Source: Planosporangium thailandense
GTDB taxonomy: Bacteria; Actinomycetota; Actinomycetes; Mycobacteriales; Micromonosporaceae
Length of the DNA: 64,000 nt
Direction: 5' to 3'
Assembly (NCBI RefSeq): GCF_011947195.1
Contig: NZ_JAATVY010000002.1
Span: 1-64,000 of the forward strand
Shown in pieces: positions 1 to 64,000 of the stretch. Both the position numbers and the translations under genes were made by a program. The notes under the pieces were generated by a model. That model worked only from the letters and a program-made list of their open reading frames with translations, searched no databases and was not told the DNA's origin. Positions within the stretch are counted from its first letter, which is position 1. Every line of letters starts with the position of its first letter.

Positions 1-111
1 ATGCCGCCGTTGACGGTAGCGGGCGAACTCCAACTCCCGCCAGCCCAGGTTGATGTATGTGGATAAATTCCGGCACTTCGGACGGTTACCAGGTAGCGGA
101 ATCCGACCCAC
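1..111. other. Left-edge spacer, no assignable gene
   Basis: No gene can be named between the window edge and the eccB stop. On the minus strand a frame from GTG at 111, directly after the eccB stop, stays open for 37 codons to the edge, but it has no ribosome binding site and its first half lacks the G/C third-position bias of real genes here. It may be the start of a neighbouring gene or plain spacer. A perfect DnaA-box 9-mer, TTATCCACA, lies at 66..58 on the minus strand. Confidence 0.3.
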
Positions 112-1533
112 CTAGGAGCCGGCGGCCTGCTGCGCATCCTCCGGATCCAGGGCCGGCCCGACCGGCAGCAGCGCGACCAGCTCGGCCGGCATCGCGGCCG
201 GGGTGACTCCGTCGTAACCGAATTTGGCCAGCACGTCCCGGCTGCCCAGCGGATACCGGACACCGAGGTCGGAGATGATGCTCAGCGCACCGCTCGGGTC
301 ACCCGGCGACGCGACGGCCGTCACGAGCGCGCCGCGACCCGCGACCACGACCTGGTCGGCCAGGAGCACGCCGCTGCCGGTACGTGTCGGCGTCGTCGCC
401 GCGCCGCTCTGGTCGGGCAGCCTGGGATCGACCAGGACCTTGCTGACGCCCTTGGCGTCCGGGATCGACGCGCACACCGAGCCGGCGGTCCGGATCTCCG
501 GGGCCACCGTGAACGGCGGGGCGGAGGAGAGCCCCGTATGGGACTGGACCGCCGAGCTGTAGTCGGGCAGTTCGGTGTCGAGGCCCTGCGGGCCCTTGGG
601 CGTCTCCGGGTCGGCGAGGAGCAGCTTCGCCTGCGCGTCGGTGATCTCGGCGAGCCCGTCGGCGAGCGCGACGGCGTACCGGACCGCCTGGCCGTTGTTC
701 CTGAGGTGGTACACCTGGCCCACCTTCGCGCCGGGCAGCGCCGGCGACTTCCCACCGCGCCCCGGGATCGACGGCGGCCGCAGGTCGGGACCGGACGGCA
801 GCACGTTGATCAGGGCGGGCGAGACCGGCAGGACCGGCTTCGCGCTCCAGAAGAACGCCTTTGCCACCAGCTCGGGCTGTACGAGCTGGTAGCGGTGGTT
901 GTCGTACACGAGATAGCGCCGGCTGTCCGGAGTGGAGACCAGCAGCCCGTCAGGTGAGTTCCCGCCGCGGGCGGGCGCCAGCGCCTGGCCCCCGTCGACC
1001 GCCCCGCCGACGTACAGCACCGACCGTGGGCTCGCGGCACCGGTGTTCCCCGCCGCGTCCGACGCCTTCTGCGAACACAGCGTCCACGGCGGCCGGGCGA
1101 GGTGATGCTGGTCGGGCAGCGAGTCCGGCGCGCCCTGGATCCCCATGGGCGCGCCGAGCTGGGCCCGGTCGATCGCGGAACGTGACCAGGTGACGACGGT
1201 GGGACGGGCGGCGTCGGCGAGCAGGAGCGCGGAGGTGTAGTTGATGACCGGATGGAGCTTCTGGTCGCCTTTGTAGTAGACGTACCGCGCGCCGGAATCC
1301 TTCTCGATGATCACCTGGCCTGCCTTGCGCCAGTCGCCGCCGCCTCCCGCGTACACCCCGTACAGGGCCGCACCGGCCAGCGCGAGCGCCGCGACGATCG
1401 CGCCCGCCATGGTCGCCCCGGCAACCCGGCGAAAGGGCGACTGTGCGGGGTCGGTCTCCCGCATGACGAGTGCCGCAACGACGCGCTGCACCGAGAACTG
1501 GTAGGAGTGCAGCTGATCCTGGCGCGATGGCAT
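112..1533 (-). CDS. eccB: Type VII secretion system protein EccB
   Basis: Core membrane component of an ESX/type VII secretion apparatus; in this family a short cytoplasmic N-terminus and one transmembrane helix precede a large extracytoplasmic domain that joins the EccBCDE membrane complex. The start at 1533 is chosen because the protein then opens with MPSRQDQLHSYQF and VQRVVAALV, the typical EccB N-terminus, and a GGGGAGG site sits just upstream; the frame runs 93 codons further upstream without support. The predicted 473 residues fit the family. One hydrophobic helix spans about residues 38-62 and the rest is a Gly/Pro-rich extracytoplasmic domain. It is divergent from eccE with 84 bases between them. 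EccC, EccD and mycosin are not in the window and probably lie to the left. Confidence 0.93.
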   Translation of the reverse strand: MPSRQDQLHSYQFSVQRVVAALVMRETDPAQSPFRRVAGATMAGAIVAALALAGAALYGVYAGGGGDWRKAGQVIIEKDSGARYVYYKGDQKLHPVINYTSALLLADAARPTVVTWSRSAIDRAQLGAPMGIQGAPDSLPDQHHLARPPWTLCSQKASDAAGNTGAASPRSVLYVGGAVDGGQALAPARGGNSPDGLLVSTPDSRRYLVYDNHRYQLVQPELVAKAFFWSAKPVLPVSPALINVLPSGPDLRPPSIPGRGGKSPALPGAKVGQVYHLRNNGQAVRYAVALADGLAEITDAQAKLLLADPETPKGPQGLDTELPDYSSAVQSHTGLSSAPPFTVAPEIRTAGSVCASIPDAKGVSKVLVDPRLPDQSGAATTPTRTGSGVLLADQVVVAGRGALVTAVASPGDPSGALSIISDLGVRYPLGSRDVLAKFGYDGVTPAAMPAELVALLPVGPALDPEDAQQAAGS

Positions 1534-1617
1534 CGATCCTCCCCGTAGGCTCGCCCCCTCTGACAGACGGCCGAGCCATACGATAAGCGCCCGGGTGAGA
1601 TGGCGGGAGGTCGCACG

Positions 1618-3195
1618 GTGTCGATGGGTGCCGGCCTTCGTGCGCCCCGCCGTCATGGCACCCTGTTCGGGCTGGGTGGCGGCCAACTGGTGGCGGTCGA
1701 GATCGCGGCCGCGCTGGTGCTCGCCACGGTTGGCGCGGCGCCCTGGCTGCTGGCCGCCGCTCCGGTGGCGCTCGTCATTCTGGTGGCGGCCCTCGGCCGG
1801 TTCAGGGAGCACTGGATCTACGAGTGGCTGACCCTCGGCACGCGTTATCTGGGCCGCCGACGTGTCCTGGCGCCGGGTGCCGACGCCCGGGCCCTACTCG
1901 CTCTGGTCCGCCCGGACGCGATCGTGACCAGCATCGACGCCGATGGCGCCAGAACGGGGGTCATCGAGGACGCGTACGGCCTGACCGCCGTGCTCGAACT
2001 CGGCGACCCGGCTGCCCTGCTCGGCGAGGCCGCACCGCTGGCCCCGCCGCCGGCGGAGCTACTGCACCCGCCGAACGCCGACCAGCCGCGGGTACGGCTG
2101 CAACTGCTCCTCTCCGCGCTTCCGGCTCCGGGGCCGCACACCGGACCGGGCTCGCCGTCCACCTCCTACCGGCAGCTCACCGAGGGCCGCGTACCCGCCT
2201 CGCAACGGGCGTTCCTGGCCGTCCAGGTCCGTCGCGTCGGCGGCTTCGGCGAGGCCGATCTGCGCCGCGCGCTGTCGAGCGCGGTCCGTCGGGTATGCCG
2301 CCGGTTCGCGCACGACGGCCTGCCGTGCCGGGCCCTCAACCCGGAGGCCGCGCTGCGGGCGCTCGGCGAACTGGCCCATCTCGGCGGGGCCGACGGGCTG
2401 CGGGAGGAGTGGGCGGCGGTGGGCACGGGTGGCCTGCGTCAGGTGAGCTTGCTGCTGCGCCGGTGGCCGGACGTCGGCGGTGATCCGGGACGTTCGCTGC
2501 TGGCCCACGTGCTGGCCCTGCCGGGCGCGGCGACGGCCGTCTCGCTGGCCGTCGAGCGGCCGGACGCCGACGAGGTACGGGTCGAGCTGGTCGTTCGGCT
2601 CGCCTCCCCCGGACCGCAGAGCCAGGCGGTCGCGCTGGCCGCCCTCCGGCGACTGCTGAGAGCATCCGGTACGCGGGCCCGACGGCTGGACGGAACGCAG
2701 CTCGCCGGCCTCGCCGCGACCCTCCCCCTCGGCGGCGCGGTCGATCCGGCCACCGGCTTCCTGGCCGATCTGTTGGACCGGTCAGCAGGCGCGGCGGTCG
2801 CCGACGGCGTGGGGCTGCGGACCTCGCCTCAGCTGCTCGCCGGCCTGGAGCTGCCGCCGTGCGGCGACGGACTGGCGATGGGTGTCAACCGGCACGGCGA
2901 GCCCACTCCCGTCCGCCTGTTCCGGTCGGAGCCCACCCGGGTGGCCCTGTTCGGATTGCGCTACGCGCAACTGCTGGCGCTACGGGCCCTGGCGCTCGGT
3001 GCCCGGGTCGTGGTGTGGACCGGCCGGCCGCAGGCCTGGGAAGCGTTCGCGCGCGGTGTGAGCGGGTCCGGCGACGCCCTGGCGGTCCTGCCCACGAACC
3101 GGGCGCTCGAGCTGGGGCCGGCGAGCCCGCTGCTGCCCCAGCTGGTCATTGTGGATGCCGGCGGGACGGACAGCGTCGGCGCTGCCGTCAGGTAG
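1618..3195 (+). CDS. eccE: Type VII secretion protein EccE, ended early by an in-frame TAG
   Basis: EccE-type membrane protein of the ESX secretion complex. I place the start at GTG 1618 because GGGAGG lies 7 nt upstream; ATG 1600 is the alternative. Two hydrophobic helices lie at about residues 14-58, followed by a long soluble domain, as expected for EccE. The frame stops at TAG 3193-3195 after 525 codons, yet the same frame continues open for 90 more codons to 3468 with the same codon bias and a plausible EccE C-terminus. The gene therefore appears truncated by a single nonsense codon, either a real mutation or a sequencing error. It could still yield a shortened protein. EccB next to it makes the assignment firm. 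Confidence 0.85.
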   Translation: MSMGAGLRAPRRHGTLFGLGGGQLVAVEIAAALVLATVGAAPWLLAAAPVALVILVAALGRFREHWIYEWLTLGTRYLGRRRVLAPGADARALLALVRPDAIVTSIDADGARTGVIEDAYGLTAVLELGDPAALLGEAAPLAPPPAELLHPPNADQPRVRLQLLLSALPAPGPHTGPGSPSTSYRQLTEGRVPASQRAFLAVQVRRVGGFGEADLRRALSSAVRRVCRRFAHDGLPCRALNPEAALRALGELAHLGGADGLREEWAAVGTGGLRQVSLLLRRWPDVGGDPGRSLLAHVLALPGAATAVSLAVERPDADEVRVELVVRLASPGPQSQAVALAALRRLLRASGTRARRLDGTQLAGLAATLPLGGAVDPATGFLADLLDRSAGAAVADGVGLRTSPQLLAGLELPPCGDGLAMGVNRHGEPTPVRLFRSEPTRVALFGLRYAQLLALRALALGARVVVWTGRPQAWEAFARGVSGSGDALAVLPTNRALELGPASPLLPQLVIVDAGGTDSVGAAVR

Positions 3196-3468
3196 GGCTC
3201 CTGGCGCGCCGTGATGCTGCTGCGAGACGAGCTCACACCGCAGGACGCCGACGTCCTGGCCCGCGCCGACGTGGCGCTGCTGCCGCCGCTGTCGGCGCCG
3301 GAGGCCGAGGTCGCGGCCCGCGCGCTGGGGCGGGACCAGCTGGCGGACCACCTGCCCCGGATACGCCCGGACCTGATCGGCGTCGTCGCGGGCAGGCAGG
3401 CGCTTCGATGGACTCAGCTGTCGGTGACGGCGATCGAGCATCAGTTGATCGGTCCGATCAGCCGCTGA
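3196..3468 (+). pseudogene. eccE: C-terminal continuation of eccE beyond the amber codon
   Basis: These 90 in-frame codons follow the eccE TAG directly, with no frame change, and end at a TGA at 3466-3468. The encoded segment (for example LLRDELTPQDADVL, then RPDLIGVVAGRQALRW near the end) has the composition and codon use of coding DNA and reads as the missing EccE C-terminus. A GTG at 3211 could in principle start a separate polypeptide, but no ribosome binding site precedes it. Confidence 0.7.
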
Positions 3469-3529
3469 GCAGGAGGATGTGTCGGTGTCGGCACCGCGCC
3501 GCTGGCGCGGACATGCGACGATCACCGGC

Positions 3530-3913
3530 ATGGGCATCCTCATCCGGCTCGCCGTCAGCGCGGCGGCGCTGTGGGTCTCGACACTGCTCCTCAAGGGCAT
3601 CACCCTCGGCCAGGTCAGCACGGTGAAGAAGATCGGCGTCCTGCTCGCGGTCGCGGCGATCTTCGGCTTGATCAACGCCGTTCTGCGACCGATCATCAAG
3701 ACGGTCGGCTGCGGGGTGTACGTGCTCACCCTGGGCCTGGCCGCCCTCGTGGTCAACGGGCTGTTGTTCCTGCTCACAAGCTGGATCGCCGGCCGGCTCG
3801 GCCTGCCGTTCCACGTTGACAGGTTCTGGCCGACGGCGGTGGTGGGCGCGCTGCTCGTCAGCGTCATCAGCTGGGTGCTCAACCTCGTCATCCCCGACGG
3901 CCGCGAGGACTGA
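3530..3913 (+). CDS. Small four-helix membrane protein, phage holin family-like
   Basis: A 127-residue protein made almost entirely of four hydrophobic helices (about residues 3-22, 30-50, 60-85 and 95-123), resembling the phage holin family 4/YvlD-type membrane proteins of unknown role (Pfam family recalled, not searched). Despite the family name nothing phage-like surrounds it. The start is uncertain: ATG 3530 begins at the first helix and has a weak -10-like GACGAT 7 nt upstream, while GTG 3485 is in frame and has an AGGAGG 8 nt upstream, which would add 15 residues. It follows the eccE remnant on the same strand but is probably unrelated to secretion. Confidence 0.75.
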   Translation: MGILIRLAVSAAALWVSTLLLKGITLGQVSTVKKIGVLLAVAAIFGLINAVLRPIIKTVGCGVYVLTLGLAALVVNGLLFLLTSWIAGRLGLPFHVDRFWPTAVVGALLVSVISWVLNLVIPDGRED

Positions 3914-3958
3914 CTCACAGCCTTGTCATTACCGATTTTGATTCGCGCCCCTTACCGA

Positions 3959-3964
3959 TACGGT
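3959..3964 (+). promoter_or_regulatory. Candidate -10 box for a leaderless rarD-like transcript
   Basis: TACGGT matches TAnnnT and ends 6 nt before the GTG start at 3971, where no Shine-Dalgarno site is present. This is the spacing expected when transcription starts at the start codon. Confidence 0.4.
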
Positions 3965-3970
3965 TGACGC

Positions 3971-4915
3971 GTGAATCAGGTGCGCCGGGGCTACATCTTC
4001 GGATTTCTCGCATATGCGGCCTGGGGCTTCTTCCCGCTGTACTGGAAGCTCCTCAAGCCGGCCGGTGCGCTTGAGATCCTGGCGCACCGGGTCGTGTGGT
4101 CGGCGGTGTTCGTCACGCTCCTGCTGGTGGCGATGCGCAACTGGCGCTTCGTCGCGGTGCTCGCCCGTCGCCCGCGTACGCTCGCCGGCATCGCCGGGGC
4201 CGCCGTGTTCATCGCGATCAACTGGGGGATGTACATCTACGGCGTGAACTCCTCCCACGTGGTGGAGACGTCGCTCGGCTACTTCATCAACCCGCTCGTC
4301 ACCGTGCTGCTCGGCGTCGTCGTGCTACGCGAACGGCTCCGGCCGACGCAGTGGATCGCCATCGCCGTCGGCGCCGTCGCCGTGATCGTCCTGACCGTCG
4401 ACTACGGCCGGCCACCGTGGATCGCGCTGACGCTCGCAGCCAGCTTCGCCCTTTACGGGCTGATGAAGAAGAGCCTGGCGCTGCCCGCGGCGGAGGGGCT
4501 GTTCCTGGAGTCGTTGACGCTCACCGTCCCGGCACTGGTCTACCTGGGCTGGCTGGTGAGCCGCGACCGCTCGACGTTCGGGCACGTGTCGGCGCTCCAG
4601 ACCACCATGCTGGTCCTCGCGGGCGCGGTCACCGCGATCCCGCTGCTGCTGTTCGCCGGGGCCGCCAACCGGATCCCGCTGACCGGGCTGGGCCTGCTGC
4701 AGTACCTGACCCCGATCCTGCAGCTCGGCTGCGGCGTGTTGGTCTTCCACGAACCGATGCCGCCGGCCCAGCTGGCCGGGTTCGCCCTGGTGTGGCTGGC
4801 GCTCGTCGTGTTCACCTGGGACGGGATCCGCCACGCCCGGCGCACCCGCAAGCGGGCCGGCGCGGATACCGAGACGGCGGCGGAGGCGGTCGCCACGACG
4901 GCAACCACCTCCTGA
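3971..4915 (+). CDS. rarD: EamA-family transporter, RarD type
   Basis: Ten-helix inner-membrane permease of the drug/metabolite transporter superfamily with two EamA repeats. The N-terminus (GYIFGFLAYAAWGFFPLYWK) and the AHRVVWS segment near residue 40 are characteristic of RarD, a family named for chloramphenicol sensitivity whose natural substrate is mostly unknown. Its 314 residues match the family. The start at GTG 3971 fits the alignment of the first helix and a leaderless promoter. The C-terminal 25 residues are a hydrophilic Arg/Thr/Ala-rich tail. It converges on the anti-sigma gene 5 bases away; a 15-base palindrome (4911-4925, arms CCTGACG and CGTCAGG) covers both stop codons. Confidence 0.88.
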   Translation: MNQVRRGYIFGFLAYAAWGFFPLYWKLLKPAGALEILAHRVVWSAVFVTLLLVAMRNWRFVAVLARRPRTLAGIAGAAVFIAINWGMYIYGVNSSHVVETSLGYFINPLVTVLLGVVVLRERLRPTQWIAIAVGAVAVIVLTVDYGRPPWIALTLAASFALYGLMKKSLALPAAEGLFLESLTLTVPALVYLGWLVSRDRSTFGHVSALQTTMLVLAGAVTAIPLLLFAGAANRIPLTGLGLLQYLTPILQLGCGVLVFHEPMPPAQLAGFALVWLALVVFTWDGIRHARRTRKRAGADTETAAEAVATTATTS

Positions 4916-4920
4916 CGCCG

Positions 4921-5688
4921 TCAGGCCTGCTCGTACACGAGCAGGGACGTGTTGTCCCCCTTGCTGATCTCGACCTTGCCGATGTCGGACGGGGCGTACC
5001 GGGTGGCGGCCGAGAGCGTGACGTCGTCGCCGTGCGCGGCCGTCCACGTTGACACCTGCTCCGGCTCTCCGCCGCTCTTCGGGTACACGACCATCTTCAG
5101 CCACCACCGGTGGCCGGGGGTGCCGCCGCTGTAGGCGCAGTGCATCCGGATCTCGGTGCCGCCGACGAACGGGGTGAGCCCCACCTGGGCGGTGATGGGC
5201 ACCGAGTCCGCCACCGGTCGCATGGCGGCCATCTGCGCCGGGCGCGGCTCGGAGGCCACGCCGAACACCCTGGCCCCGACCAGCACTCCGAGCGCCAGGC
5301 AGGCGGCCGCGGCCAGGCCGGCGGTGACGGCCCGCCAGCGCTGTCGCCTGCGCTGGGTACCCCGCTGCTGCGAACGGCTGCCGGAGTACGCGGGAGCCCG
5401 TTCAGCGGGGTTGGAGCGGGGCACCGACGGCAACGGGCGCACCGGTGCGGGCCTGTCGTAACGGGTACCTACGGGCATCTCGGCCGGGTGCGGGCCGACG
5501 GTGCGCCCGATCGCCTCGACCTCGGCGGGCTCGAGCTGAGCGAGCATGTCGGGCAGGCCGGCGAAGTCGGCCACCTCCCGCCGGCAGACCGCGCAGATCT
5601 CGAGATGCCGCTCGTACGCCGCGTGGTCTGCGGGGTCGAGAATGCCGAGGACGTATGCGCCTGACTCGATCACCTGGTCACACGTCAC
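4921..5688 (-). CDS. Transmembrane anti-sigma factor, zinc-finger (ZAS) type
   Basis: Predicted to bind and silence the ECF sigma factor encoded just upstream, releasing it on an envelope signal. The start is GTG 5688, which overlaps the sigma stop as GTGA and implies translational coupling. In the 255-residue product the ZAS motif H-x3-C-x2-C is at His28, Cys32 and Cys35 (HLEICAVC), a basic linker covers about 100-118, one helix spans 119-143, and the remaining 110 residues form an extracytoplasmic domain that probably senses the signal. Its ligand cannot be told from sequence. The longer open frame upstream of 5688 overlaps the sigma gene and is not used. Confidence 0.88.
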   Translation of the reverse strand: MTCDQVIESGAYVLGILDPADHAAYERHLEICAVCRREVADFAGLPDMLAQLEPAEVEAIGRTVGPHPAEMPVGTRYDRPAPVRPLPSVPRSNPAERAPAYSGSRSQQRGTQRRRQRWRAVTAGLAAAACLALGVLVGARVFGVASEPRPAQMAAMRPVADSVPITAQVGLTPFVGGTEIRMHCAYSGGTPGHRWWLKMVVYPKSGGEPEQVSTWTAAHGDDVTLSAATRYAPSDIGKVEISKGDNTSLLVYEQA

Positions 5689-6206
5689 GACGTCACTCCC
5701 AGTTCTTCGAGAATGAGCTTGAGCGAGCGCAGCGCGTAGTACGTACGGGACTTGACGGTGCCGGGAGGCACGCCCAGGCGGCTCGCCGCCTCGTTGACCG
5801 ACCGCCCCTGGTAGTAGCACTCCACGAGGACCTCCCGATGCTGCGGTGAGAGGCGGGCCAGCGCCTCCGACACGATCCACGAGTCGACCGCACGGTCGGT
5901 CTCGTCCGTTGTCGGCAGCTCCGGTGGCGCGTCGGTGATGACCTCACCGACCCGCGCCGACCGCCGCCGCCAGTTGTCTATCGCCAGGTTGCGGGCCGTG
6001 GTGAACAACCAGGCCCGCACCGAGCCGCGCGTGGGATCGAGCGCTTCGGGATGCTGCCATGCTCGCAGCAGCGTCTCCTGCACCAGATCCTCCGCACGCT
6101 GTCGGTCTCCCCCATTCAGGCGGAGAGCGTGCGCGTACAACGCCTCGCCATGCTCAGCGTGCAGCGCGCGTAGCTGATCGGCGTCCTCGTCGCCCACGCC
6201 AGGCAT
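5685..6206 (-). CDS. ECF-type RNA polymerase sigma factor
   Basis: Group IV sigma factor of 173 residues. Region 2 includes the QETLLRAWQHP and WLFTTARNLAIDNWRRR segments that bind core polymerase and the -10 element; region 4 has the helix-turn-helix NEAASRLGVPPGTVKSRTYY recognising the -35 element. The start at ATG 6206 has GAGGG 7 nt upstream; the frame extends to 6311 but a probable ECF promoter lies at 6228-6252 inside that extension, so the shorter start is preferred. It is co-transcribed and coupled with its anti-sigma factor. The overall layout resembles SigL/SigK-like pairs of actinobacteria; the exact ECF group needs a phylogeny. Confidence 0.9.
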   Translation of the reverse strand: MPGVGDEDADQLRALHAEHGEALYAHALRLNGGDRQRAEDLVQETLLRAWQHPEALDPTRGSVRAWLFTTARNLAIDNWRRRSARVGEVITDAPPELPTTDETDRAVDSWIVSEALARLSPQHREVLVECYYQGRSVNEAASRLGVPPGTVKSRTYYALRSLKLILEELGVTS

Positions 6207-6227
6207 CCTTCCACCCTCGTCTTCAAG

Positions 6228-6252
6228 CACGTAGGTAGCGCCGGATCGGTTC
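6228..6252 (-). promoter_or_regulatory. Candidate autoregulatory ECF promoter
   Basis: On the minus strand GAACC (6252-6248) is followed after 16 nt by CGTG (6231-6228), the classic ECF -35/-10 pair and spacing. Transcription would begin a few bases before the Shine-Dalgarno site of the sigma gene, as expected if the sigma factor drives its own operon. Confidence 0.5.
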
Positions 6253-6361
6253 AACGTGGAGTAAAAGTTCTCCACGCCTTCCCTTAAGCTTCCGAGCGCA
6301 CTCGGTCGCAAGGAGTCTTCCAGGTCTCGCCGATCTTCGGCAGTGATGGCGATCGCTGGCG

Positions 6362-6445
6362 TGCGCGAGGCGGAACTCGCCCCGATCCTTGCGCGAGACG
6401 GAAGGCGCCCCGGTCCTTGCGCGGGGTGGACGCCGCTCTAGTCCT
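6362..6445. repeat. 28-bp tandem repeat, three copies, at the 3' end of the iclR gene
   Basis: Copies at 6362-6389, 6390-6417 and 6418-6445. The first two agree at 24 of 28 positions; the third is more diverged (about 18 of 28). Each begins TGCGCG and ends TCCT. The third copy contains the IclR stop codon and its last two codons. The spacing is exact, so this looks like slippage or duplication of the gene end. Confidence 0.7.
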
Positions 6446-7214
6446 TGAGCACCTCGGCTACGGCGGCGGCGGTCGCGAGCAGGCGCGTACGCACGATGCG
6501 GGCGGACGTCATCAACTCCCCGGCGGGCAGGGTGCACTGGAGCACCACCCTGCGCTCCGGGTCCCGGTCGCTGACGGCGAGCACGGCCGCACAGGCCAGA
6601 CCGTTGCGGTACTGGTTGATCTCGATCTGCATTCCGCGCCGCTCACCGGCCGTCAGGTCGGCCTCGAACGCCTCGGGCGAGGTGATCGTCTGCGGGGTGT
6701 AGGCCGGCATGCCGGCCTCCTTGAGGAACCTGGCGCGCTGCTCGCTGCTCAGCGTCGCGAGCAGCGCCTTCCCCATGGCGAGGGCGTGCGCGCCGTCGTC
6801 GAATCCCGGGATGAGGTCGTCGACGTACGGTGAGCGCGGCCCTTCGGCCGCGGCCGTGATGGTCGGCCGGTTGCCGACGAACCTGGCCAGGTGGTGGCTG
6901 TAGCCGGTCTCGGCGGCCGCCCGCCGGAGCGCCTCGCTCACCGCGGCCGGCCCGCGGAACGCCACGACCAGTTCCCGGAACCGGTCGGCGACCTCCAGGC
7001 CCACCACGTACGTGCCATCCTCACGCCGGATCACGTACCCCTCGTACGCGAGGGTGCGTACAAGGTGGTAGGTCGTCGCGACGGTGAGCTGACAGCGACG
7101 TGCCACCTGCTTGACAGTGAGCCCTCGTTCGGACTGGCCGACCGCCTCGAGGACCCGCAGCGCGCGCGACACGCTGCGGATCAGATCCGAGGGCTCCGCC
7201 TGTGGATCTCGCAC
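6438..7214 (-). CDS. IclR-family transcriptional regulator
   Basis: A 258-residue regulator with an N-terminal winged helix (about residues 10-75; SVSRALRVLEAV, then the recognition segment VATTYHLVRTL) and a C-terminal effector-binding domain (about 85-255). IclR proteins usually bind small acids and repress or activate nearby catabolic genes; the ligand is unknown. The GTG start at 7214 has GGGGAGG upstream. The gene stands alone: the sigma operon lies downstream on the same strand and a 413-base non-coding gap lies upstream, so the target is not obvious. Its 3' end falls inside the 28-bp tandem repeat. Confidence 0.9.
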   Translation of the reverse strand: MRDPQAEPSDLIRSVSRALRVLEAVGQSERGLTVKQVARRCQLTVATTYHLVRTLAYEGYVIRREDGTYVVGLEVADRFRELVVAFRGPAAVSEALRRAAAETGYSHHLARFVGNRPTITAAAEGPRSPYVDDLIPGFDDGAHALAMGKALLATLSSEQRARFLKEAGMPAYTPQTITSPEAFEADLTAGERRGMQIEINQYRNGLACAAVLAVSDRDPERRVVLQCTLPAGELMTSARIVRTRLLATAAAVAEVLKD

Positions 7215-7627
7215 CGCTCCGCCTCCCCAGCCGCAGCAGCAACAGGATTTACACCATATGAAATTGGTCAGCGCACCGGAAACCTTTCGGCCGACAAAAG
7301 GGTGAGGTACAGGGACCTAAAGGGCCAGAAAGTTCCGCAACCAGGTGACAGAGCAGCCAATACTCAAAGCGACACGTCAGGAACACCGTGTGCACATCTG
7401 CGAAATCGCCTTCACGGCCGCAGCCGTTTAGGTAACGGCGATCTCGCTCGTGAGTGACCCTCGTCAGCCGCCAGTATGCGTCACGATCGCTTGCACTGCG
7501 CGGCGTTCAACCGCGCCGGCGCCCGGCCGCAGACGCGAAGCTGGCCGGACCACGGCGGTCCGGCCAGCTTCGATGTGGACATCGTGGACGGCTACGGGCC
7601 AGTGCAACCCGACCGTTCCACAGTGGA
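7215..7627. other. Non-coding gap upstream of iclR
   Basis: No convincing gene on either strand. The half next to iclR is less GC-rich than its neighbours and should hold the iclR promoter; I cannot define it beyond a CATATG-centred AT-rich stretch near 7255. The half near the prenyl synthase gene holds a strong hairpin at 7536-7572. Confidence 0.5.
7536..7572 (-). terminator. Hairpin terminator after the nuo-prenyl synthase operon
   Basis: A perfect 16-bp stem (CGAAGCTGGCCGGACC at 7536-7551 paired with 7557-7572) and a 5-nt loop, 56 bases past the stop of the polyprenyl synthase gene. There is no T tract, which is usual for actinobacterial terminators. Confidence 0.75.
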
Positions 7628-8665
7628 TCAGCCCGTGCGCTCCACGATGAAGTCGCACAGCGACTCGAGGGCTCGGCGCGCCGGCTCGTCCGGCAGCACC
7701 GCCAGCGACGAACGGGCGCGATCGGCGTACGCGCGGACCGTGTCGCGGGCCTGCGCGAACGCGGGAGACTCCCGCAGCAGTCGCAGCGCCTCCGCGTGCA
7801 ACGCGTCGTCGGTGATCGGGCCGGTCGCCAGGATCTCGCGCAGCCGGACGGACGGCCCGTCCCGGTCGGTGGACGCCAGCGCGTACAGCACCGGAAGCGT
7901 CGGCACGCCTTCCCGCAGGTCGGTGCCTGGTGTCTTACCCGACTGCTCCGACTCCGAGGCGATGTCGAGCAGGTCGTCGGAGAGCTGGAAGGCGACGCCG
8001 ATGGTCTCGCCGTACTCCGCCAGGGCCTCGACCTGCTCCGGCGTCACGCCGCCGAACATTCCGCCGAACCGGGCGCTGGTCGCGATCAGCGAGCCGGTCT
8101 TCTGCGCGATGACGCGCAGGTGGTGGCGGAGCTTGTCCTCCCCGCCGTGCGGGCCCGAAGTCTCGGCGATCTGGCCGTGCACCAGCCGGGAGAACGTCTC
8201 CGCCTGGATGAGCACCGCCTCCGGGCCGAGCTCCGCCGCCACGCTGGCCGCCCGGGAGAACAGGTAGTCCCCGACGAGGATCGCCAGGGCGTTGCCCCAG
8301 CGGGAGTTGACCGACGGCGCGCCCCGGCGTACCGGCGCCTCGTCCATGACGTCGTCGTGGTACAGCGAAGCGAGGTGCGTCAGCTCGACGACGATCGCCG
8401 CCTTGACCACCTCTGGCGAGGTCGGGTCGCCGAAATGGGCGGCGAGCGCCACCAGCAGCGGCCGGAACCGCTTGCCGCCGGCCTCGACCAGGTGCCGCGC
8501 GGCGGTCGACACCAGCGGATCCGCGCTGACCACCGCTTGGCGGAGCTCGCCCTCGACAGCCTCCAGGACACGGCCGACGCCGGCCTCCAGGCCGGCGTCG
8601 GCGAAATCAACGCCGATAGACGTTCGTGCCGTCCGTTCGGTTTCCGTACCCGCCACGCCCATCAC
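7628..8665 (-). CDS. Polyprenyl diphosphate synthase (menaquinone side chain)
   Basis: Long-chain trans-isoprenyl diphosphate synthase of the IspB/HepT type, which extends farnesyl or geranylgeranyl diphosphate with isopentenyl units to make the menaquinone tail. Both aspartate-rich Mg2+ sites are present: DDVMD at residues 104-108 and DDLLD at 230-234, with GGKRFRP at 63-69 for isopentenyl diphosphate binding. Its 345 residues fit the family; GTG 8665 and ATG 8662 are equivalent starts. Chain length cannot be read with confidence. It follows nuoN after 35 bases and is probably the last gene of the nuo transcript, which ties side-chain supply to complex I expression. Confidence 0.9.
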   Translation of the reverse strand: MMGVAGTETERTARTSIGVDFADAGLEAGVGRVLEAVEGELRQAVVSADPLVSTAARHLVEAGGKRFRPLLVALAAHFGDPTSPEVVKAAIVVELTHLASLYHDDVMDEAPVRRGAPSVNSRWGNALAILVGDYLFSRAASVAAELGPEAVLIQAETFSRLVHGQIAETSGPHGGEDKLRHHLRVIAQKTGSLIATSARFGGMFGGVTPEQVEALAEYGETIGVAFQLSDDLLDIASESEQSGKTPGTDLREGVPTLPVLYALASTDRDGPSVRLREILATGPITDDALHAEALRLLRESPAFAQARDTVRAYADRARSSLAVLPDEPARRALESLCDFIVERTG

Positions 8666-8700
8666 GATCCCACACCACTCCCCGTACCCCGTGCTCGCAC

Positions 8701-10281
8701 TCAGCGAATGAACTCGGCCGCTTTTGTCGTGATTGGGAGCAGCAACGTCGGCGCAACACCCAGCACCAGCGTCGCGAGAGTACCGATCATGAGCGCCGCG
8801 GACGTCAACGCGCCCGGGATGGACACGGTCGGCGTCGTCTCAGCCGGCTCCGACAGCCACATCAGCACGACCACCCGCAGGTACGGGAAGGCCAGGATCG
8901 CGCTCGACAGGACACCGGCGATCACCAGCCACGCCTGTCCGCCGCTGATGCCCGCCGCGAACACGCCGAACTTCGCGGTGAAGCCGCTGGTGAGCGGGAT
9001 GCCGGCGAAGGCGAGCAGGAGGAACGTGAACACGCTGGCAAGCAGCGGGGAGCGCTTGCCGAGCCCGGCCCACCGCGACAGGTGCGTCGCCTCGCCGTCG
9101 GCGTCACGGACGAGGGTGACGACCCCGAACGCGGCGAGCACGGTGAAGCCGTAGGCGACCAGGTAGAACAGCGAGCTGGACAGGCCGTCCTTGTTCAGCG
9201 CCACGGCGCCGATCAGCAGGTACCCGGCGTTCGCGATGGACGAGTAGGCCAGCAGCCGCTTGATGTCGGTCTGCGTGACCGCCAGGATCGCGCCCACGAG
9301 CATCGTCAGGACCGCGATCGTGCCGATCACCGGCTGGAAGTCCCACTGCGCCCGCTGGAACGCCACGTACAGCACCCGCAGCAGCCCACCGAACGCGGCG
9401 ACCTTCGTGCACGCGGCCATGAGCGCCGTCACCGGCGTCGGCGCGCCCTGGTAGACGTCCGGCGTCCACAGGTGGAACGGCACCGCGGCCGCCTTGAACA
9501 GCAGGCCGATCGCGAGCATCGCGATGCCGACGTACAGCAGGACCGGGCTCATCGACGAGCCGATGATCGCCTGGTCGATGCTCTTGAAGTCGACCCGGCC
9601 GGCGAAGCCGTAGATCATCGCGATGCCGAACAGGAAGAACGCCGAGGCGAACGAGCCGAGAAGGAAGTACTTCATCGCCGCCTCCTGGCTGAGCAGGCGC
9701 CGGCGGCGGGCCAGCGCGCACAGCAGGTACAGCGGCAGCGAGAAGACCTCGAGGGCGACGAACATCGTCAGCAGGTCGTTGGCGGTGGTGAAAAGCATCA
9801 TGCCGCCGAGGGCGAACAGCGTCAGCGGGAAGACCTCGCTGGCGCCCTCCGCCGTGGCGGCCTGCGCCCGGTCGGCCTCGGTGTTGGCGGTCACCGCCGC
9901 CTGCGCCACGAACGGCCCACCGCGCTCCAGCGTGCGCTCACCGATGAGCAGCAGCGCCACGATGCCGAGGACCAGGATCGAACCCTGCAGGAACAGCGAC
10001 GGGCCGTCGACCGCGATGGCGCCGCCCGCGGTGAGGGTCCGCTTGCTCGCCGTCCAGATCACCACGACCAGCGCGGCGACCAGGCCCATCAGGGTCAGCG
10101 GCAGCTGGATGCGGGCCCGGCGGAAACGCCGGAACACGGCCTCCACGAGCACGCCCAGGCACGCGACACCGAACAGGATCAGCATCGGCGCGAGAGCCGC
10201 GTAGTCGATCGGCGGGAGTTGGAACGGCTGGTCCTGCCCTGGCGTCTGGGCCAGCGGTACGAGCGCGTGAACCGGGCTCAC
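8701..10281 (-). CDS. nuoN: NADH-quinone oxidoreductase subunit N
   Basis: Antiporter-like membrane subunit of complex I, one of three homologous proton-pumping modules (with NuoL and NuoM). 526 residues with about 14 hydrophobic helices; the conserved helix stretch FHLWTPDVYQGAPTPVTAL, with a lysine in the preceding LLFKAAAVPF helix, marks the proton channel. GTG start overlaps the nuoM stop (GTGA). Last subunit gene of the operon. Confidence 0.96.
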   Translation of the reverse strand: MSPVHALVPLAQTPGQDQPFQLPPIDYAALAPMLILFGVACLGVLVEAVFRRFRRARIQLPLTLMGLVAALVVVIWTASKRTLTAGGAIAVDGPSLFLQGSILVLGIVALLLIGERTLERGGPFVAQAAVTANTEADRAQAATAEGASEVFPLTLFALGGMMLFTTANDLLTMFVALEVFSLPLYLLCALARRRRLLSQEAAMKYFLLGSFASAFFLFGIAMIYGFAGRVDFKSIDQAIIGSSMSPVLLYVGIAMLAIGLLFKAAAVPFHLWTPDVYQGAPTPVTALMAACTKVAAFGGLLRVLYVAFQRAQWDFQPVIGTIAVLTMLVGAILAVTQTDIKRLLAYSSIANAGYLLIGAVALNKDGLSSSLFYLVAYGFTVLAAFGVVTLVRDADGEATHLSRWAGLGKRSPLLASVFTFLLLAFAGIPLTSGFTAKFGVFAAGISGGQAWLVIAGVLSSAILAFPYLRVVVLMWLSEPAETTPTVSIPGALTSAALMIGTLATLVLGVAPTLLLPITTKAAEFIR

Positions 10282-11813
10282 TTGCCCGCCTCCTTGTTTA
10301 CTGCGACCGCGGTCGGAGCCGGGTCGCTCTTACCGACATCGGAGAGCGTGGCCTTGACCGCCGGGTTGATGACGTCGAGCACCGGCTTCGGATAGAAGCC
10401 GAGAACCAGGATCAGCGCGATCAGCGGGGTGACCACCACGGCCTCCCGCGCCGACAGCCGCCGCTTCATGCCCTCGACCTGCTCGAGAGCGGGGTTCGGG
10501 GTGCCCTGGATGGTGCGCTGGTACATCCACAGCACGTACCCGGCGGCAAGGATGATGCCGAGCGTGGCGATGACGGCCACCGTCTTGTTGACGGTGAACG
10601 TGCCGACCAGCACCAGGAACTCGGACACGAACGGCGAGGTGCCGGGCAGGGCGAGCGAGGCCATGCCGGCGAAGAAGAACACCCCGGCGAGGACCGGCGC
10701 GTACCGGCCGGCGCCGCCGAAGTCGCCGATGAGGGCGCTGCCCCGCCGGGCCACGAGCATGCCGACGACGAGGAACAGCAGGCCGGTGGCGAGGCCGTGG
10801 TTGAACATGTACAGCACCGCTCCGCTGGCCGCCTGCGTGGTGAACGCGAAGATGCCGATGCCGATGAAGCCGAAGTGGGCGATCGACGTGTAGCTGACCA
10901 GGCGCTTCAGGTCCTTCTGGCCGATCGCGAGCAGGGCGGCGTAGACGACGCCGACCAGCGCGAGCGCCATGCCGAGCGGCGCGAAGTACTTCGAGGCGTT
11001 CGGGAACAGCGGCAGGCAGTACCGCAGGATGCCGAAGGTTCCGACCTTGTCCATGACGCCGACGAGCAGGGCCGCCGCACCGGCGGGCGCCGCGCCACCG
11101 GCGTCCGGCAGCCAGGTGTGGAATGGGAAGAACGGCGCCTTGATCGCGAACGCGAGGAAGAAGCCGAGGAACAGCCACCGCTCGGTGCCGGTCGCGAACG
11201 TCGCGTGCCGCAGGGCCTGCCAGTCGAACGTGTGACCGCCGACGACCCACAGCCCCACCACGGCGGCGAGCATGAACAGGCCGCCCGCCAGCGAGTACAG
11301 GAAGAACTTCACCGCCGCGTACTGCCGCTGCTGGCCGCCGTAGGAGCCGATGAGGAAGTACATCGGCACGAGCATGACCTCGAAGAACACGTAGAACAGG
11401 AAGACGTCGGCGGCCGCGAAGACGCCGATCATCGTGCTCTCCAGGAACAGGATCAGCGCGAAGTACAGCGGGACGGACCGGCGGCTGCCCTCCGCGTCGT
11501 GCCAGGAGGCCAGGATCACCAGCGGTACGAGCAGCGCGATCAGCGCGAGCATGACCAGCGCGATGCCGTCGGTGGCGAACGTGAAGCGCACGCCCCACGT
11601 GGGGATCCACGGGTACGACTCGCGGAACTGCATCTGCGGGCCGCCGGCCTTGAAGGCGACCCACATCGCGACGGCCACCGCGAAGACGGCCACCGACCAG
11701 ACGAAGGCCACGCGCTTCACCAGCGCGGGCTTGTCCTTGGGCAGCAGCGCCACGACGAGGCCACCGACGGCCGGTGCGACCGTCAGGACGGACAAAAACG
11801 GAAACGTGCTCAT
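10278..11813 (-). CDS. nuoM: NADH-quinone oxidoreductase subunit M
   Basis: Antiporter-like proton-pumping subunit of complex I, 511 residues with about 14 helices. The channel glutamate lies in FFEVMLVPMYFLIG and the key lysine in AIKAPFFPFHTWLPDA. Its ATG overlaps the stop codon of the upstream micro-ORF (ATGA) instead of nuoL directly, so translation is probably coupled through that micro-ORF. The 3' end overlaps nuoN. Confidence 0.96.
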   Translation of the reverse strand: MSTFPFLSVLTVAPAVGGLVVALLPKDKPALVKRVAFVWSVAVFAVAVAMWVAFKAGGPQMQFRESYPWIPTWGVRFTFATDGIALVMLALIALLVPLVILASWHDAEGSRRSVPLYFALILFLESTMIGVFAAADVFLFYVFFEVMLVPMYFLIGSYGGQQRQYAAVKFFLYSLAGGLFMLAAVVGLWVVGGHTFDWQALRHATFATGTERWLFLGFFLAFAIKAPFFPFHTWLPDAGGAAPAGAAALLVGVMDKVGTFGILRYCLPLFPNASKYFAPLGMALALVGVVYAALLAIGQKDLKRLVSYTSIAHFGFIGIGIFAFTTQAASGAVLYMFNHGLATGLLFLVVGMLVARRGSALIGDFGGAGRYAPVLAGVFFFAGMASLALPGTSPFVSEFLVLVGTFTVNKTVAVIATLGIILAAGYVLWMYQRTIQGTPNPALEQVEGMKRRLSAREAVVVTPLIALILVLGFYPKPVLDVINPAVKATLSDVGKSDPAPTAVAVNKEAGK

Positions 11814-11908
11814 GCCACCGCTCCACCGCTTTTGACAGCACTGCGCTCCGCGGTGCCATGAGGCACAACCGCACTGAGCTTCAAGATTCGCTCGCTACGC
11901 TCACTCAT
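11810..11908 (-). CDS. Micro-ORF between nuoL and nuoM (SERSER element, copy A)
   Basis: A 32-codon frame beginning MSERSERILKLS and ending just inside nuoM. Its ATG (11908-11906) overlaps the nuoL stop as ATGA and its TGA (11812-11810) overlaps the nuoM ATG as ATGA, so it bridges both neighbours without a gap. It is homologous to the micro-ORF between nuoC and nuoD: 18 of the first 25 residues and 54 of the first 75 bases match. I know of no complex I subunit like it. It may be a dispersed repeat that keeps translational coupling, with or without a functional peptide. Confidence 0.55.
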   Translation of the reverse strand: MSERSERILKLSAVVPHGTAERSAVKSGGAVA

Positions 11909-13824
11909 CCGAGCGTCACCGCCAGCATGGCCGCTACCACGAGCAGCGCACCTCCGAGGATCGACATGGCGTACGACCGGACGAAGCCGGTCTGGGTGCG
12001 GCGCAGCCGCCCGGAGCCGCCGCCGACCGCCGCGGCCAGCCCGTTGACCAGGCCGTCGATACCGCGGTTGTCGAGGAAGACGAGCGCACGGGTCAGGTAC
12101 TTGCCGGGCATTTCGAAGACGGCCTCGTTGAAGGCGTCCGTGTACAGGTTGTTGCGGGCGGCCGTGACGACCGGGCCGGCCGGCTGCTCCGCCAGGGCCG
12201 TGCCCTTGCTGAACAGCGCCCAGGCCAGACCCACGCCGGCGAGGGTGACCAGGATGGTGAAGCCGGTGACCCACCAGTTCTCGCCGTGTTCGACCTGCTC
12301 GCCGAAGACCGGGGTCAGCCAGCCGACGACCGAGGTCGCGAGCAGCCCACCGGCGGCGACCGAGCCGACCGCGAGGACGATCAGCGGGATCGTCATGATC
12401 TTCGGCGACTCGTGCGGGTGCTTGACGTCCTCGGTCCAGCGCTTGGGCCCGTGGAAGGTCAGCACGAACAGCCGGGTCATGTAGAACGCGGTCAGACCGG
12501 AGCCGATCAGCGCGGCGGTGCCCAGCACCCAGCCGAGCCAGCCTTCGTGGTGGTAGGCCGCCACGATGATCGGCTCCTTGGTGAAGAAGCCGGACAGCGG
12601 CGGGATACCGATGAGCGCGAGGTACCCGAGGCCCGTCGTCGCCCACGTGATCGGCATGTACTTGCGCAGGCCACCGAAGCGGCGCATGTCGGTCTGGTCG
12701 TTCATGCCGTGCATGACCGAACCGGAGCCGAGGAACAGCCCGGCCTTGAAGAAGCCGTGCGCCAGCAGGTGGATCAGGGCGAGCGCGTACGCGACCCCGC
12801 CCAGGCCGACGCCGAGGAACATGTACCCGATCTGGCTGACCGTCGACCAGGCGAGCACCCGCTTGATGTCGTCCTTGGCGCAGCCGATGACGCAGCCGAT
12901 CAGCAACGTCAGCGCGCCGACGCAGACGACCACCGTCTTCGCCGCGTCCGAGGCGTCGAAGATCGGGTGCGAGCGGGCGATGAGGTACACGCCGGCGGTC
13001 ACCATCGTCGCGGCGTGGATGAGCGCCGACACCGGGGTCGGGCCCTCCATGGCGTCGGGCAGCCACGCCTGCAGCGGGAACTGGCCGGACTTGCCGCACG
13101 CGCCGACGAGCAGAAGGATCGCCACCGCGGTCACCGTGCCGGCCGAGAGCTTGTTGACGTTGTTGAACACCTGGTCGTACTGCACGGTGCCGAGCGAGGC
13201 GAAGAGCAGGAAGATGCCGATCGCGAAGCCCGCGTCACCGACGCGGTTCATCAGGAAGGCCTTCTTGCCGGCCGTGGCCGCCGACGGGCGCAGGTACCAG
13301 AACGAGATGAGCAGGTAGCTGGCGAGGCCCACGCCTTCCCAGCCGAAGTACAGCATCACGTAGTTGTTGCCGAGCACCAGCAGCAGCATGGCCGCGACGA
13401 ACAGGTTGAAGTACCCGAAGAAGCGCCGCCGGCCCGGGTCGTGCTCCATGTACCCGACCGCGTACAGGTGGATCAGGAAGCCCACGCCGGTGATCAGCAG
13501 CACGAACATCGCGGACAGCGGGTCGTACAGCAGGCCGAAGTCGACCCTGAGCCGGCCGACCGGCATGAACTGGAACAGGTTGAGCGACACGCCCTGCCTG
13601 TTGTTCATCCCGTGCAACTGGAAGAAGTAGACCAGGCCGAGCACGAACGCCACGCCGACGCTCGCCACGCCGAGGAGGTGTCCCCACTTGTCGGCCCGAC
13701 GGCCGGCAAGGAGCAGGATCGCGGCGCTGACCAGCGGGATCGCGATGAGTAGCCAGAAGCTGGACAGCGCGCCGCTCGGGGACGCGAAGCTGACCGCTTC
13801 AGCCAACGACGTCGTCGGTTGCAC
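11905..13824 (-). CDS. nuoL: NADH-quinone oxidoreductase subunit L
   Basis: Largest antiporter-like subunit of complex I, 639 residues with about 16 helices. The C-terminal lateral helix that in this subunit runs along the membrane arm is expected after residue 500. Conserved segments include YFGWEGVGLASYLLI (channel Glu), GKSGQFPLQAWLPDAMEGPTPVSALIHAAT (channel Lys, rendered here by its positions, about 240-270) and HLLAHGFFKAGLFL. GTG start 10 bases after nuoK; the stop overlaps the SERSER micro-ORF. Confidence 0.96.
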   Translation of the reverse strand: MQPTTSLAEAVSFASPSGALSSFWLLIAIPLVSAAILLLAGRRADKWGHLLGVASVGVAFVLGLVYFFQLHGMNNRQGVSLNLFQFMPVGRLRVDFGLLYDPLSAMFVLLITGVGFLIHLYAVGYMEHDPGRRRFFGYFNLFVAAMLLLVLGNNYVMLYFGWEGVGLASYLLISFWYLRPSAATAGKKAFLMNRVGDAGFAIGIFLLFASLGTVQYDQVFNNVNKLSAGTVTAVAILLLVGACGKSGQFPLQAWLPDAMEGPTPVSALIHAATMVTAGVYLIARSHPIFDASDAAKTVVVCVGALTLLIGCVIGCAKDDIKRVLAWSTVSQIGYMFLGVGLGGVAYALALIHLLAHGFFKAGLFLGSGSVMHGMNDQTDMRRFGGLRKYMPITWATTGLGYLALIGIPPLSGFFTKEPIIVAAYHHEGWLGWVLGTAALIGSGLTAFYMTRLFVLTFHGPKRWTEDVKHPHESPKIMTIPLIVLAVGSVAAGGLLATSVVGWLTPVFGEQVEHGENWWVTGFTILVTLAGVGLAWALFSKGTALAEQPAGPVVTAARNNLYTDAFNEAVFEMPGKYLTRALVFLDNRGIDGLVNGLAAAVGGGSGRLRRTQTGFVRSYAMSILGGALLVVAAMLAVTLG

Positions 13825-13834
13825 CGGTGCCCTC

Positions 13835-14134
13835 TCAGTACTTCAGCAGGTTGGCGTCGTCAACGCTCGCCGAGCGTCGAGTACGGAAGATCGACATGAT
13901 GATGGCGAGCCCGACCACGACCTCGGCGGCCGCCACGACCATGACGAAGAACGCCATGATCTGGCCGTCGAGGGTGCCGTTGATGCGGCTGAACGTGACG
14001 AGCGCCAGGTTGGCCGCGTTGAGCATCAGTTCGATGCACATGAACAGCACGATGGCGTTGCGCCGGATCAGCACGCCCACGGCGCCGATCGTGAACAGGA
14101 TCGACGACAGGATGATGTAGTTCGTGGCCGTCAC
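13835..14134 (-). CDS. nuoK: NADH-quinone oxidoreductase subunit K
   Basis: Small MrpC-like membrane subunit of complex I, 99 residues and three helices. The two conserved glutamates of the proton path are visible in [17 protein letters not shown] and [14 protein letters not shown]. The start is GTG 14134, overlapping the nuoJ stop as GTGA; the longer frame upstream is out of phase with nuoJ and not coding. Confidence 0.95.
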
Positions 14135-14910
14135 TTTTCCGTACCCTTCGGTGCCGCCTCGGCGGAGGTCAGCTCGCGCGTCGGCAGGATCTTGAAGACG
14201 CTGCGGTCGGTCGGTGTCCCGTCGGGCAGCTTGGCCGGCGTGGCGACCGAGTCGGAGGTGGCGAAGACGCCCGGGCCGGGCTTCGGCGCCGGGTAGCTGC
14301 CCGGCGCGAACCGCTCGCGCATCAGCTCCACCTGGGTCTTGCGGTCTTCCTTGCGCCGCTCGATGTGGGCCAGCAGCATCGCACCGACGGCCGCGGTGAT
14401 GAGCAGCGCCGAGGTGACTTCGAACGCGAAGACGTACCGCGTGAACAGCAGCTCCGCCAGGCCCTGCACGTTGCCGCCGCGCTTGCTGTTGGCGCTGGCC
14501 AGACCGACCGAGTCGACCGTCCCGAGCGCCCGGAACAGGCCGGTCCCCACCAGGCCCGCGAACCCGATGCCGAGGATGATCGCCGCCATCCGCTGGCCGC
14601 GCAGCGTCTCGATCAGCGAGTCCGACGCGTCCCGGCCCACCAGCATGAGCACGAACAGGAACAGCATCATGATCGCGCCGGTGTAGACGATGATCTGCGC
14701 GAAGCCGATGAACGGACCGGCCTGCACGATGTAGAACACGCCCAGGCACATCATCGTCACGACCAGGAACAGCGCCGAGTGCACGGCGTTGCGCGCCGCC
14801 ACCATCCCGATCGCGCAGAGCACGGCGATCGGGGCGAGGATCCAGAAGGCCGTCGCCTCGCCGCCCTTCATCGCGTCCGAGGCCGCGGCGAGGACCAGTT
14901 GCTGGGTCAT
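14131..14910 (-). CDS. nuoJ: NADH-quinone oxidoreductase subunit J
   Basis: Membrane subunit of complex I with five helices in the first 170 or so residues (the conserved third helix holds [19 protein letters not shown]) and a hydrophilic C-terminal tail of about 85 residues that is long for the family and rich in Pro, Lys and Thr. ATG 14910 overlaps the nuoI stop (ATGA). 259 residues. Confidence 0.95.
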
Positions 14911-15512
14911 CACTTCTTCCCCTCGTGCGCGGCCTGCGCCGTCTCGATCTGCGCCGGGAAGTCCGACATCGAGTTGCGGACCCGCTCCGCGCCGGCGGAC
15001 ATGCCGGGGTTGGTCAGCGCCCCGACGTAGTAGTCCTTCTCGGACTCGCCCAGCCGCATCGGGTGCGGCGGCTGCTCCATCCCGGGCAGCAGCGGCGCGA
15101 GCAGCTGCTCCTTGGTGAAGATCAAGTCCTTGCGGTTGTCGCGGGCCAGCTCGTACTCGTTGCTCATGGTCAGTGACCGGGTCGGGCAGGCCTCGATGCA
15201 CAGCCCGCAGAAGATGCAGCGGGCGTAGTTGATCTGGTACGTCGCCGCGTAGCGTTCGCCGGGCGAGTACCGCTCCTCGTCGGTGTTGTTGGCGCCCTCG
15301 ACGTAGATGGCGTCCGCCGGGCAGGCCCACGCGCACAGCTCACAGCCGACGCACTTCTCCAGCCCGTCGGGGTGACGGTTGAGGATGTGCCGGCCGTGGT
15401 AGCGGGGAGCCACCGGCTTGCGCTTCTCGGGGTACTCCTCGGTGACGACCTTCTTGAACATGTGCGAGAAGGTGACGCCGAAGCCCTTCAACGTGCCTGT
15501 GAACGCGCCCAC
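14910..15512 (-). CDS. nuoI: NADH-quinone oxidoreductase subunit I
   Basis: Ferredoxin-like subunit carrying the two 4Fe-4S clusters N6a and N6b that pass electrons to NuoB. The two C-x2-C-x2-C-x3-C motifs are complete: Cys54/57/60/64 and Cys99/102/105/109. The 200-residue protein has a C-terminal extension of about 60 residues past the last cluster. GTG start, 3 bases after the nuoH stop. Confidence 0.96.
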
Positions 15513-15515
15513 GAC

Positions 15516-16892
15516 TTATCGGCCTTCCTGCTCGGTGGCGCTGGAGTCGCCGCCCGCGGAGCCGACGGGTACCGGCTCGCGTTCGGCGGTGAGCCTCGGG
15601 GCCCGCGGGCTCGGCGGGACCTCGAGGTTCAGCGGTGGTACGGGGAAGCCCTCGGCGCCGCCCACGCGTCCGGCCGGGTCGAGACCCTCCAGGCCGGTGG
15701 GTGTCGCCGGCTTCTCCTTGGCCGGCCACAGGACCCAGACGGCCCCGAGCACCACGATCACGGCGGCCGCGATGAACAGCTTGATGTTGGTCTCCAGGCT
15801 GGCCCGCTGCAGGGTGCGCAGGCCGGACAGGACCAGGATCCACACCAGGTTGATCGGGATGAGGGCCTTCCAGCCGAACCGCATGAACTGGTCGTAGCGC
15901 AGCCGGGGCAGGGTGCCGCGCAGCCACACGAAGACGAACAGCAGGAGCAGCACCTTGATGGTGAACCACAGCACCGGCCACCAGCCGGAGTTGGCGCCCG
16001 CCCACACCGTCGTGATCGGCGCGGGGGCCCGCCAGCCGCCGAGGAACAGCGTCGTGCACAGGCCGGAGACGGTGACCATGTTGATGTACTCGGCGAGGAA
16101 GAACATCGCGAACTTGAACGACGAGTACTCGGTGTGGAAGCCACCGACCAGCTCCGACTCGGCCTCGGGGAGGTCGAACGGGGCCCGGTTGGTCTCACCG
16201 ACCGCGGAGACGAAGTAGATCAGGAAGCTGGGGATCAGCAGGATCGCGTACCAGCTCGGCCCGGTGGTGTGCCAGCCGAACAGGTTGATCGCGTTGCCGT
16301 GCGCCTGCGCGTCGACGATCTCGCTGGTCGACATGCTGCCGGACTCGACGAAGACCGCCACGATCGACAGGCCCATCGCGACCTCGTACGAGATCATCTG
16401 GGCGCTCGAACGCAGACCGCCGAGCAGCGGGTACGTGGAGCCCGAGGCCCAGCCGGCCAGCACCACGCCGTACACGCCCATCGACGAGCAGGCGAGGATC
16501 AGCAGGACAGCGACCGGGACGTCGGTCAGCTGGATCGGCGAGTGGTGGCCGAACCATGACACGCTCGGACCCAGCGGCATCACCGCGAAGGCGGTGAAGG
16601 CGCAGGTCGCGGAGATGACCGGGGCGATGAAGTACACCACCTTGTCGGCCATCTTCGGGATGATCTCTTCCTTGAGCCCCAGCTTGAGGCCGTCGGCGAG
16701 CGACTGCAGCAGACCGAACGGGCCGTTGCGGTTGGGGCCCGGGCGGTGCTGCATGTACGCGACGACCCGGCGTTCGTACCAGATGGTGAACAGGGTCATC
16801 ACCACGAGGAACGCGAAGATGCCGACGATCTTGACGAGAACCAGCCACCACGGGTCGTGGCCGAACTGGTCCAGTGAGCCGGCTGCGAGCAT
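15516..16892 (-). CDS. nuoH: NADH-quinone oxidoreductase subunit H
   Basis: Eight-helix subunit that joins the hydrophilic and membrane arms of complex I and forms the quinone channel. The signature loop [20 protein letters not shown] and the [17 protein letters not shown]-type loop (here beginning [12 protein letters not shown]) are intact. ATG 16892 overlaps the nuoG stop. 458 residues, with an extra Pro-rich hydrophilic C-terminal tail of about 70 residues common in actinobacteria. Confidence 0.96.
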
Positions 16893-19312
16893 CACTCGGC
16901 ACCTCCTGTACTGATCTCGACCTGGGCGCCTGCGGTCACGCCGAGCGTGCGGCGGACCGTGGAGCCGGTCGAGTTGGTCGGCACCCACACCACGCCGTCG
17001 ACCATGTCGTCGACGAGCAGGGCCGGGAGCGTGATCGCGCCCTGGGCGGAGCGGACGGTGACGGGGTCACCGTCGGCCAGGGCGAGGCCGCTCGCGGTCG
17101 CCTTCGACAGCGCGGCCACCACCGGCCGGGCGGTGCCGGCCAGGTACTCGTCGCCGTCCTGCAGCGAACCGAGGTCGAGCAGCTGGTGCCAGGTCGCGAG
17201 GACGGCCCGGCCGGAGCCGGCTGCCGGTACGGAGACCTCCGCGGGCGCCACGCGCGGCGGCGCGGGCTGCTCGACCCGGGTGTTCGCGAGGGCGGCGAGC
17301 TGGCGGCGCACCTCGACCACGTCGCCGCAGCCGAGCTGGATGCCCATGTCGGCGGCGAGCGCGTCGAGCACGCGGGCGTCGCTCATCGCGGCCGTGCGCA
17401 GGACGGCGTCGAACGGGCGGATCCGCCCCTCCCAGTCGACGTAGGCCCCGGCCTTCTCCACGGCGGGAGCGATCGGGAAGACCACGTCGGCGCGCTCGGC
17501 CACCGCGGTGCGGCGAAGCTCGATGCTGACCAGGAAACCGACCCGGTCGAGCGCCTCGTCCGCGACCGCCGGCTGCGCCAGGTCGCCGGGGTCGACACCC
17601 GCGACGACCAGACCGGCCAGCGCGCCACTGTGCGCCGCCGCGATGATCGCGTCGGCGTCCTTGCCCGGCAGGCTCGGCAGCGTGCCCGGCTCGAGGTCCC
17701 AGGCCTGGGCCAGCTCGGCCCGGGCGCCGGTGTCGGCGACCGGACGGGCGCCGGGCAGCAGGTTGGGCAGGCAGCCGGCCTCCACCGCACCCCGGTCGCC
17801 GGCGCGACGCGGCACCCAGGCCAGCCGCGCGCCGGTCTCAGCCGCGAGCTTGGCGGCGGCCGACAGGCCACCGGGCACCTCGGCGAGCCGCTCACCGACG
17901 AACAGGATCGCACCGGGCTCGCTGAGCGCGGTGCGGACCGCGGCGCTCTCGAGGAGGGCCTCTGCCTCGGTACCAGGGACGGTCGGCAGCACGGTGGCGC
18001 CGAACTTCGCATACCCCCGGGTGGTGAACGGGGCGATCGCGATGGACCGCAGCTTGTTCTTGCGCCACGCCTTGCGCAGCCGCAGGAACAGGATCGGGCA
18101 CTCCTCTTCGGGCTCCAGGCCGACGATCACCGCGGCCGGGGCCTCCTCGACCTCGGCGTAGGTGACCTCGACCCGGCCGGCGACGGAGCTGGCCAGGAAC
18201 GCCGTCTCCTCGGCCGACAGCGGGCGGGCCCGGAAGTCGATGTCGTTGGTGCCCAGGGCGAGGCGGGCGAACTTGGAGTACGCGTACGCGTCCTCGACGG
18301 TGAGCCGGCCGCCGGTGAGGACGCCGACACCGCCGTTGTCGCGGGCCCGGGCGAGCCCCTCGGCCGCCACGCTCAGCGCCTCCGGCCAGCTCGCCTCGCG
18401 CAGCTCACCGGTCTTGGCGTCACGCACCAGCGGCACCGTGATCCGGTCGAACGCGTTGGCGTACTGGAAGCCCCAGCGCCCCTTGTCGCAGCTCCACTCC
18501 TCGTTGACCTGCGGGTCGTCGCCGGCCAGCCGCCGCATCACCTTGCCGCGGCGGTGGTCGGCGCGCATCGCGCAGCCGGCCGAGCAGTGCTCGCACACGC
18601 TCGGCGTGGAGACCAGGTCGAACGGCCGGGCGCGGAAGCGGTACTGCGCGCCGGTCAGCGCGCCGACCGGGCAGATCTGCACGGTGTTGCCGGAGAAGTA
18701 CGAGTTGAACGGCTCGTCCGCCGCCTCCTCGTCCCCGTTGAAGATGCCGATCTGCTCCGCCGCGCCGCGCTCCATCAGGTCGATGAACTTGTCGCCGGCG
18801 ATCTCCTCGGAGAACCGGGTGCAGCGCTGGCACAGCACGCACCGCTCCCGGTCCAGGAGCACCTGCGACGAGATGGCCAGGGGCTTTTCGTACTCGCGCT
18901 TGTGCTCGTGGAAACGCGACTCGGGCCGGCCGGCGGACATCGCCTGGTTCTGCAGCGGGCACTCGCCGCCCTTGTCGCACATGGGGCAGTCGAGAGGGTG
19001 GTTGATCAGGAGGAACTCCATGATCCCCTCTTGCGCCTTCTTGGCGACGTCGGAGGTGAGCTGGGTCTTGACGACCATGCCGTCGGCCACGGTCTGGGTA
19101 CACGAGGCGACCGGCTTGCGCTGCCCCTCCACCTCGACCAGGCACTGCCGGCAGGCACCGGCCGGCGCCAGCAGCGGATGGTCGCAGAAGCGCGGGATCG
19201 CGATGCCCATCTGCTCGGCGACCCGGATCAGCAGCGCGCCCTTGGGCGCCTCCACCTCGATCCCGTCGATCGTCAGCTTGACGGTCTCAGTGGGTTTCTC
19301 CACGGAGGTCAT
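16892..19312 (-). CDS. nuoG: NADH-quinone oxidoreductase subunit G
   Basis: Iron-sulfur subunit of the NADH dehydrogenase arm, 806 residues. The N-terminal domain binds one 2Fe-2S cluster (Cys43, 54, 57, 71), then an unusual His/Cys 4Fe-4S site (His105, Cys109, 112, 118) and a further 4Fe-4S site in [13 protein letters not shown] with its fourth Cys in [10 protein letters not shown] molybdopterin-type domain follows with another 4Fe-4S-like motif (CEHCSAGC), the extra N7-type site found in part of the family. Directly abuts nuoF with no gap. Confidence 0.96.
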
Positions 19313-20625
<1,313 letters not shown>

Positions 20626-20629
<4 letters not shown>

Positions 20630-21420
20630 TTGGACTCCTTACCAACCGTCGGCGCATCGCCAGCGGGCTTACCGTCAGAGGCCGGCTTCGGCGCCGCGGG
20701 CGGCACCGAGTTACCGGGGCCGGCGCCCTTGTCGTCGCGGCGGGCGATCGGGGTGTTCGGGTCGAAGCCCGGCACCGAGACGCCGAAGCGCTCCGCCAGC
20801 CGGCTGCCGGCGAGGGTCGGCTCACCGGCCGGCCCCTCCCCGACCGCGCCGTCGCGGTCCTCGCTCCAGCCGGCCAGCTGCAGCTCGGCCTCCTTGAACG
20901 TGCAGAGCCGCGGGCCGCGCGTGGGCTGCGGGCGTTCGCCGTTCTCGAGCTGCTTGACGATCCCCAGCGCCTGGTCGGCGTCGATCTTGTCGAAGAACTC
21001 GTAGTTGACCGTCATGACCGGCGCGTAGTCGCAGGCTGCGAGGCACTCCGCGTGCTCCAGCGTGATCCGGCCGTCCTCGGTCGTCTCGTCGTGGCCCACG
21101 CCCAGGTGCTCGCTGAGCGCCTGGTACGCCTTGTCGCCGCCGAGCACGCCACACATCGTGTTGGTGCACACGCTGACCAGCCAGTCACCGACCGGCCGGC
21201 GCTTGTACATCGTGTAGAAGGTGGCGACCGCCGCGACCTGGGCCTTCGTGATGCCCAGCATCTCGGCGCAGAACGCCATGCCCTCCGGCGAGACGTACCC
21301 CTCGACCGACTGCACGAGGTGCAGCATCGGCAGCAGGGCCGAGCGTTCCCGGCCGGCCGGGTAACGGGCCATGATCGCCCGGGCGCGCTCGCGGGTCTCT
21401 TCGGTAAAGATGTCGCTCAT
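20626..21420 (-). CDS. nuoE: NADH-quinone oxidoreductase subunit E
   Basis: Thioredoxin-fold subunit holding the 2Fe-2S cluster N1a, ligated by Cys85, Cys90, Cys126 and Cys130. The core is about 185 residues; a further 80-residue tail rich in Pro, Gly and Lys is longer than usual and probably disordered. ATG 21420 overlaps the nuoD stop (ATGA). Confidence 0.96.
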
Positions 21421-22739
21421 CGGTCACATCCACCCATCACGGGGTCCAGCGAAGCGCCGCCGGCGATGACGTCGGCGATCAGGGCACCCTCGGCCATCGC
21501 GGGGATGGCCTGGAGGTTGACGAAGCTGGGCTCCCGGTAGTGCACCCGGTACGGCCGGGTGCCGCCGTCGGAAACGGCGTGCACCCCCAGCTCGCCGCGG
21601 GGCGCTTCGATCTGTACGTACACCTGGCCGGCCGGCACCCGGAAGCCCTCCGTCACCAGCTTGAAGTGGTGGATGAGGGACTCCATCGACTGGCCCATGA
21701 TCTTGGCGACGTGCTCGAGCGAGTTGCCCATGCCGTCGACCCCGATGGCCAGCTGCGCCGGCCAGGCGATCTTTCGGTCGGCCACCATCACCGGGCCGGG
21801 CTCGAGCCGGTCCATGGCCTGCTGGACGATGCGCAGGCTCTGCCGCATCTCGTTCAGCCGGACCTGGTAGCGGCCCCACACGTCGGCGTCGGTGCTGGTC
21901 ACCACGTCGAAGTCGTAGGTCTCGTAGCCCGCGTACGGCATGGTCTTTCGCAGGTCCCACGGCAGGCCCGCCGAGCGCAGCACCGGACCGGTGACGCCGA
22001 GCGCCAGGCAACCGGCGACGTCGAGGACGGCCACCCCCTGGGTCCGCTCCTGCCAGACCTTGTTGCCGGACAGCAGGTCCTCGTACATGTCGATCCGCTT
22101 CGGCATGAACTGCAGGAGGTCGCGGATCCGGGCGATCGCCTCGTCCGGCAGGTCCTGCGCCAGCCCGCCCGGCCGGATGTACGCGTTGTTCATGCGCAGT
22201 CCGGAGGCGAGCTCGAAGATGTCGAGGATGTACTCCCGCTCGCGGAAGCCGTAGATCATCATCGACAGCGCGCCCAGCTCCATGCCGGTCGTCGCGAGCC
22301 ACACCAGGTGCGACGAGATCCGGTTGAGCTCCATCATCAGGATCCGGATCGTCTTGGCCCGGTCCGGGATCTGGTCCTCGATGCGCAGCAGCTTCTCCAC
22401 CGCGAAGGCGTACCCGGCCTCGTTGAACAGCGGAGCCAGGTAGTCCATCCGCGTGACGAACGTGGTGCCCTGCGTCCAGTTGCGGAACTCGAGGTTCTTC
22501 TCGATCCCGGTGTGCAGGTACCCGATGACCAGGCGGCACTCTTTGACCGTCTCGCCCTCGAGCTCGAGGATCAGCCGGAGCACGCCGTGGGTCGACGGGT
22601 GCTGCGGACCCATGTTGACGACGATCCGCTCGTCGGACAGCGGGTCGGCGCCGCTGACGACGTCGTCCCAGTCGCCACCGGTGACGGTGAAGACCTTGCC
22701 TTCGGTCGTTTCACGCGCGCTCGCGTAATCAGTACTCAT
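21417..22739 (-). CDS. nuoD: NADH-quinone oxidoreductase subunit D
   Basis: 49-kDa-type subunit that with NuoB forms the quinone-binding pocket; related to the large subunit of NiFe hydrogenases but without metal ligands. Conserved [20 protein letters not shown] near the N-terminus carries the quinone-site His. 440 residues. The ATG overlaps the stop of the nuoC-nuoD micro-ORF (ATGA), so the usual nuoC-nuoD junction has been replaced by an inserted, coupled frame. Confidence 0.97.
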
Positions 22740-22819
22740 GCCGTCACCTCGCTTCGCTCGGCGCCGTCATGAGGCACCGAGACACTGAGCTTGCTGGTTC
22801 GCTCGCTCCGCTCGCTCAC
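22736..22819 (-). CDS. Micro-ORF between nuoC and nuoD (SERSER element, copy B)
   Basis: A 27-codon frame starting [12 protein letters not shown]. Its GTG (22819-22817) overlaps the nuoC stop as GTGA and its TGA (22738-22736) overlaps the nuoD ATG as ATGA. It is homologous to the micro-ORF between nuoL and nuoM. Both begin with the repetitive coding of Ser-Glu-Arg from GAGCGnAGCGAG units and share VPH and AERS in the second half. Independent presence at two junctions of one operon, always in perfect overlap, is striking; whether the peptide matters is unknown. Confidence 0.55.
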
Positions 22820-23661
22820 TGGTAGCTCCTGCGCTGGTCGGGCGGCGGGATCTCGGCGCCCTTGTACTCGACGGGCACGCCACCCAGCGGGTAGTCCTTG
22901 CGCTGCGGGTGGCCCTCCCAGTCGTCCGGCATGAGGATCCGGGTCAGGTTGGGGTGGCCGTCGAAGACGATGCCGAACATGTCGTAGGTCTCCCGCTCCT
23001 GCCAGTCGGCCGTCGGGTAGACGCTGGTCACGCTCGGCAGGTGCGGGTTCTCGGCCGGCACCGCGGCTTCGAGCCGGATGCGGCGGCGGTAGGTCATCGA
23101 GGTCAGCTGGTAGACCGCGTGCAGGCGCCGGGCGTCCGCGCCGAGGTAGTCCACGCCGGAGACCGACGAGCACAGCTCGAACCGCAGCGCCGGGTCGTCG
23201 CGCAGGGCCTGGGCCACCTCGGCGATCCGCTCGGGCTTGACGTGGAGCGTCAGCTCGCCCCGGTCGACGATGACCTTCTCGATCGCGTCGTGGAAGCCGG
23301 CGTACGCGGCCTCGAGGGCGTCGACGACCTCGTCGAAGTAGCCACCGTACGGGCGCGGGGTGTCGAGCGCGACGCTGCGGCGACGGACGAGGCCGCCGAA
23401 CCCGGAGGTGTCTCCGGAGCCGCTGACGCCGAACATGCCGACCCCGGCCAGGGTCGCCGGCGGGTAGTCGGCCGGCGCGCCGGTGTAGGCGCCCTCCGGC
23501 TCCGCCGCGACCGGCACGGCCCCGTCGCCGCCGGGAACGTCGACCACCGGCTTCACGCCCGCCGGCCCGCCCGCGGCCGGGCTGGCCTCTTCGATGTTGG
23601 ACCGGGTGACGGCGTCCGGGTCGCTCGTCGGACGGTGACCGCCGGGGTTCGCCTGGCTCAC
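22816..23661 (-). CDS. nuoC: NADH-quinone oxidoreductase subunit C
   Basis: 30-kDa-type subunit of the peripheral arm. The conserved core occupies about residues 120-275 (signature [38 protein letters not shown], positions about 220-258). The first 110 residues are a Pro/Gly/Ala-rich extension that makes the protein longer (281 residues) than usual. GTG start overlaps the nuoB stop; the stop overlaps the SERSER micro-ORF. Confidence 0.95.
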
Positions 23662-24350
23662 CGTGATCCTCCGTTCCTACCCGAGGCCGCGGCCGCGATC
23701 CGCGCCCGCTCCTCCATCCACTTCTCGATGCGCAGCTGCTCCTCGCGGCCCTGGGCGGCGGCCTTCAGCCACTCCGCCTTGCGCGCCTTGTCGAAGCGGT
23801 AGCTCGACGGCATCGCACCGGGCTCCACGACCGGCGCGCCTTCGCGCTCGCGCTTGGCCTCGAGCTGCTTGCGGCGCTTCTCACCGAGCGGCTCGTGCTG
23901 GATCTTCTCGTGCAGCCGCAGGATCGCGTCGATGAGCATCTCGGGGCGGGGCGGGCAGCCCGGCAGGTACATGTCGACCGGCACGATGTGGTCGACGCCC
24001 TGGACGACGGCGTAGTTGTTGAACATGCCGCCGCTGCTCGCGCAGACGCCCATCGACAGGACCCACTTGGGCTCGGCCATCTGGTCGTAAATCTGGCGCA
24101 GCACCGGGGCCATCTTCTGGGTCACCCGGCCGGCCACGATCATCAGGTCGGCCTGGCGCGGGCTGGGCCGGAAGACCTCCATACCGAAGCGGGCCAGGTC
24201 GTAGTGGGCGCCGCCGGAGGCCATCATCTCGATGGCGCAGCACGCGAGGCCGAACGTCGCCGGCCACAGCGAGGCCTTACGGGCCCAGTTCACCACGCCT
24301 TCGACGGTGGTGAGCAAGATCCCGTTGGGAAGCTTCTCTTCGATACCCAT
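23658..24350 (-). CDS. nuoB: NADH-quinone oxidoreductase subunit B
   Basis: Holds the terminal 4Fe-4S cluster N2, which hands electrons to menaquinone. The four ligands are Cys37, Cys38 (adjacent, in [10 protein letters not shown]), Cys103 and Cys132. The start at ATG 24350 lies 2 bases after the nuoA stop; the frame runs upstream through nuoA but that part is out of frame with it. 230 residues, with a charged C-terminal tail of about 70 residues. Confidence 0.96.
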
Positions 24351-24352
24351 GA

Positions 24353-24718
24353 TCAGTCCCAGTCCAGCCCGCCGCGCCGCCAGACGTAGGCGTACGCGAC
24401 GAACACGGTCACGATGAAGAGCACCATCTCCACGAACCCGAACACCCCGAGCAGGTTGAAGGACACCGCCCACGGGTACAGGAAGATGATCTCGATGTCG
24501 AACACGATGAAGAGCATCGCGGTCAGGTAGAACTTGACCGGAAAGCGACCGCCGCCGATGGGTTGCGGAGTCGGCTCGATGCCACACTCATACGCGTCCA
24601 TCTTGGCTTTGTTGTAACGGCGGGGGCCGGTGAACGGTGCGACCGACACCGAGAACAGCGCGAACGCGGCCCCCAGGGCCATCAGCCCGAGAATGGGTAT
24701 GTACGCCGAGAGCGACAT
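24353..24718 (-). CDS. nuoA: NADH-quinone oxidoreductase subunit A
   Basis: Three-helix membrane subunit of complex I, 121 residues, with the conserved loop [12 protein letters not shown] between helices 1 and 2 that covers the quinone channel. First gene of the nuo operon; 153 bases separate it from menJ and include a hairpin and presumably the operon promoter, which I cannot define reliably. Confidence 0.96.
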
Positions 24719-24825
24719 GGCTTGCGTCTGCTCCGTCCTTTCCCTGTTCCGGTGTCCCTTGCTGCCGTGTCTCGGCTTGCGAACCGATCACGCTATAGGG
24801 GACTTCACACTATTCCTGGTCTTGT

Positions 24826-24840
24826 CGGACCTTCGGTCCG
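24826..24840 (-). terminator. Short UUCG-type hairpin between menJ and nuoA
   Basis: CGGACC and GGTCCG enclose TTC, so the RNA can form a stable UUCG-like or triloop hairpin about 30 bases past the menJ stop. It may terminate menJ or attenuate read-through into nuoA. Confidence 0.45.
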
Positions 24841-24871
24841 GGTCTCTGATACGACCTTCGATCGGGGTACG

Positions 24872-26134
24872 TCATGCGGCCGGCGCCACCTTCGTGAGCG
24901 CATTGATGATCCGGTCCATGGCGTCGCCCCCGCGCGGGTCGGTGAGGTTGGCCAACAGCTTCAGAACGAACCGCATCAGCATCGGGTGCGGCATGCCGTG
25001 TTTCGTCGCCACCCGCATCACCTCGGGGTGCCCGATCAACTTCACGAACCAGTTACCTAGCCGGTAGTAGCCGCCGTAGCGGGCCTTGAGCTCGGCCGGG
25101 TACGCGGCGAAGGCCCGCTCCCGGTCCGGTCCGGCCGGCCGCGCGAGCGCCTGCCCGACGATCTCGGCAGCGAGCTCGCCGGACTCCATCGCGTACGCGA
25201 TCCCCTCGCCGTTGAAGGGGTTGACCATGCCACCGCAGTCGCCGGCCAGCAGCACGCCACGGGTGTAGTGGGGGACCCGGTTGAAGCCCATCGGCAGCGC
25301 CGCGCCCTGGATGCCGCCGTCGGCGTAGGCCTCGTCGTTCATCTGCCACTCGTCCGGCGTCGACGACAGCCAGTCGGTGAGCAGCGTGCGGTAGTTGGTC
25401 TTGCCGAAGGCGACCGACGAGTTCAGTACGCCGAGGCCGACGTTGACCCGTCCGTCACCGAGCCCGAAGATCCACCCGTACCCCGGCAGCAGCTTGTCCG
25501 GGTGCTCCTTGCTGCGCAGCTCCAGCCACGACTCCAGGTAGTTGTCGTCGTGCCGGGCCGCGCTACGGTAGTACCGGCGGACGGCCACGCCGAGCGGCCT
25601 GTCCTCCCGCTTGGTCAGGCCGAGGGCCAGCGCCAACCGCCCGGAGACGCCGTCGGCGGCGACCACCACCGGCGCGCGGAACTCCTGCGGCTCGCCGTCC
25701 CCGCCGGTCGCCTTCACGCCGACCACCCGGCCGGAGCCGTCGAGGATCGGGCCGGTGACGTTGGTGCTGGTCTTCAACACGGCGCCGGCCTCGGCGGCCC
25801 GGGCCGCCAGCATCTGGTCGAAGTCCATCCGGGTGCGGGTCAGCCCGTAGTTGGGGAAGCTCGCGAGGTCGGGCCAGTCCAGCTCCAGGCGGATGCCCCC
25901 ACCGATCACGCGAAGCCCCCGGTTGTGCAGCCAGCCCGCCTTCTCGGAGGTATCGATACCCATCTTGACGAGCTGCTTAACGGCGCGGGGGGTCAATCCG
26001 TCGCCGCAGACCTTCTCACGCGGGAACTCGGTCTTCTCCAGCAGCAGGACGTTGAGACCCTGCTGCGCCAGATGGAAAGCGGCCGAGGAGCCGCCCGGCC
26101 CAGCGCCGACGACAATGGCGTCCGCGTCGCTCAC
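24872..26134 (-). CDS. menJ: Geranylgeranyl reductase-family FAD oxidoreductase, probable menaquinone reductase
   Basis: FAD-dependent oxidoreductase of 420 residues with the N-terminal dinucleotide motif IVVGAGPGGSSAA, the family motif KVCGDGLTPRAV and the FAD-binding GVLLAGDCGGMVNPFNGEGI. Relatives include MenJ of mycobacteria, which saturates one double bond of the menaquinone side chain, and archaeal-lipid geranylgeranyl reductases; lying between menG and nuoA favours the menaquinone role. The start is GTG 26134, with GGGAGG 5 nt upstream; GTG 26140 overlaps that site. The start overlaps the stop of a 41-codon upstream frame (GTGA). Confidence 0.85.
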   Translation of the reverse strand: MSDADAIVVGAGPGGSSAAFHLAQQGLNVLLLEKTEFPREKVCGDGLTPRAVKQLVKMGIDTSEKAGWLHNRGLRVIGGGIRLELDWPDLASFPNYGLTRTRMDFDQMLAARAAEAGAVLKTSTNVTGPILDGSGRVVGVKATGGDGEPQEFRAPVVVAADGVSGRLALALGLTKREDRPLGVAVRRYYRSAARHDDNYLESWLELRSKEHPDKLLPGYGWIFGLGDGRVNVGLGVLNSSVAFGKTNYRTLLTDWLSSTPDEWQMNDEAYADGGIQGAALPMGFNRVPHYTRGVLLAGDCGGMVNPFNGEGIAYAMESGELAAEIVGQALARPAGPDRERAFAAYPAELKARYGGYYRLGNWFVKLIGHPEVMRVATKHGMPHPMLMRFVLKLLANLTDPRGGDAMDRIINALTKVAPAA

Positions 26135-26256
26135 AGCCACCTCCCGGCCTCTTTCTTCGGCCTGTCGTACTTGTTCCCGAAGCGCTCGTGAAACTCTTCA
26201 CAAGCGGTCCGGCGTGAAGTGTAGAACCGTGACGGGGGCAACCGCTCGTTAGGCAT
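26131..26256 (-). CDS. Possible 41-residue small protein or leader upstream of menJ
   Basis: An ATG inside the palindrome at 26248-26263 opens a 41-codon frame whose TGA overlaps the menJ GTG as GTGA. The product is strongly basic with aromatic residues (RFYTSRRTACEEF, KYDRPKKEAGRWL). About three quarters of its codons end in G or C, lower than real genes here but above random expectation for non-coding DNA. I do not recognise it. It could be a regulatory leader peptide, a small protein or chance. Confidence 0.35.
   Translation of the reverse strand: MPNERLPPSRFYTSRRTACEEFHERFGNKYDRPKKEAGRWL
26183..26206. repeat. Inverted repeat in the menJ leader
   Basis: CGCTCGTGAA (26183-26192) and TTCACAAGCG (26197-26206) pair at 9 of 10 positions around ACTC. 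It lies about 50-70 nt before the menJ start, inside the 41-codon frame. It could be an operator or an mRNA hairpin. Confidence 0.4.
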
Positions 26257-26263
26257 GCCTAAC
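26248..26263. promoter_or_regulatory. Perfect 16-bp palindrome upstream of menJ
   Basis: GTTAGGCATGCCTAAC is a perfect dyad. Its TTAGG and CCTAA halves recall DtxR/IdeR-family metal-regulator half sites, but the spacing is shorter than the standard 19-bp iron box, so the match is only suggestive. It covers the start codon of the small upstream frame. Confidence 0.4.
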
Positions 26264-26318
26264 CAAGGACGGAATTTTCGCGGTGCCCACCCGGAGGGGT
26301 CGAGGCATCGACGCAGCT

Positions 26319-27011
26319 CTACGGCCGGATGGCCCGGTGCAGGGCGACGATTCCTCCGGTGAGGTTGCGCCAGGCCACCTTGCCCCACCCGTTCTCGCCG
26401 ATCCGGGCCGCCAGCCCCGCCTGGTCCGGCCAGGCCCGGATGGACTCGGCCAGGTAGACGTAGGCGTCCGGGTTGCTCGACACCCGGCGCGCCACACCGG
26501 GCAGCGCCCGCATCAGGTAACCCATGTACGTCGCGCGGAAGGGCGCCAGCGTGGGATGACTGAACTCGCACACCACCAGCCGGCCACCCGGCCGGGTGAC
26601 CCGGGCCATCTCCCGCAGCGCGCCGTCGACGTCGGCGATGTTGCGCAGCGCGAACGAGATGGTGACCGCGTCGAAGCTCGCGTCGGCGAAGGGCAGCGCC
26701 AGGGCGTCGGCGGCGAGCAGCGGCACCTGCGGCCGGCGCTCGTGGCCGGTGCGCAGCATGCCGAGAGACAGGTCGGCGCCGACCGCGTACGCCCCGGACA
26801 GAGCCAGCTCCTCGGTCGACACGCCGGTGCCGGCGCCGAGGTCGAGCGCCCGTTCGCCGGGCTGGAGGTCGAGGGCCAGCCGGGTGGCGCGCCGCCAGCC
26901 CCGGTCACGGCCGAACGACAGGACGGTGTTGGTCAGGTCGTACCGCCCGGCCACCCCGTCGAACATCGCCGCCACCTCGTGCGGCTGCTTGTCCAGATGG
27001 GCACGTGTCAC
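26319..27011 (-). CDS. menG: Demethylmenaquinone methyltransferase
   Basis: Class I SAM-dependent methyltransferase of the UbiE/MenG family that performs the last ring methylation of menaquinone. The SAM site LDLGAGTG lies at residues 57-64, with the family segments [12 protein letters not shown] near the N-terminus and [16 protein letters not shown] after residue 145. The start GTG 27011 reproduces the usual N-terminus ([20 protein letters not shown]); the frame extends 37 codons upstream without support. 230 residues. It heads the menG-menJ-nuo arrangement on the minus strand. Confidence 0.92.
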
Positions 27012-27072
27012 GGGGTACCACTGTGCCAGCCCGTCCCCGACGATCTCGCGCGACCCCGCCCACCGACGACCA

Positions 27073-27102
27073 CGGGGGCCGGCGCACGCGCGCCGACCCC
27101 CG
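27073..27102 (-). terminator. Terminator hairpin after the first LPXTG gene
   Basis: A 13-bp stem (27073-27085 with 27090-27102, one G-U wobble in the minus-strand RNA) and a 4-nt loop, 20 bases past the stop of the LPXTG gene and before menG. Confidence 0.7.
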
Positions 27103-27121
27103 GGTTCTATGTGGTGGTGCA

Positions 27122-28804
27122 CTAGTCGATGGGCGGCATAAAGCCTTCCCGCCGACGTCGCGCCAAAACCATGAGCACGCCACCAACCGCGGCCACGCCG
27201 AGGCCGAGACCGCCGATCAGGAGCACCGGGGTACCGGTCACGGGCAGCCCGCCGCCGGTGCCACCCCCGCCGCCGCCCGTGCCCGGCGTCGCCGAGGCGG
27301 ACGGTGCCGCGCTGGCCGACGGCGAGGTGCTGGGCGAGGTGCCCGGCGACGGCTGGGTACCGGTGAGGACGGTCACCTTGATCGCCCCGACGTTGTTGCC
27401 CGGCTTGGGGTCGGGGGTCGAGCTCGACACCTCGACCTTGCCGTCGGACACCCGATCCGAAAGGATCTTGAGGCTGAAGGTGTTGCTCGCGCTCGTGTGC
27501 GCCGGCCCGAAGCCCAGGTCACAGCTGTACACCTTGCCGGCGGTCGTGGCGGTGCACAGATCCGGGTCGACCGAGACGAACTCGGTGCCGGCCGGAGCCG
27601 TGAGCGTCACCGTCCCGTCCATCACGTCGGCCGGGCCCCCGTTGGCGACCGTCACCTTCACCTTGACCGTGTCACCGACGTGCCCGCTGACCGGCGTCGC
27701 CGAGATGCTCAGGTCGGCCGGGTTCGCCGCGGTGAACGCGGAGAACAGCGTCATGTTGTCCGCCGGGTCGGCGTCGGGAGTGACGTCGCTGCTCTTGAGA
27801 GTCTTCTTCAACTCGGCGGCCTGGGCTGCCGAGATCACGCCGGCTCGGCTGGTAGCGGCGCTCGCGCGCTGGGCGAGCGCCTGGACCGGCGCCGGACCGT
27901 CGCCGAAGCCGATCACGACACCCGGGCCGAGCGCCACCGGCCCGGGCGCGTTCGCGGCCAGCTTCACCTTGACCGGGTCGGGCAGGAATGGCTGGTTGCC
28001 GTCAGGGTCGGGCTTGACGCTGCCGTAAACGTCCCCCTGATACACGATCGCGTCCGGGTCGTGGCAGATGGCCACCGAGTTCTCGGCCTCGTAGCTGCAC
28101 TCCGGCCGCTGGGAGGCGAAGGTCAGGTACGGCGGCAGGGCGATCATGTACGACACGCCTTTGACCGGTCCGGCCTGGTTGAGCAGCATCCACATCAGCT
28201 CACCGGTCTGGCCGGGCTTGATCCGCTCGGAGCCGCCCGCCTTGGCGTAGACGTCACTGCTCCAGGCGACCAGGTCGACCTGCTGCGGCGCCTCCGGGTT
28301 GTCGGCGACCACGGTGACCCGGCCCGTCGCCTCGTTGTTCGACAGGTCCGCGTCGGGCGTGTCCGACGTGACCTTGACATCGAAGCTGCCCGCGTCACCC
28401 GGGTCGCCGATCGACAGCACGGGCAGCGCGCTGGCTGCCTGCTCGAACGCGTTGTAGTTCCCGCCGGCCGGCAGGTCGGGCACGGCGCACGTGATGGTCG
28501 TGCCGTCGACGGTGCAGGAGCGGGAGTCCGACTCCAGGACCTCGAGCTTGGTGGTGTCGAGCTTGCTGATGTCGATGGTCAGCCTGATGCCGGTGGCCGT
28601 TTCGGGGCCGTCGTTGTGCACGCTGATCGCGAACGGCTTGCCCGCACCCTGCACGACGGCGGTGCTGGCGGTGGTCACGGAAAGGTCGGCGCCGGTGTCC
28701 GCGGCACGCGCGGTGCCCGACATGGCGACGACCGATGTGGCGGCCGCGGCAGCAACCGCGCCCGCACCGAGCCGGAACAAGGCACGGCCTTGGTGCAGCC
28801 TCAT
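27122..28804 (-). CDS. LPXTG-anchored surface protein with DUF11-like repeats
   Basis: Secreted, probably sortase-anchored wall protein of 560 residues. A signal peptide covers about residues 1-34 (basic start, hydrophobic core, cleavage near ARA). At least two domains resembling the DUF11/CARDB-type immunoglobulin fold follow (for example [18 protein letters not shown] and [20 protein letters not shown]), then a Ser/Pro/Thr and Gly linker, the sorting motif LPVTG, a hydrophobic helix and RRRR. ATG 28804 has a GGGGGA site upstream. Function unknown; the closest analogues are structural or adhesive. The sortase is not in the window. Confidence 0.85.
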
Positions 28805-29061
28805 ACGTCCCCCGGGGGTGTGCAAAGGATCACGGACGGCCGCAAGCTAGCCAGCGGATTACCGCTCCGCGATTCCTCTGCAACACCCCCACGCAGGACG
28901 TTTATGGGCGAATGCCGCCGCCCGACCTCGTTGATCGGGCAACAAAACCGGTCAAAACTCAGCCGCGACCGTTATGCAACCGAAATACAACTCGCCTGCA
29001 ACGGATTACGGACTTGTCATATCCGAAAACACACGGTATTTGACCGAGCGCGTACAGCTAT
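28805..29061. other. Low-GC intergenic region upstream of the first LPXTG gene
   Basis: 257 bases with clearly lower GC than the neighbours and no gene. It holds repeated short motifs (TGCAAC three times) and a small dyad, GCGG-ATTA-CCGC, near 28855. It must contain the promoter of the LPXTG gene; a specific -10 cannot be assigned. Confidence 0.4.
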
Positions 29062-30252
29062 CTAACGGGTCTCCACCAGCGGCAACGACTTCCCGGCACC
29101 GCCACCCGGAAGGGCGATCGACGAGAAGTGGGAGACCACCCGCTCGTCGGTCGGATCGTCGGCCGGCGTCCAGTGCACCTTGATGTGGTTGTACAGGGTG
29201 TCGCGCTGCGCCGGGATCCGCCCGGCCGTACGGATCATCTCCACCAGCTCGGTCAGCTTCGAGCGGTGCCGGGCGCCGGCGGAGGAGATCACGTTCTCCT
29301 CCAACATGATCGAGCCCAGGTCGTCGACGCCCATGTGCAGCGAGACCTGACCCACGTCCTTACCGGTGGTCAGCCACGACGCCTGCAGGTGGGCGACGTT
29401 GTCGAAGAACAGCCGGGCCACCGCGATCAGGCGCAGGTACTCCAGCGACGTGGCCTGCGTACGGCCCTTGAGGTGGTTGTTCTCCGGCTGGTACGTCCAC
29501 GGGATGAACGAGCGGAAGCCGCCGGTGCGGTCCTGGACGTCCCGGATCATCCGCAGGTGCTCGATCCGCTCAGCGTTGGTCTCGCCGGTACCCATCATCA
29601 TCGTCGCCGTCGACTCGATGCCCAGGTTGTGCGCGGTCTCCATGACCTCGAGCCAGCGCTCACCCGACTCCTTCAACGGCGCGATCGCGGTGCGCGGGCG
29701 CGCCGGCAGCATCTCCGCCCCGGCCCCGGCGATCGAGTCCAGGCCCGCCGCCTTGATACGGCGCAGCGCCTCCTCGATGGACACGCCCGACACCTTGGCC
29801 ATGTGCAGGACCTCGCTCGGCCCGATCGAGTGGATGACCAGGTCCGGGAAGTCCCGCTTGACGCCGCTGAAGAGCTCCTCGTAGTACTCCACGCCGTAGT
29901 CCGGGTGGTGGCCGCCCTGCAGCATCACCTGCGTGGCCCCCAGTGCGACCGCCTCGGCGCAGCGGCGCAGGATCTCGTCCATCGAGTGCGACCAGCCCTC
30001 GGCGTGCTTGGGAGCGCGGTAGAACGCGCAGAACTTGCACGCCGTCACACACACGTTCGTGTAGTTGATGTTGCGATCGATGATGTACGTGACGATGCCG
30101 TCCGGGTAGCGGCGGCGGCGCACCGCGTCCGCGGCCTCGCCGAGCGGGTGCAGCGGCGCGTCGGTGTAGAGAAGCAGCGCCTCGTCGGGACTGATCCGTC
30201 CACCGTCGGCGGCGCGCTGAAGAATGTCGTCAAGCTCCCGGTTCCCACTCAC
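29062..30252 (-). CDS. mqnC: Cyclic dehypoxanthinyl futalosine synthase
   Basis: Radical SAM enzyme of the futalosine menaquinone pathway that cyclises dehypoxanthine futalosine. The 4Fe-4S/SAM motif C-x3-C-x2-C is at Cys68, Cys72 and Cys75 (CVTACKFCAF), followed by the family segments MLQGGHHPDYGVEYYE and GAGAEMLPARPR. The start GTG 30252 gives MSGNRELDDIL; the longer frame upstream is unsupported. 396 residues. The upstream aldo/keto reductase gene is divergent. Partner enzymes MqnA and MqnE are elsewhere in the window. Confidence 0.94.
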   Translation of the reverse strand: MSGNRELDDILQRAADGGRISPDEALLLYTDAPLHPLGEAADAVRRRRYPDGIVTYIIDRNINYTNVCVTACKFCAFYRAPKHAEGWSHSMDEILRRCAEAVALGATQVMLQGGHHPDYGVEYYEELFSGVKRDFPDLVIHSIGPSEVLHMAKVSGVSIEEALRRIKAAGLDSIAGAGAEMLPARPRTAIAPLKESGERWLEVMETAHNLGIESTATMMMGTGETNAERIEHLRMIRDVQDRTGGFRSFIPWTYQPENNHLKGRTQATSLEYLRLIAVARLFFDNVAHLQASWLTTGKDVGQVSLHMGVDDLGSIMLEENVISSAGARHRSKLTELVEMIRTAGRIPAQRDTLYNHIKVHWTPADDPTDERVVSHFSSIALPGGGAGKSLPLVETR

Positions 30253-30339
30253 GCCTTGAGGGTACGCAATGCCTGGCGCGGCCGGAGCACCGCAGTGATG
30301 TGCTCCGCACCGTGTCCGCAACCCACACCGCGCCGGGGA

Positions 30340-30345
30340 TAGGGT
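30340..30345 (+). promoter_or_regulatory. Candidate -10 box for a leaderless aldo/keto reductase transcript
   Basis: TAGGGT ends 7 nt before ATG 30353 with no Shine-Dalgarno site between them, the pattern of a leaderless mRNA. Confidence 0.45.
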
Positions 30346-30352
30346 TTCGATC

Positions 30353-31309
30353 ATGGCTGACATGCGCTTTCGTCGCCTCGGCGACTCCGGTCTCGTCGTG
30401 TCCGTCGTGGGCATCGGCTGCAACAACTTCGGTGCCCGTATCGACGCCGACCGCACCCGGGAGGTGGTACACGCCGCGCTGGATGCGGGCGTGAACCTGT
30501 TCGACACCGCCGACATCTACGGCAACACTCCCGGAGCCTCGGAAGAACTGCTCGGCGCGGCACTGGGCAACCGACGCGCCGACGTGGTCGTGGCCACCAA
30601 GTTCGGCATGGACATGCGGGGCGCCAACGGCCCGGACTGGGGCGCCCGCGGTTCCCGTCGCTACATCATGCGCGCGGTCGAGGCGTCGCTGCGCCGGCTG
30701 AACACCGACTACATCGACCTGTACCAGATGCACCAGCCCGACCCGGGCACGCCGATCGAGGAAACTCTGTGCGCCCTCGACGACCTGGTACGGGCCGGCA
30801 AGGTGCGGTACCTCGGAAACTCCAACTTCGCCGGCTGGCAGGTGGCCGACGCGGAGTGGACCGCCAACACCGGCGACCTCAACCGCTTCATCAGCGCACA
30901 GAACGAGTACTCGCTGCTCAATCGCGATGTGGAGCGCGAACTGGTACCCGCCTGCGAGCGCTTCGGCCTCGGCGTGCTCCCCTTCTTCCCGCTCGCGTCC
31001 GGCCTGCTGACGGGCAAGTACAAGCGCGACCAGGCCGCGCCGGCCGGCACCCGGCTGGCGGCCGACCGGTACGCCTCCCGGCTCGCCGCCGCGCCGTGGG
31101 ACGCGATCGAGAAGCTCGAAGCGTACGCCGACAAGCGCGGCCTCTCCCTGCTCGACGTCGCGATCGGCGGCCTCGCCGCGCAGCCGGCCGTCTCGTCGGT
31201 CATCGCCGGCGCGACCAGCGCCGAGCAGGTACGCGCGAACGTGGCGGCCGTCCGGTGGGAGCCGACCCGGGAGGATCTGGCCGAGCTGGACGAGATCACC
31301 AAGCCGTAA
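30353..31309 (+). CDS. Aldo/keto reductase
   Basis: NADPH-dependent carbonyl reductase with the TIM-barrel AKR fold, 318 residues. The catalytic tetrad is visible: Asp51, Tyr56, Lys83 and His127 (FDTADIYG, ATKFG, YQMHQPD). The C-terminal cofactor segment SSVIAGATSAEQVRANVAA is typical. It resembles the potassium channel beta-subunit-like branch. The substrate is unknown. It is monocistronic and probably leaderless, and ends in a conserved hairpin shared with the mqnP-ubiX junction. Confidence 0.9.
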   Translation: MADMRFRRLGDSGLVVSVVGIGCNNFGARIDADRTREVVHAALDAGVNLFDTADIYGNTPGASEELLGAALGNRRADVVVATKFGMDMRGANGPDWGARGSRRYIMRAVEASLRRLNTDYIDLYQMHQPDPGTPIEETLCALDDLVRAGKVRYLGNSNFAGWQVADAEWTANTGDLNRFISAQNEYSLLNRDVERELVPACERFGLGVLPFFPLASGLLTGKYKRDQAAPAGTRLAADRYASRLAAAPWDAIEKLEAYADKRGLSLLDVAIGGLAAQPAVSSVIAGATSAEQVRANVAAVRWEPTREDLAELDEITKP

Positions 31310-31314
31310 CCCCT

Positions 31315-31366
31315 GCGATCTTGGACACCTGGCGGGCCTATGACCCCGCCAAGTGTCCAAGATCGC
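31315..31366. repeat. Dispersed hairpin element, copy 1 (GATCTTGGACAC family)
   Basis: Arms GCGATCTTGGACAC (31315-31328) and 31353-31366 pair perfectly, then one mismatch, then a 7-bp inner stem (31330-31336 with 31345-31351) and an 8-nt loop containing CCTAT. It lies between two convergent genes and could terminate both. The same outer arms, mismatch and CCTAT loop recur at 56648-56697. Confidence 0.8.
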
Positions 31367-31374
31367 GCAAAACG

Positions 31375-32508
31375 TCAGGCGTCGTAGTCGATCCGCAGCT
31401 GGTCGGTGACGGGGCTGGCCTGGCAGGTCAGCACGTACCCGGCGGCCAGCTCGTCCGGTTCGAGGGCGAAGTTGCGGGCCATCGTGACCTCGCCCTCGAC
31501 GACCTTCGCCCGGCAGGTCGAGCAGACGCCGCCCTTGCAGGCGTACGGCAGCTCGGACCGTACCCGCAGCGCCGCGTCGAGGACCCGCTCATCGCGGCGC
31601 ATGGTGAACGTGGAGGCCCGGCCGTCGAGGAGGATCGTGACCTCGGCGACCGGCGCCGGCTCCGCGGACGAGGCGGACGAGGTGGACGAGGCGGCCAACT
31701 CCCGCCGCGGAAGCGGCGCGTCCTCGACGTGGAACAGCTCGGTGTGCACCGCCCCGTCGGCCACGCCGGCCGTCGCCAGCACCGCCCGGGCGTCGACGAC
31801 CAGACCGTACGGGCCGCACAGGAACCACTCGTCGACGCTCTCGGCCGGCAGCAGCGCGTCCAGCAGCCGGCGCAGCCGGTCGGCGTCGATCCGTCCGGAC
31901 AGCAGTTCGGCGTCCTGCGGCTCGCGGGAGAGCACGTGCACGACGTGCAGGCGGTCCGGGTACCGGTCCTTCAGGTCGGCCAGCTCCTCGGCGAACATCA
32001 CGCTCCGGGCGTACCGGTTACCGAAGATCAGCGTGAACCGGCTCGCCGGCTCGGTGGCCAGGGCGGTGGCGATCAGCGAGAGGACCGGGGTGATGCCCGA
32101 CCCGGCGGCGACCGCGGCGTAGTGCCGGATCCGCTCGGGGTCGAAGGCCGTGGTGAAGTGCCCGAGCGGCGGCAGCACCTCGACGGTCTGCCCCTCGGTC
32201 AGGTTCTGCGCGTACGTGGAGAAGGCGCCGCCGGCCACCTGCTTGACGCCGATGCGCAGCCGGCCGTACTCGGCCAGGTCGGCCGGGGTCGAGCTGATCG
32301 AGTACGACCGGCGCACGTCGACCTCCTCGACGACCCGCCGGACCGTCAGGTGCTGGCCGGCGGAGAAGGCGAAGACCTCGCGCAGCTTCGGCGGCACGAC
32401 GAACGTGACGGCCACGGCGTCATCGGTGAGCCGCTCGACGGCGGCCACCCGTAGCTCGTGGAAGACCGGCCGGCGCCGCTGCGGGCGCTTGATGGTCACC
32501 GTGGTCAT
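31375..32508 (-). CDS. paaE: Phenylacetyl-CoA epoxidase reductase subunit PaaE
   Basis: Electron-transfer subunit: a ferredoxin-NADP reductase module (about residues 10-250, flavin motif RRSYSISSTP and AGSGITPVLSLI) is fused to a C-terminal plant-type 2Fe-2S domain with ligands Cys324, Cys329, Cys332 and Cys362. It takes electrons from NADPH to the PaaA di-iron centre. ATG 32508 overlaps the paaD stop. 377 residues. Last gene of paaABCDE. Confidence 0.94.
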   Translation of the reverse strand: MTTVTIKRPQRRRPVFHELRVAAVERLTDDAVAVTFVVPPKLREVFAFSAGQHLTVRRVVEEVDVRRSYSISSTPADLAEYGRLRIGVKQVAGGAFSTYAQNLTEGQTVEVLPPLGHFTTAFDPERIRHYAAVAAGSGITPVLSLIATALATEPASRFTLIFGNRYARSVMFAEELADLKDRYPDRLHVVHVLSREPQDAELLSGRIDADRLRRLLDALLPAESVDEWFLCGPYGLVVDARAVLATAGVADGAVHTELFHVEDAPLPRRELAASSTSSASSAEPAPVAEVTILLDGRASTFTMRRDERVLDAALRVRSELPYACKGGVCSTCRAKVVEGEVTMARNFALEPDELAAGYVLTCQASPVTDQLRIDYDA

Positions 32509-32969
32509 AGCGGTTTCACCCGGTCGAACGGCTCCGCGCAGGCCCGACAGCGCCACAGCGCCTTGCAGGCGGTCGAGCCGAAGCGCGACAGCTCCTCGGT
32601 GTCGCAGCCGCCGCACCGGGGGCAGCGCACCCGCAGCGTCAGGGCGACCGGCCCGCCGGCCGGTCCGGGTGGCGCGATTCCGGCCGCGGCCAGTTTCGAC
32701 CGGCCGGACTCGCTGATGAGGTCGGTGCTCCACGCCGGCCGCAGCGCCGTGACGATCTCGACGTCGTCATGGCCGGCCGCGGCCAGGGCGCGCCGGATGT
32801 CGGCCCGGATCACGTCCATCGCCGGGCAGCCCGAGTAGGTGGGCGTGATGGTCACGGTGACGCGTCCGGCGTCGACCGTCACGTCCCGCAGGATGCCGAG
32901 GTCGGCGATGGTGACCACGCGGAGCTCCGGGTCGACCACCGCCGCCGCGACGTCGAACGCGCTCACCAT
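32505..32969 (-). CDS. paaD: Phenylacetate degradation protein PaaD
   Basis: Small protein needed for assembly or maturation of the phenylacetyl-CoA epoxidase, 154 residues. A DUF59/MIP18-like domain (VTITPTYSGCPAMDVI) is followed by a C-terminal zinc-ribbon-like part with CPRCGGCDTEE and CRAC. ATG 32969 or GTG 32966, the latter overlapping the paaC stop as GTGA, could be the start. Confidence 0.92.
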   Translation of the reverse strand: MVSAFDVAAAVVDPELRVVTIADLGILRDVTVDAGRVTVTITPTYSGCPAMDVIRADIRRALAAAGHDDVEIVTALRPAWSTDLISESGRSKLAAAGIAPPGPAGGPVALTLRVRCPRCGGCDTEELSRFGSTACKALWRCRACAEPFDRVKPL

Positions 32970-33670
32970 CGGGCCCCCGGGTGCGCCCGGTGCACCACCT
33001 GCATCTCGGCGAGCAGGTACGACAGGTGCTCGGTGTGCAGGCCCTGACGGCCGCCGCCCGGCGTCCAGCCGCCGTCGGCGGGCCGCGTCAGCGTCGCGTC
33101 GGCGAGAACGGCCTCCACGGTCGCCAGCCACTGCGCGCGCAGGTCGGCGTGCTCGCCTTCGAAAAGCTCGTGGGTGTACGGCCAGAGCCGGTCCACGGCG
33201 TCCTGCATGCGCCGGTGCGACTCGTCCGTGCCGTCGCCGAGCCGGACGGTCCACAGTGACGCGTGGTCGAGGTGGTACGCCGACTCCTTGCGGGCCTTGG
33301 CGGCGATGGCCGAGAGCCGCTCGTCGCCGGAGTCGGCCAGCCGGTCGTAGAGCGGCTTCTGGTAGGCCGACAGGAACAGCAGCTTGGCCATCGTGACGGC
33401 GAAGTCCTGCTCCGGCAGCTCGACGAGCAGGCAGTTGTGGAAATCACGGTCGTCGCGCAGGTAGGCGAGGTCGTCCTCGGTGCGATCCGCGCCCTCCAGC
33501 TCCCCCGCGTACGTGAGCAGCAGGCGTGCCGTGCCCAACTGGTCGAGCGCGATGTTGGCCAGCGCGATGTCCTCTTCCATCTCGGGCGCCCGGGCCGCCC
33601 ACTGCGCCAGCCGCTGCGCCGCGACGAGCGCGTCGTCGCCCAGCCCCAGCACGTACTCGAAGTCGGTCAT
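32963..33670 (-). CDS. paaC: Phenylacetyl-CoA epoxidase subunit PaaC
   Basis: Structural four-helix-bundle subunit that pairs with PaaA. 235 residues; the segments MEEDIALANIALDQLGTAR and KARKESAYHLDHA correspond to the ferritin-like core, in which PaaC proteins no longer bind iron. Start overlaps the paaB stop. Confidence 0.93.
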   Translation of the reverse strand: MTDFEYVLGLGDDALVAAQRLAQWAARAPEMEEDIALANIALDQLGTARLLLTYAGELEGADRTEDDLAYLRDDRDFHNCLLVELPEQDFAVTMAKLLFLSAYQKPLYDRLADSGDERLSAIAAKARKESAYHLDHASLWTVRLGDGTDESHRRMQDAVDRLWPYTHELFEGEHADLRAQWLATVEAVLADATLTRPADGGWTPGGGRQGLHTEHLSYLLAEMQVVHRAHPGARW

Positions 33671-33948
33671 AGGTGGCCGGCGCCTTCCGGTACGTCGTAG
33701 AAGGTGGGGTGCCGGTAGACCTTGTCCGCCGCCGGGTCGAAGAAGGCGTCCTTCTCGTCGGGGCTGCTCGCGACGATCGCGGCCGACGGCACCACCCAGA
33801 TCGAGACGCCCTCCTGGCGGCGGGTGTACAGGTCGCGCGCGTTGCGCAGGGCAAGCTCGGCGTCGGGGGCGTGCAGGCTGCCGACGTGCGTGTGCGCCAG
33901 CCCGCGCCGGGGCCGCACGAAGACCTCCCAGAGCGGGGTATCAGACAC
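33667..33948 (-). CDS. paaB: Phenylacetyl-CoA epoxidase subunit PaaB
   Basis: Small bridging subunit of the multicomponent epoxidase, 93 residues. The opening [20 protein letters not shown] and [18 protein letters not shown] are characteristic. It overlaps both paaA (8 bases) and paaC (4 bases). Confidence 0.93.
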
Positions 33949-34993
33949 CGGCCGGCTCCCTCACAGCCCGCTTCGCGGCGTAGGCGGCCGCGGCTTCACG
34001 TACCCAGGCACCTTCGGAGTGTGCCCGGCGGCGGTGTTCGATGCGCTGCCGGTTGCACGGGCCGTTGCCCTTGACCACCTGCATCAGCTCGTCGAAGTCC
34101 GGCTGGGTGAAGTCGTAGTGCTCACGCTCGGCGTTCCAACGCAGGTCCGGGTCGGGCAGCGACAGCGTGAGCACCGATGCCTGCTGTACGCACATGTCGA
34201 CGAAGCGCTGGCGCAGCTCGTCGTTGGAGAAGCGCTTGATCTTCCAGGCCATGGACCGTTCGGAGTGCGTGGAGTCGCTGTCGGGCGGACCGAACATCGC
34301 AAGCGACGGGTACCACCAACGGTTGACGGCGTCCTGGGCCATCTCGCGCTGGGCCGGCGTGCCGTGGGCCAGGGTGTGCAGGATCTCGAAGCCCTGGCGC
34401 TGGTGGAACGACTCCTCCTTGCAGATGCGGATCATCGCGCGGGCGTACGGGCCGTACGAGCAGCGGCACAGCGGCACCTGGTTGACGATCGCCGCGCCGT
34501 CGACCAGCCAGCCGATGGCGCCGACGTCCGCCCAGGTCAGGGTCGGGTAGTTGAAGATCGACGAGTACTTCTGCCGCCCGGACAGCAGCAGCTCGACCAG
34601 CTCGTCACGGGAGACACCCAGCGTCTCGGCCGCCGCGTACAGGTAGAGCCCGTGCCCGGCCTCGTCCTGCACCTTGGCCAGCAGGATCGCCTTGCGCTTG
34701 AGGCTGGGCGCCCGGGTGATCCAGTTGCCCTCCGGCTGCATACCGATGATCTCGGAGTGGGCGTGCTGGGCGATCTGCCGGACCAGGCTCCGCCGGTAGT
34801 CGTCGGGCATCCAGTCCCGCGGCTCGACCTTCTGGTCCGCCTCGATGATCGCCTCGAAGTAGCCCTGCAGGTGGTCGTCGCCGGCGAGCCGGCGCTCGGC
34901 GGCCGACCTCAACTCGCGCTCGGCCGCCTCCACCTGATCGAGCAGGCTCTGGCCGGCCGGGTCATCCGGAGCGCCGAAATCGTTGCCGTACAC
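33941..34993 (-). CDS. paaA: Phenylacetyl-CoA epoxidase catalytic subunit PaaA
   Basis: Di-iron oxygenase that forms the 1,2-epoxide of phenylacetyl-CoA, the step that commits phenylacetate to aerobic hybrid degradation. The iron ligands lie in the two E-x2-H segments, [13 protein letters not shown] and [11 protein letters not shown]. The GTG start at 34993 sits directly downstream of a leaderless-type promoter; the frame runs 23 codons further up through that promoter. 350 residues. It opens paaABCDE; the CoA ligase (paaK) and the later hydrolysis and beta-oxidation genes are not in the window. Confidence 0.94.
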
Positions 34994-35001
34994 CCCATCA
35001 G

Positions 35002-35040
35002 TGTTACAGCTAGCTTCGCCACAGGCAATGTCCTGTAACA
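35002..35040. promoter_or_regulatory. paaA promoter region with a long-spaced inverted repeat
   Basis: TGTTACAG (35002-35009) and CTGTAACA (35033-35040) are perfect inverted arms 31 bases apart, about three helical turns. On the minus strand a -35-like TTGCCT is followed after 16 nt by TAACAC, which ends 7 nt before the paaA GTG. The arms overlap the -10 and sit just upstream of the -35, as operator half-sites of a repressor would. Confidence 0.5.
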
Positions 35041-35254
35041 AGCAACGTTCCGCCTGGGCCACCGCGTCTAGTCAGATACCTGGACCGATCCCGTCGGAGG
35101 GTCGGTACACCAAGAAAAGGGACATAAGAGTGATAAGTGGCCACACAGGCCGCCACCGCGCCGCCAAAGTCGGCTACGCTGCCGACGGACCCTTCCACCA
35201 GTACCGGCCCGCAGCCCGTCACACCGGCTCGGCCCAGCTTTCCGGGAGCATTCC

Positions 35255-36187
35255 GTGCGTCTCCGCGTGACCGTGCCGACGGCGCTGGTCGCGCTCACCG
35301 TCACTGCGCTGTCCGCCATCTCCTTCACGCCGAGCCTGCGCGGCCGCGTGATCGACGCGCTGCATCTGCGTGACGCCGCGGCCGGCGCCGCGCCGATCCT
35401 CCCCGACGGGACCCTCAAGGGCCACGCCAGCCTGCGCATCGCCGCCCAGCCGGCCCCGACGCCGCCCCCGACCCTCGCCGCACACCAGGTCAATGTGAGC
35501 GTGACCGGCTTCTACTCGTGGGCCCTGCTCGACCGGCACACCGGCACGATCACCGGGTCGTCCAGCTACGCGTCGGAGACCAACAGCACCGAATCCATGA
35601 TCAAGATCTGGATCACCTCGGACTACCTGCGCATGCTCGGCGCCAAGCAGCCGACCGCCCAGCGGCTGTCCGAGCTGAGCCGCATGATCCGCAGGAGTGA
35701 CGACGCCGCCGCCCAGGACATCTACCAGGTGGACGGCGGCAACGCGGTGATCCGACGAATGATCAGCATGTGCGGCCTCACGGAGACCACCGTGGTCAGC
35801 GGCTGGTGGAGCAAGACCGAGATCAGCGCGCGCGACGCCGTACGGCTCGGCCAGTGCGTGGCCAACGGCAAGGCTGCCGGCCCCAAGTGGACCAGCTGGG
35901 TACTCAACGAGATGCGCAACGTCACCGGCGGCGTGGCCGAAGAGCCCGACGGCGGGCGCTGGGGCATCATCGACGGCCTACCGGCCGAGCTGGCCGACGG
36001 GGTCGCCATCAAGAACGGCTGGACCCTCCTGTACGACGACGGCGACTGGCACGTCAACTGCCTCGCGGTCCAGTCCGACTGGGTACTGAGCGTCCTGACC
36101 CGCTACCCGGCCAAGCTCGGCAAGCAGTACGGCGCCAACGTCTGCAAGCAGGTGACGCAGCAGTTGGTGACGCCCAGCGGCGCGTGA
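35255..36187 (+). CDS. Secreted serine hydrolase with beta-lactamase-like fold
   Basis: Exported protein of 310 residues with an N-terminal hydrophobic signal or anchor (about 5-25). The penicillin-recognising fold motifs are present: S-x-x-K as Ser114-Lys117 (STESMIKI), SDD at 148-150 where class A enzymes have SDN, and KNG at 253-255 for KTG. It probably acts on a wall peptide or ester, or is an inactive homologue; the altered second and third motifs make true beta-lactamase activity unlikely. GTG 35255 has GGGAG 6-7 nt upstream. It is divergent from paaA and converges on mqnA. Confidence 0.8.
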   Translation: MRLRVTVPTALVALTVTALSAISFTPSLRGRVIDALHLRDAAAGAAPILPDGTLKGHASLRIAAQPAPTPPPTLAAHQVNVSVTGFYSWALLDRHTGTITGSSSYASETNSTESMIKIWITSDYLRMLGAKQPTAQRLSELSRMIRRSDDAAAQDIYQVDGGNAVIRRMISMCGLTETTVVSGWWSKTEISARDAVRLGQCVANGKAAGPKWTSWVLNEMRNVTGGVAEEPDGGRWGIIDGLPAELADGVAIKNGWTLLYDDGDWHVNCLAVQSDWVLSVLTRYPAKLGKQYGANVCKQVTQQLVTPSGA

Positions 36188-36191
36188 CGCG

Positions 36192-37046
<855 letters not shown>

Positions 37047-37065
37047 TCACCGTAACTCCGCCCGG

Positions 37066-38346
37066 TCAGGCCGTCGTCGGCACGGTGGGTCTCTCGGCTG
37101 TCCGGGCCCGTTCGCGGCGGACCGCCCGCAGCGCCGGCAGCAGGCACACCGCGACGGCGAGCACGCCGAGGGACCCGCTCGCGACGAGCAGCGTCGCGGG
37201 CGTGAACCGCTCGACGAGGACGCCGGCCGCCGCGAACCCGCCGATGCTCGCGGCGCTGTTGACCGCGCCGTAGTACCCGAACGCACGGCCCCGGACGGCG
37301 CTGGGCGCCCGCCGGGAAAGCAGGACCCCTCCGGTGCTGTTGAGCGCACCGTTGCCGATCCCGCCGAACGTGTACAGGACAGCCAGCCAGCCGGCGTTCG
37401 GCACCAGGCCGCAGGCGGCGACAACCGCGGAGGTGGCGCCGAGCGCCCCGGCCGTGAGCAGCGCGTACCCGGTGTCGTCGGCGCGCAGGTGGGCGACCAG
37501 CCAGGAGCCCAGGACCATGAACCCCGTCCAGACGGCGCCGACGAGGCCGTACACGACGGTCGACGCGTGCAGGGTCTGCCGCACGAAGAAGATCTCGACC
37601 ACGTTCGCGCCGCTGACAACCACGATCACGAGCCCGACCATCAGTACGATCGGCGCGAGCAGCGGGTCGCGCCACAGGCTCCAGGAGGCGGTGTGCCGGG
37701 CGGCCGCGGTCTCCCGGCTCGGGGAGCCCCGGCGGGTGGCGATGAGCATCCCGGCCACGCTGATGCCGACGAACGTGGCGGCGTCGACCAGGAGCGGGAC
37801 GCGCAGGCCGTACGCGCCGAGCAGCAGGCCGGCGACGGGCGGACCGGCCAGCATGCCGACCGAGGAGGCGGCCTGCATGGCGGCCATGGCCCGCGGCAGG
37901 TGGTCGCGTCCGACCATCTCGGGCAGCAGGGCCGCGAACGTCGGCTGGACGACCGATGCGCCGGCCGCGACGACGGCGACCAGCGTGACGAGGACCGCGG
38001 TCGAGTGGGCCCACGCCATCCCCACGCAGCAGGCCGCCTGTGCGAGACCGACGACGGTCAGCAGCAGCCTGCTGTCCACCCGGTCGACCAGGCGGCCGCT
38101 CAGCGGCGCAAGGAGCGCCAGCGGGGCGCTCGCCGCGACGAACACGGCGGCGACGGCGAGCCCGCCTTCGCCACGACCCTGCAGCGCGAGCAGCAGTGCG
38201 GTGGCTGCCAGCAGGTCACCGCCGACGGAGGCGCCACGGGCTAGCGCGGCGATGCGTACGTCGCGCCAGCGCGGCCCGGAGGGGGCCGGCTCAGCCGTGC
38301 CGCTCCGGCGGGCCCCGACAGCGCCCGGCGCAGACGTGAAAGACAT
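37066..38346 (-). CDS. Major facilitator superfamily transporter
   Basis: Twelve-helix permease, 426 residues, of the MFS-1 exporter type: loop motif LSGRLVDRVDSR between helices 2 and 3, a long central loop near residues 195-215. It follows an ArsR-type regulator by 9 bases, a common arrangement for efflux pumps controlled by their substrate, but the substrate is unknown. ATG 38346. Confidence 0.87.
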   Translation of the reverse strand: MSFTSAPGAVGARRSGTAEPAPSGPRWRDVRIAALARGASVGGDLLAATALLLALQGRGEGGLAVAAVFVAASAPLALLAPLSGRLVDRVDSRLLLTVVGLAQAACCVGMAWAHSTAVLVTLVAVVAAGASVVQPTFAALLPEMVGRDHLPRAMAAMQAASSVGMLAGPPVAGLLLGAYGLRVPLLVDAATFVGISVAGMLIATRRGSPSRETAAARHTASWSLWRDPLLAPIVLMVGLVIVVVSGANVVEIFFVRQTLHASTVVYGLVGAVWTGFMVLGSWLVAHLRADDTGYALLTAGALGATSAVVAACGLVPNAGWLAVLYTFGGIGNGALNSTGGVLLSRRAPSAVRGRAFGYYGAVNSAASIGGFAAAGVLVERFTPATLLVASGSLGVLAVAVCLLPALRAVRRERARTAERPTVPTTA

Positions 38347-38348
38347 GT

Positions 38349-38368
38349 TTCGAAGTTAAGGCTTCGAA
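38349..38368. repeat. Palindrome at the regulator-transporter junction
   Basis: TTCGAAG (38349-38355) and CTTCGAA (38362-38368) flank TTAAGG. It covers the stop codon of the regulator gene and lies just before the MFS start. It could be an operator for the regulator or a hairpin that tunes MFS translation. Confidence 0.4.
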
Positions 38369-38952
38369 TCTTCCGATGCAAGACGATCGATAGGAAACGC
38401 CCGGTAGTTGATGGCGACCGGCCGGGCGCCCGCCGGCGGGTCGAGGCGGCGCATGAACGAGTACGGCTTGATCAGCTCCTCCACCGCCTCGTTGATCTTC
38501 TGCAGCTCCTCGGCGGTCACGAGGATGTAGTTCTTGCTGATCCGGGACGCGTCGTACCACTCCGGCTCGTCGAAGGCCGCCGCCTCCGCCCACTGCCGGG
38601 CCTGGGCGTCGTCACGGTCGAGCACCGCGTCGACGAGCGCCTGCCCGGCCTCCCGCACCTCCGGGGAATCGTTCGGCCCGGCCTCGAACCGGAGCGGACC
38701 ACTGACGCGCTGCCACACCCGCTCCCGACCGTCACCCCGGCTCGGCGCATCCTCCACCAGCCCGTACTTCGCCAACGCTCGCAGGTGGTAGCTCGTCGCG
38801 CTCGGTGACAGCCCGACGACCTGGGCGAACTGGGTCGCAGTGCCGGTCTGCCCGGTCGCCAGCGCATCGATGATCGCCAGCCGGGCCGGATGGGCCAGCG
38901 CCCGCATCACCCGCGGATCACGGATCTGGAGTGGGGGTCGTTCCTCGGTCAC
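38356..38952 (-). CDS. ArsR-family helix-turn-helix transcriptional regulator
   Basis: A 198-residue regulator. The winged helix lies at about residues 10-85 (MRALAHPARLAIIDALA; recognition helix GLSPSATSYHLRALAKYGLV); the C-terminal half is a helical domain of unknown ligand. GTG 38952 gives the usual short N-terminus; the frame extends 69 codons upstream through non-coding DNA. It is probably co-transcribed with the MFS gene downstream and controls it. Confidence 0.88.
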   Translation of the reverse strand: MTEERPPLQIRDPRVMRALAHPARLAIIDALATGQTGTATQFAQVVGLSPSATSYHLRALAKYGLVEDAPSRGDGRERVWQRVSGPLRFEAGPNDSPEVREAGQALVDAVLDRDDAQARQWAEAAAFDEPEWYDASRISKNYILVTAEELQKINEAVEELIKPYSFMRRLDPPAGARPVAINYRAFPIDRLASEDSKP

Positions 38953-39302
38953 GTAAACAGCGTGCCTGGTCACCCCGGCCCGCGTACACATTCCGTGCGC
39001 CGCGCCGGCACGGGCCGCGCCGACTGGGCACAGCCCGGTACCGGGCAGTGTGGCGCATTTTGCTGCTATGCCGCGGCGGCTAGCAGCAATATGCGCCACA
39101 TTGTGTGGGTCTTGACTCGGCCACAAACAGCCTGCGCAGTGATCGGATGCCGCGTACACTCTCTTCTCCGCGCGTCAGTGGACGCGCCCGCACCGCTCGA
39201 CGGCCGAGGTGAAAGCACCGCAGCGGACGTCATCGCGCCGACGACCACGACCTCGTCGGATACGCAGGCGGCACGCATCCTCTCTGGCGAAAGGCATAGC
39301 GG
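38953..39302. other. Non-coding gap between arsR-type gene and helD
   Basis: 350 bases with no supported gene between two divergent genes. The dominant element is the 52-base inverted repeat at 39049-39100. Both genes must have their promoters here. I looked for a rifamycin-associated element upstream of helD and saw none. Confidence 0.5.
39049..39100. repeat. Large near-perfect inverted repeat upstream of helD
   Basis: Arms TGTGGCGCATTTTGCTGCTA (39049-39068) and 39081-39100 pair at 19 of 20 positions; the 12-base centre is itself GC-palindromic. The single mismatch is internal, as in the GATCTTGGACAC hairpins of this window. It lies between divergent genes, so simple termination is not its obvious role. 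Confidence 0.75.
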
Positions 39303-41351
39303 ATGACCCTGCCCGCACTCGAAACCGAACTCCAGGCCGAACGCGCCCACCTCACCGCCTCCCGTGCCGCGCTGCGGCGCATGCGCGAACGCGCCGAACA
39401 CCTCTTCGCCACCGGCGAGCAGGTAAGCGGGGATCCGTTCAGCGCCGAGTCGCTCGGGCGCACCCTCGCCAACCGGGTCGCCGAGCTGGCCGACAACCCG
39501 AACACCCCGCTCTTCTTCGGCCGGCTCGACTTCGGTACCGGCGAAGGTACCGGCGAAGGCACCGGCGAACACGCCGGCCAGCGGTACTACGTGGGCCGCC
39601 GACACGTCACCGACGACGCCGGCGAGCCCATGGTGCTCGACTGGCGGGCCCCGATCTCCCGCGCGTTCTACCGGGCCAGCGCCGCCGACCCGCAGGGCGT
39701 GGCCGTACGCCGCCGCTTCGGCTGGGCCGCCCGGGCCGGCGAAGCCGCCGGCGAGCTGACCAGCTTCGAAGACGAACACCTCGACCGGGGCGAGGAGCTG
39801 GGCACCGCCAGCCGGATCCTCACCGCCGAGATCGAGCGGCCCCGCGTCGGCCCCATGCGCGACATCGTCGCCACCATCCAGCCCGAGCAGGACGAGCTGG
39901 TCCGGGCCGAGCTGGACGAGTCCATCTGCGTACAGGGTGCGCCCGGCACCGGAAAGACCGCCGTGGGGCTGCACCGGGCCGCGTACCTGCTCTATCTGCA
40001 CCGCGACCGGCTCAAACGGGCCGGGGTGCTCATCCTCGGCCCCAACCGGTCGTTTCTGAACTACATCGCGGCGGTCCTGCCGGCCCTCGGCGAACTCGAC
40101 GTCAAGCAGATGACCGTCGACGACCTCGTGGCCCGGGTGCCGGTCCGGGGTACGGACACCCCGGCCGCCGCCACGGTCAAACAGGACGCCCGTATGGCCG
40201 CGGTCCTCGCCGACGCACTGCACGGCCGCATCCGCCGGCCGAGCGAGCCCATGATGGTGCCGGACGGGTCCTACCGGTGGCGGATCTCGACCGACGCGCT
40301 GCGGCGCATCGTCGACGAGGTACGCCTCGAAGCGCCTCCGTACGGCATCGGCCGCGAACGGGTCCGGGCCCGCGTCGTCGCGCTGCTGATGCGGCAGGCG
40401 GAGTACACCAGCGGGGAGTCGCCCAGCGAGGCCTGGCAGCGCAGGATGGGAAAGTCGAAGCAGGTCAACGAGTTCCTGGACGCGGTGTGGCCGGCGATCA
40501 CGCCCGAACAGCTCGTCTTCGACGTCCTCTGCGACCCCGACCCCGACGGCAAGGTGCTCACCGGACCGGAACGGGATGCCGTCCGGTGGGTCAAGCCCGC
40601 GAAGACCGCGAAGTCGGCCCGCTGGTCGGCGGCGGACGCGGTACTCATCGACGAGGCCGCCGGCCTGATCGACCGGGTGTCCAGCTTCGGCCACATCGTC
40701 ATCGACGAAGCCCAGGACCTGTCACCGATGCAGTGCCGGGCGATCGCCCGCCGGAGCGTGCACGGCTCGATCACCCTGCTCGGCGACCTCGCCCAGGGCA
40801 CCGCGCCGTGGGCGGCCCGTGACTGGCGGGACACGCTGGCCCATCTCGGTAAGCCGGACGCCCGGGTGGTGCCGCTGCGCACCGGATTCCGGGTACCGGA
40901 AGTGGTGGTGGACCTCGCCAACCGGTTGCTGCCGGCGCTCGAGGTGGAGGTGCCGGAGGCGGTGTCGCTGCGGCGCGACGGCGCGCTGCGGATCCGCGAA
41001 GTGTCCGATCTGGACGCGGCGACGGTGGCGGCGGTACGTGCGGCGCTCGAGTTCGACGGGTCCGTCGGCGTCATCGCGGCCGACGCGGCGGTCCCGCGCC
41101 TCGCGGTCGCGCTGGCCACCAGTGGGCTGGCGGCGGGTGGCCCCGACGACGACGAGCGGGTCACGGTGATGCCCGCGACCCTGGCCAAGGGCCTCGAGTA
41201 CGACCACGTGATCGTCGTGGAGCCGGCCGACATCGTGGCCGCCGAGCCACGAGGACTGCACCGGCTGTATGTGGTCCTGACACGTGCGGTGTCCAGATTG
41301 GACGTCATCCACCGCGCACCGCTGCCGCCGGCGATCGTCGACGCCGTATAA
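39303..41351 (+). CDS. helD: HelD-like RNA polymerase recycling helicase
   Basis: Superfamily 1 ATPase of 682 residues. The N-terminal antiparallel coiled coil (about 5-40), the HelD-specific YYVGRRHVTDDAGEPMVLDW (95-114), Walker A GAPGTGKT (212-219) in VQGAPGTGKTAVGLHRAAYL, Walker B IVIDEAQD (about 464-471) and a late LAKGLEYDHVIVVEP match HelD rather than UvrD. HelD proteins pull stalled RNA polymerase off DNA; an actinobacterial class (HelR) protects polymerase from rifamycins. A 12-base tandem unit coding Gly-Thr-Gly-Glu occurs three times at 39534-39569. ATG 39303. Monocistronic. Confidence 0.85.
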   Translation: MTLPALETELQAERAHLTASRAALRRMRERAEHLFATGEQVSGDPFSAESLGRTLANRVAELADNPNTPLFFGRLDFGTGEGTGEGTGEHAGQRYYVGRRHVTDDAGEPMVLDWRAPISRAFYRASAADPQGVAVRRRFGWAARAGEAAGELTSFEDEHLDRGEELGTASRILTAEIERPRVGPMRDIVATIQPEQDELVRAELDESICVQGAPGTGKTAVGLHRAAYLLYLHRDRLKRAGVLILGPNRSFLNYIAAVLPALGELDVKQMTVDDLVARVPVRGTDTPAAATVKQDARMAAVLADALHGRIRRPSEPMMVPDGSYRWRISTDALRRIVDEVRLEAPPYGIGRERVRARVVALLMRQAEYTSGESPSEAWQRRMGKSKQVNEFLDAVWPAITPEQLVFDVLCDPDPDGKVLTGPERDAVRWVKPAKTAKSARWSAADAVLIDEAAGLIDRVSSFGHIVIDEAQDLSPMQCRAIARRSVHGSITLLGDLAQGTAPWAARDWRDTLAHLGKPDARVVPLRTGFRVPEVVVDLANRLLPALEVEVPEAVSLRRDGALRIREVSDLDAATVAAVRAALEFDGSVGVIAADAAVPRLAVALATSGLAAGGPDDDERVTVMPATLAKGLEYDHVIVVEPADIVAAEPRGLHRLYVVLTRAVSRLDVIHRAPLPPAIVDAV

Positions 41352-41410
41352 GGAAAATTTCATCGAAGGGAGTGAGATTTCGTCGGCTCGGTGCCGCATT
41401 ATTGTCTGCC

Positions 41411-42187
41411 ATGCGCATCAGAGGATATCCAGCTGGATCGCTGTGCTGGACCGATGTCTCCACGCCCGACCCGGACGCGAGCCGGGAGTTCTACGGATCC
41501 CTGTTCGGCTGGACCTCCAGCGCCGGATCCGTCGACGGGTACGTGAACTTCTACCTCGACGATCGGGCCGTCGCCGGGCTGCGGGTCGGTGAGCAGGGCA
41601 GCCGGGCGGGCTGGCTGCCGTACGTCTCAACCGACGACGCGGACGCGACGCTCGGTATGGTGCGTGACAACGGGGGCGCGGTGCTCGCCGGCCCGACGGA
41701 GCTGGGCGACGCGGCCCGGATCGCGATCGTCGCCGACCCGGGCGGCGCGGCGTTCGGCGTGTGGCAGCGACTGCGGTTCCCCGGCGCGCAGGTGGCCGAC
41801 GAGTTCGGCACCGTATCCTGGTCGGAGCTCGCCACCGGCGACCCGACGCGGGCAAAGACGTTCTACGGCAACGTGTTCGGCTGGTCTCACCGTCCTATGG
41901 AGACCTCCGACGGTACGACCTACACCGAGTGGTACCGCGACGACCGGACCCTGGCCGGCATGATCGAGCTGAACCCGCGGTCGGGCGGGGCGGTCCCCGG
42001 CCACTGGACGGTCATGGTGCTGGTCGAGGACTGCGCGCTGAGCACCGCACGGGCCCTCGATCTCGGCGCGAAGGCGCAGTTGACGCCCACCGACATCGGG
42101 CTGGGCACGTACGCGCAGCTGACCGATCCGCAGGGCGCCGCCTTCCGGGTCCTGCAGCTGGCCCCTGCGCTACTGGCCTCCCTGTAA
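41411..42187 (+). CDS. VOC-family protein with two glyoxalase-type domains
   Basis: 258 residues with two vicinal oxygen chelate modules (about 1-125 and 130-258), each with the PDPDASREFYGSLFGW-type or GDPTRAKTFYGNVFGW signature. Such tandem proteins include hydroxylases and resistance factors of actinomycetes; the metal and substrate are not predictable. ATG 41411 is preceded by TATTGT 5 nt upstream (leaderless pattern); GTG 41372 with an adjoining GGGA is the alternative. Close behind helD, 59 bases. Confidence 0.82.
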   Translation: MRIRGYPAGSLCWTDVSTPDPDASREFYGSLFGWTSSAGSVDGYVNFYLDDRAVAGLRVGEQGSRAGWLPYVSTDDADATLGMVRDNGGAVLAGPTELGDAARIAIVADPGGAAFGVWQRLRFPGAQVADEFGTVSWSELATGDPTRAKTFYGNVFGWSHRPMETSDGTTYTEWYRDDRTLAGMIELNPRSGGAVPGHWTVMVLVEDCALSTARALDLGAKAQLTPTDIGLGTYAQLTDPQGAAFRVLQLAPALLASL

Positions 42188-42230
42188 GCGCCCGTAGGAA
42201 CGCCCTAGGAACGCCCGTAGGAAATGGAAA

Positions 42231-42272
42231 CGGCCGCCCGGCCCCGGCTGTGATGCCGGGCGCGGGCGGCCG
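42231..42272. terminator. Bidirectional terminator hairpin
   Basis: An 18-bp stem with one mismatch (42231-42248 with 42255-42272) and a 6-nt loop, between the convergent VOC and LPXTG genes. Three near-copies of CGCCCGTAGGAA occur in tandem just upstream (42190-42225). Confidence 0.75.
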
Positions 42273-42283
42273 AATTCAGAGTG

Positions 42284-43483
42284 CTATGCGGCGCGTCGCC
42301 GGGAGAGGCGGACGAGCACCACGCCGAACGCCAGCACCAGCAGCGCCGTCACCACCAGCTTCGGAACCGACTGACCGGTGATCGGCAGGCCCCCGCCGGT
42401 ACCACCCGTACCCGCCGCGCTGACGGTGACCGGGAGCGTCAGGTACCGGTACGCGCCATCCGGGCCGACACCGCCGGCCACCAGGGTGTGCGAACCGGTC
42501 AGCCCCGCCGGCAGCGTCACACTGACCGAGAAGGAACCCGTACCGTCGGTCGTGACGGTCTTGAGCACCTTCGGCGACGAGTACACCACGATCTGCACCG
42601 GGCTGTCGGGCGCATACCCGCTACCGGACAGCGTCACCGACTTTCCGCTCGTCAGTGAACTGCTCGGCGCGGTCACCTTGCCCGCCGACGACGGCACCGA
42701 CGCCGGCGGGGTCGGCGGACTGGTGACCGGGGCCAGCGGCTTGACGTTCTGGAGCTCGGCCGGCTCAGGGTCGTGGTCGCCCTGCGCGCCGACCGAGAAG
42801 ACCCAGACGTCGTACGACGTGCCGGGGTTCAGCCCCTTGATAGTGCAGGTCAGCTGAGCCGTCTCACAGCTGCCGGCATCCGCTTGACCGTTTACGAGGA
42901 CCGCCTCGGCGTGATACTTCGCTACACCGTCGCCCGGATCCGCCGGCGGCTGCCAGGACACCACCAGTTCGTTCGGCCCCGGCAGCGCCTTGAGGTTCTG
43001 CGGCTTGCCGGGCGCGAAGACGGTCTGCTTCACCGTCACCGATTCGGTCGCTGACTCGGTACTGGTGCCGACCGGCGTCTTGGCCGTCACCTTCACGGTG
43101 TACGTGCCGTCGATGCTGCCGACGAACGAGCAGTCGTTGAGCCCGCCGCTGTCCTCGACCTCACCCACGCAGGTGTTCTCAGTCACCGTCGCGCCCTTGG
43201 GCGTTGTCAGCTGGATCACCCACGTGTGCGGCGTACCCGTACCCCAGTCGACCTCTCCCGCGGGATGCCACATGAAGTACGCCAACCGCGACGCCGGCGA
43301 AGGCTGCGTCCCCTCCGTGATGAGCGGCTTGCCCGTCGGTGGCTGTGGCGAGTTGGGCGGCGGAGCGGCGAACGCCGCGGGCGCCGCGAACCCCAGGGAC
43401 GCGACCGCGGCGAGTGCCGTCACGGCTCCCGCCCGAGCGCGGCGACGCCCCCCACCACGTTTGTGGAACCCAACACCGACCAT
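42284..43483 (-). CDS. LPXTG-anchored surface protein with fibronectin III-like domain
   Basis: Secreted wall protein of 399 residues. Signal peptide about 1-40 (RRRARAG, hydrophobic core, AFA cleavage). An N-terminal domain of unknown fold is followed by a fibronectin type III-like module (PQNLKALPGPNELVVSWQPP ... GLNPGTSYDVWVF, about 160-245), an Ig-like module (SGKSVTLSGSGYAPDSPVQI), then LPITG, a hydrophobic helix and RRRAA. ATG 43483 has GGGGGGAG 8 nt upstream. Role unknown, perhaps carbohydrate or surface binding. Confidence 0.85.
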   Translation of the reverse strand: MVGVGFHKRGGGRRRARAGAVTALAAVASLGFAAPAAFAAPPPNSPQPPTGKPLITEGTQPSPASRLAYFMWHPAGEVDWGTGTPHTWVIQLTTPKGATVTENTCVGEVEDSGGLNDCSFVGSIDGTYTVKVTAKTPVGTSTESATESVTVKQTVFAPGKPQNLKALPGPNELVVSWQPPADPGDGVAKYHAEAVLVNGQADAGSCETAQLTCTIKGLNPGTSYDVWVFSVGAQGDHDPEPAELQNVKPLAPVTSPPTPPASVPSSAGKVTAPSSSLTSGKSVTLSGSGYAPDSPVQIVVYSSPKVLKTVTTDGTGSFSVSVTLPAGLTGSHTLVAGGVGPDGAYRYLTLPVTVSAAGTGGTGGGLPITGQSVPKLVVTALLVLAFGVVLVRLSRRRAA

Positions 43484-43631
43484 CGACGTGACTCCCCCCG
43501 TATTGCCAGCAACCTGCCGGCATGAACTGCCGAGGGCCGCACCATATACCGGCCAGAACCGGACATTCCGGAGAAGTCGGGCGCGGTTCGGGTGCAAATC
43601 GAGAGCAGCGACGTTGCGAACGTCGCCGCCG

Positions 43632-44423
43632 CTACCAGCGAACCGGGACCACCAGGGGGCCGTGCTCGCCGGGCAGTACCCGGACCCGGGCCCCGTAGTG
43701 GCGCGACAGCAGCTCCTCGGTCAGCACCTCGGCCGGCGCGCCGGCGGCCGCCACCCTGCCCTCGGCGAGCAGCACCAGGCGGTCGGCGTACTCGCCGGCC
43801 ACGGACAGGTCGTGCGTGGTCGCCAGCACCGTGAGGCCCTGATCGCGGCGCAGTTCGTCGACGAGGTCGAGCACTTCCTGCTGATGGCCGATGTCGAGCG
43901 CGGTCGTCGGCTCGTCGAGCAGCAGCAGGGGCGCTTCCTGAGCGAGCGCCCGGGCCAGGAACGCCCGCTGCCGCTCCCCACCCGACAGCCGCGCCAACGG
44001 CCGGGACGCGAACCGGGTCAGGTCGAGCCGTTCGAGGACACGGTGGACCACCGCGCGGTCCGCCGCCGACTCCCGGCCCAGCGCCGGGATGTACGGGGTA
44101 CGCCCGAGCAGCACGTAGTCCTCGACCACCATGCCCGGCGGCACGGTCGGCTGCTGCGGGACCGTGGCCACGAGCCGGGCCCGCGCGCGACGGGCGAGGT
44201 CGGCGGTGGAAGTACCGAAGATGGTGACCGACCCGGTGAAGGACAGCGCGCCGCCGACCGCGCGCAGCAGCGTGGACTTGCCGGCGCCGTTCGGTCCGAT
44301 CACGGTGAGCCACTCGCCGGCACGGGCGTCAAGGTCGACCCCGCTAAGCACCGTCCGGCCGTCCAGCGCGACCGTCACACCCCGGACCTCGACGGTGTTC
44401 CCACCGGACGCGGCGGTGCTCAT
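43632..44423 (-). CDS. btuD: Cobalamin ABC transporter ATP-binding protein
   Basis: ATPase of the FecCD/BtuCD-type importer, 263 residues. Walker A GPNGAGKS at 43-50, signature LSGGERQRAFLARAL, Walker B LLLLDEPTTALD and the switch histidine in ATTHDL are intact. ATG 44423 overlaps the permease stop (ATGA). The long frame upstream of this start is the shadow of the permease gene. The cobalamin riboswitch ahead of the operon identifies the substrate. Confidence 0.92.
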   Translation of the reverse strand: MSTAASGGNTVEVRGVTVALDGRTVLSGVDLDARAGEWLTVIGPNGAGKSTLLRAVGGALSFTGSVTIFGTSTADLARRARARLVATVPQQPTVPPGMVVEDYVLLGRTPYIPALGRESAADRAVVHRVLERLDLTRFASRPLARLSGGERQRAFLARALAQEAPLLLLDEPTTALDIGHQQEVLDLVDELRRDQGLTVLATTHDLSVAGEYADRLVLLAEGRVAAAGAPAEVLTEELLSRHYGARVRVLPGEHGPLVVPVRW

Positions 44424-45421
44424 ACCGAACCCTGGCGCACGGTACGCAGCACCACGATGAAGAACGGTGCGCCGAGGAACGCCGTCACCACCCCGATCGG
44501 GACCTCGGCCGGTGCCAGCACCAGTCGCGCGGCGAGGTCGGCGAGCGCGAGAAAGGCACCGCCGAACAGGGCCGACAGCGGCAGGATCGCGCGGTAGCCG
44601 GTGCCGACCAGCAGCCGCACGGTGTGCGGCACGATGATCCCGACGAACCCGATGAGCCCCGACACCGCCACGGCCGCGGCCGTACCGAGCGACGCGGCGA
44701 CGATGAGAAGGACGCGGGTGCGCTGCGGGTTCGCGCCGAGGCTCGTGGCCTCCTCGTCGCCGACGGCGAGCACGTCGAGCGAGCGGCCATGTACGAGGAT
44801 CACCGCCGCCGACACGGCCGCGTACGGCAGCATCAGGAGCACGTCGTGCCAGCCCGCCGTACTGAGCCGGCCGAGCAGCCACGAGTACACCTCGCGGATC
44901 GTGCCCGCGTCGCGCTGTTGCAGATACGTCTGCCCGGCCGTGAGGAAGCTGGTCACCGCCACCCCGGCCAGGATCAGCGTGGCCGGGGTGCGGTAGCGGG
45001 TACCGGTGGCGCCGAGCACGTACGTGAGGGCGACGGCGACCAGCGCACCACCGAAGGCCGCCGGCGGGACCGCGAGCGACCCGGCGTTGTGCTTGACGGC
45101 GATGACCGCCGTGGCGCCGAGGCCCGCGCCGGCCGCCACGCCGAGCAGGTACGGGTCGGCCAGCGGGTTGCGGAAGACCCCCTGGTAGCAGCCGCCGGCC
45201 AGGGCGAGGGTGGCGCCCACGAGCAGGGCGAGCACCACGCGTGGCAGCCGCAGCTCGGTGACGATGGCCGCCTCGCGGGGCGTCAGTCCACTGTGCAGGT
45301 GCAGCAGTTCGAGCGCGACGCCGACCGGCGACAGCCGCACCGGCCCGAACGCGAGCCCGGCGACGGTCGCCACCGCGACCGCCGCCAGACCAGCGGCGAA
45401 CCAGCGTTTGCGCAGGGTCAC
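44420..45421 (-). CDS. btuC: Cobalamin ABC transporter permease (FecCD family)
   Basis: Ten-helix permease of 333 residues, which pairs with BtuD and receives cobalamin from the BtuF lipoprotein. The family segments GATLALAGGCYQGVFRNPLADPYLLGV and GFVGIIVPHTVRLLVG (which contacts the ATPase) are present. The start overlaps the binding-protein stop by 4 bases. Confidence 0.92.
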   Translation of the reverse strand: MTLRKRWFAAGLAAVAVATVAGLAFGPVRLSPVGVALELLHLHSGLTPREAAIVTELRLPRVVLALLVGATLALAGGCYQGVFRNPLADPYLLGVAAGAGLGATAVIAVKHNAGSLAVPPAAFGGALVAVALTYVLGATGTRYRTPATLILAGVAVTSFLTAGQTYLQQRDAGTIREVYSWLLGRLSTAGWHDVLLMLPYAAVSAAVILVHGRSLDVLAVGDEEATSLGANPQRTRVLLIVAASLGTAAAVAVSGLIGFVGIIVPHTVRLLVGTGYRAILPLSALFGGAFLALADLAARLVLAPAEVPIGVVTAFLGAPFFIVVLRTVRQGSV

Positions 45422-46287
45422 GCCGCGGGGACCTTGGCCACCGCGTCGGCGACGTCACGCAGCAGGTCGACGGTACGCGGACCCCACCGCGAGGCGACGG
45501 AGTCGTCGAGGCCGTACACGCGGCCGTTCTTGACGGCGGCGATCTCGGCCCAGCCCGGCCGCGCCTGGACCGTCGCGGTGCTCTGCTGGCAGCACTTCGT
45601 GTCGGCCAGGAAGATCAGGTCGGGGTTAGCTTTGACGATGGCCTCGGCGGACAGCTGCGGGTAGTCGTCACCAGCGGAGTCCGCGATGCTCGTCAGCCCG
45701 GCCAGGCCCAGCACCGAGCCCATGAAGGTCCGCGAGGTGGCCGAGTAGTACGTCGGGTCGAGCTCCCAGTAGTACGTGAGCTTCTTCGACCGCTGCGGCA
45801 GGCTCTTGGCGATCGTGGCGACGTCGTTCTTCATGCCGGTGACCGTCTTCGCCGCCTCGCTCGCGTGGCCGGTCTGCCGGCCCAGCTCGGTCAGCTGCGC
45901 GTACGTGTCGTCGAGCGTCTTGGCCGCCGGCGCCACGTACACGTCGATCTTCAGCTGCTTCAGCTGCTCCACGATCTTGTCGGTGTCGTCGGACACCACG
46001 ACGAGGTCCGGGTTACGGCTGGCGATCGCCTCCGCGTTCGGCTTGAGGCCGGACAGGTCGGTCTTCGGCACGCCGGCCGGATAGTCGGACTGGTCGTCGA
46101 CCGCGACGACCTGCTTGCCCGCACCGATCGCGTACAGCATCTCGGTGGCCGTCGGCGACAGCGAGACGATCCGTGCCACCTTCGGCTCGGCCGCCTTGGG
46201 CGTGGTTTTCGGCTGGGAGCCCCCGCACGCCGTCAACGCGAGCGCCGCGGCGGTCACGATGGCGATCAGGGATGTTCGGCGGTGCAT
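45418..46287 (-). CDS. btuF: Cobalamin-binding lipoprotein
   Basis: Substrate-binding component of the importer, 289 residues. A lipoprotein signal ends in LTACGG with the lipid-carrying Cys21; the mature part has the helical-backbone fold of BtuF/FhuD proteins (RIVSLSPTATEMLYAIGA, then PDLVVVSDDTDKIVEQL and a late PGWAEIAAVKNGRVYGLDDSVASRWGPRTV). ATG 46287 has an AGGAGG site 5 nt upstream that is sequestered in a hairpin (46290-46310), downstream of a cobalamin aptamer. First gene of btuFCD. Confidence 0.93.
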   Translation of the reverse strand: MHRRTSLIAIVTAAALALTACGGSQPKTTPKAAEPKVARIVSLSPTATEMLYAIGAGKQVVAVDDQSDYPAGVPKTDLSGLKPNAEAIASRNPDLVVVSDDTDKIVEQLKQLKIDVYVAPAAKTLDDTYAQLTELGRQTGHASEAAKTVTGMKNDVATIAKSLPQRSKKLTYYWELDPTYYSATSRTFMGSVLGLAGLTSIADSAGDDYPQLSAEAIVKANPDLIFLADTKCCQQSTATVQARPGWAEIAAVKNGRVYGLDDSVASRWGPRTVDLLRDVADAVAKVPAA

Positions 46288-46289
46288 CA

Positions 46290-46310
46290 GTCCTCCTGTG
46301 GTACGAGGAC
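46290..46310 (-). promoter_or_regulatory. Ribosome-binding-site hairpin of the cobalamin riboswitch
   Basis: GTCCTC pairs with GAGGAC across a 9-nt loop, and the right arm in the RNA contains the Shine-Dalgarno sequence of btuF. Cobalamin binding upstream would favour this closed form and block translation. Confidence 0.65.
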
Positions 46311-46379
46311 AGACGCTTCGCCGGCCGGGCGCCGGAGCGTCCCGTCCGCGAGGCGCCCTTCCTCGAGGGCGCGGATCGC

Positions 46380-46508
46380 GACCGGCTGCGCAGGCGACCT
46401 GGCTCGTCCCGCCGGGACCCGATCGGCCCGGCGGAGCATCACAGTTGCGGGACAGCGCCGGGTTCACACCGGCTTCGCTGCGGCGGCGGTCTCGCGCAGG
46501 ACAGTAAC
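46380..46508 (-). ncRNA. Cobalamin riboswitch aptamer
   Basis: On the minus strand the leader of btuF holds the hallmarks of the cobalamin aptamer in order: AAGCCGGTGTGAACCCGGC with GCTGTCCCGCAACTGTGA directly after (46478-46440), a variable GC-rich stem (46436-46408), and the B12 box GAGCCAGGTCGCCTGC (46406-46391). The start of the aptamer near 46508 is approximate. It should repress the importer when cobalamin is plentiful, probably at the level of translation through the hairpin at 46290-46310. Confidence 0.9.
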
Positions 46509-46557
46509 ACCATGGACATATCACCCTGGACACCGCCTGCTCGCCCGCCCGGGCGGT

Positions 46558-46563
46558 TACTGT
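46558..46563 (+). promoter_or_regulatory. Candidate -10 box for a leaderless ybaB-like transcript
   Basis: TACTGT ends 6 nt before ATG 46570; no Shine-Dalgarno site is present. Confidence 0.45.
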
Positions 46564-46569
46564 GCGGCC

Positions 46570-46875
46570 ATGGACCTGGACGCCATCGCACGGGACGCGC
46601 AGCTTCAGGTGGACCGGATAGTCCGGATGCAGACGGATCTCGCGGAAGCGACCGCGGCCGCCTCGTCGCGGTCCGGGCTCGTACACGCCCGCACCGGGCC
46701 CGGTGGCGGAGTGCTCGGCCTGAGCATCGCACCGGCGGCGATGCGACTGTCCCCCGAGGATCTCGCCGCCGAGGTGATCGAGGCGATCACCGCCGCCCAG
46801 CGCTCCTACGGTGCGCTCGCCGACAAGATCATGGACCCGGTACTGGGTACGGGCGGGCCGGAAGCGTTCGGGTAG
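46570..46875 (+). CDS. YbaB/EbfC family DNA-binding protein
   Basis: 101-residue protein of the nucleoid-associated YbaB/EbfC type, which binds DNA as a dimer; paralogues are common in actinobacteria, some near type VII secretion loci. An N-terminal helix (LDAIARDAQLQVDRIVRMQTDL) leads into a beta region with GPGGGVLGLSIAP and a C-terminal helix. ATG 46570 fits a leaderless start. Alternative upstream frame has no support. Divergent from btuF. Confidence 0.75.
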   Translation: MDLDAIARDAQLQVDRIVRMQTDLAEATAAASSRSGLVHARTGPGGGVLGLSIAPAAMRLSPEDLAAEVIEAITAAQRSYGALADKIMDPVLGTGGPEAFG

Positions 46876-46881
46876 CGGGAG

Positions 46882-47187
46882 CTACTGGGTGTCCGTCTCC
46901 TGGTCGCCGTGCGCGTCGCGGCGCGCCTCCCCGGCCGCGTCCGGGCGCTCGTCGTCACCGGACAGCGCGGCGCGCAGCCGCGCCTTCTCGTCGGAGCGCC
47001 GCTGTGCCGCGCCGGCCATCTGCGCGGCCACCTGATCGCGCATGCCACGCAGCAGGACCAGCGCGAGCAGCGCCGAAATGATGATGGCGATCATCAACTT
47101 CAGCAGCGGGTTGAGCGGAATCGGAAGCGCGATCAGAATCGCCGCCACCACGACGAACAACCCGACGCGGGCGAACGAGTACTTCAT
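46882..47187 (-). CDS. DUF4229-like small membrane protein
   Basis: 101 residues: two N-terminal helices (about 5-45) and a charged, Arg/Glu/Asp-rich tail, as in DUF4229 proteins of actinobacteria (family recalled, not searched). ATG 47187 has GGTGAG 7 nt upstream; ATG 47190 is adjacent. It shares a transcript with the membrane protein upstream, whose stop lies 8 bases away. Function unknown. Confidence 0.75.
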   Translation of the reverse strand: MKYSFARVGLFVVVAAILIALPIPLNPLLKLMIAIIISALLALVLLRGMRDQVAAQMAGAAQRRSDEKARLRAALSGDDERPDAAGEARRDAHGDQETDTQ

Positions 47188-47195
47188 CATGGGAC

Positions 47196-47621
47196 TCACC
47201 GCGGGACACCCCTGTCTGCTAGCCACCTGATCCCGGTGTACCAGAGCGCTCCGTAGAGGAACGCGCTGATGGCGGCGCCGATGGCGCCCGAGCCGAGCGG
47301 CGGCAGCGCGATGCTCACCGCCAGCGCCGCCGCGAACCCCAACACGACCGCCAGCACGCCGGAGACGAGCGCCGCCCCGACCCGACCGGCCACCGAGTGC
47401 CAGGCCCGGAACTCCTCGACGAACAGCCAGACCGGCAAAATACCGGCCAGCCAGCCCGAAAGCTGACCGAAGCGGCCCAGACGGAGCAGGCTCGACAGGC
47501 CGTCGATCAGGAGCAGCACCACGAACCCGATGAGCAGACCGACCGCCACCCACGCGAGCAGCTCGGTCAAGCGGATCACCCGACCGTCGGAGTCGCGGCG
47601 CGGGAACGTCGTCTCACTCAT
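47196..47621 (-). CDS. Membrane protein of unknown function
   Basis: 141 residues with four hydrophobic helices (about 20-45, 52-72, 82-105, 110-130). No family recognised with confidence. ATG 47621 has no clear ribosome binding site; the frame runs 23 codons upstream. It precedes the DUF4229-like gene and is divergent from the DUF559 gene across the repeat-rich region 47622-47879. Confidence 0.65.
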   Translation of the reverse strand: MSETTFPRRDSDGRVIRLTELLAWVAVGLLIGFVVLLLIDGLSSLLRLGRFGQLSGWLAGILPVWLFVEEFRAWHSVAGRVGAALVSGVLAVVLGFAAALAVSIALPPLGSGAIGAAISAFLYGALWYTGIRWLADRGVPR

Positions 47622-47694
47622 GCCCAGACGAGGGTACGCGACCGCGGCCATCCGGCCGCCGGCACCCTTGTCAGCCCCCGACGGCCCCATCCTT

Positions 47695-47773
47695 CAAGAT
47701 CCACCTCGGGTCTGCGTTACGAAGGCCTCGGGGCGATTGAGACTTCAGTAACGCGGACGCCGACAGGATCTTG
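47695..47773. repeat. Nested inverted repeat in a divergent intergenic region
   Basis: Outer arms CAAGATCC (47695-47702) and GGATCTTG (47766-47773) enclose inner arms near GTCTGCGTTACGAAG (47710-47724) and CTTCAGTAACGCGGAC (47743-47758), which pair apart from one mismatch and one bulge. The outer GATCTTG matches the core of the dispersed hairpin family. Confidence 0.6.
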
Positions 47774-47776
47774 GCG

Positions 47777-47839
47777 TTACCCACAGGGTGAGCATGTTTT
47801 CCACAGCGTCTTCCACAGCTGCCGGGCCGGTTATCCACA
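47777..47839 (+). repeat. Cluster of four DnaA-box-like 9-mers
   Basis: TTACCCACA (47777), TTTTCCACA (47797), TCTTCCACA (47809) and the perfect TTATCCACA (47831), all in the same orientation, end 41 bases before the DUF559 gene. No dnaA, dnaN or other origin genes are nearby, so this is not evidently the replication origin. Confidence 0.6.
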
Positions 47840-47879
47840 GGGTGGGCCAGCCCCACGGCCGGCGGTGCACCCTGACCGG

Positions 47880-48770
47880 ATGCCCACCCGAGCCCAGGTT
47901 CCATGGCGACTGCGCGGCACCCCCTTCCGCGGGAGCGTCGCCATCCGCGGCGGTCTGATCACTCGAGCCCGGCTGACCGGATCCGCGTGGCAGCGACTGT
48001 TCCGCGACGTGTACCTGTCCGCCGACACCGTGCTCGACCACCGCATGTGGTGCCGGGCCGCGGCGCTGCTCCTTCCACCGGGCGCGGCGATCGCGCGGAC
48101 GTCGGCCGCCTACCTCCACTTCGCCGACGTGCTGCCCCTGGGACAGCCGCCGGTCGACGTAGCCGTGCCGCGGTCGGTCTCCCTACGTCCCCGGCCCGCG
48201 CTCCGGGTGGAACGCGTGAATCTCCCGGCCAGCGACATCGAACAGCTCGCCGGAATGCCGGTCACCACGGTGCTGCGCACCGCATTCGACCTTGCTCGCA
48301 CCCCGGACCTGGTATCGGGCGTCGTCGCGGTCGACGCCCTGCTCAACACCGGGCACCTCAGCCTCCCGACGCTCATCCGGTACGCCGAGGAACGGCGGCA
48401 CTGGCCGGGAGGCGCGCAGGCCCGGAGGGCGCTACGGCTGGCGGTACCCGGGGCGGAGTCCCCGATGGAGACCAGGCTGCGCCTGATCCTCGTACTCGCC
48501 GGACTGCCGGAGCCGCTCACGCAGTACCCGGTGCCTATGGCGAACGCCCGGCTCGATCTCGCGTACCCGGAGCTCAGGCTCGGCATCGAGTACGACGGGG
48601 ACCACCACCGCGACCGTCGGCAGTTTCAGCGGGACGTCGCCCGACTCAACCGGCTGCGACTGCTCGGCTGGACGGTCCTCCGCTTCACGGCGGACGACGT
48701 GTTCAGAAACCCCGACCGGGTGGCCACGCAGGTACGGGCAGCGCTACGCCCACACGTCCTGGGGAACTGA
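47880..48770 (+). CDS. DUF559 endonuclease-fold protein with AbiEi-like N-terminus
   Basis: 296 residues. The C-terminal 110 residues match the DUF559/Vsr-like nuclease fold: GIEYDGDHHRD (acidic metal site), RQFQRDVARLNRLRLLGWTVLRFT. The N-terminal part resembles the type IV antitoxin AbiEi-like winged domain seen in many actinobacterial DUF559 proteins (GLITRARLTGSAWQRLFRDVYL). Function is unknown; a genuine toxin-antitoxin partner is not adjacent. ATG 47880. Its last 27 bases overlap the 3' end of the convergent mqnE. Confidence 0.8.
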   Translation: MPTRAQVPWRLRGTPFRGSVAIRGGLITRARLTGSAWQRLFRDVYLSADTVLDHRMWCRAAALLLPPGAAIARTSAAYLHFADVLPLGQPPVDVAVPRSVSLRPRPALRVERVNLPASDIEQLAGMPVTTVLRTAFDLARTPDLVSGVVAVDALLNTGHLSLPTLIRYAEERRHWPGGAQARRALRLAVPGAESPMETRLRLILVLAGLPEPLTQYPVPMANARLDLAYPELRLGIEYDGDHHRDRRQFQRDVARLNRLRLLGWTVLRFTADDVFRNPDRVATQVRAALRPHVLGN

Positions 48771-49913
48771 GCGCCGCTCGGCCTGCGGGACCGGCGCGTC
48801 GTACTCGCGGACGACCTCGTACTTGGTGTTGCGCTCGACGGGCCGGAAACCCGCGTCCTGGATGAGCTGCAGCAGGTCCTCGCGGTGCATCGTGTTCGGC
48901 GTGCCGTAGCTGTCGGCGTCGTGCGTGATCTTGTACTCGACGACCGAGCCGTCCAGGTCGTCGACGCCAAAGTTGAGCGACAGCTGGGCCACCGACAGCC
49001 CGTGCATGACCCAGAAGCACTTGACGTGCGGCACGTTGTCGAACAGCAGGCGGGACACGGCGAACGTCTTGAGCGACTCCGCGGGCGACGCCATGGTCGT
49101 CTTCGCCTGGATCCGGTTACGGATCTTGCCGTCCGCCGAGTCCACGAAGTCGTGCTGGTAGCGCAGCGGGATGAAGACCTGGAAGCCGCCGGTCTCGTCC
49201 TGCAGTTCACGCAGTCGCAGCACGTGGTCGACCCGGTGGCGGGGCTCCTCGATGTGGCCGTACAGCATCGTGCACGGGGTCTTCAGGCCCTTCTGGTGCG
49301 CCAGGCGGTGGATCCGCGACCAGTCCTCCCAGTGGGTGTTGTGGTCGACGATCTGCTGGCGGATCTCCCAGTCGAAGATCTCCGCGCCGCCACCGGTCAG
49401 CGACTCCAGCCCGGCGTCGATCAGCTCGTCGAGGATCTGGTCGGCGGGCAGCCCGGAGATCTTCTCGAACCAGTGGATCTCGGTCGCCGTGAAGGCCTTC
49501 AGGTTCACGCCCGGCAGGGCCGCCTTGAGCTCGCGAAGCACGCGGGGGTAGTACTTCCAGGGCAGGGTCGGGTGCAGGCCGTTGACGATGTGCAGCTCGG
49601 TGAGCTGCTCACCCTCCATCTGCTGGGCCAGGCGGACAGCCTCCTCGACGCGCATCGTGTACGCGTCCTTCTCGCCCGGCTTGCGCTGGAACGAGCAGTA
49701 CGCGCAGGACGCCGAGCACACGTTGGTGAGGTTGAGGTGCCGGTTGACGTTGAACATCACCCGGTCGCCGTTCTTCTCGGTCCGCACGTGGTGGGCCAGA
49801 CGCCCCAACCACACCAAATCATCCGATTCGTACAGAGCGATGCCGTCTTCGCGCGTGAGCCGCTCACCCGCGTACACCTTGGCTTCGAGTTCGCGTCGCA
49901 GCCCAGCGTCCAC
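48744..49913 (-). CDS. mqnE: Aminofutalosine synthase
   Basis: Radical SAM enzyme that joins the MqnA product to SAM-derived adenosine to form 6-amino-6-deoxyfutalosine. The C-x3-C-x2-C motif is at Cys66, Cys70 and Cys73 (CSASCAYCSF), with TELHIVNGLHPTLPWKYY and LTGGGAEIFDWEIRQ following. I choose GTG 49913, which has AGGAGG 5 nt upstream; GTG 49916 is adjacent. 389 residues. Its 3' end overlaps the DUF559 gene on the other strand. Confidence 0.94.
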   Translation of the reverse strand: MDAGLRRELEAKVYAGERLTREDGIALYESDDLVWLGRLAHHVRTEKNGDRVMFNVNRHLNLTNVCSASCAYCSFQRKPGEKDAYTMRVEEAVRLAQQMEGEQLTELHIVNGLHPTLPWKYYPRVLRELKAALPGVNLKAFTATEIHWFEKISGLPADQILDELIDAGLESLTGGGAEIFDWEIRQQIVDHNTHWEDWSRIHRLAHQKGLKTPCTMLYGHIEEPRHRVDHVLRLRELQDETGGFQVFIPLRYQHDFVDSADGKIRNRIQAKTTMASPAESLKTFAVSRLLFDNVPHVKCFWVMHGLSVAQLSLNFGVDDLDGSVVEYKITHDADSYGTPNTMHREDLLQLIQDAGFRPVERNTKYEVVREYDAPVPQAERRSVPQDVWA

Positions 49914-50125
49914 CACAACCTCCTGCGTTCCCCCAGAGACCCAAGCCTGGAGCCGGCGTCCCGTAACCGAGCGTACGTCCTCCGATCGGACAGCTCCACG
50001 GGGGAGGTGACATGGTCACTCCGGCCACAAAGTACTGGGATTCACCGCCAAGTTTCGATCTGTTGCCCCGGGGCGGGTTCACAAGCGTCACTGGCTTCAG
50101 GTAGACACCAGTGAGGGGAGGCAGC

Positions 50126-51742
50126 ATGGCACACCATCAGGCACCAACCGGCAGTAAACGCCGTTTCGTATGGTCGGCGGCGATTTGCACTGCACTGTGC
50201 CTGTTAACCCCCCGGCCCGCGTTCGCCGACCCCGTACCCCCGGGAGTGCCCGACGCCGGCTCACGGCCGGTCGCCGGGGGCGCCCTCCAGCCGCCCGGCA
50301 CGTCCCCGAACGGCACCGAGGTCGCCACGGGCGGCACGGCCGCCGCCGCACCTCAGGTAGCCGAGCCCGGACCGCGCGGCCAGGAGATCCTGACCCAGAG
50401 CATCGCTTTGGAGACCGTCGGGCAGCAGCTTCGCAAGTACGACTCCGACCTGGCCGCGGCGCAGGAGACTGTCGAAGCCACCCACGCCGCGTGGACCAGG
50501 GCCACCGACGACCTGGCCGTCCTGCGCGACCAGGTCGGGCAGGAGGCCGGCGAGGCGTACAAGGCCGCGGCAGCGCTCGGCCCGCTCGACCGCTTCGCCA
50601 CCGACCTCCACCAGCTGTCCGTGCTCGCACCCGGACTCGGCCAGCAGCCGGGCGGTCAGGCAACCGCCCGCGAGCTGGAACGCGCCGAGGCGAACGAGCG
50701 CGCGGCCCTCGCGGCGTACCAGACAGCGGCCGACAGAGCCAACCAGCTGACGGGTACGCGCGACAGCGCCAAGGCCGACTACGACAAGCGCAACGCCACA
50801 CTCACCGCGCTGCGCACCGAGAACGCCGCGGCGTACCAGCAGGAGCTGGCGGCCCTCGACACGCAGCAGGCAGCCCTCGGCGCCGGGTTGAACATCGGCA
50901 CCGCGGTCAAGGGCATGGATGCCAACCCGAAAGCGAAGCGGGCCCTACAGCACGCCCTCGACAAGCTGGGGTCGCCGTACGTGTGGGGTGCCGAAGGCCC
51001 CACCACCTTCGACTGCTCCGGGCTCGTGCTGTGGTCGTACACCCGGCCGGACGTCGGCGCCAACCTGCCCCGGGTGGCCAACGACCAGTACTACGCCACC
51101 AGGAGCAAGGAGGTGCCGGTCGACAGCCTGCTGCCGGGCGACCTGCTCTTCTTCGCCACCGACAAGTCGGACTGGCGCACCGTGCACCACGTGGCGATCT
51201 ACGTCGGGAACGGGAAGATGGTCCATGCGCCGACGACCGGTGACGTCGTGAAGGTCTCGCCGGTCTGGTGGTCGGAGTTCTACAAGGCGACGCGGGTCTT
51301 CGACGCCGTACCCGCGCCCGGCACGTCCCCGACCCCGTCGCCGCGTCCCACACCGCCCCCGGCCCCGTCGCCCTCGCCCACACCCACACCCTCGCCGTCG
51401 GGCTCGCGGTCGCCCTCGCCCACCCCCTCGCCGTCGGGTTCACCCTCGCCGTCACCGTCGCCGTCGGACCCGCCGTCGCCGTCGCCGTCACCCACACCCT
51501 CGCCGTCGGACTCGGCCTCGTCCCCCGCGCCGGCGAAGAACCCGCCGCCGAACTCGACACCGGCGGACCCGACGGGTTCGACGTCGCTGAGTCCAACGCC
51601 GAAGCCGTCGTCGAGCCCCTCGACGACGGCATCCGCCCCGACCACGACGTCCAAATCGGCCTCCGCGCCCACGTCGGCCACCGCCTCCGCCTCGCGGTCG
51701 ACCGGAACGTCGCCGACCGGTTCGAACGCCGCGCGACCGTAG
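50126..51742 (+). CDS. Secreted NlpC/P60 peptidoglycan hydrolase
   Basis: 538 residues. Signal peptide about 1-34 (AFA cleavage); a coiled-coil region about 90-260 of the RipA/CwlO-like kind; the NlpC/P60 cysteine peptidase at about 275-395 with Cys297 (TFDCSGLVLW), His355 and His367; then about 140 residues of Ser/Pro/Thr repeats (PSPSPSP) that are probably surface exposed and disordered. It cuts wall peptides and likely functions in division or growth. ATG 50126 has GGGGAGG upstream; an inverted repeat CACTGG/CCAGTG (50089-50113) adjoins that site. Confidence 0.9.
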   Translation: MAHHQAPTGSKRRFVWSAAICTALCLLTPRPAFADPVPPGVPDAGSRPVAGGALQPPGTSPNGTEVATGGTAAAAPQVAEPGPRGQEILTQSIALETVGQQLRKYDSDLAAAQETVEATHAAWTRATDDLAVLRDQVGQEAGEAYKAAAALGPLDRFATDLHQLSVLAPGLGQQPGGQATARELERAEANERAALAAYQTAADRANQLTGTRDSAKADYDKRNATLTALRTENAAAYQQELAALDTQQAALGAGLNIGTAVKGMDANPKAKRALQHALDKLGSPYVWGAEGPTTFDCSGLVLWSYTRPDVGANLPRVANDQYYATRSKEVPVDSLLPGDLLFFATDKSDWRTVHHVAIYVGNGKMVHAPTTGDVVKVSPVWWSEFYKATRVFDAVPAPGTSPTPSPRPTPPPAPSPSPTPTPSPSGSRSPSPTPSPSGSPSPSPSPSDPPSPSPSPTPSPSDSASSPAPAKNPPPNSTPADPTGSTSLSPTPKPSSSPSTTASAPTTTSKSASAPTSATASASRSTGTSPTGSNAARP

Positions 51743-51893
51743 CCGCACGCTCCCCCTCCTGGGTGGTGACCGTGGTAAAGGGGACATCATCCGGAATGCC
51801 GCTCATGCATCACGTGCACCGATGTGCGACCGTGAAGATGGGCAATCTCTGGGGCCGGTACGCCGCCCCGGGGCGTAGGCCTGGGAGGCATAC

Positions 51894-52967
51894 ATGGACG
51901 ATCGGGAAGCTGTGACGGCGCGCGAGGGTCGTACCGCGCTCGACCAGGGGGAGGACGAAGTCCCCCAGGTCGATCACGTGCGCGCTGGTCAGGGGACCGT
52001 CCCCGCCGACCTGCCGACGCGCATACCGGGTCAGAACCGCACCGGAGACACCTGGAACGCGTTCGACCAGCCACGGCGCGAAGAGCAATCCGCGACGCAG
52101 ATCCCTGAGCAGGCGGCCCCCGCCCGGCAGGCCCCGAAACGGGCACGGCCAGTGACGCGGGCGCGGGCATCCGTGCCCGGCGCCGTCCAGCTCACGCCGT
52201 CCGAGCTGGCCGAGGCCGCGCGGCGGAGCAGGCCGGAGCCCCGGACGTACCGGGTCGGCGCGACCGACACGGCAGGTCCGACTCGGGGCGGCGCACCCGG
52301 GCCCGGCGCACCAGCCGAACCGCCGTCGCCACCCGAGCCGGTCTCGCCACCAGCGCCGCCGTCGCCACCCGAGCCGGTCTCGCCACCAGCGCCGCCGTCG
52401 CCACCCGAGCCGGTCTCGCCACCAGCGCCGCCGTCGCCACCCGAGCCGGCCGGACCGCCGCCTGGTCCGTCGCCGTTCCCGTCACCCGCGCCGGTACCCA
52501 CACCGCCTCATCCGGTCCCGCCGGAGCCACCAGCGCCCCAGCCGGAGCCGGGCCCCCCGTACCCGCCACAGCCGCCGGTGCCACCGCCGCCCACGCCGCC
52601 CGGCCCGGCCCCGGTCCCGCCGTTCCCGCCGCCGCCACCTTCGGTCGCGGGCACGACGGCCCAGGCGGCTGCCCCGGCGCCGTCGCTGCCGGCATGGCCG
52701 CCGTCGGTGCTGTCCGGGCCCGCGCAGGGGACGGTGTACGGCAGCAGCGTCGTGACGGGCGAGCCGCCGGTAATGAGCCCGTTGGAGGTTTCCGGCTCGC
52801 TGACCGGCCACATCCTCAGCCAGGGCATCGCCGCGCCCCCGCCGAAGTCCCGTACGACCCGGGTGGTGGTGATCATGACGGTCGTCATGACCGTGGTGGT
52901 GATCACGGGGTTGACGGTCGCGGTGTTCGCCCGCAACGCCCTGCTCGGCATCCTCAAGGGCGGCTGA
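51894..52967 (+). CDS. Proline-rich protein with one C-terminal membrane helix
   Basis: 357 residues of unknown function. A long disordered N-terminal region with extreme Pro content (about 130-280) carries a 12-residue unit PSPPEPVSPPAP three times and partially a fourth; a single helix lies at about 328-350 with a short C-terminal end (ALLGILKGG), so the bulk is cytoplasmic or extracytoplasmic depending on topology. ATG 51894 has GGGAGG upstream. It follows the NlpC/P60 gene after 151 bases. Its end lies in a 31-bp tandem repeat. Confidence 0.7.
   Translation: MDDREAVTAREGRTALDQGEDEVPQVDHVRAGQGTVPADLPTRIPGQNRTGDTWNAFDQPRREEQSATQIPEQAAPARQAPKRARPVTRARASVPGAVQLTPSELAEAARRSRPEPRTYRVGATDTAGPTRGGAPGPGAPAEPPSPPEPVSPPAPPSPPEPVSPPAPPSPPEPVSPPAPPSPPEPAGPPPGPSPFPSPAPVPTPPHPVPPEPPAPQPEPGPPYPPQPPVPPPPTPPGPAPVPPFPPPPPSVAGTTAQAAAPAPSLPAWPPSVLSGPAQGTVYGSSVVTGEPPVMSPLEVSGSLTGHILSQGIAAPPPKSRTTRVVVIMTVVMTVVVITGLTVAVFARNALLGILKGG
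52323..52450 (+). repeat. 36-bp coding tandem repeat
   Basis: Three complete units starting at 52323, 52359 and 52395 and a partial fourth at 52431, nearly identical at the DNA level, each coding 12 residues. The low divergence points to recent slippage or expansion. Confidence 0.85.
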
Positions 52968-53040
52968 AAGGGCGGCTGGGGCGGTTGAAGGACGCCTGAA
53001 GGGCGGCTGGGGCGGTTGAATGACGCCTGAAGGGTGGCTG
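52968..53040 (+). repeat. 31-bp tandem repeat just past a stop codon
   Basis: Units at 52968-52998 and 52999-53029 differ at one base, and a partial third follows to 53040. The first 11 bases of the unit (AAGGGCGGCTG) also form the last codons of the proline-rich protein plus its stop (52956-52966), so the repeat grew from the gene end. Confidence 0.8.
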
Positions 53041-53213
53041 AGCGCACGGGCCGCTCGGCCGCACCGACGTGAGACTCGCCACCGGCGCCCCGGTCGCGGC
53101 CACCCGCCGGCTACTCTTGATCGTTCATGCACGGCACGCGAACGCGGCGTGCCCGGGCGCCGACCGGCCAGAGCCGGAGAGGAGCGCCCCGCTCCCACTC
53201 CGGAAGGTCTCAC

Positions 53214-54551
53214 TTGTCCGCTGACTTCAGCGCGTACCCCTCCATGTTCGATGCCCCGGTCGACCTCGACGTCGACCAGGCGACGTTCGCGACCCTCGGC
53301 CTGCCCGGCGCCCTCGTCCGGGCGCTCGCCGCGGACGGGATCGTCAGCCCGTTCCCGATCCAGCAGGCGGCGATCCCGGACGCCCTCGCCGGACGCGACC
53401 TGCTCGGCCGGGGCCAGACCGGCTCCGGCAAGACGCTCGCGTTCGGACTGCCGCTGCTCGCGCGCCTGGCGCAGACCGGTCAGCCTTCGCCCCACCGCCC
53501 GAAGGCGCTCGTCCTCGTGCCCACCCGCGAGCTGGCCATGCAGGTCAGCGACGTCCTGGCACCGCTGGGCCGGTCGATCGGCCTGCGACTGATGACGGCC
53601 TTCGGCGGCGCGCCGTACGACCGGCAACTGTTCGCCCTCGAACGCGGCGTCGACGTCATGGTCGCCACGCCGGGTCGGCTGGGCGACCTGATCCGCCGCG
53701 GTGCGTGCTCGCTGGCGGCGATCGAGGTCACCGTGATCGACGAGGCCGACCAGATGGCCGACATGGGCTTCCTGCCCGAGGTCACCGAACTGCTCGCGCA
53801 GACCCCGTCCGATGGCCAGCGCCTGCTGTTCTCGGCCACGCTGGACAACGACGTGGACAAGCTCGTCGAGCGCTTCCTGACCGATCCGGTCACCCACGCC
53901 GTGGCGCCGGCGGTCGCCGCCGTCGACACGATGGAACACCACCTGCTGCACATCCCGGCGCAGCAGAAGTTCGCCGTCACGGCGGCGATCGCCGCCCGGA
54001 CGGGCCGGACGATCCTGTTCGTGCGGACCCAGCTTGCCGTGGACCGGCTGACCGACCAGCTCACCGAGGTCGGTGTGCGGGCCGGCGGGCTGCACGGAGG
54101 CAAGACCCAGCGGGTACGGACCCGGACGCTGGCCGCCTTCCGGGAAGGCGCCCTCGACGTGCTCGTGGCGACCGACGTCGCGGCGCGGGGCATCCACGTC
54201 GACGGGGTCGACCTCGTCGTGCACGTGGACCCGCCCAAGGATCCCAAGGACTACCTGCACCGGGCCGGCCGCACGGCCCGCGCCGGTGAGGCCGGCACCG
54301 TGGTCACGCTGGTGCTCCCCCGGCAGCGCAAGAGCACCGCCATCATGATGAAGAATGCCGGCATCGAACCCGGCCAGCTACGGGTCCGCCCCGACGATCC
54401 GGAGCTGGCGGAGCTGACCGGCGCGCGGCAGCCCAGCGGCGTGCCGGTCGTGGTGGAGGTGACGCGCCCGCCCAGGCGGCCGTACCACCGCACCGGCCCT
54501 CGGGACCGGGCGCGCCCCGCCCGCCATGCGGGCGGTGCACCACGTCGCTAA
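53214..54551 (+). CDS. DEAD-box ATP-dependent RNA helicase
   Basis: 445 residues. Motifs in order: Q motif PFPIQQAAIPDALAGRD, Walker A GQTGSGKT, PTREL, DEAD in VIDEADQMADM, SAT, ATDVAARGIHVDGVDLVVH and the late HRAGRTARAG. Likely unwinds RNA in ribosome assembly or decay. I favour TTG 53214, with GGAAGG 6 nt upstream and a natural N-terminus LSADFSAYPSMFD; ATG 53127 would add 29 basic residues unlike the family. The last residues are a basic tail, RPPRRPYHRTGPRDRARP. Confidence 0.9.
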   Translation: MSADFSAYPSMFDAPVDLDVDQATFATLGLPGALVRALAADGIVSPFPIQQAAIPDALAGRDLLGRGQTGSGKTLAFGLPLLARLAQTGQPSPHRPKALVLVPTRELAMQVSDVLAPLGRSIGLRLMTAFGGAPYDRQLFALERGVDVMVATPGRLGDLIRRGACSLAAIEVTVIDEADQMADMGFLPEVTELLAQTPSDGQRLLFSATLDNDVDKLVERFLTDPVTHAVAPAVAAVDTMEHHLLHIPAQQKFAVTAAIAARTGRTILFVRTQLAVDRLTDQLTEVGVRAGGLHGGKTQRVRTRTLAAFREGALDVLVATDVAARGIHVDGVDLVVHVDPPKDPKDYLHRAGRTARAGEAGTVVTLVLPRQRKSTAIMMKNAGIEPGQLRVRPDDPELAELTGARQPSGVPVVVEVTRPPRRPYHRTGPRDRARPARHAGGAPRR

Positions 54552-54554
54552 CCT
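54549..54554 (+). promoter_or_regulatory. Candidate -10 box inside the helicase 3' end
   Basis: TAACCT ends 7 nt before ATG 54562, lies over the helicase stop codon, and no Shine-Dalgarno site is present: leaderless pattern. Confidence 0.45.
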
Positions 54555-54561
54555 GTCGGGC

Positions 54562-55155
54562 ATGACTGTGCTGCCACGGACGCTGCTGTGGCAGCGCACC
54601 GACGTGCACGGAGCCGAGCACGTCGTCTTCGACGACCGGCGCGGGCTGACCGCGCGCGGCGTCGCGCTCGCCGCCGGGCCCGTGCCGTACGAGTGCAGGT
54701 ACGAACTGGACACCTCCCCGGGCTGGCTCACCACCCGCTTCGACGCGGTGGCCGAGGGCGGCGGCTGGCAGCGCAAGCTGCACATGGAGCGGGTCGACGG
54801 GCGGTGGCGGGTGACCGCCTCCGAGCTGGGCGACCTCACGGCGGCCGGTCAGCCCAACGCGCTGCAACCGGGCGCCGAGGACCCGGACCTGCTGGTGGAC
54901 GTGCTCGACATCGACCTGCAGAACTCGCCGTTGACCAACACGTTGCCGCTGCGCCGCCTCGGATTGATCACCGGTACGGTCGAGATCGTCGCCGCCTGGG
55001 TGCTGCTGCCGAGCCTGACGGTGATCGCGAACGCGCAGACCTACACCGCGTTGGGGCCCGGCCGGGTGCGGTACGCGTCGGGCTCGTTCACCGCCGACCT
55101 CGAGCTTGACGAGGACGGGTACGTCGTCCGGTATCCCGGGCTCGCCACGCGCTAG
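54562..55155 (+). CDS. Putative glycolipid-binding domain protein
   Basis: 197 residues resembling the putative glycolipid-binding family (former DUF1089): LWQRTDVHGAEHVVF, PYECRYELDTSPGWLTTRFDA and YVVRYPGLATR are characteristic. Likely a beta-rich cytoplasmic protein; role unknown. ATG 54562 is leaderless by pattern. Its stop overlaps the convergent Lrp gene by 4 bases. Confidence 0.82.
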   Translation: MTVLPRTLLWQRTDVHGAEHVVFDDRRGLTARGVALAAGPVPYECRYELDTSPGWLTTRFDAVAEGGGWQRKLHMERVDGRWRVTASELGDLTAAGQPNALQPGAEDPDLLVDVLDIDLQNSPLTNTLPLRRLGLITGTVEIVAAWVLLPSLTVIANAQTYTALGPGRVRYASGSFTADLELDEDGYVVRYPGLATR

Positions 55156-55610
55156 GACGGCTCCCGGGTGGCCTGGGGGCGTCCCTCCCACTTCGTCGAC
55201 AGCGCGACGGCGGTACGGGTACGCGCGATGCCGGGCGTGCGGTTGAGCCGCACGATCAGGTGCTCCAGCTCGGTGATCGTGCCAACCCTGGCCTTGAGCA
55301 GGAAAGACTCTTCGCCTGCCATGAAGTAGCAGGACTCGATCTCCGGCATGTCCCGTACGGTGTCGAGCACGTCGTCGATGTCGCCGCTGCTGCTGTCCTG
55401 CACGACCCCGATCAGCGCGGTCACCCCGAGCCCCACGGCCTCCGGGTCCACGTCGGCGTGGTAGCCGCGTACCACCCCCGACGCCTCCAGCTTTCCCACG
55501 CGTTCGTGCACCGCGGGGGCGGACAGCCCGACCTGGCGCGCGAGCTCGGCGTACGACAGCCGGGCGTTACCGCGGAGTAGTTCGACGAGTTGCCGGTCGA
55601 TTGCGTCCAC
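55152..55610 (-). CDS. Lrp/AsnC-family transcriptional regulator
   Basis: 152 residues: N-terminal helix-turn-helix (LRGNARLSYAELARQVGLS, then APAVHERVGKLEASGVV) and C-terminal RAM ligand domain (about 65-140). It probably responds to an amino acid or similar metabolite. GTG 55610 is preceded at 6 nt by TAGGGT and no Shine-Dalgarno site, a leaderless pattern. It is divergent from bldC. Confidence 0.9.
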   Translation of the reverse strand: MDAIDRQLVELLRGNARLSYAELARQVGLSAPAVHERVGKLEASGVVRGYHADVDPEAVGLGVTALIGVVQDSSSGDIDDVLDTVRDMPEIESCYFMAGEESFLLKARVGTITELEHLIVRLNRTPGIARTRTAVALSTKWEGRPQATREPS

Positions 55611-55616
55611 GTCCGT

Positions 55617-55622
55617 ACCCTA
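55617..55622 (-). promoter_or_regulatory. Candidate -10 box of the lrp-like gene
   Basis: TAGGGT on the minus strand, 6 nt before GTG 55610, identical to the box ahead of the aldo/keto reductase gene. Confidence 0.45.
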
Positions 55623-55780
55623 GTCGGTTGCCCGCCGGGTGCTGCGAATTGCTCAACGGGTGCGATTTCTCTGTTTCTCGGACACGACACGCTCGCGGTG
55701 CTCTAATGGGCGTACGTCCCAACGAGGGCTTGACCAGGGGATATCGGGGGCGAAGCCTTCGCAGACGTAAGGAGGGGGCC

Positions 55781-55969
55781 GTGGAGGCGGCAGATCGTCT
55801 ACTCACGCCGGGTGAGGTGGCCGCACTGTTCCGTGTGGATCCGAAGACCGTCACGCGGTGGGCGGCCGCTGGCCGCATCAGCAGCATACGCACACCCGGT
55901 GGGCACCGGCGCTTCCGTGAGTCCGAGGTTCGGGCTCTGCTGGAAGGCGAAGCGGCGCTCAACGCCTAG
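55781..55969 (+). CDS. bldC: BldC-like developmental regulator
   Basis: 62-residue MerR-type winged helix without an effector domain: LLTPGEVAALFRVDPKTVTRWA and AGRISSIRTPGGHRRFRESEV. BldC in Streptomyces delays sporulation by cooperative binding to direct repeats; the homologue here suggests a developing, filamentous relative. GTG 55781 has GGAGGGGG upstream. Its stop overlaps the convergent ubiX by 4 bases. Confidence 0.88.
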   Translation: MEAADRLLTPGEVAALFRVDPKTVTRWAAAGRISSIRTPGGHRRFRESEVRALLEGEAALNA

Positions 55970-56628
55970 TCGGCTTCGGGCGACCGGACTGTCCGGTCGC
56001 CCGAGGCCCCACCCAGCTTGCCGCTCCACCGCGTGAACAGCGTGTGGGGCACCCCGATCGCATCGAGCACCTTGCCGGCGACAAAGTCGATCAGTTGCTG
56101 GGCCGACGCGTTCGCGCCCGCGGCATAGAACCCCGGACTGGCGGGGAGCACGGTCGCGCCGGCGTCGTACAGCGCGATCAGGTGTTCCAGGTGGCTGCGG
56201 GTCACCGGGGTCTCGCGGGGCACTACGACGACGGGCCGGTGCTCCTTGAGGTTGACCTCCGCTGCGCGCTGAAGCAAGTCCTTGGACAGGCCGATCGCGA
56301 TGCCGGCGCACGACGCCGTGCTCGCCGGCACCACGACCATGCCCTGGGCCGGGTACGAGCCGCTGCTCGGTCCGGCGGCGAGGTCACCGGCGGACCAGTA
56401 CGTCACGTCGCTCCCGGACAGGTCCCGGCCGCCCAGCCAGGCGGCGAGGTCGTCCTTCCAGTGCGCGTCCCGGAACGGCCGCCCGGTCTCGTCGAGCAGG
56501 GTCAGCCGGGCGGCGCGGGAGACGATGAGGTCGACCGGTTCGCCGGCGTCGAGCAGGGCGCCGAGCACCGAGGCCGCGTACGGCGTTCCCGACGCTCCGG
56601 ACACCCCCACGATCCATGGCCGACGCAT
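55966..56628 (-). CDS. ubiX: UbiX-type flavin prenyltransferase
   Basis: Makes prenylated FMN, the cofactor of UbiD-type decarboxylases. 220 residues with the N-terminal WIVGVSGASGTPYAASVL and the later VVPASTASCAGIAIGLS, RPVVVVPRETP and LPASPGFYA. ATG 56628 restores the usual start. Its partner decarboxylase is the third gene of the same strand group; the prenyltransferase mqnP lies between. A conserved hairpin at 56648-56697 separates it from mqnP. Confidence 0.93.
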   Translation of the reverse strand: MRRPWIVGVSGASGTPYAASVLGALLDAGEPVDLIVSRAARLTLLDETGRPFRDAHWKDDLAAWLGGRDLSGSDVTYWSAGDLAAGPSSGSYPAQGMVVVPASTASCAGIAIGLSKDLLQRAAEVNLKEHRPVVVVPRETPVTRSHLEHLIALYDAGATVLPASPGFYAAGANASAQQLIDFVAGKVLDAIGVPHTLFTRWSGKLGGASGDRTVRSPEAD

Positions 56629-56647
56629 GCCGTCCACGCTACTCCCG

Positions 56648-56697
56648 CGATCTTGGACACCTGTGCCACCTATAGCTCGCACAAGTGTCCAAGATCG
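56648..56697. repeat. Dispersed hairpin element, copy 2 (GATCTTGGACAC family)
   Basis: Outer arms CGATCTTGGACAC (56648-56660) and 56685-56697 pair perfectly, then one mismatch, then TGTGC with GCACA and a 12-nt loop containing CCTAT. It begins 1 base beyond the mqnP stop. It shares outer arms, mismatch and loop motif with the copy at 31315-31366. Confidence 0.8.
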
Positions 56698-57603
56698 TCA
56701 AACCCTCAGGCCGCTGCGGATCACCAGGTCGGCCAGGGCGAACACGAACAGCGCGATACCCACGAATCCGTTGGCGTCGAAGAACGCCCGGTTGACCCGG
56801 CTCAGGTCGGTGGGTGACACGATCGCGTGCTCGTAGATGAAGACCACGGCGGTGACCAGCAGGCCGATCCACCACAGCCAGCCGAGGCCGACGAGCGCAC
56901 CGAACCAGACGAAGAGCACAAAAGTCGCCACATGCGCAACCGACGAAGCGTTCAGCGCGAAGCGGATCCCGTACCGGGCCGGCACGCTGTGCACGCCGAT
57001 CTGCCGGTCGACCTCGACGTCCTGGCAGGCGTAGATCAGGTCGAAGCCGCCGATCCACAGTCCGACGGCCACGCCGAGCACCCAGGCGGGGCCGGAGCCG
57101 TGGAACGTGCCGGTCACCGCGAGCCACGCGCCGACCGGCGCGACCATCTGGGCGAGGCCGAGGATCGCGTGCGGCCAGTTGGTGAAGCGTTTCCCGTACG
57201 GATAAATGATCAGTGGGATCGCGGCGAGCGGCGACAGCGCCAGGCACAGCGGGTTCAGCAGCGCCGCGGCGGCCACCAGGACGATCAGCGCGACCACCGC
57301 GCCGGTCCAGGCGGTCCGCACGCTCACCGCGCCGGTGACCAGTTCACGCATTGCCGTACGCGGGTTGCGGGCGTCGATGTGCCGGTCGAGGATCCGGTTG
57401 GCCGCCATCGCGAACGTCCGCGCACCGACCATCGCGATGGTGACCAGCAGCAGGTCCAGCCAGCGCACCCGGCGACCGTGCAGCGTCATGGCCGTCAACG
57501 TGGCCAGGTACGCGAATGGCAGCGCGAAGATCGAATGCTCGACCTTGACCAGCCGCAGGAACGATCCCACCCGTCCCGGGCGCGGCTCTACGGCGACCGT
57601 CAC
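56698..57603 (-). CDS. mqnP: Menaquinone biosynthesis prenyltransferase
   Basis: UbiA-family integral membrane prenyltransferase, 301 residues and about nine helices, transferring the polyprenyl chain to the futalosine-derived naphthoate. The two Asp-rich Mg2+ sites are visible, N-x3-D-x3-D in NRILDRHIDARN and D-x3-D in YACQDVEVDRQIG. GTG 57603 overlaps the stop of the decarboxylase gene as GTGA. Together with ubiX and the UbiD-type gene it forms the late menaquinone operon. Confidence 0.92.
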   Translation of the reverse strand: MTVAVEPRPGRVGSFLRLVKVEHSIFALPFAYLATLTAMTLHGRRVRWLDLLLVTIAMVGARTFAMAANRILDRHIDARNPRTAMRELVTGAVSVRTAWTGAVVALIVLVAAAALLNPLCLALSPLAAIPLIIYPYGKRFTNWPHAILGLAQMVAPVGAWLAVTGTFHGSGPAWVLGVAVGLWIGGFDLIYACQDVEVDRQIGVHSVPARYGIRFALNASSVAHVATFVLFVWFGALVGLGWLWWIGLLVTAVVFIYEHAIVSPTDLSRVNRAFFDANGFVGIALFVFALADLVIRSGLRV

Positions 57604-59060
57604 TTGAACCCGTACTCCTTCCAGCGCTTGTCCACGCGCGCGACGATCTCCGGTGACATCGTCATCTCTTCCGGCCATCCCCGCAGGTAGCCCTCCCCGG
57701 GCAGCTTGCGGGTGGCGTCGATCCCGACCTTGCCACCCCAGAACTGCTGGTACGACGCATGGTCGAGGTGGTCGACGGGACCTTGGGTGAGCAGCAGGTC
57801 GTGGGCGTAGTCGACGTTGCCGAACGCCCGGAACGCCACCTCGTGGTAATCGTGCACGTCGCAGTCATCATCGACCACGACGATCAGCTTGGTCAGCGAG
57901 AGCAGGTGCGCGCCCCAGATGGCGTTCATCACCTTCTGGGCGTGCTTGGGGTACCGCTTGCGGATCGACACGATGACGCAGTTGTGGAAGACACCCGGCT
58001 CGGGCATGTCGTAGTCGACGATGTCCGGGATCAGCAGCTTGAGCAGCGGCAGGAAGATACGCTCGGTGGCCTTGCCGATCGGGCCGTCCTCCTGCGGCGG
58101 CTTCGAGGTGATGATCGAGTGGTAGATCGGGTTCTTCTGCATGGTCATGCACTCGATGTGCAGCACCGGGAACGGCTCGACCGGCGTGTAGAAGCCGGTG
58201 TGGTCGCCGAACGGGCCCTCCGGTAGCCGCTCACCCGGCTCGAGGTAGCCCTCCAGGACGATCTGCGCGTTGGCCGGGACCTGGAGCGGCACGGTCAGGC
58301 AGTCGACCATCTCGACCCGCTCGCCGCGTAGAAACCCGGCGAACAGGTACTCGTCGATGTCGCTGGGCAGCGGGGCGGTCGCCGCGTAGCTGACGACCGG
58401 GTCGCAGCCGATCGCGATGGCCACCGGCAGCCGCTGGCCGAGCCGCTCGGCGACCGCGTGGTGGGCGGTGGAGTCCTTGTGGATCTGCCAGTGCATCGCG
58501 AGCGTGTTGCGGGAGTGCTGCTGCAGCCGGTACAGGCCGAGGTTGCGCTTGCCGCTCTCCGGGTCCTTGGTGTGGGTGAGCCCGAAGTTGTGGTAGATCC
58601 CGCCGTCGCCGGGCCAGATCTGCAGACCCGGCAGCCGGTCGAGGTCGACGTCGTCGCCGCGGTAGACGATCTCCTGGCAGGGCGCGTCCTTGACCCGCTT
58701 CGGGGGCACCGACTTGAGCTGCATGAGCTTGCCCAGGCCCTCGCGGATACCCGACCAGCCGACCGGTAACTCCGGCTTGACCAGCTCACCGATGCGCTGG
58801 CCGACCTCGTCGAGGTGGTCGACGCCGAGGGCCATCGCCATGCGTTTCTGCGTACCGAAGAGGTTGATGGCCACCGGCATCTCGCCGCGTACCGGGTTGT
58901 CGAACAGCAGCGCCGGCCCGCCCGCGCGTACGGTCCGGGTGACGATCTCGCTGATCTCCAGCGTCGGGTCGACCGGTGCGCTGACCCGGTGCAGCTCACC
59001 GGCGCGATCGAGCGCCTTCAGGAAGTCCTTGAGATCCGGGTACGGGAAGCCACGCGCCAT
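57600..59060 (-). CDS. UbiD-family menaquinone biosynthesis decarboxylase
   Basis: Prenylated-FMN-dependent decarboxylase of the UbiD family, 486 residues, acting on the naphthoate intermediate of the futalosine pathway (the mqnL-type gene of Streptomyces by recall). The conserved LPGLQIWPGDGGIYHNFGLTHTKDPESG and EGPFGDHTGFYTPVEPFPVLHIECMT segments and a late VVVDDDCDVHDYHEV are typical. ATG 59060 has no Shine-Dalgarno site; GACACT 7 nt upstream suggests a leaderless start. The frame extends 12 codons further. Confidence 0.92.
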   Translation of the reverse strand: MARGFPYPDLKDFLKALDRAGELHRVSAPVDPTLEISEIVTRTVRAGGPALLFDNPVRGEMPVAINLFGTQKRMAMALGVDHLDEVGQRIGELVKPELPVGWSGIREGLGKLMQLKSVPPKRVKDAPCQEIVYRGDDVDLDRLPGLQIWPGDGGIYHNFGLTHTKDPESGKRNLGLYRLQQHSRNTLAMHWQIHKDSTAHHAVAERLGQRLPVAIAIGCDPVVSYAATAPLPSDIDEYLFAGFLRGERVEMVDCLTVPLQVPANAQIVLEGYLEPGERLPEGPFGDHTGFYTPVEPFPVLHIECMTMQKNPIYHSIITSKPPQEDGPIGKATERIFLPLLKLLIPDIVDYDMPEPGVFHNCVIVSIRKRYPKHAQKVMNAIWGAHLLSLTKLIVVVDDDCDVHDYHEVAFRAFGNVDYAHDLLLTQGPVDHLDHASYQQFWGGKVGIDATRKLPGEGYLRGWPEEMTMSPEIVARVDKRWKEYGFK

Positions 59061-59216
59061 GGCGTCAAGTGTCCCAACCCGCAGGTACGTGCTCACCAGC
59101 GCCCTGACGATAACCGATCGTAATCGGACGACGACGACAGCGATCTATGAGCAATGGCAAGTACTTCGATATGCTGCGCCGGCCCAACCCCCCTCCCCTT
59201 TGGACAAGGGACGTCA

Positions 59217-60785
59217 ATGAACCGCACTCCTCGTACCTGGGCGGCTCGGATCGGTGTCAGCGCGGCCGCTGCCGTCGCGCTCGGCGCCGCCGCGCTCCCG
59301 GCGCACGCCGACGTCACTGAGCCCCCGTCGGCCAGCGCATCACTCGACACGAACCTCACGATCGGTGGCCCCGGTTCGCACGGCAAGGCGGTACCCGTCT
59401 ATGTGGACGCCACCCGGGCCACCGGCTTGAAGGTCACCTTCGACGTCAGCGGCCTCGCCGGCGTCGCCACCGTCACGTTCCCGGACAACTGCAAGGCCGC
59501 CGGCCCGGTGGAGACCTGCACCTTCGCCAACGCGGCGGAGCTGCACGAGATCATGCCGCTGGTCCTGCGCCCCGCGGCGGGCGCCAAGGCCGGTGACAGC
59601 GGGAAGATCTCGCTCACCACATCCGCCGACGGCCTCACCGCATACACGTCCACCTCGACCGTCACCCTGGCCGACGGGGTGGACATGGTGATGCTCTCGG
59701 GTCGCGTCAAGACCGGAACCGCCAAGCCGCACGACAAGGTCGGTGTACCGGTCTCGTTCATGAACGCCGGCAACCAGCCCGCTGACGGCTACCAGATCAC
59801 GCTGTTCTTCGACCACGGTCTGGTTCCGGACACCTACACCAACTGCAAGTACGGCGAGGACCACACCACCCACGTCGTGGTCTGCACCTTCACCGACCCC
59901 GCCGACGCGATGGCGCCCGGCGACGCCGTGCAGATGGACGACTTCGGCGCGACGGTGTCCGGCGACGCGTTCGGCGCGGAGGCCACCGACTTCCGGGTCG
60001 ACGGCCTCACCACCGCCAACGCGGCCCGCGCCGGGCTCACGCTGAGCGCGCGGGCGGGTGGGCGGACGCTGCACGTCAAGCGGATCGCCAGCCCCCGGGC
60101 CACGGTGAAGGCGGCTGAGATCTACGACAACGACAACTGGGGCTTCGCCGACTGGGATGTGGCCAACACGAACGACGTCGGCGCGATCGGCGCCACGGCG
60201 TCCGGACAGGTCGGCGACGTCGTCTCGGTCACCGTCGGGTTGAAGAACAACGGTCCGGGCTCTCTGGACAGCACCCGCGCCGCCGAGCCGGCCCTGGCCT
60301 TCGTCTTCGAGGTCCCGCCGGGCACGCAGGTGACCAGCGCGCCGCAGACCTGCGCATCCGTGACCGACGACGCCGGTACTCCGCGGGAGCAGCCCGGCCA
60401 GCCCGGCGGGGCGTACTACCGGTGCCGCAGCGGAAACTTCATGGCGGCGGGCGCCACTCTCTCCGCGACGTTCAAGCTGAAGATCACCAAGGTCAGCCCG
60501 GACGCGTCCGGCACGGTGGGCCTCGCCAACCCGTACGTCTCGTCGGTGCCCGGCTGGATCCACGATGCCAACCCGGCCAACGACCAGGCCCGCGTGGTCA
60601 TCAACCCGACCAGCGGTGGCTCGGGTGGCGGCAGCGGCAGCGGCACTCTGCCGATCACCGGCGCCCAGACCGGCCTGCTCGTCGCCGGCGGCGTGGTGCT
60701 GCTCGGCGGCGGCGGCGCGATGTACCTGTTCGCCCGGCGGCGCCGGATCGTCCTCGTCGCGGACGGGGACGGCCGCGCCTCCTGA
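59217..60785 (+). CDS. LPXTG-anchored surface protein
   Basis: 522 residues, third sortase-type surface protein in the window. Signal peptide about 1-32 (AHA cleavage), two or three DUF11-like beta-sandwich modules (for example ASGQVGDVVSVTVGLKNNGPGS), a Gly/Ser linker, LPITG, a hydrophobic helix and RRRR with a 12-residue acidic tail. ATG 59217 has AAGGGA 5-6 nt upstream. Resembles the protein at 27122-28804. Role unknown. Confidence 0.85.
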   Translation: MNRTPRTWAARIGVSAAAAVALGAAALPAHADVTEPPSASASLDTNLTIGGPGSHGKAVPVYVDATRATGLKVTFDVSGLAGVATVTFPDNCKAAGPVETCTFANAAELHEIMPLVLRPAAGAKAGDSGKISLTTSADGLTAYTSTSTVTLADGVDMVMLSGRVKTGTAKPHDKVGVPVSFMNAGNQPADGYQITLFFDHGLVPDTYTNCKYGEDHTTHVVVCTFTDPADAMAPGDAVQMDDFGATVSGDAFGAEATDFRVDGLTTANAARAGLTLSARAGGRTLHVKRIASPRATVKAAEIYDNDNWGFADWDVANTNDVGAIGATASGQVGDVVSVTVGLKNNGPGSLDSTRAAEPALAFVFEVPPGTQVTSAPQTCASVTDDAGTPREQPGQPGGAYYRCRSGNFMAAGATLSATFKLKITKVSPDASGTVGLANPYVSSVPGWIHDANPANDQARVVINPTSGGSGGGSGSGTLPITGAQTGLLVAGGVVLLGGGGAMYLFARRRRIVLVADGDGRAS

Positions 60786-60801
60786 TCCCTGCCCGGCACA
60801 G

Positions 60802-60834
60802 CAGCGGCCCCCGGGGAAACCCCGGGGGCCGCTG
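60802..60834. terminator. Bidirectional terminator hairpin
   Basis: A perfect 15-bp GC stem (60802-60816 with 60820-60834) and an AAA loop between the convergent LPXTG and ccsB genes. Confidence 0.85.
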
Positions 60835-60853
60835 TCGGTTCAGGACCGGGCGG

Positions 60854-61852
60854 TCACTTGACGCCGGCGTACGAGTGCATGCCCGTCACCACCAGGTTGA
60901 TGACGAACAGGTTGACCATCATCGTGCCCCAGCCGACCACGGCGATGCAGGTCGCCACCCACCGCTTGACGCTGGGCGTGGCCCGCGCGTGCAGATAGCC
61001 GGCGTAGATCACCCATGAGATGAACGACCAGGTCTCCTTGGGGTCCCAGGTCCAGTACGAGGTCCACGCCTGACGGGCCCAGATCGCGCCGCAGATGATG
61101 GCGAACGTCCAGATCGGGAACGCGAACGCGTGTACCCGGAAGGTCAGCCGCTCCAGCGTCTCGGCCGCCGGCAGCCGGTACCCCAGCGAGCACGGGAACG
61201 AGCGCTTGCCCTGGTCGTACCCGAGGCGGATCAGCGTCAGCGCGGCGGCGACGAAGCCGACGAGGAGCACCCCGGACGCGGTCACCGCGGCGGTCACGTG
61301 AATCTTCAGCCAGTACGAGTTGAGCGCTGGCATCAGCGGACCGGCCGAGGTGTACAGCCGGACCGCGTCGATGAACAGCATGATGATCAGCGCGAGCGTC
61401 ACGAACACGCCCAGCGGGCGGACGGCGGGGCGGCGGTTCAGCAGCACCAGCCACGCGGTCGCGCCGACGAAGCAGACCGCCAGCACGAACTCGTACATGT
61501 TGCCCCAGGGCACGCGGTGGGCGGCCAGTCCCCGGGCGACGATCGTCGCCAGATGCGCGGCGTACCCGACGACCGTCAACGCGACCGCGAACCGGCCGAT
61601 CAGCGCGGTCCGGCCGGTGGGGCCCTCGGGAGTCGCCGGGGCGGCGGGCGGCGCGGGAGTCGCCGGGTCGCCGCCATCGCCGCCGGCGCCCACGGTCACC
61701 AGTACCCGTTCGGGCGTCGGCGCCGCGGTTCGCGTCGCGGCGCGGGCCACCGCTCCCCGGCCGCCGAAGGACAGCTCAGCGGCGTACGCGATCATCGCCA
61801 CCAGGTATGCCAGGACCGTGACGACAAGGAGATGGTTGGAAAGGGCGCCCAT
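60854..61852 (-). CDS. ccsB: Cytochrome c biogenesis protein CcsB
   Basis: System II heme exporter/ligase component, 332 residues with about eight helices. The heme-handling tryptophan-rich WWD-type motif is seen in WTWDPKETWSFISW. ATG 61852 overlaps the resB stop (ATGA); the longer frame is the shadow of resB. A variable Gly/Pro/Ala loop lies at about 30-80. Works with ResB to attach heme to c-type cytochromes outside the membrane. Confidence 0.93.
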   Translation of the reverse strand: MGALSNHLLVVTVLAYLVAMIAYAAELSFGGRGAVARAATRTAAPTPERVLVTVGAGGDGGDPATPAPPAAPATPEGPTGRTALIGRFAVALTVVGYAAHLATIVARGLAAHRVPWGNMYEFVLAVCFVGATAWLVLLNRRPAVRPLGVFVTLALIIMLFIDAVRLYTSAGPLMPALNSYWLKIHVTAAVTASGVLLVGFVAAALTLIRLGYDQGKRSFPCSLGYRLPAAETLERLTFRVHAFAFPIWTFAIICGAIWARQAWTSYWTWDPKETWSFISWVIYAGYLHARATPSVKRWVATCIAVVGWGTMMVNLFVINLVVTGMHSYAGVK

Positions 61853-63426
61853 CAGAAAGTCCCTTCTTTTCGTGCCGCCTGCACGATCTCGTCGAACTCG
61901 TCGGCGAAACCGGGGTAGTCGGTGCGCGGCAGACCGGCCGCCTCGATGCGGTCGCCGTCGACCCGCAGCCAGATCCGCCGCCGCTTGCCCCACAGCGACA
62001 GCAGCAGCCCACCCAGCAGGCACACCGCCGCGACGAGGACGTACATCTCACCTGGGTCGTGGCGGACCGTCATGGTCGCGAACGGCTGGGTGCCGAGAAA
62101 CTCGACCTTCGACCCGTCCGGTAGGGGCCACGACTGGCCGGGCTTGAGCGCCCTCGTCGTGTCGAACTGCCTGAGCTGGCCGGAGGCGATGCGCGCCTGG
62201 TCGAGCGTGTACACCGACTTCGCCAACCCGGCGTCCATGCCCAGGTTGCCCTTGTAGGCGACCAGCATGAGCCGCGGGTTGCGCTCCTGCGGGTGCAGGG
62301 ACTCCGCGCTGTGCGTGTCCGTCGACGACATGGTCGGCAGGTAGATCCCCTGGAACCCGATCTGGTCGTTCGGGTCCTGCTTGCCGGTCTTCGGGTCGAC
62401 GTTGGCGTCGGGGAACGCAGCGACGCCCTCGCTGGTCAGCGTGGCCTCGTTGCTCGGGATGAACGGCAGGACCGAGGTCTGCGACCGCCCGAACCGGTCG
62501 GTGTACTTGATGATCGGCGCGTACCCGTGTCCCAGCAGGTAGACGCCTGCGCCGTCGACCCGCAGCGGGTGGTTGACCTGGATCTTGGCCGGGTGCTGCA
62601 CCCCATCGGCGCCCGAGTAGTGCACGTACGCCGTGTACGAGGTCGGCTGGTCCTTGGCGGAGTAGGTCGCGTCGAAGCGGTCGAGCTGCACACAGAACGG
62701 CGGCAGGTCGCCGGGGTGCACCCGGGCGCCCAGGCCGTAGTCGTCGTACTGCTGGAGCGTGTTGCAGAAAGCGTTGTCCGGCCCAGCGACGATGTTGCGG
62801 CTGCCGTGCCAGCCGTACCACGAGCTGACCGCCACACCGATCAGGATCGCCAGCAGAGCGAAGTGGAAGAGCAGGTTGCCGCTCTCCTTCAGGTAGCCCT
62901 TCTCGGCGCTGACCGTCGTGCCGCGCACGGCGACCCGGAAGCGGCGCTTGCGCAACAGCGCGGCGAGCTTCTCAACGTCCCCGCCCTTCCCTGTCGCGTA
63001 CGCGGGCATCCGTGACAGGCGCGCCGGCGCGTCCGGGGGCTGCCGCAGCAGCGCCGTGATGTGGCTGCGCAGACGGGGCACCAGGCAGCCCACGAGCGAG
63101 ATGAACAGCAGCAGGTAGATCGCCGAGAACCAGGGCGAGGAGAAGACGTCGAACAGGTAGAACCGGTCGAGCGTGCGGCCCAGGGAGCCGTGCGTGCGCA
63201 GGTACGTGTTGACGTCTTCGATCTTGATGCTGCGCTGCGGCAGCAGCGAACCGGGGATCGCCGCGACGGCGAGCAGGAACAGCAGCACCAGCGCGGTACG
63301 CATGCTGGTGAGCTGCCGCCAACCCCGGCGGGCGAGCGCGACCACCCAGGGCCCGAAGCCGTTGCCGCGCGGCAGCGGCGCACCGGAGTCGACGCGGTCG
63401 GCCGCTGGGGCCTCCACGGTTGCCAT
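61852..63426 (-). CDS. resB: Cytochrome c biogenesis protein ResB
   Basis: System II partner of CcsB, 524 residues: three helices in the first 220 residues, a large extracytoplasmic domain (about 230-470) and one C-terminal helix. Family segments IPGSLLPQRSIKIEDVNTYL and YLKESGNLLFHFALLAILIGVA are present. ATG 63426 directly follows the ccdA stop. Confidence 0.93.
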   Translation of the reverse strand: MATVEAPAADRVDSGAPLPRGNGFGPWVVALARRGWRQLTSMRTALVLLFLLAVAAIPGSLLPQRSIKIEDVNTYLRTHGSLGRTLDRFYLFDVFSSPWFSAIYLLLFISLVGCLVPRLRSHITALLRQPPDAPARLSRMPAYATGKGGDVEKLAALLRKRRFRVAVRGTTVSAEKGYLKESGNLLFHFALLAILIGVAVSSWYGWHGSRNIVAGPDNAFCNTLQQYDDYGLGARVHPGDLPPFCVQLDRFDATYSAKDQPTSYTAYVHYSGADGVQHPAKIQVNHPLRVDGAGVYLLGHGYAPIIKYTDRFGRSQTSVLPFIPSNEATLTSEGVAAFPDANVDPKTGKQDPNDQIGFQGIYLPTMSSTDTHSAESLHPQERNPRLMLVAYKGNLGMDAGLAKSVYTLDQARIASGQLRQFDTTRALKPGQSWPLPDGSKVEFLGTQPFATMTVRHDPGEMYVLVAAVCLLGGLLLSLWGKRRRIWLRVDGDRIEAAGLPRTDYPGFADEFDEIVQAARKEGTF

Positions 63427-64000
63427 CTAGACGCTCACCTCCCCCGCGCCGACCGTAGCGCGCAACCAGTTGACGAAGTCGAGCCAGCCGCCCGTGACGA
63501 GGGCCAACCCGACGACGATGAGCAGCACGCCGCCCAGCCGGGTGATCCACATGCTGTTGCGCCGGATCGCCCGGAACACCCCCAACAGCCGGCGGAAGCC
63601 GAGCCCGAACGCGATGAACGGCAGCCCGAGCCCGGCGCAGTACGCGGCGGCGAGGACCACCGCCCGGCCCATCGAGCCGCCGACGGCCGACAGCCCGAGC
63701 ACCACACCGAGCGTCGGCCCGAGGCACGGGCTCCACGACAGCGCGAAGACCGCGCCGAACACCGGGGCGCCGATCAGCCCGGCGTTCGGCAGCCGGTGGA
63801 TACGCCACTCCCGCTGGAGTCCGGGGATCAGGCCGGCGAACGCCGCCCCGAGCAAGATGATCAACGCACCGATGACGACCTCGACGACGCGCTGATGGCG
63901 CAGCAGCGACCGGCCGGCGCTGGCCAGGAGCACGTTGACGACCACGAACACGCTGGCGAACCCGGCGACGAACAGCGACGTGCCGGCCAGTACCCGGCCC
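63427..64000 (-). CDS. ccdA: Cytochrome c biogenesis protein CcdA, 5' end beyond the window
   Basis: Membrane thiol-disulfide carrier that supplies reducing power to keep apocytochrome cysteines reduced. The last 191 codons are present and the frame stays open to the right edge; the first helix and the first redox cysteine lie beyond it. Visible: LSWSPCLGPTLGVVLG with the second cysteine, CAGLGLPFIAFGLGF, and a C-terminal helix. Ends directly before resB, giving the usual ccdA-resB-ccsB order; a thioredoxin-like ResA gene is expected just upstream. Confidence 0.9.
   Translation of the reverse strand, partial: GRVLAGTSLFVAGFASVFVVVNVLLASAGRSLLRHQRVVEVVIGALIILLGAAFAGLIPGLQREWRIHRLPNAGLIGAPVFGAVFALSWSPCLGPTLGVVLGLSAVGGSMGRAVVLAAAYCAGLGLPFIAFGLGFRRLLGVFRAIRRNSMWITRLGGVLLIVVGLALVTGGWLDFVNWLRATVGAGEVSV

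What the first reader, a model, noticed from the sequence alone, without database searches (positions are those of the whole stretch)
11810..22819. Two homologous micro-ORFs spliced into the nuo operon with perfect stop-start overlaps
At nuoL/nuoM (11908..11810) and nuoC/nuoD (22819..22736) an extra frame of 32 and 27 codons starts on the stop codon of the upstream gene (ATGA or GTGA) and ends on the start codon of the next (ATGA). The two share 18 of 25 leading residues (MSERSER, KLS, VPH, AERS) and 54 of 75 bases. I know of no complex I subunit like this. The sequence has the look of a dispersed element built from GAGCGnAGCGAG units that can drop into an operon and keep translation coupled. 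It may be neutral, a device for setting subunit ratios, or a real family of micro-proteins.
Basis: partly seen in the sequence, partly recalled or inferred. Interest (0 to 1): 0.78.

Follow-up and report, generated by a model that had tools for sequence, protein, structure and literature searches.

The report
Mobile repeat that preserves operon translation
Two tiny reading frames in a respiratory operon are copies of a short mobile repeat that lands on gene start codons in many actinobacteria, bringing its own reading frame, ribosome site and hairpin so that the interrupted operon can probably still be read.

Summary
In detail: at nuoL|nuoM and nuoC|nuoD a 99-nt and an 84-nt micro-ORF start on the upstream stop and end on the next start. 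They are two of 27 catalogued copies of a dispersed repeat in this genome. A sequence model of 17 copies hits 84 of 121 genomes of the family, own included; named hits include Nocardia, Nonomuraea, Streptomyces and Nocardioides. Congeners lack one or both nuo copies and keep a single RTGA there. 131 of 135 copies stay in frame, although residues are hardly conserved. 129 of 135 have a Shine-Dalgarno before the new start, and a hairpin with strong compensatory change buries that start. Best reading: a mobile element like the mycobacterial MIRU that inserts at RTGAGY start codons and relays ribosomes to the next gene. Translation is untested, the mobilising enzyme is unknown, and no MIRU sequence could be fetched, so membership by sequence is open.

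The parts
11905..13824 (-). nuoL; its TGA stop lies inside the ATGA that opens micro-ORF 1
   Evidence: ORF list; Pfam PF00361 and PF00662
11810..11908 (-). element copy 1 (99 nt), micro-ORF of 32 codons, ATGA to ATGA
   Evidence: R1 hit 61.6 bits, E 3.3e-18 in the window
11850..11862 (-). inner hairpin arm of copy 1 (CTCATGGCACCGC)
   Evidence: RNA fold; letters; inverted repeat, 13 nt, 92% complementary
11809..11821 (-). outer hairpin arm of copy 1 (GCGGTGGCATGAG), includes the nuoM start codon and one host base
11821..11824 (-). Shine-Dalgarno-like GGAG, 7 nt before the nuoM start
   Evidence: letters; family-wide
10278..11813 (-). nuoM; its start codon is the right end of copy 1
   Evidence: ORF list; Pfam PF00361
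22816..23661 (-). nuoC; its TGA stop lies inside the GTGA that opens micro-ORF 2
   Evidence: ORF list; Pfam PF00329
22736..22819 (-). element copy 2 (84 nt), micro-ORF of 27 codons, GTGA to ATGA
   Evidence: R1 hit 77.7 bits, E 3.2e-23 in the window
22761..22773 (-). inner hairpin arm of copy 2 (CTCATGACGGCGC, element positions 47-59)
   Evidence: inverted repeat 22735-22748 / 22760-22773, 79% complementary
22735..22747 (-). outer hairpin arm of copy 2 (GTGACGGCATGAG, positions 73-85), includes the nuoD start codon and one host base
22747..22750 (-). Shine-Dalgarno-like GAGG, 7 nt before the nuoD start
   Evidence: letters; family-wide
21417..22739 (-). nuoD; its start codon is the right end of copy 2
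   Evidence: ORF list; Pfam PF00346

Best explanation
Each micro-ORF is one copy of a mobile, non-autonomous mini-element (mostly 84, 81 or 78 nt) that sits at gene start codons, at RTGAG[C/T], most often where that codon overlaps the stop of the gene before it. The element begins and ends with RTGA. After insertion the old start codon opens the micro-ORF, and the element's right end gives the next gene a new start, nearly always ATGA, with a Shine-Dalgarno (GAGG or GGAG) 7 nt ahead. A hairpin hides that new start. A ribosome finishing the upstream gene restarts in the micro-ORF, reads through and opens the hairpin, stops on the terminal TGA and restarts on the next gene. Shown: dispersal, site-by-site presence and absence, frame, Shine-Dalgarno, the hairpin's compensatory changes, and the RTGAGY junction. 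Inferred: that the micro-ORF is translated, that expression of the next gene depends on it, and that the element moves actively. The mobilising enzyme is unknown.
For: 27 copies catalogued in the own genome, 26 of 27 in frame and open. Outside it, 105 of 108 resolved copies in frame (109 fetched). Named loci chosen by the left end alone: 76 of 87 read in frame to an RTGA within 180 nt against 15 of 87 in the +2 frame. Long ORFs on both sides in 69 of 108 copies against 7.6% of 1542 control RTGA sites. Single-RTGA empty sites in at least one of three congeners at 10 of the 11 sites that could be compared. Different subfamilies at one site: nuoC|nuoD in G000 and G022, nuoL|nuoM in G000 and G053. 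RTGAGY at the right end in 89 of 96 against 10 of 117 control junctions. Shine-Dalgarno in 129 of 135 against 9.7% at random positions. Hairpin on 41 copies: 90.2% of cells paired, 10 of 13 pairs with both-side changes, 0 of 500 shuffles as high. G.U cells outnumber A.C cells 60 to 10 in 94 copies (the mostly unpaired pair 53-79 left out), which fits folding of the sense strand.
Against: No expression data. Precise loss through the short direct repeats would look like an empty site. Three of 108 outside copies and one of 27 own copies are out of frame and persist. 30 of 108 copies have no long upstream ORF, so coupling to an upstream gene is not universal. Fold z-scores are weak for two of six copies tested, -0.59 for nuoC|nuoD and -0.72 for C71, and in C71 the start pairs with other bases than the inner arm. 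RNAalifold on 17 mixed own copies found no convincing structure. Only 80 of 135 left starts have a Shine-Dalgarno. Two sites (C38a, C49) break the rule that the left R copies the target. Many compared copies are related, so frame and pair counts are not all independent events.
Confidence: 0.78

Rival explanations
1. Selfish neutral repeat: it spreads by an unknown transposition route, and copies are seen at start codons only because insertions elsewhere are purged. The open frame is needed only to avoid harming the host, and the hairpin serves mobility rather than translation.
For: No copy-specific function is evident; sites vary between congeners; several bacterial mini-elements carry end hairpins (recalled).
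Against: G.U tolerance favours folding of the sense strand, as in a transcript, though a single sense DNA strand is not excluded. A fixed Shine-Dalgarno at 7 nt has no obvious role in mobility. Copies without a long upstream ORF also keep the frame, 28 of 30, though these may be recent.
Confidence: 0.3
2. A true micro-protein family inserted between operon genes.
For: Recurrent MSERSER..AERSE residues; a small synonymous excess, 0.335 against 0.258 expected.
Against: Entropy by codon position is 0.73/0.85/0.86, little periodicity. The CTCAG core is read in one frame in 59 copies of 84 nt and in another in 7 copies of 78 nt, and copy C82b carries compensating indels.
Confidence: 0.05
3. A leader or attenuator that sets subunit ratios of complex I.
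For: Position inside the nuo operon and a start-masking hairpin.
Against: Congeners run the same junctions without it, and the same element sits before many unrelated genes that look like trpA, gpsA, dop, aroK, pstA and a suf-operon ferredoxin (gene names recalled from the N-terminal letters, not called by a tool).
Confidence: 0.1
4. Local duplication inside the nuo operon, not a mobile family.
For: Two copies about 10.9 kb apart in one operon.
Against: 25 more catalogued copies elsewhere in the genome and many in other genera.
Confidence: 0.01

Closest known systems
MIRU, mycobacterial interspersed repetitive unit (Supply et al. 1997, not held and not seen; described in PMC12548453 and PMC3914561, passages seen)
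   Same: Short dispersed repeat (46-101 bp at 41 loci in M. tuberculosis), apparently mobile, inserts at start codons so that its ORF is coupled with -4 nt spacing to the gene at the site. Tandem copies occur in both.
   Different: Found here in Micromonosporaceae, Nocardia and other actinobacteria. RTGAGY hexamer, start-masking hairpin with compensatory change and fixed Shine-Dalgarno shown here; whether MIRUs have them was not checked. No letter-by-letter comparison with MIRU was possible.
REP/REPIN elements moved by RAYT (Y1) transposases
   Same: Short non-autonomous dispersed repeat with a hairpin.
   Different: Y1_Tnp PF01797 was not found in the own genome or in G022, which carry 27 catalogued copies and 26 R1 matches. 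REPs are extragenic without a conserved coupled ORF (recalled).
MITEs of DNA transposons
   Same: Short, non-autonomous, flanked by a short direct repeat.
   Different: No terminal inverted repeats of 8 nt or more in the three copies scanned; the long inverted repeat is inner arm against right end.
Rickettsia palindromic elements and ERIC-type repeats that insert in frame in genes (recalled)
   Same: Mobile repeats that stay open in frame.
   Different: Those insert within coding regions, while this one sits at gene starts and hands over at RTGA.

Membership tests
MIRU | short repeat dispersed at many chromosomal loci, some in tandem | tested here: met
   27 copies catalogued, 45-129 nt, tandems at C1, C19, C23 and C38. 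Of 12 outside copies with a short downstream ORF, 9 are followed by a full unit, 2 (L189, L236) by a partial or altered one, 1 (L190) by none
MIRU | internal ORF overlapping the stop of the upstream gene and the start of the downstream gene by 4 nt | tested here: met
   upstream overlap with a long ORF in 78 of 108 outside copies
MIRU | inserted at start codons within TGA overlaps (DTGA is recalled), empty in relatives | tested here: met
   10 of 11 comparable sites empty in at least one congener
MIRU | nucleotide sequence homology to the mycobacterial MIRU consensus | not testable with these tools
   senX3-regX3 primer C3 (PMC3916065) matched 0 of 396 genomes of genus g51; R2 at E 1e-4 with capped scoring hit no g51 genome in the 301-genome sample of f8; no MIRU letters were seen in the papers looked at
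REP/REPIN with RAYT | RAYT (Y1) transposase in the host genome | tested here: not met
   PF01797: 0 in the own genome (98.5% complete draft) and in G022; present in 33 of 121 family genomes
micro-protein family | purifying selection on residues | tested here: inconclusive
   little periodicity, a small synonymous excess, core read in different frames
MITE | terminal inverted repeats | tested here: not met
   three copies scanned, 8 nt minimum; only the internal arm against the right end and one overlapping palindrome
Rfam-described structured RNA | match to a curated covariance model | tested here: not met
   0 matches at gathering score in window 11500-23100

The most novel reading that the evidence does not exclude
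A widespread actinobacterial mobile element that finds start codons through a built-in guide: the inner arm CTCAT pairs with the RTGAG of the site, host G included, so one hairpin both chooses the target and makes the next gene's start accessible only to ribosomes that have read the micro-ORF. It would be a self-installing translational relay, of which the mycobacterial MIRUs would be one branch.
Probability: 0.25. Interest if true: 0.8.

Novelty: new variant of a known kind. Interest (0 to 1): 0.6.

Why it matters
If the relay is real, a DNA element has evolved to insert in the middle of essential operons at little cost by carrying a reading frame, a ribosome site and a start-masking hairpin. 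MIRU loci are a standard for typing tuberculosis strains, yet the exact function of the repeats was called not well understood in a 2009 paper (passage). Look-alikes in non-mycobacterial actinobacteria, with site-by-site presence and absence between congeners, would make both function and spread testable outside a pathogen. It also affects annotation: micro-ORFs at RTGA junctions, and MSERSER N-terminal extensions of genes, may be element-derived.

Tried and rejected
RNAalifold on 17 own copies gave no convincing structure, probably because two subfamilies with different spacing were mixed; an ungapped set of 41 copies of 84 nt showed the hairpin. The RAYT/Y1 idea was tested and rejected for this genome. 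A micro-protein family was tested and weakened. Phage and plasmid collections: no match to the 84-nt copy. In one search the +1 frame is a trivial control (it starts on the TGA itself), so only the +2 frame is used. In one search the frame-1 class of the core is partly an artefact of the search word; one search repeats the count with CTCAG only.

Literature, ten searches, seen as listings of titles and abstract starts: one paper holds both left-end strings and is an unrelated cancer paper; MSERSER occurs in two plant-barcoding papers; none of the listed titles or abstract starts describes this family. Passages were seen of PMC12548453, PMC2734929, PMC4213456, PMC3635867, PMC3914561, PMC12065434 and PMC3916065. 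No paper was read whole. Most subscription papers are not in the library, so the family may be described elsewhere.

Rows dropped before counts: right-end-only, partial or weak own matches (for example C2:160825, the third C38 unit, L046, L047, L070-L073) are not in the 27; some that are in, such as C38c and C19c, are degenerate. Of the non-own places listed (itself a truncated list, best first) 109 were fetched, and those further down or at contig ends were not. L225 is unresolved because its right end reads CACGA. C82a, C45 and C82b had no congener hit.

Full report
Observation. The neighbours are complex I subunits by Pfam. Rfam has no match at gathering score in 11500-23100. R1, a sequence-only model built from 17 own copies, finds these two copies in the window and otherwise only two matches of 7.2 and 5.7 bits.

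Genome context. The window is G000:C27:1-64000 of a 7.0-Mb, 114-contig assembly. Congener G022 has a contig of 188945 bases, the length of NZ_BOON01000024.1 of Planosporangium mesophilum, so the host is most likely a Planosporangium or close relative in the Micromonosporaceae. This is inference from a matching contig length.

A dispersed family. Searches of the own genome led to 27 catalogued copies of 45 to 129 nt, with RTGA on the left in 26 of 27 (C45 has ATGC) and on the right in 27 of 27; a few of the shortest are degenerate. In a phylum-wide sample at E 1e-5 with tighter caps only 4 of 396 genomes hit, own included. R2, built from nine copies of genome G365 and four own copies, hits 26 of 301 genomes of family f8, 23 of them in genus g57, probably Nocardia by inference.

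Presence and absence. For nuoL|nuoM, G022 and G073 of the same genus have a single ATGA, G053 carries a 78-nt copy of another subfamily, and G012 of another genus carries an 84-nt copy. For nuoC|nuoD, G053 and G073 have a single GTGA and G022 carries a 78-nt copy. Twelve further sites were tested in the three congeners: nine gave hits. With the two nuo sites that is 11 comparable sites, of which 10 are empty in at least one congener; C19 is filled wherever readable; C82a, C45 and C82b gave no hit. Two calls of 'empty' (C38a in G073, C60 in G053) rest on reading the printed sequence, since only one flank aligned. Where the empty site reads GTGA (nuoC|nuoD, C1, and in two of three congeners C71 and C29a), the filled copy has G on the left and, except C71, A on the right, as if the element lands 3' of RTGA and brings its own ATGA. 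C60 is mixed, and C38a and C49 do not follow this rule. Precise loss through the direct repeats remains possible, but two subfamilies at one site argue for at least one gain or replacement.

Frame. 26 of 27 own copies and 105 of 108 resolved others are a multiple of three and open. Of these 135, 41 differ from 84 nt and 37 of the 41 are in frame; one in three is expected without constraint. Named loci chosen by the left end only: 76 of 87 reach an RTGA within 180 nt in frame 0 and 65 then open an ORF of at least 80 codons, against 15 and 9 in the +2 frame. Of the 11 misses, 8 run on in frame into the downstream ORF, one ends on an RTGA at 192 nt, one on TTGA, and one meets the contig end. Residues are hardly conserved beyond the DNA: entropy by codon position is 0.73/0.85/0.86 and the synonymous fraction 0.335 against 0.258 (94 distinct copies of 84 nt). 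The CTCAG core lies in frame 0 in 59 copies of 84 nt and in frame 2 in 7 copies of 78 nt. Copies are related, so these are counts of sequences, not of events.

Site. Long ORFs lie on both sides in 69 of 108 copies against 7.6% of 1542 control RTGA sites. After the right RTGA come G and then C or T in 89 of 96 copies against 10 of 117 control junctions. Whether RTGAGY is required or supplied is not settled; several empty congener sites read RTGAC or RTGAA. 30 of 108 copies lack a long upstream ORF; the downstream letters of 27 of these with a long ORF are printed, and some are recognisable gene starts (dop, gpsA; names recalled).

Ribosome site and hairpin. GAGG or GGAG precedes the right start in 129 of 135 copies, 123 of them at exactly 7 nt, against 9.7% at random positions and 22 of 113 control junctions. 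In five of six folded copies the right start codon is paired with the inner CUCAU arm; in the sixth (C71) it is paired with other bases. z-scores run from -0.59 (nuoC|nuoD) and -0.72 (C71) to -3.15. Inverted-repeat search finds the same arms in the three copies scanned and no terminal inverted repeat. On 41 copies of 84 nt from other genomes, the 13-pair helix forms in 90.2% of cells, 10 pairs change on both sides, and no shuffle of 500 reaches any of the five measures; slid versions pair at most 51.4%. An arm-swap test on 135 copies agrees, 9.2 pairs against at most 8.2 in 200 swaps. G.U cells outnumber A.C cells 60 to 10 in 94 copies, with the mostly unpaired pair 53-79 left out and 78 cells unpaired, which points to the sense strand. 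The helix includes one base of the host gene.

Mechanism. The simplest account is a relay: the upstream ribosome restarts in the micro-ORF, melts the hairpin and restarts on the next gene. Each piece needed is present; translation is not shown. The copies carry no gene but the micro-ORF, and the Y1 transposase family was not found in this genome, so the mobilising enzyme is unknown.

Known relatives. A 2025 review describes MIRUs as short mobile repeats that insert at start codons so that an internal ORF is coupled at -4 nt (passage of PMC12548453); another gives 46-101 bp at 41 loci (passages of PMC3914561). The kind is therefore known. Sequence membership could not be tested: no MIRU sequence was in reach. 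Supply et al. 1997 was not seen.

Verdict. A real, widespread, MIRU-like mobile element with a conserved relay anatomy; a new variant of a known kind.

Noticed in passing
L131 (G131, nuoC|nuoD junction): An unrelated tandem array at the same junction in another family: four ATGA-opened repeats at 38-nt spacing (MSTDDALLAAESA*) before the nuoD start, the same stop-start grammar with a different sequence.
   Followed up: partly
L124 (G007) and L129 (G011), nuoC|nuoD junction: The tail of nuoC appears repeated before the nuoD start, so short repeats with the same overlap may arise there by another route.
   Followed up: no
L325 (Nocardia colli), L263, L312, L317, L284, L301: The element's left end runs in frame into the downstream ORF, giving an MSERSER N-terminal extension (L325 looks like aroB, recalled); possible exaptation or start misannotation.
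   Followed up: partly
own genome C20 (L060) and C38 second unit (L037): Copies with an extra palindrome-like insert of about 45-48 nt inside the element, still in frame (129 and 126 nt).
   Followed up: no
L165 (G032), L082 (G103), L078 (G028) and own C23 (L041): The dop-like start (MSVRR..GTEVEYG, name recalled) carries the element in three genera (g1, g28, g32), a possible recurrent site.
   Followed up: no
L287 (Geodermatophilaceae MAG): Right end is TTGA and seems to open a TTG start of a YebC-like gene (name recalled), so non-RTG starts may occur.
   Followed up: no
L422 (G022, gpsA start): A different 57-nt micro-ORF, GTGAGCC..ATGA (VSLHDQQSAAVRGGRNEQ*), in frame, at the site where the own genome has the element in tandem.
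   Followed up: partly
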